From the NCBI RefSeq assembly GCF_018320785.1, contig NC_054884.1:18477667-18541666 (forward strand): a stretch of DNA of 64,000 nucleotides. Direction: 5' to 3'. A program made the translations under genes and the position numbers. The notes under the pieces are model-generated. The model had not been told where the DNA came from, made no database searches, and saw nothing but the letters and a program-made list of their open reading frames with translations. Source of the stretch: Cheilinus undulatus. Lineage: Eukaryota; Chordata; Actinopteri; Labriformes; Labridae. Of the stretch, positions 1-64,000 are shown piece by piece. The number at the start of each line of letters is the position of its first letter. Position 1 is the first letter of the stretch.

Positions 1-3000
1 TTTACACCTGGAAAATAAGTTACACTGGTCTAAAAACGTAGACTTCATCTACAAAAAGGGGCAGAGCCGCCTTTTTTGACTGAGAAGACTCTGATCAATA
101 GACATCTGCAGTAAAATGCACCAGGTGGTGCTATGTAAGTAGCTGGTTTGCGAACCTGCCAAAGAGACGAAAGAAGAAGCAGCTACCACTCAGCAGCTAC
201 CAGCAGCAACCACTCGATAACCTGACACGCCAGATCTGGGAAAGCTTCAATAGGAAACATTTGCGAAAGGCAGAGGATTTGAAAAAAACTCGGAGTGTGA
301 TTGGATAAACGTTCTGTCTATTACATCTTTACGGGCCAATCAGAGTAACAAAACAAGTGACGTAGCTGCTATCGAGCTGCACGTGCGCAGCTAGTGAGGA
401 ATAACGTGAAACATCGACTGTAGACATGTAAGTACACGACTTTTGTCGTTTTTGAAAAGAAAACAACTCACTGCTGTTCTTTTTTGTTCTTTTAATGAAT
501 AAATGTCGTCAAGTTCTGATAAAATTGGCGCTTTAGCAGCATCCACGCTAATCTCTTCCTCCATAACTGCACCAGCTCTTGCTGCTGTTGTTTATGTCAC
601 GACTCTGCTGCGCCTTAAAGTCCTGCCCCTTGTCGCTGTTTGGTCCTGTCGCTTTCCAACCGGTCCCAAATGGTTCAGATGGGAGCTTTGCGAGATGGAT
701 TTGCCAGTGAAAAACAAGGAAATGGGCGTATCCATCTGCTTTGCAAGGTTAACCACTCGAGTCATGACATAAGCAAAGACTGTTTCTGTTTTAACCCGGC
801 AAAAACATCCATCTTGTCACCATAGCTGGTTTAAAATCACTTTTTAACATGTCAGCAACGTCGCTCTTCCTATTTACACATCTACGTGTAGCTCAGAAGA
901 TTAAATGGGCTCACACTGTGAAGATACGGCAGTTAATGAGCTGACAGGAGACTTTTATTGCCTTTGCATCTCATCTCACTGACTCAAACTGGTGTTCATC
1001 CGGAAGGTGAGTTTGTTGACTTGATTCTGATGATTACCTCCTTTTATTGAGAAAAAATGTGAACTGCAGCACCGTGGAAAGAAGTTTTGTTTTCGATGAT
1101 GCCACATAGCTGATATGACACTCTATCACTAGTGTGAAAGCCACCTCAGACTCCATCACGAAATCCAAGGCTTGTTGGACCTCCTCTTGACTAAATTCTC
1201 TCTCCATCTCTTAGAATTCAAAGTAAGACATGGCCACTTCTCATGTACTGTCCCTCTTCACACCCCACTGCAGCTGCAGGTGTGTAAACAAAATCAGGGA
1301 TTGTTTAGGTTCATCTCTCTTTCATCTGCTGGGGGATGTCCCCTGCACAGGTACCTCAGAGCTGTGTAGTGATGTGTATAGTGCTCTTTACAGGTTTGTA
1401 GGATGTGTATTTGTCAATAAAAAATATCATAGGGCTTTTGATGTTTGCACAAAAACTACAAATGAAAGGGGATGAAAGAAAAACTGTTCACTTGTGCTAA
1501 TTGGCTTTTTTAGGAATAAGGGCATAAGGCCATGTAATGTACACATGTTCACTTGCACACACATCACTCACATGCACATGCACAGACGGACTCGCACGCT
1601 GATCTGCACATAAACAAAACCTCAGAGAGTTAGTGAGAAGTGGAGCAGAGGGCAGTATAACACTGAAATCTGGTGGGGGAAAAAACATGTATTTCATGCC
1701 CTCGGCCATATATGGTTAAAGTGACCTCACAGGGTAAATAAAATGGTCCAGGTGCAAATGTAAAGCCCCCAACTCTCAAATGAAGCCCAGAAACCAGAAT
1801 ATGCATGATTCATGTCTTAATGGCATATGTATCAAAAAAAGTGGTTTAAATGGGTTTCAGTGTTTGTTTGTTTATTTGTTTGTTTGTTTTTTGCACACCA
1901 GGGATATTAACGTTATAAAAGAGGTTTACTTTATTTATGTTGGGCTGATTGTTGTGGCTGGGACAGAATTTTGAAAATTGTGCAAAAATGAACAAAAAAT
2001 ACAAGACATGATAATATTGTGAAAGAGGGCAGGGCTATTTAAAAAAATAACAACAGAGTGTGCATTTTAGGCTCAAGGGGTACTAGAGGGTTAAACTTCA
2101 GCTCAGCTTTAGATTTATTGTAATAGAGTGTAGATTTGTTTTGCAGCCAGGTAAAATCAGAAAACTGAAAACAGAACACATGTAGCATAAAGTCCCTCCC
2201 CAAATTCACATGAAATGTCAAGAGGAAGATCTTATTTCAACATATTACAAGAAAAAGACATTTAGGCTGAATTCTCTGTGAGATGTAAAAAAACTGCCAG
2301 TGGTTTGAAAAAAACAACAACATATTTTCATGTCTTGAAATGAAATGTAATGTTGTATTACAAGATATTTAAATGTCTTGTGTTCCTCTGGCAACCTTTT
2401 TTACTCATTACAAGCATTTCAGGCTCTATTTTGTTTGATGGTAACATGATTAAATACAATGCTCATTTATACTTGGATGATTAATGAGGCTTATTCAAGC
2501 ACAAAGATATTTTACGTATGAATATAACAAACAGACTTTGAAAAGGTTTAACTTGGTATGGTGGGGAAGAAGTTAGTCCTGTTGCCATACAATAAGAAGA
2601 TTCCAGATATGAATCCTGATTGAACAGGACTTTGCTATTTGGATATTGCATGTTCTGAATTTGTGTAGACTACATTGCCAACTCTATTTTAGTTTTTTTT
2701 TTTTTTTCATTTTCCTGTTAAAAAACAAGATTAAAACCCATCTTACATTGAATTACAGCATTTGTAAAATTCTGTTACAAAATACGTGCCTGTTTTGATG
2801 TCTATAGAGAGAGCGAAATGGAAGAAACAAGTGACAACAGGAGAAAGACAGTGAAAACGAAAGGTGGCATCTGACATGCCATTAGATTAGCAGCTTATGC
2901 AATGGCTTATACAAGTTCTACTTTTCCATAACATTTTCTCTGAGTTGCTTGGAGTGTTCTTTTGTATTCATGGTGTAATGGTAGCCAAGAATATTAATTA

Positions 3001-4069
3001 ACCAGTGACTGGACCTTTAGGAGTCAGTGGTGACACATACGTTGGTCACTTAGCAGCCAAGGTCAAGCTTAGCTGTGTCTCTTTTAGCCAGACCTTTTCA
3101 CCCTTAGTGATACGCCCAGAGACCACTGGCAGTTTTCAGGCCTTTGGGACACCCTACTACCTACCCAGACAGTGTCCTAGGCTGTGCTTACTCGCCACAT
3201 CCACCCCTTACTGAGCCCAAGGGGTGTGGACTTTGTGCCCCTGGTAAATGAAAGGACATCCAGAGCATGGCCTGGGTTGTGTTAATCCTCTACGCCTGGT
3301 GGTGACCTCAGATGGCTTACTCACCAATACAGAGCTTATTTCAACCTCAATTTTTTTTTTTCTGCTATTCACAGCTTCCAACAGCCATGTCCCAAAAATC
3401 ATACTCTACAAAGTCTTAACTGTTTTACTCAGAAACAGCCTTCACTTACTTGTATTTCCTTTAGGGCCCTCACCATGCCAGTTCTTACTGCACCAGCACC
3501 TTGAGCCAGTCTGACCAGAGCATGGCACTTGACAAGGAGTTATAAACCCTGATGGCAACCTCAATCATCCTTCATAGTTGTTAGAGCTCTTATGTTAACA
3601 CCTTAAACCCACAATCAAAATCATCCAGTCTCTAGACTTAGTATCATACCTAACAATGACAATCTCTTATGAACTTTTCTCATTTATAATGACTATTTTA
3701 AGCATTATGTAATTCTAAATTGTTTAATGGACTGCTGTGAAACAAGCTTGGAAATATGTAAATGAACACATTATAAATAGTGGAGGATGTTATATCTTTG
3801 CTTGAGTTTGGGATACAAAATTAAACACACTCCGTGCATCCTGCAACTGAGTGACCACATCCGGACAGGTCTGCAAAGAAATAAAGCATTTGTCAACACT
3901 GAAACCCCTCCTACCAAAGAGTTCCTCTAATGGGCTGACTTAACTCTGTAACACTCTATGTTTCCTGCATTTTGCTTTTGACATCTCCCTTCCTGACAAG
4001 GAGAAATGAAAATAAGGTCAGCACTGATAACAGAATCACAGTGTTAGATTTTCTCATGGGAATGTCACA
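1..4069. other. Upstream non-coding DNA before the integrin gene
   Basis: I see no convincing exon here. The stretch holds a 534-bp MITE (218-751, listed separately), T-rich and TTTG-rich low-complexity runs near 1863-1890 and 2692-2708, and a sequence near 2966-3020 that recurs near 62277-62325 (GTAATGGTAGCCA followed by similar bases). A TATAAATA box lies at 3772-3779, about 290 bases before the integrin start codon, and could be a promoter element, but nothing else supports it. Open frames in this stretch are short and match no family I recognise. Confidence 0.6.
218..751 (+). mobile_element. Non-autonomous DNA transposon (MITE family A), copy 1
   Basis: The element begins TAACCTGACACGCCAGAT and ends ATCTGCTTTGCAAGGTTA, which are imperfect inverted ends. 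The 9 bases ACCACTCGA occur directly before it (209-217) and directly after it (752-760), a perfect target-site duplication. Nine bases suits a Mutator-like element; hAT normally makes eight. It encodes no transposase. An 89-codon frame (503-772) recurs in the copy at 53886-54423, but I read it as repeat sequence. A third, diverged copy lies at 30767-31590. Ends and duplication are seen directly; the superfamily is inference. Confidence 0.8.
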
Positions 4070-6268
4070 ATGGCGTGGATGATTACTGCTACAGTTTTCC
4101 TGACAGGTAAGACAATTTTACTCCTACTGATTATGTCCTTTAATGTCTCTTTGGCTGTAAAAGTAAAAATAGGTTCCTGCATTTTAACTTGAATAATTTG
4201 GATTGAATTAAAACCTTTATAGGTTTTTATTGTGTATACTATGATTTCTTCTCATTGTATTCCTGATACTTAAAGCAGCAGAAGCCAAACAGCTGTACAG
4301 AAAAAGGAGAAGCTGTTGGTAGTTCCAGTCGACTCAGAGTGACTATTCATTCTGCGAAAAACTATGACATGAAAGATGATGTCAATCTGGTGCTCTTACC
4401 AACCACACATCTGTGTCTGCATTTATTCATGTTCATTTAAGGAGTCAATCTGATTAAAGAATCTATTACAGGGAGTTCATACTTCTTTAAACACACATTT
4501 AAGAAATCAATCAATCTCTTCCAGCTTCTACTTATTGATATGAGGAAGTGTTTGTCATGTTGCCCACATCTCGTCCATTTTTAGCTAGTTTTATGCTGTG
4601 ACCAAAAAAGGGGAAAAGAGTGTTTAGATTTGCGCAACGAGTTTCTTCTAATGCCAGGAAATCTTGTGTGATAATAAAAATAGAAAAAAGGCCTCCTAAA
4701 CGATGCTGTCACTACTCGCTTTTTATGCTTACATTTAGTTTTACGGCTCAGAACAAAGAAATAGAGTGAGATCATTTCTGACTTTGGCTTTCTCTTGTGG
4801 CATTATCAAGAAAGACGATGGCAGACACCGCCCATAAATAATCTTTTCAATAAACAAAAACCACAGATATATAGTCAGAATTGTTCTGAAGGAGTTAAAA
4901 CATCCATTTAAAATCAACACACATTATTATTTTTAAAAACAAAATGCTTTTTTCCCTCAGAGATAATAGGTGCACTCTGTTTTAATATCAATCCTGTGGC
5001 CTGGAGGACCCTGGAGAAAGATGCTGCAGGTTTTGGATACCAGATAGTGCAGAGAAACAGAGAGTAAGTCATTGACATTTGTCAAATCGGTTTTAGGTAC
5101 AAATTCTTTCCATATTTTAACATTTTGACCATCATTTCTGTGGTACATGTCAAACTGAAGAGAGCACTAAAGCACTTCCATGTAAACTGATAGTACTGGG
5201 ATTTACTAAGGTTAACTTTTCTCACCAGAGTCTTTCACGTTTCCTCTGCTTTTTTCCACAGCCTGCTGGTTAGCGCTCCCCTTGAGCAGCATCAGTCTGC
5301 AGAAAGGGGGCAGATATTTAAGTGCACCACCACTGACTGCAATCCACTGCCATTAAGAAGTACGTAGCCACTTGAGAAACAGGCGAAACTGAAAGTAGAA
5401 GAGAGTTTAATCAAAGTTTCTTTCATTTTTGTATGCCTCTGGGCTGAATAAAATTAAAATCCCAAATAATGTTTTTTTTTTCAATATGATTGTTTATGCA
5501 TTTTTTTTACTCTAAATTGAACAAGCAGTTACAAAAGTGATAATAAACACTCCTCAGTGCACCTCTCCACCTGTAAATTTGCTCACAATGTTTAAGTCAG
5601 TTGTAATGTCAGGTTGGGATCACACTTGTAGAGTTGCAGCTCTATCTACCAACATGGGTCAAGGCTTTAGTCTGAAAAAAGACGCCTTTAAATATTGTGT
5701 TCACTCAGTATAATTGCTTTTAGCTAAATGGGGAAGGGCCTCACATTGGTCTTCACTTGGGGCCTCAAAATTACATCTAACACCTCTACACACAGGGAAA
5801 TATGTGTTAGTATAACCACGGTAAGCAGAGGTTACTGAGAGTGAGGTTCTGTTTTGATCAGGAAGTATCATTAGACTATTTTAATGTCTTTTTTTTTTTT
5901 TTTTTTTTTTTGATGCAGCACCAGACTTTGCTGTCAACATGTCCCTTGGTTTGACAATGACGAGTGATCCTGCCACACAAAACACACTGGTGAGCTGGAA
6001 AAACTGCACTGACAGTGTGTTTGATTCAGAGCATAGATCTGCAAAGAGTTATTTTTTGTCTAGAACTGAGGTCACATACTTATATGTTGATAGGGTTTTA
6101 TGTCAGACAACAGTAAACTTTGCATTTTTTTTTAACCATGCTTCTTTTTGCAGGTTTGCGGACCAACCATCCCTAAAGACTGTGAAACTATCACCATGTA
6201 TGACGGTGTATGCCTAGAGATAGGCACAAGTAATGCTGTCCTAGGCTCAATGCCCTCCTCTGGGAAAG
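4070..6268 (+). CDS. itgam-like: Integrin alpha exons 1-5: signal peptide and first propeller blades
   Basis: Exon 1 encodes a short hydrophobic leader (MAWMITATVFLT). Exon 2 continues into the mature N-terminus with CFNINPVAW, typical of integrin alpha chains, then AAGFGYQIVQ. Exon 3 gives LLVSAPLEQ, a first FG-GAP-type repeat. Exon 5 carries VCGP. The start at 4070 is chosen because it alone opens the frame that splices in phase to exon 2; it has A at -3 and G at +4. Two upstream ATGs (4056 and 4062) open a nine-codon frame that ends at 4082 and overlaps the start out of frame. Confidence 0.92.
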
Positions 6269-9200
6269 GTATGTATTTGGGGTTTCTTTAAGATCTAGAA
6301 AACATTGTATTAGTAAATGAAGCAGAAGAAAATGCCTGCTGATATTTCATATCACCAGACACACTTCATTTTCAAAGATGGATGGTGCAACAGCTGCCTA
6401 GGAATGAAGCCAAAATATTAAGAACTCCCCCTGGATGTGTAAAATTTTGTCAAATCCATATTCTGTGGTTACAGTCATTAATTTTCATGCTGGATTATGT
6501 CCAAGTGTTCCTCTTTCTGAGTGGCTTTGTTGCAATGAATTATTTGAAATCAAAATCATAATTGAAATCCCTACTGACAAACGTGGCTCACACTGCATTA
6601 TTTACCAGATTATCAGAGAGAAAACTAAAAGACTGACGATACAGTTGTAACCTGTGGAGTTAGATTGCCACACAGGGCACAACAACTACGGGGCTCTTGT
6701 AGCTGGAATTTTATTTCTGACAACTCAAAGTCAATCTTTTCAGGGTGCATAACTGTGAATTCTCTTAATTCACCCCTTAAAATGCTCTACAGTGTTAGTG
6801 AGCCTGAGTTTAGCTTCACTCGCAATAGTCAGTGTTTTCTTGAGAAATGAAATAAAATAAAATAAAATTAACCCAAGAAAATACAGCAGTGGGCACAGGC
6901 TATCAATGTAAACAGAGAATAAAATCTGTTAACTACAAATTCAACAATGAATCACTCACAAAATGTTTGAAAATGTGTACTAAACATGTACAAAGTACAC
7001 TGGCATTTCAACACAGTTCTTAAAACTTAGTATGGGACTACAGTCTCTTATTCAGTCTTTACCTTTGAAATAAAAATAAAATAATTGTATCACATGTACT
7101 CTTTTACATGTTACAAAGTCGCATATGCTGTTGAAGCTAGCTAACATTACATTGCAAATGCAAACACAGTACTCATGGATGGCGCAGACAATCTAAAAAC
7201 ATAAATTTCAGTCGAGCCTAAAACCCACCATCTTGTTACAATATTGACAGAAAACGTTTTGTTACAGTGATATCTAACAAGATGTCTATGTTTACTCACT
7301 GTTTTTAACTTCTCTTAAGCACAGAAAACAGTGCAGTCATTGCAGCAAATCTCTAGGTTGTCGCACGTGGTTGTCAACAGGAAGAGAAATGACCATGTTG
7401 CGACTCGATGTTGCCACCTAGTGACCATAATCAGTAACTACCTGTGGATGTCCACTTACAATCTAATTCTCCATTCAGTGGCAAAACAATGTCAGAAACA
7501 TGAGAAAACTAGAAAAGCACTCAGAGAGCGCAGACCTCCGCCATTAGCCCTATCTCCCAATAGTGAAGAATCCTTTAAAAAATTCCTGGATCTGTCCCAT
7601 GTGCCCCCCACCACGGCATTCGCCGATTACTCCCTCCCAGGTGGGGTAGAAACACCGTGAGGCAAAGCATTGGCTTCGCTACGGGTGCCAACAGATGCAC
7701 TGACAGTCTCACCCATGGTCTTACCGGACGACTGGAAGTCATGGCAGAGGGTAAATATTCCTCTATTCCTCCCAGCATTGTGAGTATTCTTGCTACAATT
7801 CGCTGTCCTCCTCTCTGTTACGCTCCGACTCGTCTCCTCAACCGGGCGTGCATCTTTCAAACTATAAAATCCAAAACTTTGAACAGAAACATGCCCAAAA
7901 ACTGCTGCTGGGATTGAAGTTACTCTTGTCCGCCATCTCCTGGTGTTAAGTGGTAAGAGCACGGACCTCTGCCATTAGCCCTATCTCCCAATAGTACAGA
8001 ACCCTTAAAAAATTCCTGGATCCAGACGGTGATCCAGATCACTCTCAAAATCTAATCAGTTCTTCCTTATGCCATTTCAGACATTTCCTGAAAATTTCAT
8101 CAAAATCTGTCCATAGCTTTCTGAGTAACCCTGAATTTCCATATACAGCGTGTGCGCCGCAGCGCGGCGCAGAATGCTGGCAAATCAAACTGCGGAGCAC
8201 TTCGCTCCCTCTCTAGTCTATCAGAGCATTTCCATAGCCGGCGCTCCAGACCGGCAGCGTCGCGTGCCTGAAGCGCCACTCTGACCTGCTTTGTTTCAAA
8301 TACGCTGCAGGTCTATTTCAGCGCCGGCCGCTGCCAAACCTCATAAATTCACCATCATTCAGAAAGCACCAACCATGGAAGTCACAAGAGTAGAACATCC
8401 GTTTTTTTTTTCAAAATAAAACACAATGCACGGACTCCCAACCACAAATCATCACTATATCAACATTACGGGCTCTAATTTCATGGCGCAGCGCAAGGTG
8501 GCGTAGGGTGGCGGAACGTGGCGCACCCCGCGCAGTGCTAATTTCATTCGGCCACCATGCGCAGCCAGTTTGGCAATTCGGTAGAACGGTGGGATGGGTG
8601 TGGCAGCGCACCGGAGGGAGGTGTCGACAGATTCAGCTTGGTGCAGTGACAATTTCGTGCCAAAACACTGTGCGGAAGGTGCACTGAAAGCCCGCCAGCT
8701 CCAACCTGGTCTATTCTCGGCGCAGGTGAAGCGCGCCCGGTGTAGTGGTAATTTGGCTGACAGGCGCGCAGTGCGCACAGGTCACCAAAACCTCACAGGC
8801 AGGTTTCCAGAGTGTCAGGCACATTTCAATGCAATAAACAATCACAGCAACCACTATTTAATGTAACCGTCTGAACCAGCATATACATTTGTATCTATAT
8901 AAATTGTCCTGTCACATCCGAAGTCAGATCAAAGATGTTTGTCTCGCGTAATTGAAACTCAACCTGATGGCAGCTGGGAGTGATAAAAACTAGTGAGTTC
9001 ACATCTCTCAGCCAACCACAAACAGCCACGGCATCCGATACAGAGTATATATTCGGCTTCTCTCACCTCATGAAATTCAAAAGAAATGAAAAAAGAGAGA
9101 GATGCTCGCTGAATAAATGTAAGTCAGTCAGTGTCTTAAGGATTTACCTGTGATTGCCCATATTTCTCTGTTTTAATCTTTATTCTTAACGTGATCTAAA

Positions 9201-12200
9201 AAGATGGAGTACATTATTGCAAGGAGGATGAGGAGGAGATACCAGGAGAGAATATATCACCAGAGGTTCTCCTATTTGGTGATGACAGAGCGGGAATGCA
9301 GGTGGATCACAAGCATGATGCCTGGATTAGCCTGCTGCTGTGTTTAATGTAATTGTCACTTCATTTTGTACTCCTATTCATGACACAGGAACAGATTACA
9401 TCTGTCCCGCGACACGGTGACGCGCATCGTGGCCTCTGATGCACAGCCCGATGGCCACTGTGTGCCTTCTTTGCTCTGACAGCTTTAATTTTTTGGCCCT
9501 TCTCCTTACATCATTGAACCGTTTTTTACATCGGGCAGCGGTTCTCAGAATATCTGGGCAAACTTGACTGACAATATTAGTAACTCCCTCCCAGGCAGTT
9601 TTTGCAAAATCAGCCCTGGAGATCTGTTAGCATTACCATATATTCTGGTACTGCTAGCTTGGACCTCCCGGACCAGCACATCAGTTTCCTCCTGGGAGAA
9701 GTTTGGCCGCCTGGAGCTGCTGCTGCTGTCTTCGTCCATGGTGGTGGCGAGGTGAAATTGGCCCTGCGCCTTGCTCGCAGCGCATTTAAAGGCGAGGAGA
9801 GGCGTTCATTTGATTTGTGAAGATAACACTCGGCTGTGTTAAACCCACTCACGCCTTCTCTCCTCCCTCTTTGCCACTTGCGCTGGTGGGAGGAATGGAG
9901 GCATGGGTGCGCCGCGCCGGAATGCGCCGTGCACGAAAATTGCAAAATGCCCTGGACACACCCCATTGGCGCGGCATAGGCGCGGCGCAGGGCAGGTGCA
10001 CCGCATCTGCGCCTGGTCTACGACAATAGAGCCCTACGTCTCGTCCTGCAGCGAGAGCAAAGGGTCACCGAGAGTTCAGTGGGTCACAGAGCTACAGTGG
10101 CACCTTTGATGAGGAAAAGGTAAGTTTTGGGGATTTTTAGCCAAAGAATTTTGCATAAAACCATAGATCCTTTAAGCAAACATTCACCTTTTGACTTGCT
10201 AATGTACTCACTCAATGGAGGAAGCAATAATATCATGGACTTATAGCGGAAAGGATGATAAATTAACCCCAAAAGGTAAAATGGTCCTCTGTTGACATGC
10301 TATTCCTGCATGAACTCGCAGTTCTCCCGTGATCTCTTCCTGATGATCAGGGTTGCGTGCCGCGACTCAGTGCTCTAGACTCGCTTCCAGTGGGTGAGGT
10401 CACTCGTCTTTCAGTCGGAGCAAACCCGCGGCGCTTCGGTGCGGGGCGCGCACGCTGTATATGGAAATTCGGGGTTACGTTGCTAACAATCAAACAAACT
10501 AACCAACGAACAAACCCGCCTGATCACATAACCTCATTGGCGGAGGTACCAACAAAGAACGTGTACATTTGAGTTCACCAAAACAGTAGAACTATAAAAT
10601 ATCCAGTGGATAAAATATATGTAAATTATTTTACCACCCAGTTACACAGTCATTAAAGTTTCCATGACTGTGACTGTCTGCTTCAATCTGATAAGAAAAT
10701 TTATTCCACAGTGGACTGTACTGGTGTGAGGGATCTTTGACGTCTTATATGCTTCAATCAGCAGAAGGGGCGTGACGTCTGCCATCAGCGCATAGGATCA
10801 CAGTAGTTTAAAGTCATGTCCGGAACACTGAAAACATCCGTTGTTTTTCGTGTATGTAGTCCTGATGTCCTTCCTTGTGTCTCAGTTTAAAGAGTGGCAA
10901 TAGCTGCGTTTCCATTACCTTTAGAAATGTGCAAAAAACAAAAAAGCACAATAAAAAAACGGTAGTGGGAACACTTGAATTTCAAAAAACCACTGAAATA
11001 TTGTTAAAAGTTTTTACACTCTTGTGAGGAGGTTTTTTCAGACGTTTCAATATAGAAATACATCGTAAAAGTGCAATGGAAACACTTTTTCCGCATTTAC
11101 AGGTCTCAGGACGTGATGTACGGTATCACATGACCAGTTCACTCCGAGACAACATGCCGTGGTACGTGTGTACCCATGTGGACTTAACATTATACTTATA
11201 CCCTTATACGTGGCTTTTGCCATACACACAGACATTAGCTGGGTTTCCATTACAGTTTTTTGCAAAATAAAAGCGATATTCCTTAAATTTTGATTAAGTA
11301 CAATTGCGCTTTGAATGTGTTTCCATTGAAGGGAGTTTTGGGCATAGGCCTTGCAATTCACGTAAAAACTCATCTCGCGTGAATCCACTGCAGAGAAGCT
11401 TGATGCTCAAAACCTGTTGCGTGTTGGTACGGTTTTGGTTACATCTACGGTGGTTGCCTTGATAATTTTGAACAAAAGACAAAGGCAACGGACGATAGTT
11501 CAGAGGTAAAGTCTGTATGTATGGCAAAAGCCACACATTAGGGTAGAAATATGATGTTAAGAAAAGTCTCGTCTCTTCTTCTGTCTATGCGTACCGCGTC
11601 ATGTTGTCTCGGAGTAACTGATCACGTGACACCGTACGTCACGTCCCGTGACTTGTAAATGCAGAAAAAGTGTTTCCATTGCACTTTTGTGATATTTCTA
11701 TATCGAAACGCCTGAAAAACCTCCTCATAAAAACGTAAAAACTTTTTAGCGATATTTTCTGTTTTTTTTCGAAATTCAGGTGTTTCCATTACCAGTTTTT
11801 TACTGCGCTATTTCAATTTTGCGCATTTCCAAGTGTAATGGAAACCCAGCTAATGACTCAGAACTATCATCTGTTGCCTTTGTCTATCATTCAAAATTAT
11901 CAAGGCAACCACTGTAGATGTAATCATAACCGTACCAACATGCAGCAGGTTTTGAGCATACAGCTTCCTTGCAGCAAATACTCGCAAGACGAGATTTTAT
12001 GAGAATTACGAGGCTCATGCCCAAAATGCTCATCAATGAAAACACATTCAAAGCGACATTGTACTTTGTCAAAATTGTAGAAAGACTGCTTTTTTTTTGC
12101 AAAAAACTTTAATGGAAACCCAGCTAATGTTGAGTGGTGACTTTTAGTGAAACTCATCTGTGATTGTTGTCAGTACATCAGATGTTTAAAACGTAAAGTT

Positions 12201-15200
12201 TTCTTTTTATTAAAAGTTAAAAATACTCAACCCAAACAAGGAGACACTCCTTAGCAACTCTCTGTCTGTTGTAATGATGACCACCAGAGGCACATTTGAC
12301 TGAAAGTCCCCAGTAAACAAAGTAACTCAAAACACATCTTTACAAGACACTGGTTATCATAAATAAGTCAAAAAATGACTGTAAACTGGCCTTGTAAGGC
12401 TTTGTCCAGGGGGCCTAAAGTAACTATGGCCCAGGGGCAAAATGCAGCCTGAAGTCTATTTCTGATTGGCCCACAACAAATTCTAAAAATAGAATAAAAT
12501 ACAGCCCACATTAGAACATGAAGTTTGTTCTCAACTGTATTGCATTTCTCAGTTTCAGCACAAGGCACGGTGCTGAATTAGCATGGTGTTACCATGTTAA
12601 TTCTGTAAACAAACATTTTGACATAAAGTATTTGTTGATGTGTTTTTACATGACTAAATTGAGGCAGCACTGTACAGTAAACTTATTGGTACCCAAAAAA
12701 CACTAATATCTTCTTTGATAACACCCTGATAGAATATGGCAGCACATAGCGGTACTAGAGGTATTCCTAGGGCAGAGCCAGGGGTGGCCAGGACTGACCA
12801 GGACCCCCTTAAATCTGGTTGGCCTTCCTAAAATCAGTAAAATGATCGCCTTTTTTCCTTTGTGGACCTTAAATGAAGCCTAGTCTTAGTCCATGCAGGA
12901 CGCTGTAGTCATACGCCCAGCTGTGATCATGTGACAGCCAGCTGAGCCTAATTATACCCTCTCAGCTCCCACAGCCAATTACACCTCTTTCTCTCAATAC
13001 AGCATTGTATTTAAATATGATTTACCTCTCACTATCCCTGCTTGCATTAATGCTGCTGCTGCTGCTTCTTGCAAAGCTTAACCTCCTCCACCCCAGCGTC
13101 CTCCTTTATAGCATAGAGCTTGTTATAGCCTCATATTCAGATCCATGCTACTAGGGATGGATTGCTTTTGAACATATTTTATTGTATTCCATATGCATTG
13201 TCATAAATGCATCTATCTATACATGGGTTTCTAGTCATGCGTTCCCTGGAAAGTCAAAGCATGCTGCTTGACCCACCCAGGGAACATCTTTTGACCAGAG
13301 CCTTCTCCGCCAAGTAAAACTGTAGATCCATTTTGCAATAAAATGGTTAAATGTATGATGAGTGTTCCTGACTGAACTAGCTATCAGATTGGTTCTACAA
13401 ACTTTAATAAGGATGAGTTGTACAAAAGTGGCTCTGCCATGCTTATGTATTTCTTTATATTGCCCTCATTGGAAAAAAGTTTGGTCACCCCTGACTTAGT
13501 CAGTATTAACACTTTGTTAATTACTTGATCAATTGTTTAGTTTATGCTTCAACAATGTAAATCACTTTAACAACTGCTATTGCTACCATACGCAACCATA
13601 AATGTGATTCACTTCAAAGGACTCTAGAGCATTGGGGTTTATTCCTATTGTTACTTCCAATGAAACATGCTTTTTTGTCCTTCTTCCAGCGTTTTGTTTG
13701 CTTCCACATACTCTCTATCTCTCACATAGTTTTTCTGCCAACGGTATGTGTGCACAATCACCGTCCCTTAATCATAACATCTACTCCAAACTGGTCTTTA
13801 ACTTCTATTAATAGCACTTGTCATGAAGCTATTTTAGCTTCACTATTGTCAATGACAGAGTTTGAAATGTGTTATCCATATTAATACATAGTCAGTGCTT
13901 TAGATACACAGCAGGGATCATCACATGAGATTAGTGACCAAGACAGGTACACCATTTTAACAGGCAGGCAGACACTATACATATGTGTTGTGTTGACAAA
14001 TAGAGAAGGATGTAAGAATAATTATATATTTGACTTAGAAGAAAACTGCAATTTCTGTCTGCTCTTCTTGACAGAGTGTCAAAACCAAGCGGACATTACT
14101 TTCCTCATGGATGGCTCAGGCAGTGTCAATGGTCCAGATTTTAATGAAATGAAGAATTTTGTGATGGATATTTGTAACGCGTTACCACGTAGATTGGTAA
14201 AGGTAGGTTTGTGTTCATGTACACCAATTAAAGCAAAGCTTTATCCTGATCATTTTTTGCTTTGTATGCTGTTATTTACGCTCTAGAGAGCATGTCAATA
14301 AAGAACAAATAGTTTATATTCATATTTTTCTTCTTTGTCACAGTTTGCTGTTGTCCAGTTCTCTGACAGATTCCAGATCCATTCTTATTTAACCACAATT
14401 GATCCTTCAACACTGCTGCAGCAAATGAGGCAAATTACACAGCTTGGGGGTTATACTCATACAGCGACTGCAATCCGCCGTGTTGTGTAAGTGCTCTGAC
14501 TACACCTCATACTTTATGGTTTAAAAACAGAGAGTGAATTATAAGATTATCGTAATAAACAGTTCAAAGTTCGCTACAACTGAAAGGTGACATATTTTAA
14601 AGATTTGAAACTGCCCTGTGCTTTTCCATGCAAATCTTTAAATGTACCAAAATGTAAATGTGAATACACACATAAACTTTCTTTGTATCTCCATGTTGAT
14701 AAAGACAGGGTGTTAATTTTTTTTGTAGACAATCAACTACCATAGACATGAATATCTTGTCCTGTTTGATAAGCACTGACTTGATTCTAGTAGAGGACAG
14801 AATGTAAAAGCTTTAAATATTTAAAGTATAATTTACTGTTTAATTTATAAAAGTATAACTGCTTTTTAACATTGAAAAAACAAGAATGAAAATGTGTACT
14901 GAAAGCAGATCTTTTTTCTTTTACAGTAATGAGGTCTTCATAGAGAGCCGAGGGTCAAGGAAAAATGTGAAGAAAATACTGATTGTCATTACAGATGGAC
15001 AATCTAATGATCCTGCTAGCTTGACCAATGCTGTCAATTTAGCACAAAGCAAAAAAATAGTTCGATTTGCTATTGGGGTAAGTTGTATCTGATTTTGGTA
15101 CAATGAAGTTAATCACAAGCCAGCTAACAAGCTAAATTCATATTTGTATGTAACAATAATACTGTAATACCTTTTTGATGTTAACTCTAAGAACAACATA

Positions 15201-15720
15201 GCTGAATTAGTTATCAAGACAGCGTCTTTTTTTTTAGCAAACTTTTTAAATGTGGCAGTTGATAACAGTAACAGATCCAGTATTTAACCTCGAAAGTACC
15301 ACATGTCCAAAAAACAGATCTTTTTGTTTAAAACATTCTTAGGTGGGGTCGGCATTCAGTTCACGAGATGCAATAAATGAACTGAACAAAATTGCATCTT
15401 CCCCGTCATCAGACCATGTGTTTCAAGTGCAAAGCTTCAATGCTCTTCAAAAAATAAGACAAACTTTGCAGGACAAAATCTTCTCTATCGAAGGTACTGA
15501 TGTAGATTCAACAAATATCACTCTACATTTTCTCATTCTAAAAAGTCAACATTGAGTATTGTTATGTTGTTTGATGGAGTATAACACTGTAAATCCCACT
15601 ATGTTAAGAAGGAATGCTGTCTGTACTCATATATTTTGCTTCTACAGGATCTAAGACATCTGGAGAAACAGTCAAAAGAGAAATGTCTCAGGGTGGATTC
15701 AGTGCAGCTTATTCCCCCAA

Positions 15721-15754
<34 letters not shown>

Positions 15755-18700
15755 AGAAATTCCATATATACAGTATATGTTTAGCCTTCTATTATTGTTT
15801 GGTGGTGAACACACAGTCTTGAAATTTCTGTCTTCATTGAAGGGAATAATGATGAGCATTGTTGGTGCAAACCAGTGGAAGGGAGGTTTCGATAGATACA
15901 CAGCTGATTACCAATTCAGGAACTCCTATGAGCCCAGCTTTATGGCGTCTGACAGTTACCTTGGTAAGAATATGACAGTTATTTAAAAAGAAACAGACAT
16001 ATTTGAAAAGCAGATTTGTATTACCTATGTATGTTTTAAAAGTAAAGATGCACTGCAGTATATTTTTGAAAGACATATGTAACCAAAGATACATTTAAAA
16101 CAAAACTATACAGAGTCTGCTGGTGGAGCTCAGGTGGTTTAACCACAGGCAAAGTCAAAAAACTGACAGGGGCCTCCTACACCCAGGGGCCTCAAGGCAA
16201 AGGCAAGTTTGTGCATAAAATTTGAGGCATAAATGATTTTAATAATCAAGATGAGTATTTAGAATGTAAATAAGGTGCCCAAAGTGCATTGGATAGTATC
16301 AGGATAACCTTTAATACTCCAAAACCTGCATGAGAAGAACCCCTGTACCCTTGTGAGTTCAAGTCCCCAAAATGTCTTGAAGAGAAATGCTTTAAAATAT
16401 TTTTCTTAACTTGTTATGATTACTTTTAGCAAAATGGAGGAGGGCATCATGTTGGGTCTCATTCATCCACATCTTCTTTAGATTTCTTTTGGACTCAAAT
16501 TTCCTAACAAGACCTACATGACGTTTGTATACAGCTGAGTTTTCTGCACTTGCATTCTTAAACTGATTGCTGCTACCTTGTGCACGTGTGCAAACACTAA
16601 AGAGAGAGTGGCACTGAAGAGAAGCAGCAAAATATCAGAAATGACTGAATTCTGATAAAGTATGAAAATGGTTCCACATCTCAAGAACCAGTATCTGGTT
16701 GCTGTGAGGGTCAGAGAACCCAGGTAACGCTGCCAACCTTGCAACGCACCAAACCCCTGTGCTCAACCCTTCAGGTGGTGGGCCCACAGAGTTGTGGCTC
16801 CAAATTTCCTCTTTGGGCCAACCCTGGCCATCAGACACTCACCATCCAGCCCCTCCTCCAGGTCTGGCTCCATAGGGGTGCCCTGGTTTCCCTCTTCTGG
16901 TTGTGGTGACTCGAATCCCCAAGAGCCACTCTTGGTTTGTTGAACTGGTCTTTCTCTGGTCCCTCCCCTGGGACTAATTTGCCTTGGGAGACGGCACCAG
17001 GGGCTAGTGCCCTCAACAACATAGCTTCCAGATCACAGGGACATGCAAACCCCACCACAATGGCCATTCTTGGAGGGGGATGAGATGAGGGTCAGCACAT
17101 CCAAATGGAAGGCCAAGGTTCTCTGCTGGAAAACTCTGGATTACTCCATCCGCATGGGTAGTGAGCCTTTGCCCCAAGTGAAGGACTTCAAGAGTCTTGG
17201 GGTCTTGTTCTTGAGTGATGGTAGAATGGACCATGAGACTAACAAGTGGATTGGAAGTGACTGTTGTGGTGAAGAGGCAGTTGAGCTGGAAGGCAAAGCT
17301 CTACCGGTCAATCTTCGTTCCAACCAGCATCTGCTGTCATGAGCTTTGGGTAGTGACTGAAAGAATGAGATCATGGGTTCAAGCAGTCAACATGAGATTC
17401 TTTTGGAGTGTTTCTGGGCTCAGCCTTAATGATAGGGTGAGGAGCTCGGACAAAACTGTAGGTAATGGCTCCTCTAGCAGATTGCTGTAGATTACTCTAA
17501 CACGGTTGAGTCTTTAAAAACAACTCTACAGAATAAGTTGGTCTTAATCCTGGTGGTCTGGATTTGACTTCTTAATTCCAGGTTACTCCATGGCAGTGGC
17601 TAAAACCATGAGAGGTTCACTGACAATTGTTGGAGCCCCAAGATATAAACACAGAGGAGCTGTGATAGCAGTTCAGGAAAACAACATCAATCAAATGATC
17701 GACCCATATCCATGGCAGGTTTGTGTTAACACCTGAGGAAAGCAGCTCACTTCATAATGCTTAGAAAATACAACATAAAAGCTTCTTTAACTCTTTAATG
17801 TGTTATCCATCTCTTGCTGCTTCCTCAGTTTCAGAGCGGGGAATATTTTGGAGCAGAGGTTTGTTCAATGAATCTGGATCGTGACAGCTACACAGATCTA
17901 GTCCTCATCTCAGCCCCGATGTACAATGAAGATGACAGAGAGGGAAGAGTCTATGTCTGTCACTTAAGTGGACTGGTAAATGTCTTATCCAGCTTCACTA
18001 GTTTCTGTTTTTAGGTGTAATGAAAGCGCTAATTTTGACCATCATCCTTGTGTTTTCACCAGAGTTTGGACTGTCACTTGGACTCTCCATTACTACTGAG
18101 AGGGGCTGCATCCAACAAAGGAAGGTTTGGCTCTTCTCTTGCTGTATTGCCTGATCTGCATAGAGATAATTTCAATGATTTGGCTGTTGGAGCACCTTTG
18201 GAAAACGACGGTACTGGCAGTATCTACATATTCCATGGTGAGGGAGGGATAAGAGGGATAAATCCTGATTTCTCACAGGTGAGCAAGGTCAAATAGGTCA
18301 ATGCTTTCCCTTTTTTATTTTCAATTGTATGGTTTCAATTTTGCCCCCAACTCTTAAATAAAATCCTAAACTACAGAAGTCATTAAAGGGATATTTCAGG
18401 ATTTTTGCGCACAGGCAAGCCAACATATTTTCTTGGCCCATTATTCCGTAAAACTCGTTTATTTACGCGGACAACATGTTCCCATCTACAGCCGTTATGC
18501 CCCAGCTCTCTCCGAGCTCGTAATAACAACGGAATCAAATTACACGGAAATCACTGGAGGCTAATGTTACCACTATAGCCAAGCACCTCATACGACCCAA
18601 CTTCAAAAATCCTGAAATATCCCTTTAATAAAGGCTCCATGACATCACACATGAGGCCAAACAATGGATGTAGCTTTAGTGGAAATGCTGTCCCATGGAG

Positions 18701-21700
18701 GTTAACTGAGAATCAGGAAAGGAACCAGGCCAGAATAACGTTTTGGTTGCCAAATTTCACCATCATAGCCTCCAAACAATAAAAATAACACAAATACTGA
18801 CATTCTGATACTGGACCTGACTGGAATTCTTTTTTTTTAGTTCTCATAAATCTGCCTCAAGTGATGACTCAAAGTTTTTTGCTCTTCTTCATTGGGCTTT
18901 GTATTTCATTTTGAAAGTGTCTGCTTGTTGAAAACCTATCCTTGTTCTGCATATAGAGAATCACTGGCTCTGAAGTTCAGTCAGGACTGAAGTTCTTTGG
19001 CACGTCAATCAGCAAGTCATCTTTTGACCAAAGCGGGGACAAGCTGCCGGACTTAGCGGTGGGATCGAAGGGCAAAGTTGTTCTTCTAAGGTAAAAGTTT
19101 CCTGTCATACAAATAAGTCTCCTGTACAACTCTCCCTTTGGTATCAAAGTTACACAGTGTAGTATATTCAAAATAAAATGCCAACATTTTTATATGAAAA
19201 AGACACATTTTTTTGGTGATTATATAATCTCAAATATTTCCAACAGCATTCAAAGTCAAAGAAATTCAATTTTTACTGTTTTAACAGTCTGTCTGTGTCT
19301 CCATTGTGACAGAGAGAACATGTTTATGTTGCTTAAAAAAAGACTGTGGCATTGGGAAGTAGGGATGGGTACCTTTCGCCTTTGAACCGGTACGGTACCG
19401 ATTCCCGGTACTTTTGAGTGTGAATAATATGCAATAATAAATGTTATATAACTTTAAAACTTCTGAATTTTCAATATCAAAACACTATCAAATATCAGTG
19501 CTTAAAAAAAGTGTTTTTAAAAAATTACTCCAACATGGAGAACCTAAACTACTATACCTTCCCAGCGTTTTTCTTTATATATTGCACAAATGAAAACCCA
19601 GCCCACTACCTCCTATTCCTCTAATTTCCCCCCTTGGAAAAATGTGTGTTGGGGTCCATGGAGGGAGAATAAGTTTAAAACAAATGAACAATAGAGTATG
19701 GAGTCAAAATAACTAAATAAATAAATAAGAGGTATAAAATTTTACCGATTAAAGTAATACAAATGATAGTAAACAAACGACTTCCTCTGCCATGAACTAC
19801 AGTACATGTACTGCACATCTTCTTTCCTCATGCAGTTCTTTTTCCAACAAAACTAAGATGTCATCTTTCCCTGGTAAGAGCAGAGTCTGCTCCTCACTCA
19901 TCAATCAATCATGTGACCATCCACACAGAAGCATAAACGTCACACACAGGATCCATTACGTTATATTTGTATACTGCAAAAACTTAACAGAAAGTGGCAA
20001 ATTGATTCATTCTGTGATGAAAGAAGCAGCGAAGACGAGCCTGCGGCTCTGTCACTCCTTCAAAATCACTCTGAGTCCATCCTGACAGTGCTTTATACGG
20101 CACCAGCTGCGCTAAGTTAAAGAGATGGAGAGCAACTTTAAGGACACAGTCACGTTAGGCAGTCCTCACCGTGCCTTAATTCAGTCTCTGTGAGGTGACT
20201 GAGCGAACAAACGCATCCTTCTATCTACTATATTTTCATGGTTGATATCCACAACATAAACGGGCAAATCACGGTGTTTAAAGTGAGGATTCACTACGAG
20301 AGAGCGAGAGGGAGGCGAACGAGCAGGAAACAGTCGGAGCCGATCAGTCATGCTTGTTTTGTTGATTCAGTGCGCTGCTACTGACGTCATTACGCATGTG
20401 TGTGTAATGCTGAGTTCACGTCCGGCATGGAAAATTGACTACTTTTCCTCTCTCTTGCAGTCACAAGGGTGCGTTTAGGTACCAAAACATGGTACCGTTT
20501 GATTTTACATGAATTGGTACTCGGTAGTACCGACGGAATTCGGTCGGTGCTTATAAAAGTACCGAATTCGGTACCCATCCCTATTGGGAAGCATGAGCTG
20601 CCACTGGCAGCTGCTATTCTATTGCTGTATCTCATTCATGTTTTGTGCTGCCTACCAGTGATGGAGCAAAGCTATTCTCTGCCCCATAATGCACTACAGC
20701 TCTATTCCCTGACCCCAGTGATGTTGTTGCTCCTCTAAATATTTCCATGTGGATCAGAGCTATCATATTACCAAGCCCTGCGCTTCTTTTGAAGACAGGA
20801 CTCTGTTCTATAAAAAACTACATCCTATAAGGTACAACCCAAATTCTAAAAAAGTTAGAATTCCACATAAGGGAGAAAAACTATCAAAAGTGGCCTTCCC
20901 ATTTTGTACTGTGCAAGTAATCCCAGAATGCTTTGGGAGTAGCTCAGCGCAAAGGAGGAAGGCCAACTTTAACAGCTTTTCTCAATCATGTGAAATTCAT
21001 CCTAAACCTCATGATGTGCAGCTTTTATTTCAAAGAGTCCATAATTCAAAACAAGTAAGCTGTGGAGGAGGGCGGAGCAGAAGTTAAAAATTGTGTGATT
21101 CAACATTTTCATCATAAAACCCTGAGGTAAACAAATCACCTCTAATGGATTGGATCATGTAATTCAGATTTTTCAGTGTGGATCATGAAGCCAATATTCC
21201 TTCTTAAGACTATTTCTTGAGGCATTTTGCTTTTATTGTGATAGAACAGTTGAAGAGAAACAGGAAACACAAGCACAGGAATACGCAACACCAAATTTGG
21301 CTCGTGAAGCCAAGTTTTATTTTGATGTGTCCTTCTCTGTTTCCAGATCAAAGCCAATAGTAATGGTGGAAGCTGGGGTGACATACAACCCTAAACAAAT
21401 CCCCACTCAAGACGCAACCTCAGACTGCTCAGTGCCCTTGAGGAACACGGCTCAGATCTGTTTTTCCATGACAAAAATCTCAGAAGTCAATAGAGGTGCC
21501 TGTTTTCCTCCAATCCTCAACACTACTGAGCCACTGTCTATGCACTCCAATACTTTCATGACTGCCTCTTAATGATCTCTAATCTCTTCCAGCTCAAGCA
21601 AGTATCAACTTTACTTTAACGCTTGATGCCACCCGCAAGATACCAAATAACCGAGCTTTCATCAGGGACAAAGTACAAGAGGAGACTGGATCAATTAATC

Positions 21701-24700
21701 TTGATTTAGTACGACCACAATGCCAAGATATTGTCTTTTTTGTGAAGGTGAATCATTAAAACATTTAAAAATAAGATCTTTCATTGAATATATGTCTCTG
21801 CTTTTGAATGGTATTAACAGAACCAACTCTTATTCTGCTGTAATTCAATGTGGAAAATGTCCAAGTTTTTCTCAGTGAGTCCCTGTTTTGCAGGCTTGTA
21901 CAGAGGATGCTTTAAATGAACTTCGCAATGAGCTCACATTCACCTTTGAAGGCGTGCCAAATGGAGGTCTGAGCCCCAGTCTTTCCCAGCAGGCTCAGAC
22001 TTCAGCCTTCTATCCTGTAAGTTTAAAGTTCTTCAAAAACATATATTCCTTCTTATTTCTGCATTAGTTCAGATTTGAAACACAAGACTAATACTGATCA
22101 CGTTATTCACAGCTACAGGTCGTCCTGCAGCACCTACCAAGGGCTTGCTCACTAGCAAAATCATTTTCCACAAAACATGACTTAAACTTACTTCAAACAT
22201 TACAACAACATCCTCACAAAACTCTAAACATGTAAGACAGTTATTTCAGACTTGTTTGCTGTATTTCTTTACCATGGACATACCTGAAAAAGAGGAGAGT
22301 CATGAGATTGATTCTGTGCTGTCTCCTCATCAAGAGCTTTTAGTAAAATGTGGAAAACACCGCATATCCCCCTAGTGTGTTTGTGAGGCAAAAGCAATCA
22401 ATCACAGATGATCTTAGCTCAGCCTACTGAGTAGAGAAAAGATAAAATGACTAAATCTGGCTTGTAACATGAAAGAATGAGGTGAACAGTGTATTTTAAA
22501 CATTCTTTTAGCACTGAAATTACTTTCTGTTAAATTAAACTGATTTTAAAAAGTATTTTAAATATTTTTTAATATTGTAATCGCTTTTAATGATTTTTTC
22601 CTGTGGATATACCATGTTCTTACCCTTAATCAAATCTTGAATAATTTGCAAACCATGAACTTGTTGTTTTTATCCTTACATGCTCATGGATGACTTTTTG
22701 ACCTGTCACATTTTAACATGCTAGTATACAGATAATCAACAAAGTTTATTGTAGCAGTAAAGAAAAATCAAAGCTTTTGTCACTAGTTTTTGAGAAGTCC
22801 GTATCACAAAATGGATCATTTTACAATTCAGGGGCTCTTGTCCATGATGTCTTCCCTCCAAAGCCATGTTGGCTCATTGCTGAATTCAATAACAAAAGCA
22901 GGATTGCAAATTTATTACTCCTGTTATTGTGTTTTCTCTCTTCTTAACTAAGTGTGTTTTTTCTGACACTCTCTTCAACAGTTAGGATTTGAGATCAACT
23001 GCGGCACTGATGACAAATGTGTAGATGACCTGAAAGTGGATATCAGCTTTGGCAAGTGAGTTGCCACACTCCAGACCTACCAGTGTTTGTGAATGAGCAA
23101 GAAAAAGGGGTTCAGTCAAAAAACACTCTCATTATACATTTTACCATTTCATGCAAAATGGATGTACTGTTTGACTTGGCAGAGAAGGCTCTGCTCAAAA
23201 GATAATCCCTGGGTTAGTAAAGCAGCATACACTGACTTTCCAGGGAGCAAATGGCTAAAAACCCTCACATGCATAGATACATTTATGACAATGTGTATTG
23301 AATGCAACAAAATTAGTTTAAATTAAATAAATTAATAATAGAATTAATCTGAATGAGGGTGCAAAAAGCTTTATACTATGAAGGAGGAGGCTGGGGTGGA
23401 GGAGGTTAAGCTTTGCCAGATGCAGCAGCATGGAGCTGCAGCATTAGTGCAAGCAGGGATTAGAAGGAAGAGCATCATTTTTAAATACACTGCTGTGTTG
23501 AGAGAAAGAGCTGTTATTGGCTGTGGGGGCTGGGAGGTGATCATCAGGATCATTAGTTTTTCATACAGGGCCAGGTAGGTTTGTTACGGTGGCCCTGAAG
23601 GCCAACACAAAATAAATATTTCAAAAGCGCAAAATATATTTCCGAAAACACAAAAACATTTCACAATACACAAAAACATTTCACAAAACACAAATACATT
23701 TCACAATACACAAAAACATTTCACCAGTCGCAAAATACATTTCACAAAACACAAAAACATTTCTCAATACATTTCACCAATCGCACAATACACAAAAACA
23801 TTTCACCAATCACAAAATACATTTCACAAAACACAAAAACATTTCACAATACACAAAAACATTTCACAAAACACAAAAACATTTCACAAAACACAAAAAC
23901 ATTTCACAAAACACAAAAACATTTCACAAAACACAAAAACATTTCACAATACACAAAAACATTTCACAATACACAAAAGCATTTCACCAATCGCAAAATA
24001 CATTTCACAAAACACAAAAACATTTCACAATACACAAAAACATTTCACCAATCGCAAAATACATTTCACAAAACACAAAAACATTTCACAATTCACAAAA
24101 ACATTTCACAAAACACAAAAACATTTCACAAAACACAAAAACATTTCACAAAACACAAAAACATTTCACAAAACACAAAAACATTTCACCGATCGCAAAA
24201 TACATTTCACAATACACAAAAACATTTCACCGATCGCAAAATACATTTCACGAAACCGGAAAGGGTAGGACCATGGTACTTGTTTGTGATTGGCTAAACC
24301 CAAGTCTGTCCGGCATCAGTCATTTATCATTTCCTGTTTATACTTCTTACCGCAATAGCCGAGCGAGCACGAAATTTCAAGTGTCTACCGGCATGGAAGA
24401 GGAACTTGAGTTGATAGCGGAATACGTCAACAAGGGAAATACATATAGTGTGATTCTTGATATGCTCTCCTCATATCATGACATACACATTTCAATTGGA
24501 AGCCTAAAATCGCGCTTAAAGTGTCGTGCCAAAAGAAGTACCCCCGGTAGGATTTGTATCCCCCTGCCGCCTTTGCCGAAGGAGTTGACTATTGACTATC
24601 AGGCGTAGATTTCGCCTCAGTGAATAAAAATGACAATAAAAGAATGTATAAAGCAGAAGATTAGTTTTGATCATCTGTTTTATTCATCATTATCGTGTTT

Positions 24701-27700
24701 TTGTCGGTAATATCTTTTAAAATAAGATCTTTTAAGTGAATGTTTTAATACTGCAGCTTGGTGCACACTCATTACGCCGAACTGAGAACGCATCTTTTTC
24801 CTCCTGCGTCCTGTCATTGTATTTTGGCGGCGTGTTGGTCATCAAATCTGGGTCCACGCTGCTGTACATGAGTAACAGACATATTTTCTTCATAACTTTT
24901 ATCATCTTCTATTAGCGCTGTTTAGCGTCAAGCCGCTGACATGCACTCACCACTTCCCACTTCCGCCTCGAGATATTTCAAAATAAAGGTCCTGCATAGC
25001 CATTTCACTGAATATTAACTTGTCTATTGACCAGTCTGAACAAGATTTATGTACAGAGAGATCAATTTCAGACCATTTATTTCAACACATCGTCCACTTC
25101 GACTGCATCCCACTCTAAACAAGTGTTTCACAGTGTAAAGAACTGTAAAAAACAAAGGAACATTTAATTGCGATCAAATATGTCATCTCTTCAGGGTGTA
25201 TAAATGGTGCAAAGTGTATCCCCCCTCCAGAATGCTCAAATCATGAACTACCATCATAACATTCATTTTGTGTTCATTTCTGATCAAGCCTGATAATACT
25301 GGAGAGTTTGAACAGGTTAACTCACTTCTATTTCAAGTTACAGGGGGATACAAATTATTTCAGGGCCAAATCTAGGCCTGATGTATTTGTTATCCCCCCT
25401 CTAACTTCAAGAATAATGCTTCAAACTTCTCCAAAGTCCCAAATGTCATCAGTTGTCATGAGAGCTGGCCAAGAAAAGTCTATTGAGGCAGGGGGCCCCA
25501 CCTCTTCCTTGTGGATGGGGGTACAAATCCTGGCAAGGCTAAAATGAGACCTAAAATCATTTGTAATTTGCATTAAAGCAAAGACAAGGCAGTAGTACAC
25601 CATTTATACACCCTGAAGAGAGGACATAACAATTTGTATCCCCTGTAACTTGAAATAGAAGTGAGTTAACCTGTTCAAACTCTCCAGTATTATCAGGCTT
25701 GATCAGAAATGAACACAAAATGAATGTTATGATGGTAGTTCATGATTTGAGCATTCTGGAGGGGGGATACACTTTGCACCATTTATACACCCTGAAGAGA
25801 TGACATATTTGATCGCAATGAAATGTTCCTTTGTTTTTTACAGTTCTTTACACTGTGAAACACTTGTTTAGAGTGGGATGCAGTCGAAGTGGACGATGCG
25901 TTGAAATAAATGGTCTGAAATTGATCTCTCTGTACATAAATCTTGTTCAGACTGGTCAATAGACAAGTTAATATTCAGTGAAATGGCTATGCAGGACCTT
26001 TATTTTGAAATATCTCGAGGCGGAAGTGGGAAGTGGTGAGTGCATGTCAGCGGCTTGACGCTAAACAGCGCTAATAGAAGATGATAAAAGTTATGAAGAA
26101 AATATGTCTGTTACTCATGTACAGCAGCGTGGACCCAGATTTGATGACCAACACGCCGCCAAAATACCATGACAGGACGCAGGAGGAAAAAGATGCGTTC
26201 TCAGTTCGGCGTAATGAGTGTGCACCAAGCTGCAGTATCAAAACATTCACTTAAAAGATCTTATTTTAAAAGATATTACTGACAAAAACACGATAATGAA
26301 GAATAAAACAGATGATCAAAACTAATCTTCTGCTTTATACATTCTTTTATTGTCATTTTTATTCACTGAGGCGAAATCTACGCCTGATAGTCAATAGTCA
26401 ACTCCTTCGGCAAAGGCGGCAGGGGGATACAAATCCTACCGGGGGTACTTCTTTTGGCACGACACTTTAAGCGCGATTTTAGGCTTCCAATTGAAATGTG
26501 TATGTCATGATATGAGGAGAGCATATCAAGAATCACACTATATGTATTTCCCTTGTTGACGTATTCCGCTATCAACTCAAGTTCCTCTTCCATGCCGGTA
26601 GACACTTGAAATTTCGTGCTCGCTCGGCTATTGCGGTAAGAAGTATAAACAGGAAATGATAAATGACTGATGCCGGACAGACTTGGGTTTAGCCAATCAC
26701 AAACAAGTACCATGGTCCTACCCTTTCCGGTTTCGTGAAATGTATTTTGCGATCGGTGAAATGTTTTTGTGTATTGTGAAATGTATTTTGCGATCGGTGA
26801 AATGTTTTTGTGTTTTGTGAAATGTTTTTGTGTTTTGTGAAATGTTTTTGTGTATTGTGAAATGTATTTTGCGATCGGTGAAATGTTTTTGTGTTTTGTG
26901 AAATGTTTTTGTGTTTTGTGAAATGTTTTTGTGTTTTGTGAAATGTTTTTGTGTATTGTGAAATGTTTTTGTGTATTGTGAAATGTATTTGTGTTTTGTG
27001 ATTTTTTTTTGTGTATTGTGAAATGTTTTTGTGTTTTGTGATTTTTTTTTGTGTATTGTGAAATGTTTTTGTGTATTGTGAAATGTATTTGTGTTTTGTG
27101 AAATGTTTTTGTGTATTGTGAAATGTATTTGTGTTTTGTGAAATGTATTTTGCGATTGGTAAAATGTTTTGTGTATTGTGAAATGTATTTGTGCATTGTG
27201 AAATGTATTTGTGTTTTGTGAAATGTTTTTGTGTATTGTGAAATGTATTTGTGTTTTGTGGAATGTTTTTGTGTATTGTGAAATGTATTTGTGTATTGTG
27301 AAATGTTTTTGTGTATTGTGAAATGTTTTTGTGTTTTGTGAAATGTTTTTGTGTATTGTGAAATGTATTTGTGTTTTGTGAAATGTTTTTGTGTATTGTG
27401 AAATGTATTTTGCGATTGGTGAAATGTTTTGTGTATTGTGAAATGTATTTGTGCATTGTGAAATGTATTTGTGTTTTGTGAAATGTTTTTGTGTATTGTG
27501 AAATGTTTTTGTGTTTTGTGAAATGTTTTTGTGTATTGTGAAATGTTTTTGTGATTTGTGAAATGTATTTTGCGATTGGTGAAATGTTTTTGTGCATTGT
27601 GAAATGTTTTTGTGTTTTGTGAAATGTTTTTGTGTATTGTGAAATGTTTTTGTGTTTTGTGAAATATATTTTGCGCTTTTGAAATATTTATTTTGTGTTG

Positions 27701-30700
27701 GCCTTCAGGGCCACCGTAGTTTGTACAGTGGTGGAAAAAAGTTTTAGGACACCCCATGCATTTGTGAAATATTGTGTTAAGAATCACTCAAGTGCAATTA
27801 ATTTTAGTACAGTCACAGCCAAAATACTAAACAAATCCTAAAAAGCCATTAAAAACTTAAAATTGATTTGTTCCATAAAAATACATAAGAAATTTTGAGT
27901 ATTAGGTCATTTTGGTACCAGTGATCTACGAATGAAGTTCGTGCTTTTTATTAAAAGATACAACTTTTGTTGCCATGGTTCGTGTCTATATAAAGCCAGC
28001 ACATTTGAAAGTTCCTCAGAGACAAAAATGGCTAAAACAAGGAACCTAACGCAGGAAACATGCCTGAAGATACTGATTCTCAGCCAAGAAGGGTACAGCT
28101 GCCGCCAGATAGCCAGGAAGTTCAGATGCAGTCCTTCAGCAGTTGGATACACTCGCAGAAATACAGACGAACCAACAGCTTGAAAGACAAACTAAGATCT
28201 GGGCGTCCAAGGGTTTCTTCAGCAAGAAATGACCACATCCTGAGCCGCATGTGCAGGGAAAACTGCCGTATGACATACCAGGAGCTTCAGCAGCAGTGGT
28301 CAAACCAAACTGGTGTACAGTGTTCCACCCTCACTGTACATGGCCGACTTTTAGATCATGGCTTTAGGTCCTACAAGGCTGTCAAGAAGCCCCTGATCAG
28401 CCCCTGAGAGACGTGTTGGTCATCTCACTGTCTGTGAAGGCACACTGAACTCTGCCAAGTATTGTGCCATTCTCAAAACCCACATGCTTCCTTCTGCACG
28501 TGCACTGTTTCGTTGAGGTCAAAACTGGATGTTTCAACAAGATAAAGCCCCTTGCCACACATCCAGGGCCAGTAGAACTTGGCTGCAGGAGCACAGTATC
28601 CAGGTCTTAGAGAGGCCAGCTCAATTCCCGGACATGAGCCCTATTGAAAATCTGTGGTGGATTCTCAAAAGGTCTGTTTCAAAGCGTAAACCAAAGAATT
28701 TAGATGAATTAAAAGCAGTAATTCAAGAAGAATGGGACAAGATTACCCCTCAACAGTGTGAAAGGCTTGTGGGGAACATGCCAGCCAGGATTAGAGCTCT
28801 ACTGCGTGCTAATGGCAGGACTACTAAATATTAATTTGATGATGCAATGGTTTATTTATGTTTTGTTCAGTTTTGAACACATTCTCTATTATTTGTTGAC
28901 TTTGATACCGACAATGTTGAGAACTGACAGATTGAAACTGTCAAGAATTTAGTTTTGTTTGTGTTTTTTGTAAACAATAAACAAAAAGTATATCATTTGT
29001 ATTTGTTTGTGTCTGTCTAATGCAGCCACACCTTTTGAAACACAAAAAAAAAAATTTTCCACAAATATTCCGTGATAACATTTGAGATTGTGTAAAATTT
29101 TAAGGGTGTCCTAAAACTTTTTTTCCACCACTGTATGTCTTTTTTCCTCTGATACATAAAATCAGCATTTAAAAACTGCATTTTGTGTTTACTTAGTTTA
29201 TCTTTGTCTGATACTAAAATTTGCATGTGCAAATAGCAAAATATGTTACAAAAAAAGATAAGCCAGGAAAGGGGAAAATTCTTTTTCATTGCACTGTAGG
29301 TCAAACCTTGCTGTGCCTCAGACTTATTAAAGTCTTGTTTTTTCACTTTCATTTCCTCTTTGTTTATTGTGTGTTAGGTCATCAGTGGTTAAAGTTGGCA
29401 TTGATGAACTTCTAGATGTCACCGTCACAGTAACAAACAGGGGAGAAGACTCCTACAATACTCGTGTCATTCTTACATATCCAGCTGGGCTTTCCTACAG
29501 GAAGATTGCACCTCAGCAGGTGAGGCATCCAGTCTATGGTTTCATCTTTATCAAAGTTTCTCTTGGTTCACACAGAGAAACAAGTTGTTTTGTTGATTTC
29601 TATTTTAACATTTATTTTCAATGTAGGGGAGAATTGAGTGCAATTCTTTGGACAGTGAGACTGGATTATCACGAGGAACGACAGACTGCACTATCAACCA
29701 GCCCATCCTCAGGACTGGTGCTACGGTTAGTTTCTCTGTGGGAGAGAGGATTTTATCTACCTGCTGCAAAAAGAGGAAGAAGTCTAACGACTCTCACTGA
29801 TTTCCTTTTAGGCTGTGGTCATCATCTCCTATGGGATTGACAGCAACAGTCAACTTAACAACAACATATTTTTCACTGCAAATGTGACAAGGTACAAGAA
29901 ATTTATAATCCTGTTTGTTTGTGTTAATAACTCCTTTTGCTATCTGAATGTATGCTTTGACATCTCTTTAAGTGGGAATCAGGACCACTCTGACTCTAGT
30001 GAACTCTACGCAAGGAGAGACATTGATGTGAAATACAGCATTTTTGCTACGATACAGAGGTTTGTGTTATTTGATGTCAAATTACCAGAAAAGATATCGA
30101 TTCATCAAATCAGACCTTTGATTACTTAATATTTAAATTTTCTTTTTTAGCTCCCTCAGCTACAACAATTTCTCCTATGGAAAAAATGACTTGCAGAAAC
30201 CAGTCCAGCAATCCATTTTGGTAAATCTCAGAATACCAACAATAATTTAAAGAATCAAAATCTCTATTCAGACTAAAGCGCTTTACCTGGATAGAACTGA
30301 AACACTTTTATTTTTCTCCTCCTCTCTACAAGGTTGCAAATGATGTCCGAGCTCTGAATTTCACTGTCGTGATTAAGGTGCCAGTGAAGCTTGGAGAAAA
30401 AGACATCTGGGTTGATTCAAGTAGTTTTCAGGTAAAGTTGGAATTTACTGTAACCCTGAACTGTCCTAATTTCTGGGTGCTGGTTTAGTTATGGTGGGAG
30501 CAGCAGTCCTCATACCAGTCACAGATATGATCCTGATCCTGCTGCACGTTTGATGCATGTTTCCCTCCACTCACATTGTTACTGTCCCTCTTCAGCTGTC
30601 CTACCAAAATAAAAGCCAAAGCCCCCAAAACTTCTTTAAACAAGACTAGGTTAGTATATGGCTGATGCCAACTGTCTGAGATGTCTGTAGTAATGCCAGA

Positions 30701-33700
30701 CAGGGGAGAGGAGTAGCTCCACCTACTACCCCAAACAAGGTATCCACAGCACTATAGATAGAGCATTAACCTGACACACCAGATAGACCTTGTCCACTGT
30801 GTGAATATATTTCACATTCATCTGGGAAAGCTCCCATAGGAAGCATTTTGGAAGGGCAGGACTTTTCAAAAAATCGTCAGAAAGGTGATTGGAAGAACAT
30901 TCTGTCTGTCACATTCATGACTGGCCAATCAGAGCGACAACACAAGATGACAATCTGAGCATGAGCTGACAGGCTACCACTGCCTTAGATTTTCAACGGT
31001 GGAGTGAGAGATATGCATAAACCTCTCCTCTGCCAAGACAAGCTTTCTGTGAGGCTCTCTGCTCTGGCTTAAAAAGAAATGTAGTCCAGTTACGATTAAA
31101 CTCACGGTTTCCTACAGCTACATCCAAGCTAACAGCTACAGAGGCAATAGCCATTGGATACACCAGCAAACCCCTGTAACGATTGCAAACCTGTGTCAAA
31201 GCAGACCGAGAGAAGAGTGAAAACATCTTTCCTGTCACAAAAAGCTTTCAGTGTTGCTCTCTACCTTTGTTTTAATAAAGACATGTTGTCCAGTTCTGAC
31301 AAAACCACCGCTGTGGCAAAGTCCGAGCTTATCACTCCACTAGCAGCCATTGTATGAATCCATTCATTTAACAACTAACCCTTTCCCCCCAACTATCACA
31401 TACTCATGCTGCAGTAGGTCGGCAGAAGAGCAAAAACCTCTTTCACATCATGAAAAGCTCTGAGTATTGTTTTTGTTCTTTATGTCACACAGAAACATGG
31501 TCCAGTTGTAGTAAAACTAATGCTTAAAGCTACATCAGAGGAAACCACCACACTGGCAGCAGCCATTACAATCAGCTTTGAGTACAACTAAACCCCGCCC
31601 ATTGTGCAACTCTGTATGCATGACTCTGAAATATAGTCACTCACTCGGTTACCCAGTCACTCAGTCAGTCAGGCAGTCACATAAAGACCCATGTGTAAAA
31701 AGTCTGATTTTAGCTTTACAAAAACAATAACAAAATGTTTCCCCTGCTTCACAGCCAGACAAACTGATGTTGATGAAAATTAAGAAGATGATATTTAAAT
31801 GGATCATTTGTGTTTCAGATCCAAGAGTGCCAAAGAGAAAAAGATGAGGAACCTAAAGTCACAGATTTTGTCGAACAAATAAAGAAAACTAAGATAGTGG
31901 TAAGTATGCCTCTACCTTCTGGGAGAAAAATGTAGCCATCATGTTCAGCAGAGTTTTTCATTTTAGTAAGGAGGGACATAAAGTGGAAGTGTTTCACCTC
32001 ATTGGATGCATTCTGAGTTAACGGGATCGGATTATGAGATTCACAATTATCACATGAAAAACAACAGGTACCCAGACTTTACAGGAATAAGTAGATTTTT
32101 TTGCATGAAAATGTCTACATCAAGTAAAATAGACTCCTCCTGTGATTTTTACAATTTAAACCAGAAGTTACAGTGTTACACTGTCATTTAGCAAACGCTT
32201 TTGCCCAAAGCAAAGTACATATGAGAGTAAGCAAAGGTCTAGACAAGAGGAAACGTCAGTAAGTGCCATAAATGCTTCAAGTCCAATCAAACACAGGTTC
32301 TGCCATGCAGTGTAAGAGGCAGTGCACATGGTGTAGACTTTTTTGTCACACATATCAGCTAAGAAACAACAAATCATTAATGTGAGACCACTTTTCATCA
32401 TCATCAATTACATTGTCTACACACCAACATTACACAAAAGTACCAAGAGCTGACCATCGAGGGCCAACAGAGGAGGAGAGTTCTGCTAATGACTTAGGGC
32501 CCTCAAGTGATGGAAATACCAGGCGCCTTTCACTGGCTAGTGGGCAAGGAGTGGATACCTGGATGAGGGATTCCAGGTCAACAGGAGCAATTTTACTTAC
32601 TGTTTGTAAGCAATGATTATAATAAGTTTAATAATAATAAGTTTATTTTTATAGCACCTTTAAAGAACAGCGAGGTCACAAAGTGCTTTACAAAAAGGTA
32701 AAAGAAACACAAGCAATTAATGCAAAGGTACAATAAGAGAATACACAGTACACAAAACAGATTAAGCAAAGGCCAGACCAAACAAGTAGGTCTTAAGTTG
32801 CTTTTTAAAAGAATCAACTGTTTCTGCTGATCTTAAATTCAATGGAAGTGAGTTCCAAAGAGTTGGAGCAATGACCTTGAATGCACAGTCACCTTTAGTT
32901 TTTAGTCTGGAGTGTGGAACAACCAGCAGACCCTGATCAGAGGACCGAAGAGTCCTGCTGGGATTGTAAGGTTTTAGGAGCTCCATAATATAGGTTGGTG
33001 CCTGACCATGCAGGGCTTTAAAAGTAAACACAAGAATCTTAAAATGTATTCTGAAGTGTATGGGAAGCCAGTGGAGAGAATACAGAATTGGTGTGATGTG
33101 TGACCTTTTTGAAGACTTGGTAAGTAGTCTGGCTGCAGCGTTTTGTACTAATTGTAGACGATTTATAGATGTTTTACTAAGACAGGTGAAAAGTGAGTTG
33201 CAGTAGTCTAAACGGGAGGAAATGAAAGTGTGAATAACCATCTCCATCTGAGCTGTAGAAACAATGTGTCTGAGTTGTGCGATATTTCTTAGTTGGAAAA
33301 AACAAGAACGGACCAGATTATTGACATGTTGATCTAGAGATAGAGAGTGGCTAAATGAAACACCAAGATTACGAAGAACAGGTTTTACATAAGTAGACAG
33401 GGTACCAAGTTCCTCCAAAATCCCTGGCACTAAACCATCTGGGGCCGAGACAAGGACCTCTGTTTTGTCAGCATTTAGCTGTAGATAATTGTCTGACATC
33501 CAGTCTTTAATGGCACTCAAACAACTGAGTAAAACCGACACTTTAGTGTAATTTTGAGGTGTAAAAGATATATGAAGCTGGATGTCATCTGCATAACAAT
33601 GATAAGATATGTCTTTAAAACTGTTGATTAAGTGGCTGAGTGGGAGCAGGTACAAGGAAAATAATGTTGGGCCAAGGACTGAACCTTGGGGAACTCCACA

Positions 33701-36700
33701 GACCAGGGGGGAATTTGAAGAGCTGTGGCTGTTAACAGTGACTGAGAATGTTCTCTGAGAATGTAAGAGGAAAACCAATCAATGGCTGAGCCAGAAATGC
33801 CCACCCACTGCTTCAGCCTATCAACTAAAATAATATGATCCACAGTGTCAAAGGCTGCACTGAGATCCAATAAAACCAACACAGAACATTTACCTTCATC
33901 ACAGCTGATCAGGAGGTCATTAAAAACTCTAAGAAGGGCTGATTCGGTTGAATGGGACTGACGAAAACCAGACTGAAACTTATCCAGGATGTTATGAGTG
34001 TCCAAGGCAGCTGTAAGTTGTTTGGCAACCACTTTTTCTAGAATTTTAGAAATAAAGGGTAGTTTTGAAATGGGCCTATAGTTTTGGGGCAGACAGGGGT
34101 CCAGGTTTGTTTTTTTGAGAAGTGGTTGAATGGCTGCATGTTTAAAATATGAAGGAACGTGACCAGATTCTAATGATTTATTGACAATTGAAAGAATGTA
34201 TGGGCCAATGGAATCTATTGCAGATTTTAGTAGCTGGGTGGGCAATATATCAAAGGGACTAGAGGAAATTTTCATAGTTCTTATCAGATTCTTTAGATCT
34301 TGTAGGGAGATGGGAGAGAACTTGTCCAGGATTGTTTGGTGAGGTGGGCAGGGAACAGCAGAAGAAAAAGATGGAGTGATTTGTGCTTGGATGTCATTGA
34401 TCTTGCTAACAAAAAAGGAAAGAAATCTTTCACACTCATCATCAGAGGAAATTGGGGGGGTGGGTGATGGAGAAGAGACAACATTATTAATAGTTTCAAA
34501 CAGGACTCTAGGATTATGTCTGTTCTGTGTTACAAGATTTGCAAAATACTTATCTCTGGCATCCTTAACCATATTATTAAATTCAGTTAAAAGCTCTTTT
34601 AGATGCTCTATAAACTCTATACAGCTGATAAAAAGAATTGAATCGCAAAAATACTGAGATTGAAAAAATTTAATCAGGAATGATTTTATGTTTTATCCAT
34701 TTTTCAGAAATCCATTTGTCAGCCATTATTATCAAATATTAGACATGTTAAACCCGTATTCGTCAGTCCATTCTTGATTTTTTTTTCTTCTTTTAAATGT
34801 TGTTTTCTGTGGTAACTTTTGATAACATGTTTTGGGAATGCAGTTTTCCTGTTTGGGTTTTTCACTTATCACTACACAACAAATCAGCATCAAACCCAGA
34901 GACAGACAACATGACAGCCACAGAAATATTCAGCTAAAATATCTCAGTCGCCCCCTTGTGACTGGCTGTGATATAGGGACTGATCTCACTATTAGAGCCT
35001 AAAAATTACATACATTTGAAAGAAAATGAAAATATTTCAACAAAATTATTTTAATAAGACTATTTCAAAATGTATTTTGTTTATTTGGAAATTCCAACCC
35101 CAGAGTGCCTGTTTCCGATTCAGATTGTGGGCACAGTTAGCAGGCACGAGTTTATTTAAGCCAGCTGGATATTGATCTGTGGTTGCATTGTGCAACTCAG
35201 GCCTACCCAGAGAAATGGACAGGCCTCTGAAAGCCCAGTAAGCTTGGCCCTACATCACCTTTTTTATTTTTCAGTGTTTGCAAATAGGTTAGCATTTGCA
35301 ATCAGTGCACCCTTTTTGTATATGATTAAATAAACACACAAATTGCTTTAAGAGAAAGGAAAGTAGTTTGCAATCAATAACAAATACAATATGTAATGGT
35401 GAATATTTAGGTGTTGTGGTAAATTTGGCTAGCAGTGCTTGAATTAGTGACAGGCCAAGTTATACACACCTCTATGGGCCTCCTCTTTCGGTTGGACCAC
35501 AGAGTACCAGCTCCCCTCACACATACTCATAGAACCAGGGTTATGCTCAGATTTTGCTTATAAGACTTTCCATGCATGAGAATGTCTCTGCTTTTCTTGT
35601 TTTCATCACAACAGGACTGCTCTGTAGCCAAATGTGGTGTGTTTAAGTGCAGAACGTTCATGGTAGGACTGGAGAAGAAAAAGTATCAAATCTCTGCCAA
35701 CCTCAGCTCTGGATGGATAGAACAGGTGAACCATGTGTTTACATTATGAATTCATTCGAACATTTTTGATTAAAGTTGGTCATGAGTGGTGGAACATCAT
35801 ATTCACTAACCATCTTATTGTTCAGATCGGCCTTGAATCTGCCAAATTCATCTTGACTAGCACAGCCACTCTGGATTACGACAAAGACCAGTACATCTTC
35901 ATTTCAACAGGGTCAAATAACAACCCCCCTATCAGAAAGGTAAGGCCACAATGATTCACTTATTCATGCTGTTGAAAAAGAGTTTGGATTTGATCCACAT
36001 CCTGTCTTTTCTTCCAACAGATCGAGGCAGAGGTAGAGGTGTATCCTGAACCTGACTTCACCAAAGAGATTGTGGGAGGGTCTGTGGGAGGACTGGTTCT
36101 ACTGGCTTTGATCACTGCTGGCCTGTATAAGGTGGGACACTAAACACACATGCACTTTCCTTTTTAGAGCAAAGTATTTTTTAAGCATGTGACTGTTGGG
36201 GCTTTCTCTTATCCACCTTATTTTCCCAGCCCCCATGATACCTTGCATGATTTGCATTACTTCCATTGCCTCTTGTCTCTGAATATGAAACAAATCCTGA
36301 TTATGAGTGTGATTTTTTTTTTTTTTTAGGTTGAACAGTATTATTTTTGTCTATATGATGCATTGATTTGTTGGCATTTAATTTTTTTCATTGCCTAAAA
36401 AATTGTATGAAACTCTTTGGTAAGCATTCTGCTTAGAATCCAAATGAAATAACTTTCTTTCTTCAATATGTAATATCTGATTCAGGCCCACAAATTCAAA
36501 GACCAGAAGATACAAAAAACAGTCAGACTGGGAGCGCAGCTCTATTACACCACTGTTAAAGGCACAAATTTGGCACAACATGAACTCTGAAAGCACATTT
36601 TAGGAAATCACAGCTCCTGCGCATGGTATAAATTAGTCAAGTACCTGATTTTTAGAAAAGACTTATATTGAACCTGCCACCATGGGTGGTTGGCCACTAT

Positions 36701-36960
36701 GGCCAGCCACAGGGAGAACCACATTTTTCTACTTCTGCTTTATCACCAGAGGTTTATCAATCACCAGATCAGTATAGCGCCCTAACGAGTAAGGTGGATA
36801 AATGCTTGGGTTTAATTTAATATATATATATTTTTAAATTTTGTTTCTTTTCCACCATCAGGCTGGATTTTTCAAGAGTAAATATCAACAGATGATGAGT
36901 GATGAAGCAGGAGAGGGAGGGAGTCCAGGTGGTGATGAAGGCGCTCCTCCACCAGAATAA
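4070..36960 (+). CDS. itgam-like: Integrin alpha, leukocyte CD11-type with I domain (30 exons)
   Basis: Cell-surface adhesion receptor subunit, expected to pair with a beta-2-type integrin on leukocytes. Exons: 4070-4106, 4961-5063, 5262-5359, 5919-5989, 6154-6268, 14075-14202, 14344-14486, 14927-15077, 15343-15493, 15648-15721, 15843-15963, 17582-17718, 17829-17975, 18063-18278, 18957-19090, 21347-21495, 21593-21747, 21894-22016, 22982-23055, 29378-29519, 29627-29725, 29812-29891, 29973-30059, 30151-30220, 30333-30431, 31819-31899, 35615-35725, 35826-35939, 36021-36131, 36862-36960. All have AG acceptors and GT donors, and phases chain without error into 1,139 residues, the usual CD11 size. 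Domains: signal peptide, FG-GAP propeller interrupted by an I domain, thigh/calf leg, one membrane helix, short tail. I cannot tell which mammalian CD11 it matches (M, X, D or L); fish copies may be co-orthologous to several. Confidence 0.93.
5891..5911. repeat. T homopolymer tract next to integrin exon 4
   Basis: About 21 consecutive T bases end eight bases before the exon 4 acceptor, acting as an extreme polypyrimidine tract. A matching A run of about 30 bases lies at 15724-15751, just after the exon 10 donor. Both are seen directly. Confidence 0.8.
8470..10034. mobile_element. Inner Harbinger/PIF-type element, nested in the outer one
   Basis: The left end is GGGCTCTAATTTC and the right end reads GACAATAGAGCCC, an inverted pair with two mismatches. 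TAC flanks both sides (8467-8469 and 10035-10037), a 3-bp duplication as in PIF/Harbinger. It carries a broken Myb/SANT-like gene on the minus strand (9440-9739), the usual second gene of Harbinger elements. An arginine-rich plus-strand stretch near 9204-9340 may be a remnant of the transposase start, but this is weak. Confidence 0.78.
9440..9739 (-). pseudogene. Harbinger Myb/SANT-like DNA-binding protein, frameshifted fragment
   Basis: The frame starts MDEDSSSSSRRPNFSQEETD, then VLVREVQAS, the pattern of the Myb/SANT-like domain in Harbinger companion proteins. After about 40 codons the match moves to another frame, which reads TAWEGVTNIVSQVCP and then RTAARCKKRFNDVRRRAK, the expected second and third helices. 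One base change near 9622 therefore breaks the gene. The family role is to bind the transposase and the transposon ends. It lies inside the inner Harbinger element, which supports the call. Confidence 0.72.
10901..12126. mobile_element. Interlocked pair of inverted-repeat MITEs
   Basis: Four segments share the end motif TAGCTGGGTTTCCATTA (one mismatch in the first). Segment A (about 10901-11170) is the inverted copy of A' (about 11585-11852). Segment B (about 11236-11495) is the inverted copy of B' (about 11870-12126). The order is A, B, A', B', so the two palindromes overlap rather than nest. No coding frame is supported. Confidence 0.72.
14075..15493 (+). CDS. itgam-like: Integrin alpha exons 6-9: inserted I (von Willebrand A) domain
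   Basis: These four exons encode residues about 142-332, the ligand-binding I domain. The metal-ion-dependent adhesion site is complete: DGSGS at residues 154-158 (DxSxS), the threonine of GGYTHT near 222-224, and the aspartate of ITDGQ at 255. An intact site implies divalent-cation-dependent ligand binding. The domain enters in phase 1 after exon 5, across a 7.8-kb intron crowded with transposons. Confidence 0.94.
15648..19090 (+). CDS. itgam-like: Integrin alpha exons 10-15: remaining beta-propeller (FG-GAP) repeats
   Basis: Recognisable FG-GAP blades: IVGANQWKGG in exon 11, LTIVGAPRY in exon 12, FGAEVCSMNLDRDSYTDLVL in exon 13, FGSSLAVLPDLHRDNFNDLA in exon 14, and SFDQSGDKLPDLAVG in exon 15. 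The DxDxD-like loops suggest calcium-binding blades, with some acidic positions replaced (LDRDSYTD, LHRDNFND). A 30-base A run sits at the donor of exon 10 and may make that junction prone to sequencing error. The blades fit the alpha-chain head that contacts the beta subunit. Confidence 0.92.
16830..17475 (+). pseudogene. Non-LTR retrotransposon fragment (C-terminal ORF2 remnant)
   Basis: Plus-strand frames around 17085-17470 read in turn PLPQVKDFKSLGVLF, VVKRQLSWKAKLYRSIF, HELWVVTERMRSW and FFWSVSGLSLNDRVRSS, recognisable as the region after the reverse transcriptase in fish LINEs. The frame changes more than once, so it is dead. The part before 17045 looks like a related repeat tail. It lies in the integrin intron between exons 11 and 12. 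Confidence 0.6.
18387..18624. mobile_element. 238-bp MITE with TTAA target duplication (piggyBac-like)
   Basis: The ends are perfect inverted repeats of at least 20 bases (AGGGATATTTCAGGATTTTT). TTAA flanks both ends (18383-18386 and 18625-18628), as piggyBac or Kolobok elements give. It is too short to encode a protein. It lies in the integrin intron between exons 14 and 15. Confidence 0.85.
19360..20583. mobile_element. 1.2-kb non-autonomous hAT-type element
   Basis: The ends are TAGGGATGGGTACC and its inverted complement. TTGGGAAG lies directly before (19352-19359) and after (20584-20591), a perfect 8-bp duplication, the hAT hallmark. Inside are repeated GGTACC and CGGTAC sub-motifs near both ends and no transposase. 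It lies in the integrin intron between exons 15 and 16. Confidence 0.85.
21347..35939 (+). CDS. itgam-like: Integrin alpha exons 16-28: thigh and calf (leg) domains
   Basis: Exon 16 opens with RSKPIVMVEAGVTYNP, the usual start of the thigh domain after the propeller. Cysteine-paired beta-sandwich segments follow (CSVPLRNTAQICFSM, FEINCGTDDKCVDDLKVDI). Exon 19 joins exon 20 across a 6.3-kb intron holding the foldback and a Tc1 element. Exon 27 has the calf-2 cysteines (DCSVAKCGVFKC). No stop or frame break was found in any exon. Confidence 0.9.
23640..24255 (+). repeat. 20-bp minisatellite, left arm of the foldback
   Basis: About 30 units of a 20-bp motif close to CACAAAAACATTTCACAAAA, with variants ending in AATA or carrying CCAATCGCAAAATA. 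The unit is purine-rich with CAAAAAC and TTTCAC cores. It ends just before the frame at 24393. The right arm has the inverted equivalent. Confidence 0.9.
24393..24608 (+). CDS. 71-codon frame in the left arm, possible transposase first exon
   Basis: It begins MEEELELIAEYVNKGNTYSV and has helical stretches ending ISIGSLKSRLK, like a helix-turn-helix N-terminus followed by basic residues. I recall similar starts (Met-Glu-Glu, then a YHxxxISxxTLKxRL pattern) in fish integrase-core proteins; this is memory, not a search. A possible splice donor (CCCCCG then GTAGG) at 24547 suggests an exon cut off from its downstream exons. The same frame is mirrored at 26378-26593. It may be only transposon debris. 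Confidence 0.4.
   Translation: MEEELELIAEYVNKGNTYSVILDMLSSYHDIHISIGSLKSRLKCRAKRSTPGRICIPLPPLPKELTIDYQA
26378..26593 (-). CDS. 71-codon frame in the right arm, mirror of 24393-24608
   Basis: It encodes the same 71 residues as the left-arm frame, from MEEELELIAEY to the end, on the opposite strand. Identical protein sequence in both arms means the arms are young or kept alike by conversion. Upstream, the minisatellite is open in this frame, giving a 469-codon apparent frame (26378-27787); I treat that extension as a by-product of the 20-bp repeat. Confidence 0.4.
   Translation of the reverse strand: MEEELELIAEYVNKGNTYSVILDMLSSYHDIHISIGSLKSRLKCRAKRSTPGRICIPLPPLPKELTIDYQA
26735..27665 (-). repeat. 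20-bp minisatellite, right arm of the foldback
   Basis: Inverted equivalent of the left array, about 46 units against about 30 on the left, so the arms differ mainly in copy number. The motif on this strand is close to TTTTGTGAAATGTTTTTGTG. Variants containing GCGATTGG or GCGATCGG recur, which suggests several units have been amplified together. Confidence 0.9.
27726..29133 (+). mobile_element. Tc1/mariner-type element, internally deleted
   Basis: The ends are CAGTGGTGGAAAAAAG and the inverted complement, with TA on both sides (27724-27725 and 29134-29135). At 1,408 bp it is shorter than a full Tc1 element. It starts one base after the foldback's right target duplication, so it inserted at the foldback edge. 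It holds a dead transposase (28028-28834). Confidence 0.9.
28028..28834 (+). pseudogene. Tc1-like transposase, frameshifted with internal loss
   Basis: It opens MAKTRNLTQETCLKIL with an N-terminal helix-turn-helix (SQEGYSCRQIARKF), then moves to another frame (RRTNSLKDKLRSGRPRV), the second HTH linker. The catalytic centre survives late (MFQQDKAPCHTSRASRTWLQ, then SPIENLWWILKR), giving the second aspartate and the final glutamate of the DDE triad. The stretch between about 28407 and 28529 is too short to hold the first catalytic aspartate, so that residue is missing. The element cannot make an active transposase. Confidence 0.82.
30767..31590 (+). mobile_element. MITE family A, diverged copy 3
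   Basis: It begins TAACCTGACACACCAGAT, nearly the start of copy 1, and shares internal phrases such as GGCCAATCAGAG and CCAGTTCTGACAAAA. Inside, a unit of about 210 bp repeats about three times (anchors near 31078, 31283 and 31496). The right end is not clear. It lies in the integrin intron between exons 25 and 26. Confidence 0.6.
32168..32610 (+). repeat. Teleost interspersed repeat fragment
   Basis: The stretch starting TTACACTGTCATTTAGCAAA, with later parts on CAAGTCCAATCAAACA and GGCAGTGCACATGG, is one I recall as a common fish repeat. It codes for nothing I can support. It directly precedes the LINE 3' end. Confidence 0.5.
32622..34605 (-). mobile_element. 5'-truncated non-LTR retrotransposon (LINE)
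   Basis: Minus-strand element of about 2 kb ending in an ATT-rich 3' tail (plus 32622-32660, GTTTAATAATAATAAG). It encodes the reverse transcriptase region and the C-terminal part in two overlapping frames. The 5' end and any first ORF are absent. The sequence suggests an L2/Rex-like clade, by memory only. It lies in the integrin intron between exons 26 and 27. Confidence 0.8.
32762..34572 (-). pseudogene. LINE reverse transcriptase ORF2, frameshifted
   Basis: First frame (34572 down to about 33740): SPFDILPTQLLKSAI, QNYRPISKLPFISKILEKVV, FQSGFRQSHSTESALL, VLLDLSAAFDTVDH, the palm and finger motifs. Second frame (33778 to 32762): GVPQGSVLGPTLFSLYLLPL, YADDIQLHISF (catalytic YADD box), and the C-terminal SLHWLPIHFRIHFKI and WNSLPLNLRSAE. 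The join lies near 33735-33765, where one inserted or deleted base shifts the frame. The catalytic box is intact, so the element was intact until recently. Confidence 0.85.
36021..36960 (+). CDS. itgam-like: Integrin alpha exons 29-30: transmembrane helix and cytoplasmic tail
   Basis: Exon 29 encodes the membrane-proximal segment and a hydrophobic helix (IVGGSVGGLVLLALITAGLY). Exon 30 encodes the tail KAGFFKSKYQQMMSDEAG and ends in a short acidic, proline-containing stretch before TAA at 36958-36960. The near-universal GFFKR motif reads GFFKS here: the arginine that forms the salt bridge with the beta-subunit aspartate is serine. It is not at an exon edge, so a splice error is unlikely. Confidence 0.9.
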
Positions 36961-37588
36961 CTTTAGAAATGTTTCTGCTTTTGTAATTCTGCAAGCTGAT
37001 TATTTTTGTCGTGTATAATTTGTTTTATAAAAAATGTCTCAACTGTTGTTTGTATTCACATATTGTAGTGTACTGTAAAATAAGACAATATTGATGCTCA
37101 CTTGCTAAAAATGCATATGTAATGCAGCTGATTGACAAAGTGAGCTGCTTTATGGAATAATCACAACATTTAAAAAAAAGATCAATGTTTCTGTAATTTA
37201 TAAAAAAAAGAGACTTTTTTGTGCTTCATTAATATTTATTATATTTGTGATTAAAAATAGAACTATGTCATTTAACTTCATTGTCACATCCTTGTGTTGA
37301 AAGAACAACAAAGGTACAGCAGAATAAGTTACATTAAAGTTTCCTTCGTTTAACTAAAAAATATTGGATCGTTTAAAACAAAAAAGACATTTTCCTGTTA
37401 AATAAATTTAAAAACACACAACAGTAAAATGTAATCTTTTGAGGTGTCTTGTGATGTAACGTTTCTTACGTTTTGACCTGAGTTTCCTAAGTGCATTCAC
37501 AGACTTTAGTTGTTTAAAGTTTAAAGGCAGAACTTGTCTTTTAAGTGCAATAATGGACAAAATGTCTGCTGAGGTAGACCTAATGTCA
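36961..37588. other. Convergent 3' end region between integrin and polyserase genes
   Basis: Only 628 bp separate the two stop codons. AATAAA on the plus strand at 37401-37406 could end the integrin message, and AATAAA on the minus strand (plus 37235-37240) could end the polyserase message. If both are used, the two 3' untranslated regions overlap antisense by about 170 bp. An alternative plus-strand signal, ATTAAA near 37250, would shorten the overlap. Confidence 0.55.
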
Positions 37589-40500
37589 TTACAACAGGAA
37601 GACTGAAGCAAAAGGGACAGCCAGAGAGAGAAATAAGGAAATTGAGAAACTTGGTGCTTTTCCTGTAGCTGCAGGAGTCGGCATGTCACCAACTGTCTCC
37701 TTTAAAAAGGAGCCAAATCTTGAAGTTTTAGTGAAGACCTGAACGTCAGCACGGGCAGATTTACTTCCACTCACAGAGACAACAGCCACCTGGAACCAAG
37801 AGGAGTCTGACTTGCAAAGCAGTGGGCCACCCTGATCCCCCTGTGTTAAAAAAAGATGTTACAAAAGAAGAAACAAATTATATCAGAAATAGAGCATTTT
37901 TGCACTCTGATCAGAGTGCAGCTGCCTGGCTCTGTGCCAGAGCAGAAAGACAGGAGCTGGGATTAAATTTACTCTTTTCTGGCACAAATCTCTGCATTAT
38001 CATAATGGCCTGTAGGCCACCATAGCTGGTAGATTTTTACCTCACAGTGAACAGGAACACAGCATGTAAGGCAGTGACATCAGCTAACATCTGACTGTAC
38101 CGCTCTGTAATTTTATCTATTTTATAGTTGTAGTGTCAGGGGTGCCGAGTAATTCCCCTTAGGGGCCAGTGACATGGTGGGTCTCTATTCAATAAAACCA
38201 AGCTATAAAAGAGGTGAACAACTTTCTAAAAGCCTAAATACAAAATTCAGTCACACATTGATCTCTGTGTTGACGTGTTTACAGCAACCTTATTCCTACA
38301 TATGTAGTGTGTTAAGACTCTAATTTTAGATTTCATTTTACAGGGGCTTAAATATTCAATGTTACTTCCAACTATAAAAATGTGGCTTGTGAAAATTCAG
38401 GACAGAAAACTGGAAAACCTGGAAATTTGGAAAATTACCAGCCACAGCAGCAGGTGTGCAAAAAGATTAATGTCAAGCCCTGCTCACAACCCAGCACAAC
38501 AACATGAATTTATTTTTTAACAGGTCCTAAAGAGCAGAAAGATAGTGCAGTTTTTCTGTATAACATAGAAAAAAAATATTTATCTGATAAAGCCAACATA
38601 TCTTACTATGTTTCCTTTCAAAATGGATATTTTAAGTTTGATATTAACAGCTGTTTGGTGAAAAACAATTAAGACAATTGTTAAACTAGCCAATTTTAAA
38701 ACATTTTTAAATTCATCCTAATGTAACCTAATTTCATCCAAATTTTAAGATAGGATTGAAGAACATCTTTACATGGGGTCATGGAGAAGAAAAAGAGGCG
38801 TTACAAAATTACTATATCAGTAGGTAGTTTAAGTAATTCTATATCATGGCTTTACTAGGATACAATCTTTGATCCATAAAGTTTGTATGATCCTATCCCA
38901 AAAGCAGATGAGTAGTTTTAGGTTTTGTTAGAACTTTTTTTAAATTGGTCAATTTAGCAATGGTCTAATGCAGTGGTCCCCAACCTGGGGTCTGGCACAC
39001 CTGGGGGGGGACCAAGGATCTCAGGGGGTGAGTGGGACTTTGCTCTGACAAAGTCAAAATTAGATGTACATATACTATTCTTAAACCATGATTAGAAACA
39101 CAGTTTATTACAGGCTATCAAGGCCTACCTAAAAGATAAAAAATAAAGACAATCAGAAGATTTTTAACAAATAAGTCACATTTTTGGGCAAAATCCCTGA
39201 AAACCTCCATACATTTACAGGAAATCAACTTAGGATATAAGACTTTAAATAGTTGGAAATTCATGAGGATAAAATTTAAATTCCTGAGATTTAATAGTCA
39301 TTTAGACATTAAATGTTTAAAATTAAGTTTTTAAATTAGTAAAGTTACAACAGTGTAAAGTCAATAATTTACAAGAAACTCAATTGGATTTTGACTTTTC
39401 ATTGTTATTATTTCAATTTTTTAAGTTTGGTTCACAGACACAACTTTGAAATTAAAATGTTTCTTTTTTTAATTTGTGACTTTGTAAACTAGAGTGTTTT
39501 TCTTAAAAAATTAACAGATCCCATATTACTTTTTACTGGAGTGGTCCCTAACACACCATTGTCAAAATAGATAGTTTATGTTTAGATCTTTCGAAGAATA
39601 AGTATATGGAAGCCTATTATGATGGGATTTTGTCATTGAAAACAGTCGAAATTAAATGTTGCTTGAGAGAAAACCTGCTTAAGATATAAGATAAAACACG
39701 TTGACTTTTTAAGATAAACACAAATTTCTTTTGTATGTATGTTGTACAGAAAAAAAGTCAGATTTCTGCATTTTAAGTTTTAAAATAAACTGCAATTGCT
39801 GTGCAGTGCACTCTAGGTTGTGATGATGACACATAGCTGCATTGTACTTCTATCCCAGTCATCCTCAGAGCTTTTTAAATAGAACCAGAGCAGAGTTTTA
39901 GTAAAATCAAACTAAGAAAATAAAGCAAAGTAAAGTAAAGAAAGCAAAGTGTAATGAAGATTGAGTAGAGTACAATCACAGAGAAGAGCAATGCAGCCAT
40001 TTAACATCTTTACCCAGAGTGCATTGCACCACAGTGGCAACCTACATATGAATCTACATTTAAAGTTTCTGCAAATTAAAGAATCAAGTGGGGGGTTTTT
40101 TTGGACAAAGTACATATAAAAGACACCAGTGCCAGTCTAATATGGACAGCATGTTTTAATATGCTGGGTCCTCTTCAGTTTCAAAGCAGATATATCCCAT
40201 TTGTGTGGTTTTAACGCACCCCTGTGCAAAAAAATATGTGGTATAATGTCTCATTTATCCACGACTAATCTGGATGAATTATTCCTTAAAAATCAACTTC
40301 TGAAAAGGCTCATCCAGACCAGATATTCCTTAATTACCTGATTCTGAAGAAATAAAGGGGGATTCTCAAATCTGGAGCATTTTTATCCATGCACCATGCT
40401 GGACAAGCAAATACCCCAGTCCTTCACTGGTCTGCTTTCACATTGTTCCAGACCCAACTAGGCCTGAATACAGATAAATCATCATGCTGTAATATGACGC

Positions 40501-41614
40501 ACGCAGTTTGCAAGACGAACAGTCTCAGCATCTGCACAGTGGAGTTATAAGCCATCAGAGATTACTTTACTGCCTTCCTTTTGGGTTGTTTTGGTCAGAT
40601 ATGAGCCTCTAACACTCTGTTTTTTAAAATGGTCATCGAGAAGACTGGTTTGAATCAGTTGTATGTCAGATCAACATTGTGCACCCATACTGTGCCAAGG
40701 CCATGGAAGTGTACCATGCTGGAGCACAGTACAGACCAGTAACTCTTGTAAAACAACCTGGACCCAGTCTACCCTTTAGTCTTTTGAACAACTGGGCCCT
40801 AAATTTATCTGCAAAAACACTTGAATATTATTCTTTTTACCTGTTGAAGGTCCATGGTGACTGTGCAGATGTTCTCAGAATCTGAAGTACCTCCACAGCT
40901 TGCCACTTGAGTTTCCAGGTCTCGCATACTTGAGCCAGCTTTGTCAGCACAAAGATATATTCATATGAATACACAGTCTCAATAAAACCAATCTGCACAT
41001 GACATACATTAAATAGACTTTCATTTACAACATCTTTCAGCATACATTTTTTAAGAACCTTAAATCACCAGAGTGTTTAAACTCTTACCTCTGTTCTTGC
41101 TCTCCTCCCCCCACCCTGGCACCCAGCACTGACTTCCAATGGGGAAGGTTCTGGTGTTGCTGGTGTCCATACACACAGGCTGGATATGATCCTTGAAGCT
41201 GACTGTTTTAACAAGCTGCAGCAGTGCAATATTGGAGCCGGTCATTTTGCTCACTGTGATGTTCACAACACTGAGAGACATCTCAAACTGCTCAGAGCCG
41301 TTCACATGTTTGTGGCCTACATATGCAGTCCATTCACTGACATCTGGGCTAGACCTGTAGAGAAATGAAAAAGGTACAATAATTCAGGATTACAGTCCTG
41401 GATCTTTAAACAAATAATGAGGTAAAATGCTTTTACACTTACGCTGAGAAACAATCAGCAGAGGTGAGGACAAAGTTTTCAGCAATGAGAGTTCCAGCGC
41501 AAGAGTAAATGCCGTTTTTAAGGAGGCGAACCATCCAGGGCCACATTCCCCCAGGTACAACACCGCTGTCACCCACAGCTCGGCTATTCATGGGAGCTTT
41601 TCCACACACAGACC
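37589..41614 (-). CDS. Polyserase domain 6, catalytically dead, with hydrophobic C-terminus
   Basis: Exons 41443-41614, 41089-41354, 40841-40938, 37589-37840. The fold is kept ([64 protein letters not shown]). All three catalytic positions differ: His to Asp (codon 41454-41456), Asp to Asn (41231-41233), Ser to Gln in GDQGGP (37832-37834). The activation site RIVGG reads RAVGD. After the domain comes [16 protein letters not shown], then a hydrophobic run ending at the stop with no charged tail, which fits a GPI-anchor signal. A dead final domain is also known in some mammalian polyserases. Confidence 0.86.
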
Positions 41615-44600
41615 CTGAGAGAGAGAATTATGGTGATTTGAAGACAAATCAGAGAAAGAGGATTGACAAAAGTTCTGAATTCCTTGAGGAAAACAGATTC
41701 TTTCCAAGGCACTCACTCGGAGGATTGGTAACTGGAGAAGTTGTTGGAGATGGTGTAAGAGCAGGACAGGTGTAGCTGCTGTCAGCATCCAGCCCACTTG
41801 AGGTGAACTGGACAAAGCCTGGCTTATCGGAGCTGATATGAGAGTCGATCCAGGACTGGTAACGGGACACTCTGGAGTAGACCCCCGGAAGATTGGGCCG
41901 AGCACAGCCAAATCCAAAACTCACAACTCCAGACTGGACCCAGACGGAGCCCTGCTTACTCACCATTGGACCTCCCGAGTCACCCTGTGTGTTGGGAGGA
42001 GAGAATTGAAGGTCAGTGCTTTGGAGTGTAAATGATTGTGTGAATGCAATCAAAACAAAGACTGGATTCATGCCTGACACGAGTCTTTGCCTCCTGCCAG
42101 AACACCAGCACAGATCATGTTGTCTGTGACTGTCCCCACTCCATTGAGGCAGTTGCACTGTCGATTTCCCAGAACCGGCACCTCCACTTCTTGCAGCGTT
42201 TCAGGGAACGGTAAGGACACTGAGGGGACAACAGGAGGAGAGATGATTCAGACAACCACCTGCTGCTTATATGATACGTGGTCTAAAGTCATTGGCAGCA
42301 ACAAGCAGACTCACCTCCCTCCTGGACTGCACCCCAGCCAGTGACCCAGCTGTCTGTACCGTTGTTGAATTGACTGCCACTAGCTGCCAGACACACAGGT
42401 CTGATGTAGTCTGTGAATTGGACTGGTGTGGAGAGTCTGAGCAGAGCAATGTCGTTGTCATTGGTGGCACTGTTATAGCTGGGATGCAAAATAATAGTAG
42501 CAACATCCTTGGTCACTTCGCTTGGGTTGTCTCCTTGCAGGTTCTGGCCCAGAGACACCTGCCAATCAGCTGGGAGTTTCACTGAAATGAAATTGACAAA
42601 AAAAATTGTGGTTGAAGGAACAAGATGGACCAAATGCCATGCAACAGCAGAGGCTGAAAGACACCTGCTACAACTACCCACCTGGAGAAGCAGTGAGCAG
42701 CGCTCATCACCCACTCTCTGTTGATGAGGGAACCACCACAAAGATGTCTGCCAGAACTCTGCAGACTAGCCTGCCAGGGCCAACTTCCAGGTGGCGCATC
42801 TTCACCTCCAACTATCCTGTTGTTGAGGGGAGTGATGCCACACGCTGCAAACAATAAGGCATAAAAAATGGATCGTGACACAGCCCAGTAGGTTCTCATG
42901 ACTAGCTGCAGCTTTGTTAACCACCTAATTGAGTTCTCAACCATCATAATACATTTTGTGCATGAGTAATTGGCACAAAATTAGAGCCAGCTATTACAAC
43001 CCCCCTTTTAGTACAGTTTTGAACAGTCTGAGGCTGGCAAGTTTTTTTACCTAGTTGCAACAGATGCAGTGGTGGAAACATTAAACATGAACCAGTGAGT
43101 GCCAGTCATGTTGAGGCTGACAGAAACGCAGGGTGTGTTCTTCCACAATGTCACCTCAGTGTGTCATAATTTCTGCAAACTGGCAACCAGATGACAGGCA
43201 TGTCAGAAACATCGCTGCAACACGGATACTTACATTCAGCACTTGACATTGTGGATCCTTGATCTGTGGTTGTAAGATCTGGTGCAGCAGTAGTAGCAGT
43301 ATCATCAGGGGATGGCAGGCCAGGACAGGTGTAGGTGCTGTCAGCATCCAGCCCACTTGAGGTGAACTGGACAAAGCCTGGCTTATCGGAGCTGATATGA
43401 GAGTCGATCCAGGACTGGTAACGGGACACTCTGGAGTAGACCCCCGGAAGATTGGGCCGAGCACAGCCAAATCCAAAACTCACAACTCCAGACTGGACCC
43501 AGATGGAGCCCTGCTTACTCACCATTGGACCTCCCGAGTCACCCTGTGTGTTGGGAGCAAAGAATTGAAGGTCGGTGCTTTGGAGTGTAAATGATTGTGT
43601 GAATGCAATCAAAACAAAGACTGGATTCATGCCTGACACGAGTCTTTGCCTCCTGCCAGAACACCAGCACAGATCATGTTGTCTGTGACTGTCCCAACTC
43701 CATTGAGGCAGTTACACTGTCGATTTCCCAGAACCGGCACCTCCACTTCTTGCAGCGTTTCAGGGAACGGTAAGGACACTGAGGGGACAACAGGAGGAGA
43801 GATGATTCAGACAACCACCTGCTGCTTATATGATACGTGGTCTAAAGTCATTGGCAGCAACAAGCAGACTCACCTCCCTCCTGGACTGCACCCCAGCCAG
43901 TGACCCAGCTGTCTGTACCGTTGTTGAATTGACTGCCACTAGCTGCCAGACACACAGGTCTGATGTAGTCTGTGAATTGGACTGGTGTGGAGAGTCTGAG
44001 CAGAGCAATGTCGTTGTCATTGGTGGCACTGTTATAGCTGGGATGCAAAATAATAGTAGCAACTCTTTTGGTGACTTCGTTTGGGTTGTCTCCTTGCAGG
44101 CTCTGGCGGCCCAGAGACACCTGCCAATCACTGGGAGTTTCACTGAAATGAAATTGACAAAAAAAATTGTGGTTGAAGGAACAAGATGGACCAAATGCCA
44201 TGCAACAGCAGAGGCTGAAAGACACCTGCTACAACTACCCACCTGAAGAAGCAGTGAGCAGCAGTCATCACCCATTCCTTGGTGATGAGGGAACCACCAC
44301 AAACATGGCCGCCAAATATCTGCAGACTAGCCTGCCAGGGCCAACTTCCAGGTGGCGCGTCTTCACCTCCGACTATCCTGTTGTTGAGGGGAGTGATGCC
44401 ACATGCTGGAAACAATAGGGCATAAAAGATGGATCTTGACACAGCCCAGTAGGTTCTCATGACTAGCTGCAGCTTTGTTAACCACCTAATTGAATTCTCA
44501 ACCATCATAATACATTTTGAGCATGAGTAATTGGCACAAAATTAGTGCCAGCTATTACAACCCCCCTTTTAGTACGGTTTTAAACAGTCTGAGGCTGGCA

Positions 44601-47600
44601 AGTTTTTTTACCTAGTTGCAACAGATGCAGTGGTGGAAACATTAAACATGAACCAGTGAGTGCCAGTCATGTTGAGGCTGACAGAAACGCAGGGTGTGTT
44701 CTTCCACAATGTCACCTCAGTGTGTCATAATTTCTGCAAACTGGTAACCAGATGACAGGCATGTCAGAAACATCGCTGCAACACGGATACTTACATTCGG
44801 CACTTGACATTGTGGATCCTTGATCTGTGGTTGTAAGATCTGGTGCAGCAGTAGTAGCAGCATCATCAGGGGATGGCAGGCCAGGACAGGTGTAGCTGCT
44901 GTCAGCATCCAGCCCACTTGAGGTGAACTGGACAAAGCCTGGCTTATCGGAGCTGATATGAGAGTCGATCCAGGACTGGTAACGGGACACTCTGGAGTAG
45001 ACCCCCGGAAGATTGGGCCGAGCACAGCCAAATCCAAAACTCACAACTCCAGACTGGACCCAGACGGAGCCCTGCTTACTCACCATTGGACCTCCCGAGT
45101 CACCCTGTGTGTTGGGAGCAAAGAATTGAAGGTCGGTGCTTTGGAGTGTAAATGATTGTGTGAATGGAAGCGAAACAAAAACTGGATTCATGCCTGACAC
45201 GAGTCTTTGCCTCCTGCCAGAACACCAGCACAGATCATGTTGTCTGTGACTGTCCCCACTCCATTGAGGCAGTTGCACTGTCGATTTCCCAGAACCGGCA
45301 CCTCCACTTCTTGCAGCGTTTCAGGGAACGGTAAGGACACTGAGGGGACAACAGGAGGAGAGACGATTCAGGCAACCACCTGCGGCTTAGATGACGTGTG
45401 GTCTAAAGTCGTTGGCAGCAACAAGCAGACTCACCTCCCTCCTGGACTGCACCCCAGCCAGTGACCCAGCTGTCTGTACCGTTGTTGAATTGACTGCCAC
45501 TAGCTGCCAGACACACAGGTCTGATGTAGTCTGTGAATTGGACTGGTGTGGAAAGTCTGAGCAGAGCAATGTCGTTGTCGCTGGTGGCACTGTCGTAGTT
45601 GGGATGCAACACGATTGCGGCAACATCCTTGGTCACTTCGTTTGGGTTGTCTCCTTGCAGGCTCTGGCGGCCCAGAGACACCTGCCAATCACTGGGAGTT
45701 TCACTGAAATGAAATTGACAAAAAAAATTGTGGTTGAAGGAACAAGATGGACCAAATGCCATGCAACAGCAGAGGCTGAAAGACACCTGCTACAACTACC
45801 CACCTGAAGAAGCAGTGAGCAGCAGTCATCACCCATTCCTTGGTGATGAGGGAACCACCACAAACATGGCCGCCAAATATCTGCAGACTAGCCTGCCAGG
45901 GCCAACTTCCAGGTGGCGCGTCTTCACCTCCGACTATCCTGTTGTTGAGGGGAGTGATGCCACATGCTGGAAACAATAGGGCATAAAAGATGGATCTTGA
46001 CACAGCCCAGTAGGTTCTCATGACTAGCTGCAGCTTTGTTAACCACCTAATTGAATTCTCAACCATCATAATACATTTTGAGCATGAGTAATTGGCACAA
46101 AATTAGTGCCAGCTATTACAACCCCCCTTTTAGTACGGTTTTAAACAGTCTGAGGCTGGCAAGTTTTTTTACCTAGTTGCAACAGATGCAGTGGTGGAAA
46201 CATTAAACATGAACCAGTGAGTGCCAGTCATGTTGAGGCTGACAGAAACGCAGGGTGTGTTCTTCCACAATGTCACCTCAGTGTGTCATAATTTCTGCAA
46301 ACTGGCAACCAGATGACAGGCATGTCAGAAACCCGTTGCAACACAGATACTTACATTCAGCACTTGACATTGTGGATCCTTGATCTGTGGTTGTAAGATC
46401 TGGTGCAGCAGTAGTAGCAGTATCATCAGGGGATGGCAGGCCAGGACAGGTGTAGGTGCTGTCAGCATCCAGCCCACTTGAGGTGAACTGGACAAAGCCT
46501 GGCTTATCGGAGCTGATATGAGAGTCGATCCAGGACTGGTAACGGGACACTCTGGAGTAGACCCCCGGAAGATTGGGCCGAGCACAGCCAAATCCAAAAC
46601 TCACAACTCCAGACTGGACCCAGATGGAGCCCTGCTTACTCACCATTGGACCTCCCGAGTCACCCTGTGTGTTGGGAGCAAAGAATTGAAGGTCGGTGCT
46701 TTGGAGTGTAAATGATTGTGTGAATGCAATCAAAACAAAGACTGGATTCATGCCTGACACGAGTCTTTGCCTCCTGCCAGAACACCAGCACAGATCATGT
46801 TGTCTGTGACTGTCCCAACTCCATTGAGGCAGTTACACTGTCGATTTCCCAGAACCGGCACCTCCACTTCTTGCAGCGCTTTCAGGGAACGGTAAGGACA
46901 CTGAGGGGACAACAGGAGGAGAGATGATTCAGACAACCACCTGCTGCTTATATGATACGTGGTCTAAAGTCATTGGCAGCAACAAGCAGACTCACCTCCC
47001 TCCTGGACTGCACCCCAGCCAGTGACCCAGCTGTCTGTACCGTTGTTGAATTGACTGCCACTAGCTGCCAGACACACAGGTCTGATGTAGTCTGTGAATT
47101 GGACTGGTGTGGAGAGTCTGAGCAGAGCAATGTCGTTGTCATTGGTGGCACTGTTATAGCTGGGATGCAAAATAATAGTAGCAACTCTTTTGGTGACTTC
47201 GTTTGGGTTGTCTCCTTGCAGGCTCTGGCGGCCCAGAGACACCTGCCAATCACTGGGAGTTTCACTGAAATGAAATTGACAAAAAAAATTGTGGTTGAAG
47301 GAACAAGATGGACCAAATGCCATGCAACAGCAGAGGCTGAAAGACACCTGCTACAACTACCCACCTGAAGAAGCAGTGAGCAGCAGTCATCACCCATTCC
47401 TTGGTGATGAGGGAACCACCACAAACATGGCCGCCAAATATCTGCAGACTAGCCTGCCAGGGCCAACTTCCAGGTGGCGCGTCTTCACCTCCGACTATCC
47501 TGTTGTTGAGGGGAGTGATGCCACATGCTGGAAACAATAGGGCATAAAAGATGGATCTTGACACAGCCCAGTAGGTTCTCATGACTAGCTGCAGCTTTGT

Positions 47601-50600
47601 TAACCACCTAATTGAATTCTCAACCATCATAATACATTTTGAGCATGAGTAATTGGCACAAAATTAGTGCCAGCTATTACAACCCCCCTTTTAGTACGGT
47701 TTTAAACAGTCTGAGGCTGGCAAGTTTTTTTACCTAGTTGCAACAGATGCAGTGGTGGAAACATTAAACATGAACCAGTGAGTGCCAGTCATGTTGAGGC
47801 TGACAGAAACGCAGGGTGTGTTCTTCCACAATGTCACCTCAGTGTGTCATAATTTCTGCAAACTGGTAACCAGATGACAGGCATGTCAGAAACATCGCTG
47901 CAACACGGATACTTACATTCGGCACTTGACATTGTGGATCCTTGATCTGTGGTTGTAAGATCTGGTGCAGCAGTAGTAGCAGCATCATCAGGGGATGGCA
48001 GGCCAGGACAGGTGTAGCTGCTGTCAGCATCCAGCCCACTTGAGGTGAACTGGACAAAGCCTGGCTTATCGGAGCTGATATGAGAGTCGATCCAGGACTG
48101 GTAACGGGACACTCTGGAGTAGACCCCCGGAAGATTGGGCCGAGCACAGCCAAATCCAAAACTCACAACTCCAGACTGGACCCAGACGGAGCCCTGCTTA
48201 CTCACCATTGGACCTCCCGAGTCACCCTGTGTGTTGGGAGCAAAGAATTGAAGGTCGGTGCTTTGGAGTGTAAATGATTGTGTGAATGGAAGCGAAACAA
48301 AAACTGGATTCATGCCTGACACGAGTCTTTGCCTCCTGCCAGAACACCAGCACAGATCATGTTGTCTGTGACTGTCCCCACTCCATTGAGGCAGTTGCAC
48401 TGTCGATTTCCCAGAACCGGCACCTCCACTTCTTGCAGCGTTTCAGGGAACGGTAAGGACACTGAGGGGACAACAGGAGGAGAGACGATTCAGGCAACCA
48501 CCTGCGGCTTAGATGACGTGTGGTCTAAAGTCGTTGGCAGCAACAAGCAGACTCACCTCCCTCCTGGACTGCACCCCAGCCAGTGACCCAGCTGTCTGTA
48601 CCATTGTTGAATTGACTGCCACTAGCTGCCAGACACACAGGTCTGATGTAGTCTGTGAATTGGACTGGTGTGGAGAGTCTGAGCAGAGCAATGTCGTTGT
48701 CGCTGGTGGCACTGTCGTAGTTGGGATGCAACACGATTGCGGCAACATCCTTGGTCACTTCGTTTGGGTTGTCTCCTTGCAGGCTCTGGCGGCCCAGAGA
48801 CACCTGCCAATCACTGGGAGTTTCACTGAAATGAAATTGACAAAAAAAATTGTGGTTGAAGGAACAAGATGGACCAAATGCCATGCAACAGCAGAGGCTG
48901 AAAGACACCTGCTACAACTACCCACCTGAAGAAGCAGTGAGCAGCAGTCATCACCCATTCCTTGGTGATGAGGGAACCACCACAAACATGGCCGCCAAAT
49001 ATCTGCAGACTAGCCTGCCAGGGCCAACTTCCAGGTGGCGCGTCTTCACCTCCAACTATCCTGTTGTTGAGGGGAGTGTTCCCACATACTAGAAAACACA
49101 ATTTAGGTAGTCTAGACTTTACACAAAATTTAAGATATTTCTTCCATGCTGTACAAATCTTGCTGTTATCGACTTTACTTATTTTAAAGTTAGATTCTCA
49201 ACAATTTTTAAAGTTCAGGATCAAGAATGCATGTTTGACAATTTTTAAAATTTTTTTTTTTTACGTTTTCTTTCTACAGATTAACAAGTTCCCCTTTTCA
49301 GTATCCTTTTTTGCTTATATGCCAGATCTCAGTGGACTGATCTAAGATGTGACATTGCTTTATTTTTATTCCAGCGAAATAATGCCTGAAACATTGTACC
49401 CTTGAACCTGCTTTTTAACCTACATGTTGCGCTTCGTTTTCCAATGGACAAAAACATGATCTACATTCTTAGTAAGAAGTAAATATTCTTCAAAACACTG
49501 ATTTATCAAAAGTTATGCAATTTCCACTCCCCCCTCCCCCCATATTTTCTTTGTAATCTAATAACCGTAAAAGAGAGTAGGAGTCTATCAACAATACAGC
49601 AGTGATTAAAGTACTGTCAGATCCTCATATTATGTGAGACTGATGATAAAAAAGTATGACTTAAGCTTTTCCTTATTTCCTAGGAACTTTAAGCCTCGAA
49701 TTTAACCTCCTGTGTTTGTGCAACACAGCAAAAACACCTAGGTATTTTTCACATTAATTTAGAATCAAAGTATCAGTAATTACAAATACCAGAGTTTCAC
49801 AACAGCAACTGCACCTTTGGTTCTTATGAGTACAACATGCAATTACAGACTGCAGGGTCTCTATGGTCAGGTGTTCAAGGGTTAACAAAAAAGACAAACG
49901 TTATTCACTTTTTTCATACATTTGCTCTTAAGGATTTCTCTCTCATTCTCATTTTGTTCAGGGACACACCACTTCACCAACAAATGCTGATCTTTTTTTC
50001 TTATTTTTTACACACATTTCATGATATGCTCACCTATCACTATTTACATAACTCTTACCAAAAAATTCCTTGCAGTGGTTTGTTAAGTTGATTTTGCTGT
50101 GAGCCCCCCTTGTGTTACAAGGTAAGTTTCAAGTTGTAATGGGACAAAAATAAAATATTTTACTCACCATCAAGTTGAGCGAAAGTCTCTGGAATTAGAA
50201 ACACAATTTGGTCAGTCAGATCTAGTCAAAAATGTAACATCTCCTCAGGTTTGATTTTTTTATGTAGTCAAGGAAAGTTTTTGCAGACAAAATATACACT
50301 TCAGCAATGGAAACAGTATCTGGTGCCAGAGAAAGTTTTAAAATTGTAATTACTAAATCTTTGGTCTATCAATGAAAACTGTAAATAATAATAGGTTTTG
50401 TGTGATAATGATGACAAAGCTTCGTGTTCATTTTACTGACTTTTTACTTCAGGTGAGCACATGTTTAGCAGTGTTTTTTTTTTTTATAAGCTGTCTTAAA
50501 ATAAAATCACAATTTAGGTCACAATAAAGTGCAACAATAAAAATGTTGTTGCTATACTTAGCCACCCTGGCTTTTCTACATGAGACTTTATCTATGTAAG

Positions 50601-51364
50601 TACTCCTGATTTAAAAAAAAGTTTATGATTTTACCACCTAATATTACATAAACAATAAATTAAATAGATATTCCACATTTATTTTTGTTAAATTAATATG
50701 TGACATTTAGAATTATCCTCAAACATCCTGGCTGCTCTGTTTAAAATACCAGCTCATTATGTTCTCAGTCATACAGAAGCATGTCACAATGTTATGTAAC
50801 TACTCAACAGGTACATCAGAAGCAGGAGCAGCAGGAGCAAATGCTTCACTTAAATCATTCATAGCATTTTCAGCAAATATGTGCATGCTTCTGTCATATA
50901 TTAGTTTAAGTAAAAAGATTAGAACTTGTTCAGTATAAATCTACTTCATCAATTATATTAAATGCCCTGACGGTGCCAGGATATAGAAATGTGACAATAC
51001 AGTCACTTGTTCTCCCAACAAGTTTTTAAAACAAAAAAAAGTAGAGTGTAATATTTGCTTGGACCCAATGTAGAGGTCTTCAGAATCATGGATTTATCAA
51101 TCATTCCACATCCTAAATAATGACTACTTAAGAAACGTTCCCCTTATTTCTGTGGAATTTTATTAAAAGTATTAACTATTAATAAAATTAACCTATGCAT
51201 AAGACATATATATCTTTAACATATGAAACAGATTCACCCACTGTCACGTATTTTATAATTTTAAAGGATTTGCATCTTAACAAAGATGTGAAAATAAAGG
51301 GTGACTTACCTGCAGGTAAAAGACTCAGGAGAGTCAACGTGCAGATCCACTTCCTTAAAGCCAT
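37589..51364 (-). CDS. Polyserase: six tandem trypsin-like domains in one gene (26 exons)
   Basis: Secreted or GPI-anchored multi-domain serine protease. Each domain is encoded by four exons; the 24 domain exons follow a signal exon (51310-51364) and a 21-nt exon (50168-50188). Every domain starts and ends in phase 1, so the units splice as one reading frame, and no signal peptide exon lies between units. Domains 1-5 carry His-Asp-Ser triads, the RIVGG activation site and Asp at the primary specificity pocket (trypsin-like). Domain 6 has none of the triad. Two single-base insertions (about 46879 and 42569) break the frame as given; without them the chain would be 1,752 residues. Closest mammalian idea by synteny is PRSS36 (polyserase-2), with TMPRSS9 and PRSS53 as alternatives. 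Confidence 0.82.
37841..40840 (-). other. Last polyserase intron (3.0 kb)
   Basis: It separates exon 3 and exon 4 of domain 6. I see AT-rich DNA and a sequence near 38974-39030 (GTGGTCCCCAACCTGGGG) like the start of a fish hAT-type repeat, with a weaker echo near 39541. No further element boundary is clear. Confidence 0.5.
41717..42844 (-). CDS. Polyserase domain 5 (unit 5), diverged and frameshifted
   Basis: Exons 42682-42844, 42315-42581, 42074-42219, 41717-41984. It is the most diverged of the five tandem units ([20 protein letters not shown] against [16 protein letters not shown]). It still has [14 protein letters not shown] and GDSGGP. Its second exon is 267 nt against 269: a 3-base in-frame loss plus one extra base near 42569 (CAGCTGG against CACTGG). 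The extra base makes a stop a few codons into the exon. The linker is shorter ([14 protein letters not shown]). Confidence 0.82.
43234..44405 (-). CDS. Polyserase domain 4 (unit 4), catalytic triad intact
   Basis: Exons 44243-44405, 43874-44142, 43633-43778, 43234-43543. The triad is complete, with [11 protein letters not shown] and ATIILHPSY as in unit 2 and the DDTATTAAP linker variant. All exon lengths equal those of units 1 and 3, so the frame is intact. Confidence 0.88.
44795..45966 (-). CDS. Polyserase domain 3 (unit 3), catalytic triad intact
   Basis: Exons 45804-45966, 45435-45703, 45194-45339, 44795-45104. The triad is complete ([19 protein letters not shown]) and the linker reads [19 protein letters not shown] as in unit 1. 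It differs from unit 1 at only a few positions in its exons (for example a Thr/Met change in the exon 2 stretch). Confidence 0.88.
46355..47527 (-). CDS. Polyserase domain 2 (unit 2), frameshifted
   Basis: Exons 47365-47527, 46996-47264, 46754-46900, 46355-46664. It carries [16 protein letters not shown] and GDSGGP. Exon 3 is 147 nt against 146 in the other four units, because an extra C sits near 46879 (GCGCTTTC against GCGTTTC). As given, translation shifts there and stops just inside the fourth exon, after about 515 residues. It is nearly identical to unit 4, which lacks the extra base, so assembly error is possible. Confidence 0.85.
47917..49088 (-). CDS. Polyserase domain 1 (unit 1), catalytic triad intact
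   Basis: Exons 48926-49088, 48557-48825, 48316-48461, 47917-48226. It has [19 protein letters not shown] (activation site), [10 protein letters not shown] (His), DNDIALLRL (Asp), and KDSCQ then GDSGGP (specificity Asp and catalytic Ser). The exon 3 to 4 junction uses a GC donor (CAG then GCATGA) because the intron opens at once on a stop. A Thr/Ser/Pro/Asp-rich linker ([19 protein letters not shown]) follows, likely O-glycosylated. It is nearly identical to unit 3. Confidence 0.88.
49089..51309 (-). other. Polyserase introns 1 and 2
   Basis: Two introns flank the 21-nt exon at 50168-50188. They hold AT-rich DNA with T runs near 49251 and 50476 and no element I can identify. Intron 2 lies between the end of the tandem array and the micro-exon. 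Confidence 0.55.
50168..50188 (-). CDS. Polyserase exon 2: 21-nt micro-exon
   Basis: It is flanked by an AG acceptor and a GTGAGT donor. It joins exon 1 and domain 1 in phase and encodes ETFAQLD, matching the short pre-activation segment of fish prostasin-type proteases. It is too short to see by itself; phase and position support it. Confidence 0.75.
51310..51364 (-). CDS. Polyserase exon 1: signal peptide
   Basis: ATG at 51362-51364 encodes [19 protein letters not shown] with a basic start and hydrophobic core, a standard secretion signal. It ends in phase 1 at a GTAAGT donor. An upstream in-frame start would add about 19 residues before the signal, but the signal makes this start the best choice. 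Exon 2 (50168-50188) adds ETFAQLD before the first domain. Confidence 0.85.
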
Positions 51365-51395
51365 CGTGTGACTGCATTCTTCTTTGCTGTGACTC

Positions 51396-51401
51396 TTTAT
51401 A
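51396..51401 (-). promoter_or_regulatory. TATA box of the polyserase gene
   Basis: The minus strand reads CATATAAAGAG about 32 bp before the start codon. A start 25-30 bp downstream of the box would leave a leader of only a few bases before ATG. This is a position-based inference. Confidence 0.5.
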
Positions 51402-53050
51402 TGCCTGCTTTGACCCGTCACCTGCCATGAGGTGTGTCCCTCCCATTACGTACCCCACAAAACATCAAATCAGTCAATGACAACAAAGAAACTATCAGGT
51501 CACTTCATATTAACAAAGCTAAGAGGCCAGTTTACAAACAAAAACCTCTTGAGGAGATGAATTGTTAAGTGGGTGATATGCTGAATCAGTTAAAATGAGA
51601 CAAAATAAAGAATGTGAAATGTTAACATTTTTCAGCATTATGTTATGCTGGATTAAAACTACTAAATAGCTCAAAGCAAGTCTCAAGTTTCTATCATTCA
51701 CTTTTTCTACATCCAAAACAGTAGAGGTTGACAAACCAGTCACATTTTTAGACTTTGAGAACCCCACTAAGACAGTGCAAACAACTCTAGATACTTATCC
51801 ATGGTTAAGAAACAGCCAGCAGTGGAACATTTTTGTTTGACAATTGTGACAAAGACATTTTTGTTAATTGTTTGTAGAACTCGTGTTTTTCAGCACCTTA
51901 GATACTGCGTATACTTATGAAGATAAAATGACTTCTGGTTACATCACCTCTGTCTTGCAAACTTGCTATCTTTCATAGAATCAGACAGAATATTCTACTC
52001 AGGCTTCTGATGACACATGGTCTTAAAAATATAAATATTTCTCTGCCCTTAATCAGATTAGGTGTGCTTTATCTTTAGTATCATGTCAGTTGTTGAATAA
52101 GCAATGTGTTTTTTCCATTGTGATGGCTGAGTAATGCAAAGATTATTCTAAAGTTACAGCCTAAGTCACTGGCATTATTCATGATTATTTAAAATAACTC
52201 CTGTACTTGTCTTTCAGCACGATTGCGAAACAAAAATGTCCACAAAAGGTGAGGGACTCAACAAGAACGATGAAATGCTCTTGCTGACGTGCTGATGGCA
52301 TGGCTCACCTAACAGGAAACAATACTGCACAGGTATATGTTCATGTTGTGGCTGCAACCTTTGCACCTTGTCTGTCACTACGTGTGTATTTATGAACTGT
52401 AAATGTGTATTTTGACAGAAAGGTGAGAAAATCTTTTCAGACGTTGTTGCATAACATTTCAAAACACGGGGGAATGTTGTTTGCTTTGTAATATTTTTAG
52501 CCCTTTATGTTCTCAGAGAAACTTGGATTAACTGAAAGCCCACAGAGTAATTATACAAGGATTTGATGAAGGCAAAAATCTTTTAAGATAAACTAAATGG
52601 AAAGACATTTTAATGAATCATATATATGACAACATTTTTTTAAATTTTATTGCTTGAAGTAGAAGAAACAAGAAAAAAGCACAAAGAGCCTCAGAATGCT
52701 GAATACTAGTAAACAAAAGGTTGCTCCTTTTATTATATCATAATGACTTTTGTTTTTCTTGTTGAGAATCAGAGTTGGATTTATGAACTGTCTAATGAGT
52801 CTTCAGTCTTCTTGTGCAATGGACTAGTGGTTTTAAGTGTCTACTCTGTAGACTGTGACTCATCTGAGGAAGTGATACTTTCTTTGCTTAGATGAGGTTT
52901 ATCATATAACTTGCTGGAGCTCACATTATTATTACAGATATAAATGAAGTGGAAACTGATTAAAATAATGTATTCTGGTTCTCTATTGAATACTCTTAAC
53001 CCAACCCTGTCCACTCTTCAAACTCAAGCTAACCAATCAGTTAAAGACTT

Positions 53051-54808
53051 ACCGGCCACTATATTAGGTACACCTAATACAAATATCTAATCTGATAACT
53101 ACATTGTAGCGACCAATGCATTTAGATATGTGGACATTATCAAGAAAAATGGTTCTCAACTGATGGGTTGGGACCCAAAAGTGGGGCATGAAGCTGCTTT
53201 CAGTGAGTTATGTATAACTCACTGAGTTATATATAACTCTGTTGCACTCTATAGAGCACTCTCTAGTGCAGAAGAGTGGCTGACCAACAGCAGCAGATGA
53301 CATGGCACCTCAAAACCATCACTGACTGTGGAAACTGAAAATACTGGACTTCAAGCACCTTGGATTCTGGGCCTCTCAGATCATAGTACCAGACTCTGGG
53401 ACCTTGATTTTAAAATGAAGTGCAAAATTAAGTTTATTCTGAAAACAGGATTTTGGACCACTGAACAACAGCCAGTTCTTTTCCCTTTGGCCCAGATGAG
53501 AAGCTTTTAACATTGTCTGTAGTTCAAGAGTGGCTAGACACTAGGATCACAACTCTTGTCCATTTCCTGGGCCCGTCTGTGTTGTGGCTCTTGATGAACT
53601 GACTCCAGCTTCTGTCCACTTCTTGTGAAGGTCCTCTAAGTTCTTGAATCTGGTTTGACAGTCTTCTGAAGGCTGAGCTCATCCCTGGTGATTGTGCACC
53701 TTTTTCTCTTCCAGTCAACTTTAAGTGAATATGCTTTGATACAGCATCTTAGAACAACCTGCCTTTTCAGCAATGACCTTCTGTGGCTTACCTTGTGAAG
53801 GGTTCAGTGATTGTCTTCTGATCAAGAGTCAAGTCAGCAGTCTTCCCTATGATTGCAGTTGTGTGCACTGAACCAGAGTGAGACATAACCTTGCAAAGCA
53901 GATGGATCCGCCTGTTTTTGTGTTTCTCACTGGCAAATCCATCTTGCAAAGCTCCCATCTGAACTGTTTGGGCCCAGTTAGAAAGTGACAGGACCAATCA
54001 GCGATGGGCAGTACTTTCGGATGCGGCAGAGTTGTGACATAAGCAAGCAGCAACAAGAGGCCAGTGCAATTATTGTGGAAGACATTAACGTGGATGCTGC
54101 TAAAGCGCCAGTTTTATCAGAACTTGATGACATTTCTTCATTAAAAAAGAACAAAGAACAGCAGTGAGTTGGTTTAAAAAAAAAAATCAACTAAAGTCAT
54201 GTAATAACATGACTACAGTCGCCATCCTCCATATTGGTGAACCTTGGTAGTGGCCATGTCACGCGTTTTGTTGCTCTGATTGGCCTGTAAAGATGTGATA
54301 GACAGAACGTTCATCCAGTCATCCTCCGAGTTTTTCTCAAAGGCTCTGCCCTTTCCCAAACGCAGTCTGTGGAAGGTTTTCCAGATGGATTCGTGAAAAA
54401 AATCCATCTGGCATGCCAGGTTAATCTTGTTCCATCTTAGGTCCCAACAGCAACATTTTTAATTACAAAAATTTAGGTTGTAATTCCTTAGAAAGGCCAG
54501 GATGGGTCCCCCTAAGGCTAGACAAGTTTAGTACCGCTGGTCAAGATGATCTGTGAATGTTGAACCAAGCATCAGAATTGAAAATAGAGCAGATTTTAGT
54601 GGCTTTGAATGCACCATCGTTGTTGGTCTGACTATTTTACATTTGCTGATCTACCATCTCTAGAGTTTACGAGGATGATCCAAAAAATTAGAAAATATCA
54701 ATCTTTCTTTCTCACTGTGATGCTCAGCTCTGATGCAGTTACTGACTGACTGATCAGATATTCATCTTAATGAGTAGATGAACAGATATACCTAATAAAG
54801 TGGTTGGT
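53051..54808. mobile_element. Outer MITE with nested insertions
   Basis: The left end ACCGGCCACTATATTAGG and the inverted right end ACCAACCACTTTATTAGG match apart from three bases. The internal edge near 54590-54720 reads as sequence I recall from this fish repeat. Between the ends lie an unrelated repeat (about 53160-53880) and MITE family A copy 2, so at least three layers are present. Confidence 0.62.
53886..54423 (-). mobile_element. MITE family A, copy 2
   Basis: On the minus strand it begins TAACCTGGCATGCCAGATGG and ends at GCAAGGTTA, the same boundaries as copy 1. It is similar along its length, including the frame with MSSSSDKTGALAASTL. It lacks a matching 9-bp duplication, so its edges may have been altered. 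Confidence 0.72.
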
Positions 54809-54939
54809 GAGTAGAAGTTTTCAGCAGCAAAATTGCTTAACTTCTCATAACCATTTATGGTAAATTCTGTGCTTTTTTATAACATGTTTTTGAAAGTATT
54901 TCCTAAACTAATAAATTGTTTTTATGTCATTACTGAAGG

Positions 54940-55035
54940 GGAATTTTCTGCGAGAAGGTGTCGGATGTAATGTGGAGGAGAATCTGGGACCTGACAGACA
55001 GGTACATCAGGAGATATAAAAAGACTAAGCAGTAA
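54940..55035 (+). pseudogene. Possible MADF-like C-terminal exon relic
   Basis: A short plus-strand frame reads FCEKVSDVMWRRIWDLTDRY, then IRRYKKTKQ and a stop. The pattern (Trp, a middle hydrophobic segment, RDRY-like, basic end) resembles the last part of a MADF DNA-binding domain, which occurs in Harbinger-type elements. The preceding bases look like an AG acceptor. It is very short and may be chance. Confidence 0.25.
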
Positions 55036-57161
55036 ATCCGCTGTACACTGAGTTTCTGTCTACAAATAGTTTTCCAGTGAACACATATTTAATTTTTCCA
55101 TCATGTTGTGTAATATTGTCTATGCTTTGTCTCTTGGCAGTCTGTAAATAAATTACAACACAAACAGTAAAGACGTCATTGTGGACCTTCTCCTAACATT
55201 TGACACATGCCTTACAGAACAAACGTGGCATTGTTTATTCTTAATATGTTAGTCATTACAACCTTGGTTTATTTCTAAAAAATACTGTAGGATAACACTT
55301 AAGAGTACCTATATATCTAAACTGTCAGCACTCTGACCCCCCGATAAAGAATAGCTCAAAGATATGTTATTCTGATGGCACTGAAATAATCATTGACAAA
55401 CTTGTACTTTAGAGGTCTAAACTAAGTATCTTTTCATAATTCTTGTTATGAACTGTTTAGAGAAATGCACTGCTTTTGTGAGAAGCTGCTTTGAGATAAG
55501 GTTATATGTAGCAGAGATAAATAGAAGAATAAACAACAATGTAAATGTTTGAGAGAAAATTAAAAATGAACAAAGGAGGAGCAAAAATCCCAGTTGGCTT
55601 TTGCTGTAAAGAAGTCTCTGCATTTTCTTTTAAAGATGCATTTGTTACCACTGCAAGTCAACCAGATATAAGATCGCAGACAAAAGCTGCTGAAACCTTT
55701 TACAAGGGCTGTAAGCCTTATTTTAGTTTAACTTGCTTGGTTTAACACCTCCAGTGTTAGCCAAAGATCTATAAGCACAACCAAAAGAATATTTCTGAAG
55801 TAGATGAGCTCACCACTGCAGGGAATAAAACTCACTTGAACCAGCCACAGAATTTGGCTTGGAACTTAATTATTTCTTCTACACATGTAAAGACTCCAGA
55901 ATTTGGGTCAAAGGGGACCGCTAAAATAGTTTCAGAGGCTTTTTATGTTGACTGATGCCTAAGCATTTTTAGATTTTTTTTTCCCTGTGTATGTGACAAG
56001 GTGGTAAATCTGCAAGCTGTTTGTACATTGTTTTAATTGTAATGAGCTTTCAGTAAACTCAGATAAAACCACAGCATGTACAAGTGAAAAGCACAAACTG
56101 GGATTAATTATAAAGCCATATAAACCATACCAGTAATGCCACGATTATTAATAATGAAGCCATACAAACCCCATGAAGAATGGCACTGGTAGAGTAATAA
56201 TGAAAGTATGGAAACCATTACCATACCAATTATGCCCCTGTGATTAATTATCAGATGGTTTGTTGACTGTTACCGTGCACTCTGATGTCATAGAGTTTGG
56301 TAACAGATTTAATGATTAACTCCTAACTTCTGACTAATGCCTGTGTAGGATGACATGGCAGCATGATATAACCAAAATGATTCATGTCTCAGAGGATTTG
56401 GAAAAACTTAGATGGAAATTAGATACTGAGCTAAATCTGTTACAAAGCATCTTTTCTTTTGTTGTGACCAATATTATTTGTACATTGTCCCGGTTAGACA
56501 CAATGCCAAAAAACTAATGTTAAGTAATTGATTTAGATATAAGTTGAAAACAAAGCTAAAGCATTTTTTAACAGCATAAAATAGAAAATTGAATTCATTT
56601 AATGAAGTATTTTATTTTTTCGTATTTGTGACTAAGTAAAGACGGTATCTTACTGTCATTTTCATTATCATTCAAATTGACTTATTTTAGGGCTGTAAGG
56701 ATTATTCAAGTTAATGGCGCTTAATCACAATTTTTTTTCACAATTATTGCATGATTTATTGTCCCTTTCAACTGACTTTGGTTAAACCATGTCAGTGTCT
56801 CCCTGCAGCCACAGTGATATAAAATAAGTCCACAACTGCCCCTTAAAGTTCCATTTCACTGTAGTGGACAAGTCAAAAGTAATCTGCACTTTGTGTGTCA
56901 AACATTTAGTCTTTGCTGTCTCATCATATTCTTTTTAGTCCATAACATGGCCCTTTTCCTGTGGTTAAGTTCATGTCATAATCTTCTATCTATATTAACA
57001 GGTGTGTACCGAAGTAGGTCAATTATCTTTAGTTTAAGAGAGTAGGCAAAACGAAAATGATACAAATAGAGTTTCAAATGCAAAATGCTGGAATTTTAAA
57101 ATGTGATCAAAAGGGTGTCATTAATCACAATTAATTTTTTTAATCCTTTGACAGCCTTATA

Positions 57162-57414
57162 GTGCCACATAATGTAATAACGCCGCATTATGTAAGCCAC
57201 TAACTGGTTAGGGTTAGGGCAAGGTAGTAGGGTGTACCCTGGAGCCCACCTTAAGTCTAGGGTTAAGGTTAGGTGTTTAGTCTAGAGCCCTGAAGGGGGG
57301 TTAGGTTTAGGCATAAGTCACTAAGCGGTTAGAGTTAGGGCAAGGTTGTTGGGTAGGGTATACCTTGGAGCCCACACTAAGTCCTATGTTTAGGATTATT
57401 ACATAATGTGGCGC
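57162..57414. mobile_element. 253-bp MITE with telomere-like interior
   Basis: The ends are GTGCCACATAATGTAATAA and GCGCCACATAATGTAATAA (inverted), 19 bases with one mismatch, with TA on both sides (57160-57161 and 57415-57416), so Tc1/mariner-type. The interior has several GGTTAGGGTTAGGGC-like stretches. They are short and imperfect, so they belong to the MITE and are not telomeric DNA. Confidence 0.82.
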
Positions 57415-58139
57415 TACAAGCCTTCCCTTGTTCTTTACCATTACTTGATCACTCAATCAGTCTATAAATGCAGTTGCAGTTGAGTCCCTTGGGCTCCAAA
57501 GGAAAAGGGCCATCCTGATCGTCATCAACACCAAGTTCAAGTCAGCATTGGTGATGAAGAGGTGTATTAGTGCCCACAACATGGCTAACTTGCACATCGG
57601 TGATGGCATCTTTGATACACTCAGGTTTTAGAATATCATATACTTCTATTCAGATGCCATCTTTTTTTTAGAGACATACTTTCTTATTTTAACCAGGCAA
57701 AGCCTCATTCTGTATGAGTTCAAACAGCATGGCTTTGCAGTAAATGGTGTGGCTACTAGACTGTAGGAGTATTAGTAACACCAGCTAGCTGATTCATCAC
57801 ACCTGGCAAGATATATTCGTCTTTATCTGTCCTGTGAAACACTCATATCAGTAGCACTCATGATAGTCATGATGTGAAACACATGCTGCTATTTTTATTC
57901 ACCTTTGTCTGGATTTTCATTATTACATAAAAGGATCTGTTTTTGCATCAATCTCAGCCTGTGAACTTTTTAAGGCTTTTTCAACCATATGAATCGGTGT
58001 GCAGGTATCTCCACTGCCCTTTTTTTATTCCCCTTTCAGTATTGACACACCCCAGGGTAATATTTGTTTTATGTCGCGAGTATTTACAGTTTCACAGCAT
58101 CAGTCTTTATGGAGAAAATGTGAAGGGATTTAGGGACTG

Positions 58140-59100
58140 AGGTGTTGTGATGGCAGTGTTCCTTGACCTAATAAAGAAATTTGACACTGTCGACAACGAT
58201 GTTCTCATTTCAAAGTTGTCTAAATTTAATTTCTCCAAGCTAGCTTTAAATGGGTTGGCTTCTTATTTCCACTTGAGAGAGCGATGTGTGAAGATTGCCT
58301 CAAAAAAGTCTTCTCCATGATAGAATAAAAAGGGTATACTCCAAGGCTCAAGACAGGGCCAACTGATTTTTAGCCTTTTTATTAATGATCGACCTGAAAG
58401 TTTTCTAGGGCTGGTTGTCAGCTCTATGCTGATGACACAGTTCTATATACTTCTGCAAAGACACCAAACGAGGCAACTATGAGATTATTATAATATATAA
58501 AAGAGGTTTGTAAGTGGCTTAATCAAAGACAGTCTCCATGTGCTTTTCTATTTAGACCTTTTAGGTGAACATAGTCCTAGATTCCAAACTTAAAAACAAC
58601 AAAAATTTTAAAAAGATCACAAACACACTAAAAAGAAATCTGAACTGCTGCAAACTAATAGGGCACAGTTGTGTTTGTATGCAAAGATTTTTTCACGTTT
58701 TTTTGTGATTTTTTTTGTGCCAGTGTGAAGCCAATCCTCCTTAAAAATGATTAGGCCTTTTGCATCTTTGTATAACCAAGTATTAAAAACAATGGATAAA
58801 ACCCAGGAGGTGGCACCACTATCACATACTGAAGCAGTATAATTTGCTCAGTTTTGATAATTGTATAAGATTTTTACTTGACATTGGTTTTAAAAGCCTC
58901 CAAAACTTAGCACCAGAAATTTTATGCAAACTTTTTATAGGAAAAACTAGTGGTAGGAACACCAGGACAGAGCTAGAAGTAACTTTTAGTAACTAATTTC
59001 CCATCGCAAGACCTCCCTGGGGCAGTCAGCTTTTTCTGTAAAAGGCTTTCTGTTGAATGCACTACCAACTGAAATGAACATAAGAAATAAAGACTTTTAA
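58140..59100 (+). pseudogene. Non-LTR reverse transcriptase relic
   Basis: Plus-strand frames read VFLDLIKKFDTVDNDVLISK (palm motif), LYADDTVLYTSAKTP (catalytic YADD box) and, later, a C-terminal GRNTRTELEV and LNALPTE-like stretch. Frames change and several stops occur, so it is long dead. It differs from the 32.6-34.6 kb LINE. Confidence 0.65.
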
Positions 59101-60952
59101 CAAAAGCTAAAACAAAATCATAGATGTAAGCATGATGAGGTGGGAGTGACAGTGACATCCCCTTGCCACAAAGTGAGAGTCCCGCAGCTCTGCTGCCTCA
59201 GAGCGATTTTTGAGGTGGAGAATTCTCCCCCTTCACAGTCCCTTGAAGCAGACTGCGTGGTGGTGGACCGTGGTGGTCCTGAGAACTACCTGTTAGGGCT
59301 GCTGGCTCCAGCATCGGCTTTACTGAAGCTGGAGCTCTCAGAGCCCAGGCAGTGCAGATGCAGGGGAGGATGGGAGTAGTCTCTGAATGGTAAAGTTGGT
59401 TAGAACAGTCTACGGTTATATAAAGTTTGTGGCGTAGAAACCTACATCACATAAGGCGCACTTCTTCAGAAAAGATTTTTCAAAGCAGATATCCATTTGA
59501 GCTAATTAAAAGCCATAAAATGCAGATTTTTATCAGCTAGGCGCAAATGTCAGAAATAACACCAGCATTTATGTGTTCTATCATAGTTCAGTCAGATACT
59601 TTAGTGTACAGCTGAAAAAAGTTGAAGTGCTTTAATGCATTTGGACTACATATCTTGTCATCTGTGTATGACTGCTTTCTGTTTGTCTGAAACTCTGTTT
59701 GTTGCTGCCATCTTGGCCAGGACACTCTTGAGATTTTTAATCTCAAGGAGGTTAAATAAAGGTTAAATAAATACTGTACATTTTTGTCCTAGAGTCTTTT
59801 ACTTTTTAAAAACTATTGTAATTGTCTGCAGGACAAGGGATGGAAACTAGCAATAGCTATAGTCTCTATTTGTGAAACATTAGTTAAGTATTGCTTGTTT
59901 TTAACAGGTTTAAGTTGTACTGCCATTTGCATTGTTCCTATCAAATAAACTTTTTTTTTAATTATACAAGACTGGCCTGCATAAGACCTGCCACCATTTG
60001 AATATATATTATGAGGCACAAAACACAATGACAGAACCCTGCACTATTGAACTACTTAAGATGTACATCAAGTAAGAATGGGAAAACAAAACCCACTTTA
60101 AAACATCAATAATTAGTGTCTTCAGTCCCCAAATGATTTTAGAGTGTTGTTAGTAGTGACACAGCACAGAAATAAAACATGCTCCTGTCCCAACTTTTTG
60201 GGAAAGCTTGCAGACATTAAATCTATCAGTGAGTATGTTTCTAAAAAAAAAACAGTAAGCTTGTCATTTTAACATTATCTTGTCTTTAAGTGATTTTCAG
60301 TTGAAAAGGATTGGTAAATCAATGTGTTCTGTTTTCATTCACATTTTACATAATGTCACAGCTTTTTGGAGATGGGTTTGTGATGTAATTTACAGTACAG
60401 CTTAAAGACATTAGGTCTTGAATTGAAAAAAATATATATATAATAGAAGACTTTGAGAAGGGGTTGTGTTCTTAGTCATTCATGCCCATGCATGCAGTGA
60501 AAGAGACCTGCAAATCAAATGACCAAAGTGCTGAGTTATGGAAAACTAGATTTCATCTGTATTCATTCCATTATACAATAACACTGAAAATTTAGCCCCA
60601 TCTACTGGTAAAACCTGGTAGTTGCATGCTGCTGCTGTGCTTTTCCTTACCATAGACTGTAACGTATTTGAACAGATTTATTTCTTTAGACTTTTTAATC
60701 ACAAGGCAAGAAGTAGTGTTCTTAAGTGTGTAATCAATACCAAAATCCACACTGACATAAAAAATACTACTTCTTCATCAGGTTTTGACAAAAATTCAAC
60801 TTATAGATCTTCAGAGGTGTATCCACAGTCCCTTTTTCATTAGAAAAGACTCAACAGTTGTAAACAATCCATGAAATCTACTTTTCACATCCAGTGTGGC
60901 AACAGTATAGAGGAAAGTAGGTGGGAAGGTGTTGAATCTCACAAGGAACTAT

Positions 60953-63560
60953 CTATCCAGTTTTTTCTTTCATCCCTTCAATCGCTCCCCTTCGTTTCAG
61001 GTTGGTGAAGAGCAAGGCAAAGTTGATAATGTATGTTGACACACAGACCACGCAGAAGTCTCCAAGGACGAAGGCGAGAATGGACGCAAGATAGAGCGAG
61101 CCGGCTACAGAGACCCATGAGGAAAATACCAAAAATGCTGCTGCTTTTTTGGATAGAGACAGTCCTGCAATAAAAACAAAAACATACAAGGGAAGTCACA
61201 GAGAGACATTATGTATGCAATATTTAGGAAAATGCTCTCTATTATCATTATCTCTTTTACATTTCTACAAAGTAATGCCAAATAAACAAAAATATGTTAT
61301 GGAAAAAAGGGACTGCATAAATATTCACCCCCTTCAAGTCAGTATTTAGTAGATGCACCTTTGGCAGTAATCACAGCACTAAGTCTGTGTGGAGGTCTCA
61401 ATCAGGCTTACACATCTGGACACTGAAGTTTTATTTCAGTCTTCTTTGCAAAACTGCTCAGGCTCTGTCAGGTTTCACTGGAATCTGACATGAACACCCC
61501 TTTTTCATGTCCAGCCATAAACTCTGTTGGATTGAGGTCTGGGCTTTTACTCAGCCACTCCAGGACATTCACCCTGTTGTCTTTAAACCATTTCTATGCA
61601 GCTTTCACGGTATGATTTGGGTCGTTGTCTTGCTGGAAAATACATCTTTTCCCAAGCCATAGTTCTTTAGCAGATCGAATACAATTGTCTTCCATTTTCT
61701 TCCATTTTGCAGAATTCATTTTACCATCTACCTTTATGAGCCTTCCAGGGCTGGCTTCTGAGAAGCATCCCCACGGCATGATGCTGCCACCAACAAGTTT
61801 CACAATGGGGATGGTGTGTTTGTGGTGATGTGCAGAGGTTGGTTTTTGCCAAACAGTGTCTTGTCATTGGTCTCATCAGACCAAAGAACTTTCTTCCACT
61901 TGACCATGGAGTCTCCTGCTCTAGTCAAAATTTAATCTGTTTTCTTCAGCAGTGTCCTTTTCTTTGCCACTCTCCCATAAAGCTTTGACTGGTGCATAAG
62001 CCGGGCAACGGTTGTTGTATGCAGTCTCTTCCATCTCAAGTGCTGAAGCTGGTAACTGCTTCAGAGTAGTCAGGTGTCTTGGCAGCCTCTCTCACTGATC
62101 TAGTTGCACAGTCACTCAGTTTGTGAGGACAGCCTGATCCTGGCAGATTTACACGTGTCATATTCCTTATGGATTAAACTAAACTCCAAGGGAATTTCAG
62201 TGCCTTGGATTTTTTTTGTATCCATCCCTGACATATACTTTCCTATAACCTACACTCTGGTTTGCTTTTGTCTTCATGGTGTAATGGTAGCCAGGAATAA
62301 TAAGTAACCAGTGACTTGAACTTCCAGACATGTGTGTCTTTATACTACAATTACTTAAAACACATTCACTGCACTCACAGGTTATCCTCATTTCACTAGC
62401 TGTAGGCCTACTAGCTGTGGACCTCTGTTAGGTCAGTCACCCTAAAGGTGGTGAACATTTATGCAAACCCTTATTTTACCTTACACATTTTTGTTTAATT
62501 GACATTACTTTGTAGAAATCTGTTACCACATTGACATTAAAGAGTGTTTTTTTTTTTCTTCTAAAATCCAGATTATAGTGACCATGATTGATTTATAAAA
62601 TCAATCAAAGGTTAAAACATCCAAGAGGTCGAATACTTAATATAGACACTGTATTTGATTTAATTTCATTTTGGCTCATTTATCTCAGTGACTCTGGAAC
62701 ATGCTGCTGCTTTAACGTGAATTTCTTGGGATGAAATTTGAATGTTATTGCACGAAAATGAACTAAAATTAAATGTAATGATGCAGTTTGTTCAGATACA
62801 TCTAAGGTAACAATATTAATCAAATAAATTCAAGTGGTAGCACTGTTGTCGAAGACTACAGTGTATTCAATTTTAATACTGGTTTACTAACAGACTGGCT
62901 GCAAACAGGACCAGGTTTGCCTGAAAAACACTCAGCACTGCTCTATAATTTGGAGAACTTAAAGACAGACTGACCGAGTCCCATCTGTAGAGTGTAAAAT
63001 ATGATGCCAAGCACGCTGTTGGGCTGGTTCAGAGGACTATCTTTGTCTACAAAGAACTGGACCAAACCAAAACCACGTCCCCATCTGCCAAAATAAAGCA
63101 AAGTTAGGAGTGAGGAAAAAAGACAGGTTTCATCTCATGCAAACTATAATAAGGGTTCAGTTTATTTTGTGGTCAGTAAATTGACATGGCATGATAGACA
63201 GGGTTTGTTGTTCTTTAAATGGAAAATATCTGATGAGAAGCTCCAAAGAATGTCAACACGTGGCAAAAGCAGAGGAGTTTACCCTGCCATGAAAAAGACT
63301 TTTCTAACCCACAGCATGCATCTAAGTACACGTATTTGTGATTCTGTACAGCACAGCAGTTACGAGCTGGTGAGGAATTTCAAAGCCTACCTGGAGGTAA
63401 AAACTTTGGAGCAGCTCACAGACGCCCCTAGGTCGCACATCGCCCTGTAATCTGGGTCACTCTCTCTGGACAGCTCGACGTGAAGCGCGTAAACAGACAA
63501 ACTCAATCCGAAAACGCAGAGAAATAAGCGCGTTTTCCTCTCCCACGTCGGCACAGCCAT
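60953..63560 (-). CDS. vkorc1: Vitamin K epoxide reductase complex subunit 1
   Basis: ER membrane enzyme that recycles vitamin K epoxide to the quinone and hydroquinone needed for gamma-carboxylation. Exons 63391-63560, 62975-63084 and 60953-61164 join in phase to 163 residues, the length of human VKORC1. All four redox cysteines are present: 42 and 50 in [10 protein letters not shown], 131 and 134 in the CVVC active site. WGRGFGLV and LNQPNSV (exon 2) match the family. Hydrophobic segments fit a four-helix bundle, and the C-terminus KEKTG fits a KxKxx ER-retrieval motif. CSKVFTSR and SVYALHVE are closer to VKORC1 than to VKORC1L1. A Tc1 relic lies in intron 2. Confidence 0.95.
61290..62660 (-). 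mobile_element. Decayed Tc1/mariner-type element in vkorc1 intron 2
   Basis: The stretch from about 61290 (GGGACTGCATAAATATTCAC) to about 62655 (GAATACTTAATATAGACACT) reads as inverted ends of one element. The minus-strand frame at 61594-61803 is a transposase piece ([20 protein letters not shown], then [14 protein letters not shown]), near the second catalytic aspartate. Many stops elsewhere show it is dead. Confidence 0.72.
61594..61803 (-). pseudogene. Tc1-like transposase fragment
   Basis: About 70 codons of the transposase catalytic core, with WGCFS and QQDNDPNHT, the segment around the second aspartate of the DDE triad. Both sides have lost the frame. Confidence 0.8.
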
Positions 63561-64000
63561 GTTTATCACTAATATAATCTCCTCAGTGGGCCAAAAGATG
63601 AGAGGAATTTCCTGCTATACCTTATTTTTCGCCCAAACTTCAAGAAAGAGACCCTCCTGCTGGAGACGACGTGTTAAAAGTCAGATTCTCTCTTTTGATT
63701 GGTTCGCTGGATTTTGTCCCCGCTGCTCATTCGCCAGTTTCACAGATGTTGCAGCAGTAGGAGGCGTGTTTACTGTGTGTTTACCGTGGACTTCAATCTG
63801 TTTGCCTTTGGGGGAGATATTAAGATGTCCCCACTGCTCTTAAAATGAAACTGCACCTGAGTATATTTACACTTTCACATTATTTTGTAACCTGCCGACC
63901 CAACACCTTAGATGAAACCCTTACAGGGTCTAGTTAGAAAAACACAGAGGCAGGATTGGCACTAAATTTAAAGTAATAAATGCACTATTTTAAATGTAAA
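63561..64000. other. vkorc1 upstream region
   Basis: 440 bp upstream of the vkorc1 start codon. It contains scattered CG pairs near 63390-63560 and 63660-63790, no clear TATA box at a typical distance, and no second gene I can support. The window ends here. Confidence 0.5.

Follow-up and report, generated by a model that had tools for sequence, protein, structure and literature searches.

A long foldback element, probably derived from an IS3EU-type DNA transposon, in an integrin gene of Cheilinus undulatus

The window analysed here is a stretch of 64,000 nucleotides from contig NC_054884.1 of Cheilinus undulatus. The host gene in it encodes an alpha-integrin with an I domain, as recognised from VWA and FG-GAP hits upstream of the element described below, which for this gene is one more intron insertion. 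It was found that positions 23585-27718 are occupied by a complete foldback element of about 4.1 kb, with the following parts.

23579..23584, no strand: left target-site duplication, GTTTGT
23585..23613, + strand: left terminal inverted repeat tip, TACGGTGGCCCTGAAGGCC..., from end comparison
23614..24256, + strand: left 20-bp tandem array, 31.8 units, from repeat analysis
24257..25346, + strand: inner part of the A arm ("core" 1-1090)
24393..24608, + strand: 71-codon frame; codons 1-43 match the first exon of a partner element's transposase and the rest is read-through
25347..25639, no strand: spacer between the arms
25640..26729, - strand: inner part of the B arm, which extends beyond the junction of other copies
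26378..26593, - strand: mirrored 71-codon frame, identical to the left frame
26735..27665, - strand: right 20-bp tandem array, 46.3 units
27666..27718, - strand: right terminal inverted repeat tip, ...GGCCTTCAGGGCCACCGTA
27719..27724, no strand: right target-site duplication, GTTTGT

The sequence-only reading had described a foldback transposon with a 6-bp duplication, near-identical arms and a 20-bp minisatellite in each arm, and this architecture is confirmed. The termini of the element (TAC..GTA) lie directly inside the GTTTGT duplications, and 98 of the outer 100 positions match between the left and right arms. The outer parts of the arms are alike and unequal in length, due to arrays of 31.8 and 46.3 units. 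Further inward, 24117-25346 and 25640-26869 form a collinear inverted repeat of 1,230 bp with 8 mismatches, 6 of the differences falling in the 1,090 bp of the inner A and B arms. Positions 25598-25628 of the spacer correspond to the reversed core 953-923 with 1 mismatch in 31; this stretch is the old tip of the B arm.

Does this element have relatives? I searched its own genome for such ends and obtained at least 33 places, 31 of which were read. With up to 6 errors in 30 bases tolerated in the pairing of tips, similar tips were paired at 16 other loci in one scan and at 8 in another. Other copies flanked by 6-bp duplications, for which the sequence-only reading had proposed to look, do exist: the duplication is perfect in 18 of the 25 two-ended copies. 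TA stands at both ends in 24 of these 25 (an end of L009 is CA), and inner sequence of at least 100 bp is present in both arms in 17. In total, the genome has at least 18 double-armed foldbacks. Chance is excluded because of the length of the repeats, the perfect duplications and the same architecture elsewhere. Three observations count against the explanation preferred below: the duplication is imperfect in 7 of the 25 two-ended copies, the flanks of two of the 25 (L033 and L040) are mismatched at the duplication site, and L012 joins arms of two subfamilies.

A single inner junction is common to 10 of the 18 double-armed copies, or to 11 copies when L027 is included. The match across it is 160-162 bp in L014, L028, L021 and L023 and 110 bp in L027, while L032, L033, L034, L036, L037 and L040 have the same junction by block order. 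This common junction points to a single founding foldback. The second arm passes beyond the junction in two copies, that of the window and L010. Since these two also have the lowest arm divergence among ten copies (0.55% and 0.28%, respectively), arm-to-arm copying is suggested.

It was assessed how similar the arms of one copy are to each other in general, using the ten copies in which both arms are long; shortness or gaps led to the omission of L009, L012, L019, L023, L025, L027, L032, L038 and L039. The mean divergence within copies was 2.26%, compared with 3.40% when arms were paired at random and 3.35% when A and B arms were reshuffled, and none of 20,000 randomisations under either scheme gave a value as low. 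For eight of the ten copies, informative sites were counted over 900 sites: 28 were copy-wise, 4 were specific to one arm and 14 were mixed. Two results count against copying; the own mate is the nearest relative for only 8 of the 20 arms, and the arms are 2.0-5.0% apart in 7 of the 10 copies. In an earlier, smaller tree, the arms paired in the window copy, L010, L014, L028, L021 and L009 and not in L012, and an earlier site count with four copies gave 23 copy-wise, 0 arm-wise and 7 mixed sites. The signal of copying is weaker with more copies and is still present; the larger set is preferred.

Two individual positions are informative. At position 912, both window arms lack a base that three A arms carry, which indicates that the direction of copying was not uniform. 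At position 947, near the junction, the same difference between A and B arms is kept in L014, L028, L033, L034 and L037, while in the window copy, L010 and L036 the base of the A arm stands in both arms. Together with the common junction, this pattern fits one origin and later overwriting. Foldbacks that each formed recently and separately would also have similar arms, with no copying between them, and the fact that own arms are on average closer than chance pairings agrees with such an origin. This explanation is nevertheless rather unlikely, as the eleven copies share one inner junction and the difference at position 947 is kept in five copies and erased in three.

Where did the family come from? 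A larger partner element of 15,843 bp (C6:36095-51937) has like ends and arrays, is flanked by the duplication CAGAAC and encodes a partial integrase core (Pfam PF24764, rva_4, 2e-17), which I take to be the IS3EU transposase family. Its termini have TA at both ends, although the left tip is TACCG and not TACGG. The two ends of the partner have in common the array and a short stretch after it, whereas an exon is found on its right side only, that is, at the transposase-proximal end. Sequence present in both foldback arms corresponds to only this end of the partner, as if the foldback were made of that end twice over, and the first-exon-like frame of the partner is 88% identical to the window frame over 128 bp. 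A search for a full-length element with an integrase core had been proposed, and it succeeded in part; the core and the like ends were found, but the element is broken. Since it is broken, and since its matching parts are only about 88% identical to the window copy, it is not the direct source, nor is it a proven helper. When the integrase piece was compared by tblastn with all fetched loci and the window, only its own source, L024, was hit, and a PDB sequence search with it gave no match up to E 1. A Pfam scan of nine partner frames gave no THAP or P-transposase hit. One partner frame was suspected to be HECT-like and was rejected, as its best PDB match had an E value of 0.13 (ligase Rsp5) and no Pfam hit was obtained.

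The sequence-only reading had suggested an IS3EU-like source, and this largely stands: the source is probably of this type. The window element has TACGG..CCGTA ends and 6-bp duplications, and the integrase-type DDE transposase, absent from the window copy, is represented by the partner. In passages of PMC10045372 and PMC12730594, TA..TA termini with 6-bp duplications are given as the signature of IS3EU, and the latter source reports TAYGG..CCRTA ends and 6-bp duplications for fungal IS3EU families. An origin from another integrase-type group, such as GingerRoot, Ginger or a Polinton-like transposon, is unlikely. According to passages of PMC10045372, GingerRoot has 6-bp duplications and mostly TA..TA termini and is inseparable from IS3EU in trees, and Polinton also has 6-bp duplications, both of which are compatible with such an origin. 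In contrast, the window ends fit the TAYGG..CCRTA pattern and 6-bp duplications of IS3EU in those of PMC12730594, and the duplications given in PMC10045372 for Ginger1 (4 bp) and Ginger2 (4-5 bp) differ from those found here, an argument that does not touch GingerRoot. IS3EU (with GingerRoot) thus resembles the window family in termini, duplications and the integrase-core partner, while the window copy differs in its foldback arms, its 20-bp arrays and its lack of a transposase core. In the passages of the IS3EU literature consulted, those of PMC8268682 included, no foldback form of IS3EU is described.

The 71-codon frame had been regarded as an intact-looking coding exon whose mirrored presence is unusual. 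Neither point survived. About 43 codons match the start of the partner's transposase, and the remainder is read-through into DNA absent from the partner. Of the 30 non-partner places that were read, 10 have a near-full frame in both arms, so a mirrored frame is common here. Among 36 near-full arms across the family, 27 are broken; a stop at codon 42 accounts for 17 of these, indels for 9 and loss of the start for 1. In codons 1-41 of all 44 hits, there are 56 distinct changes, namely 12 synonymous, 40 nonsynonymous and 4 stop changes, compared with random expectations of about 23-27%, 71-73% and 2-4%. These changes look neutral, and signs of selection at the protein level are absent from them. 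It is very improbable that the frame is a functional short protein kept by selection, such as a truncated DNA-binding transposase acting as a repressor of its full-length counterpart. The two window arms have the same open frame, and it is open in 9 of the 36, but the breakage and the near-random change counts speak against a protein function, the 71 residues matched no family in a Pfam search, and their single-sequence AlphaFold model was poor (mean pLDDT 61.6) and was set aside. Judged by these sequence comparisons, each half contains a protein-like sequence that is a remnant in decay.

Artefacts are a familiar problem with long inverted repeats. An origin of this palindrome in faulty assembly or in hairpin reads is scarcely credible, because the two arms have arrays of different length and 8 mismatches over 1,230 inner positions, it stops at the target-site duplication, and the same structure, with inner sequence in both arms of 17 of the 25 two-ended copies, occurs elsewhere between different flanks.

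In summary, the window element is most likely (probability about 0.83) a non-autonomous foldback element derived from a cut-and-paste DNA transposon of IS3EU type, and would have arisen from a founder by end inversion. In the founder, the transposase-proximal end, comprising the array, the upstream region and the start of exon 1, would have been copied to the other end in reverse orientation, together with about 1 kb of other DNA. The foldback copies would descend from this one founder and may be moved by a transposase made elsewhere, which would recognise the ends and perhaps the arrays. Less firmly, gene conversion within the element, or break repair, may at times have replaced the sequence of one arm with that of the other. 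An event of this kind in the window copy would have extended the B arm beyond the old junction and made the inner arms 99.4% identical.

According to a passage of PMC4079207, the first foldback elements to be described came from Drosophila, and those of several other organisms followed. A literature search for a foldback element in zebrafish found nothing; in teleost-related literature, the relevant text of PMC6431247 mentions foldback only for Drosophila, and in that of PMC5638112 the word appears only in the reference list. The "2RT" copies of Galileo in Drosophila, as portrayed in parts of PMC3573991, similarly have long inverted ends with internal tandem repeats, which also define the foldback class, and arms that grow longer by taking up inner sequence, as well as unequal repeat numbers and chimeric copies. 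However, Galileo belongs to the P superfamily and its chimeric copies have 7-bp flanks, unlike the 6-bp duplications and integrase-core partner found here. Tetris of Drosophila virilis is likewise a non-autonomous foldback with tandem repeats in its arms and no conserved reading frame, but its repeats are about 220 bp and its duplications 8-10 bp, as against a 20-bp unit and 6 bp here, and no transposase-bearing copy was found for it, whereas here an integrase-core partner has like ends (parts of PMC4079207). The window family is here regarded as an IS3EU-type counterpart of Galileo and Tetris. It is also conceivable, though doubtful, that the IS3EU-type foldbacks of this genome renew and lengthen themselves, in that after the founding inversion the overwriting of arms erases differences and moves the palindrome past its old centre. 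Foldback arms would in that case be a state that maintains itself and that was reached separately from the Galileo (P) lineage.

The transcript of the host gene may form a long hairpin. Passages of PMC3573991 and PMC4079207 report that Galileo causes inversions and that Tetris seeds satellite DNA. In C. undulatus, at least 18 double-armed foldbacks and an integrase-core element with like ends in one genome tie a foldback family to a superfamily. The common junction and the arms overwritten to varying degrees provide a graded set of copies in which the upkeep and extension of long palindromes can be studied.

The foldback element at 23585-27718 was found to be a complete transposon insertion of 4,134 bp. 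The sequence-only reading had proposed a foldback transposon with a 6-bp duplication, and this was borne out; with GTTTGT on both flanks and inverted arms, it is a real, well-formed insertion. Each side consists, from the outside inward, of a TAC..GTA tip, a 20-bp tandem array and an inner arm. Comparison of the two sides gave 98 matching positions in the outer 100 bp, a heavily gapped alignment of the arrays and a nearly perfect one of the inner arms.

Parts of the window copy
24117-25346 and 25640-26869: inner arms, inverted copies, 8 mismatches in 1,230 bp
Between the inner arms: spacer of 293 bp
Left and right arrays: 20-bp tandem units, 31.8 versus 46.3
24393-24608 (+), mirrored at 26378-26593 (-): 71-codon frame

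Is this a family in the wrasse genome? The first 616 bp were used as a query against the same genome, and the best 40 of 329 first-look candidates were scored. At least 92 matching stretches were found, which group into at least 33 places, the two ends of a larger element (the partner) being one place. I examined 31 of them (the window, 20 and a further 10, leaving out C1:4.74 Mb and C1:2.02 Mb on contig C1): the partner, 25 two-ended copies and five with one recognised end. The 6-bp duplication is perfect at 18 of the 25 two-ended copies (12/17 in the first set and 6/8 in the second). Both arms hold 100 bp or more of inner sequence in 17 of the 25 and in the one-ended L036; L023 and L032 were counted as double-armed, although one arm reaches 100 bp only in two pieces.

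Exceptional copies (L numbers, loci with related ends)
One recognised end: L016, L018, L026, L031, L036
Duplication one base off: L009, L011, L021
Duplication apparently shifted by one base: L020
Duplication two bases off: L027
Non-matching flanks: L033, L040
Second arm with less than 100 bp of inner sequence (eight copies): L011, L013, L015, L017, L020, L022, L027, L035

According to the available part of PMC10045372, the termini of complete IS3EU families are invariably TA..TA and their duplications usually 6 bp long, and the accessible text of PMC12730594 gives fungal IS3EU ends as TAYGG..CCRTA. The ends and duplications of the window copy and its family agree with this signature. The partner (C6:36095-51937, 15,843 bp) is a related integrase-bearing element in the same genome as the foldback family; it has like ends and arrays, the left tip TACCG and the duplication CAGAAC. 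In a Pfam scan, its 146-residue frame (50034-50471, minus strand) hit the integrase core rva_4 (2e-17), a domain that I take to be that of IS3EU transposases. The transposase gene of the partner is broken. A GingerRoot source is possible instead, and my confidence in IS3EU is slightly lower because the two are not separated in the part of PMC10045372 available. In summary, the IS3EU-type source suggested earlier is retained as probable, and the window copy is an insertion of a non-autonomous foldback family, probably of this type.

The two ends of the partner have the array and a short stretch beyond it in common and diverge thereafter, with the exon on the right side. It is this right side that each arm of the window copy resembles, so the foldback has the appearance of two transposase-proximal ends that face outward. 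No match to 24522-25640 of the window was found in the partner pieces compared. Inside the partner, HECT-ligase-like frames were seen by eye on the strand opposite its integrase (C6:42042-42951; 6543-7452 of the piece L029); they gave only a weak sequence match (E 0.13) and no Pfam match, and represent a possible cargo gene. Tc1-like transposase frames at C6:43969-44898 (L029/L030) appear by eye to be a separate insertion.

Upstream of the partner integrase frame, a first-exon-like frame (MEEENESIAEYF...) corresponds to codons 1-43 of the frame in the window copy with two codons missing (88% identity over 128 bp). Codons 1-43 form the beginning of a transposase-like exon; codons 44-71 are read-through into DNA for which the partner gave no match. 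Among 44 family matches surveyed, partner excluded, 36 were near-full. Of these, 9 are open; the others have a stop at codon 42 (17 frames), indels (9) or no start (1). The distinct changes in codons 1-41 (12 synonymous, 40 nonsynonymous, 4 stop) are near random expectation; codons 43-71 have 11, 20 and 1, respectively. With 27 of 36 frames broken, the claim of a coding exon in each arm is unsupported. Since copies with the codon-42 stop lie at many loci, the frame does not seem to be required for movement.

The common block order is array, core 1-1090 (in the window copy, 24257-25346 of the left or A arm), one or two spacer blocks, reversed core 953-1 and array. Four copies (L014, L028, L021, L023) have kept 160-162 bp of the spacer/reversed-core junction intact, and L027 has 110 bp of it; judged by block order, the junction recurs in L032, L033, L034, L036, L037 and L040. 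It is thus shared by 10 of the 18 double-armed copies as well as L027, and absent from six (L009, L012, L019, L025, L038, L039). The second arm reaches at least core 1090 in the window copy and in L010, and 31 bp of the old arm tip survive in the window copy at 25598-25628. I infer a single founding foldback, from which the shorter copies arose by deletion. The longer inner block ends at core 907-941 in L009, L011, L013, L015, L016, L019, L020 and L027; this region resembles the array unit by eye and is a possible site of recombination. L012 has the look of a chimera: its two arms divide at several sites, one with the base of the window copy and the other with that of the remaining copies.

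Arms of the same copy diverged by 2.26% on average in ten copies whose arms are both long, versus 3.40% for random pairings and 3.35% for A/B reshuffles, and 0 of 20,000 were as low as observed in either case. At 900 sites in eight copies, 28 variable sites were common to both arms of a copy, 4 were single-arm-type, 14 mixed, 93 singletons, and 2 had more than two bases. Two observations sit poorly with a simple model of arm copying: the nearest relative is the arm's own mate in just 8 of 20 arms, and arms are 2.0-5.0% apart in 7 of 10 copies. Arms are closest in L010 (0.28%), the window copy (0.55%) and L014 (0.65%); L010 and the window copy are also those in which the second arm runs beyond the junction. 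At position 947, the A-arm base occupies both arms in these two and in L036 (arms 3.9% apart), and five others keep an A/B difference. At position 912, a base present in three A arms is missing from both window arms; therefore, the direction of copying is not uniform. My reading of these patterns is that one arm is sometimes overwritten from its mate, and that this happened recently in the window copy. Overwriting might occur during repair after excision or when the palindrome breaks, although both its timing and the enzyme involved are conjectural.

Upstream of the window copy, the same strand encodes VWA and FG-GAP domains, which upholds the proposed insertion in an integrin gene, by its predicted domains an alpha-integrin. 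Downstream, a frame at 35994-36140 resembles a membrane span by eye. Right beside the foldback lies a Tc1-like transposon (27726-29133; transposase-like frames by eye at 27899-28831); the final base of the right GTTTGT is also part of its TA target. A tandem array of near-identical serine-protease-like frames was seen by eye at about 41600-49200 on the minus strand.

Galileo, as described in the available part of PMC3573991, is the closest precedent for the foldback family. What is novel is the combination: ends of IS3EU type occur together with foldback arms and with a shared junction that was followed by extension of an arm. In L013, L015, L021 and L023, one array has 114-242 units versus 3-21 in the other; such very unequal arrays may represent a route from transposon ends to satellite-like DNA.
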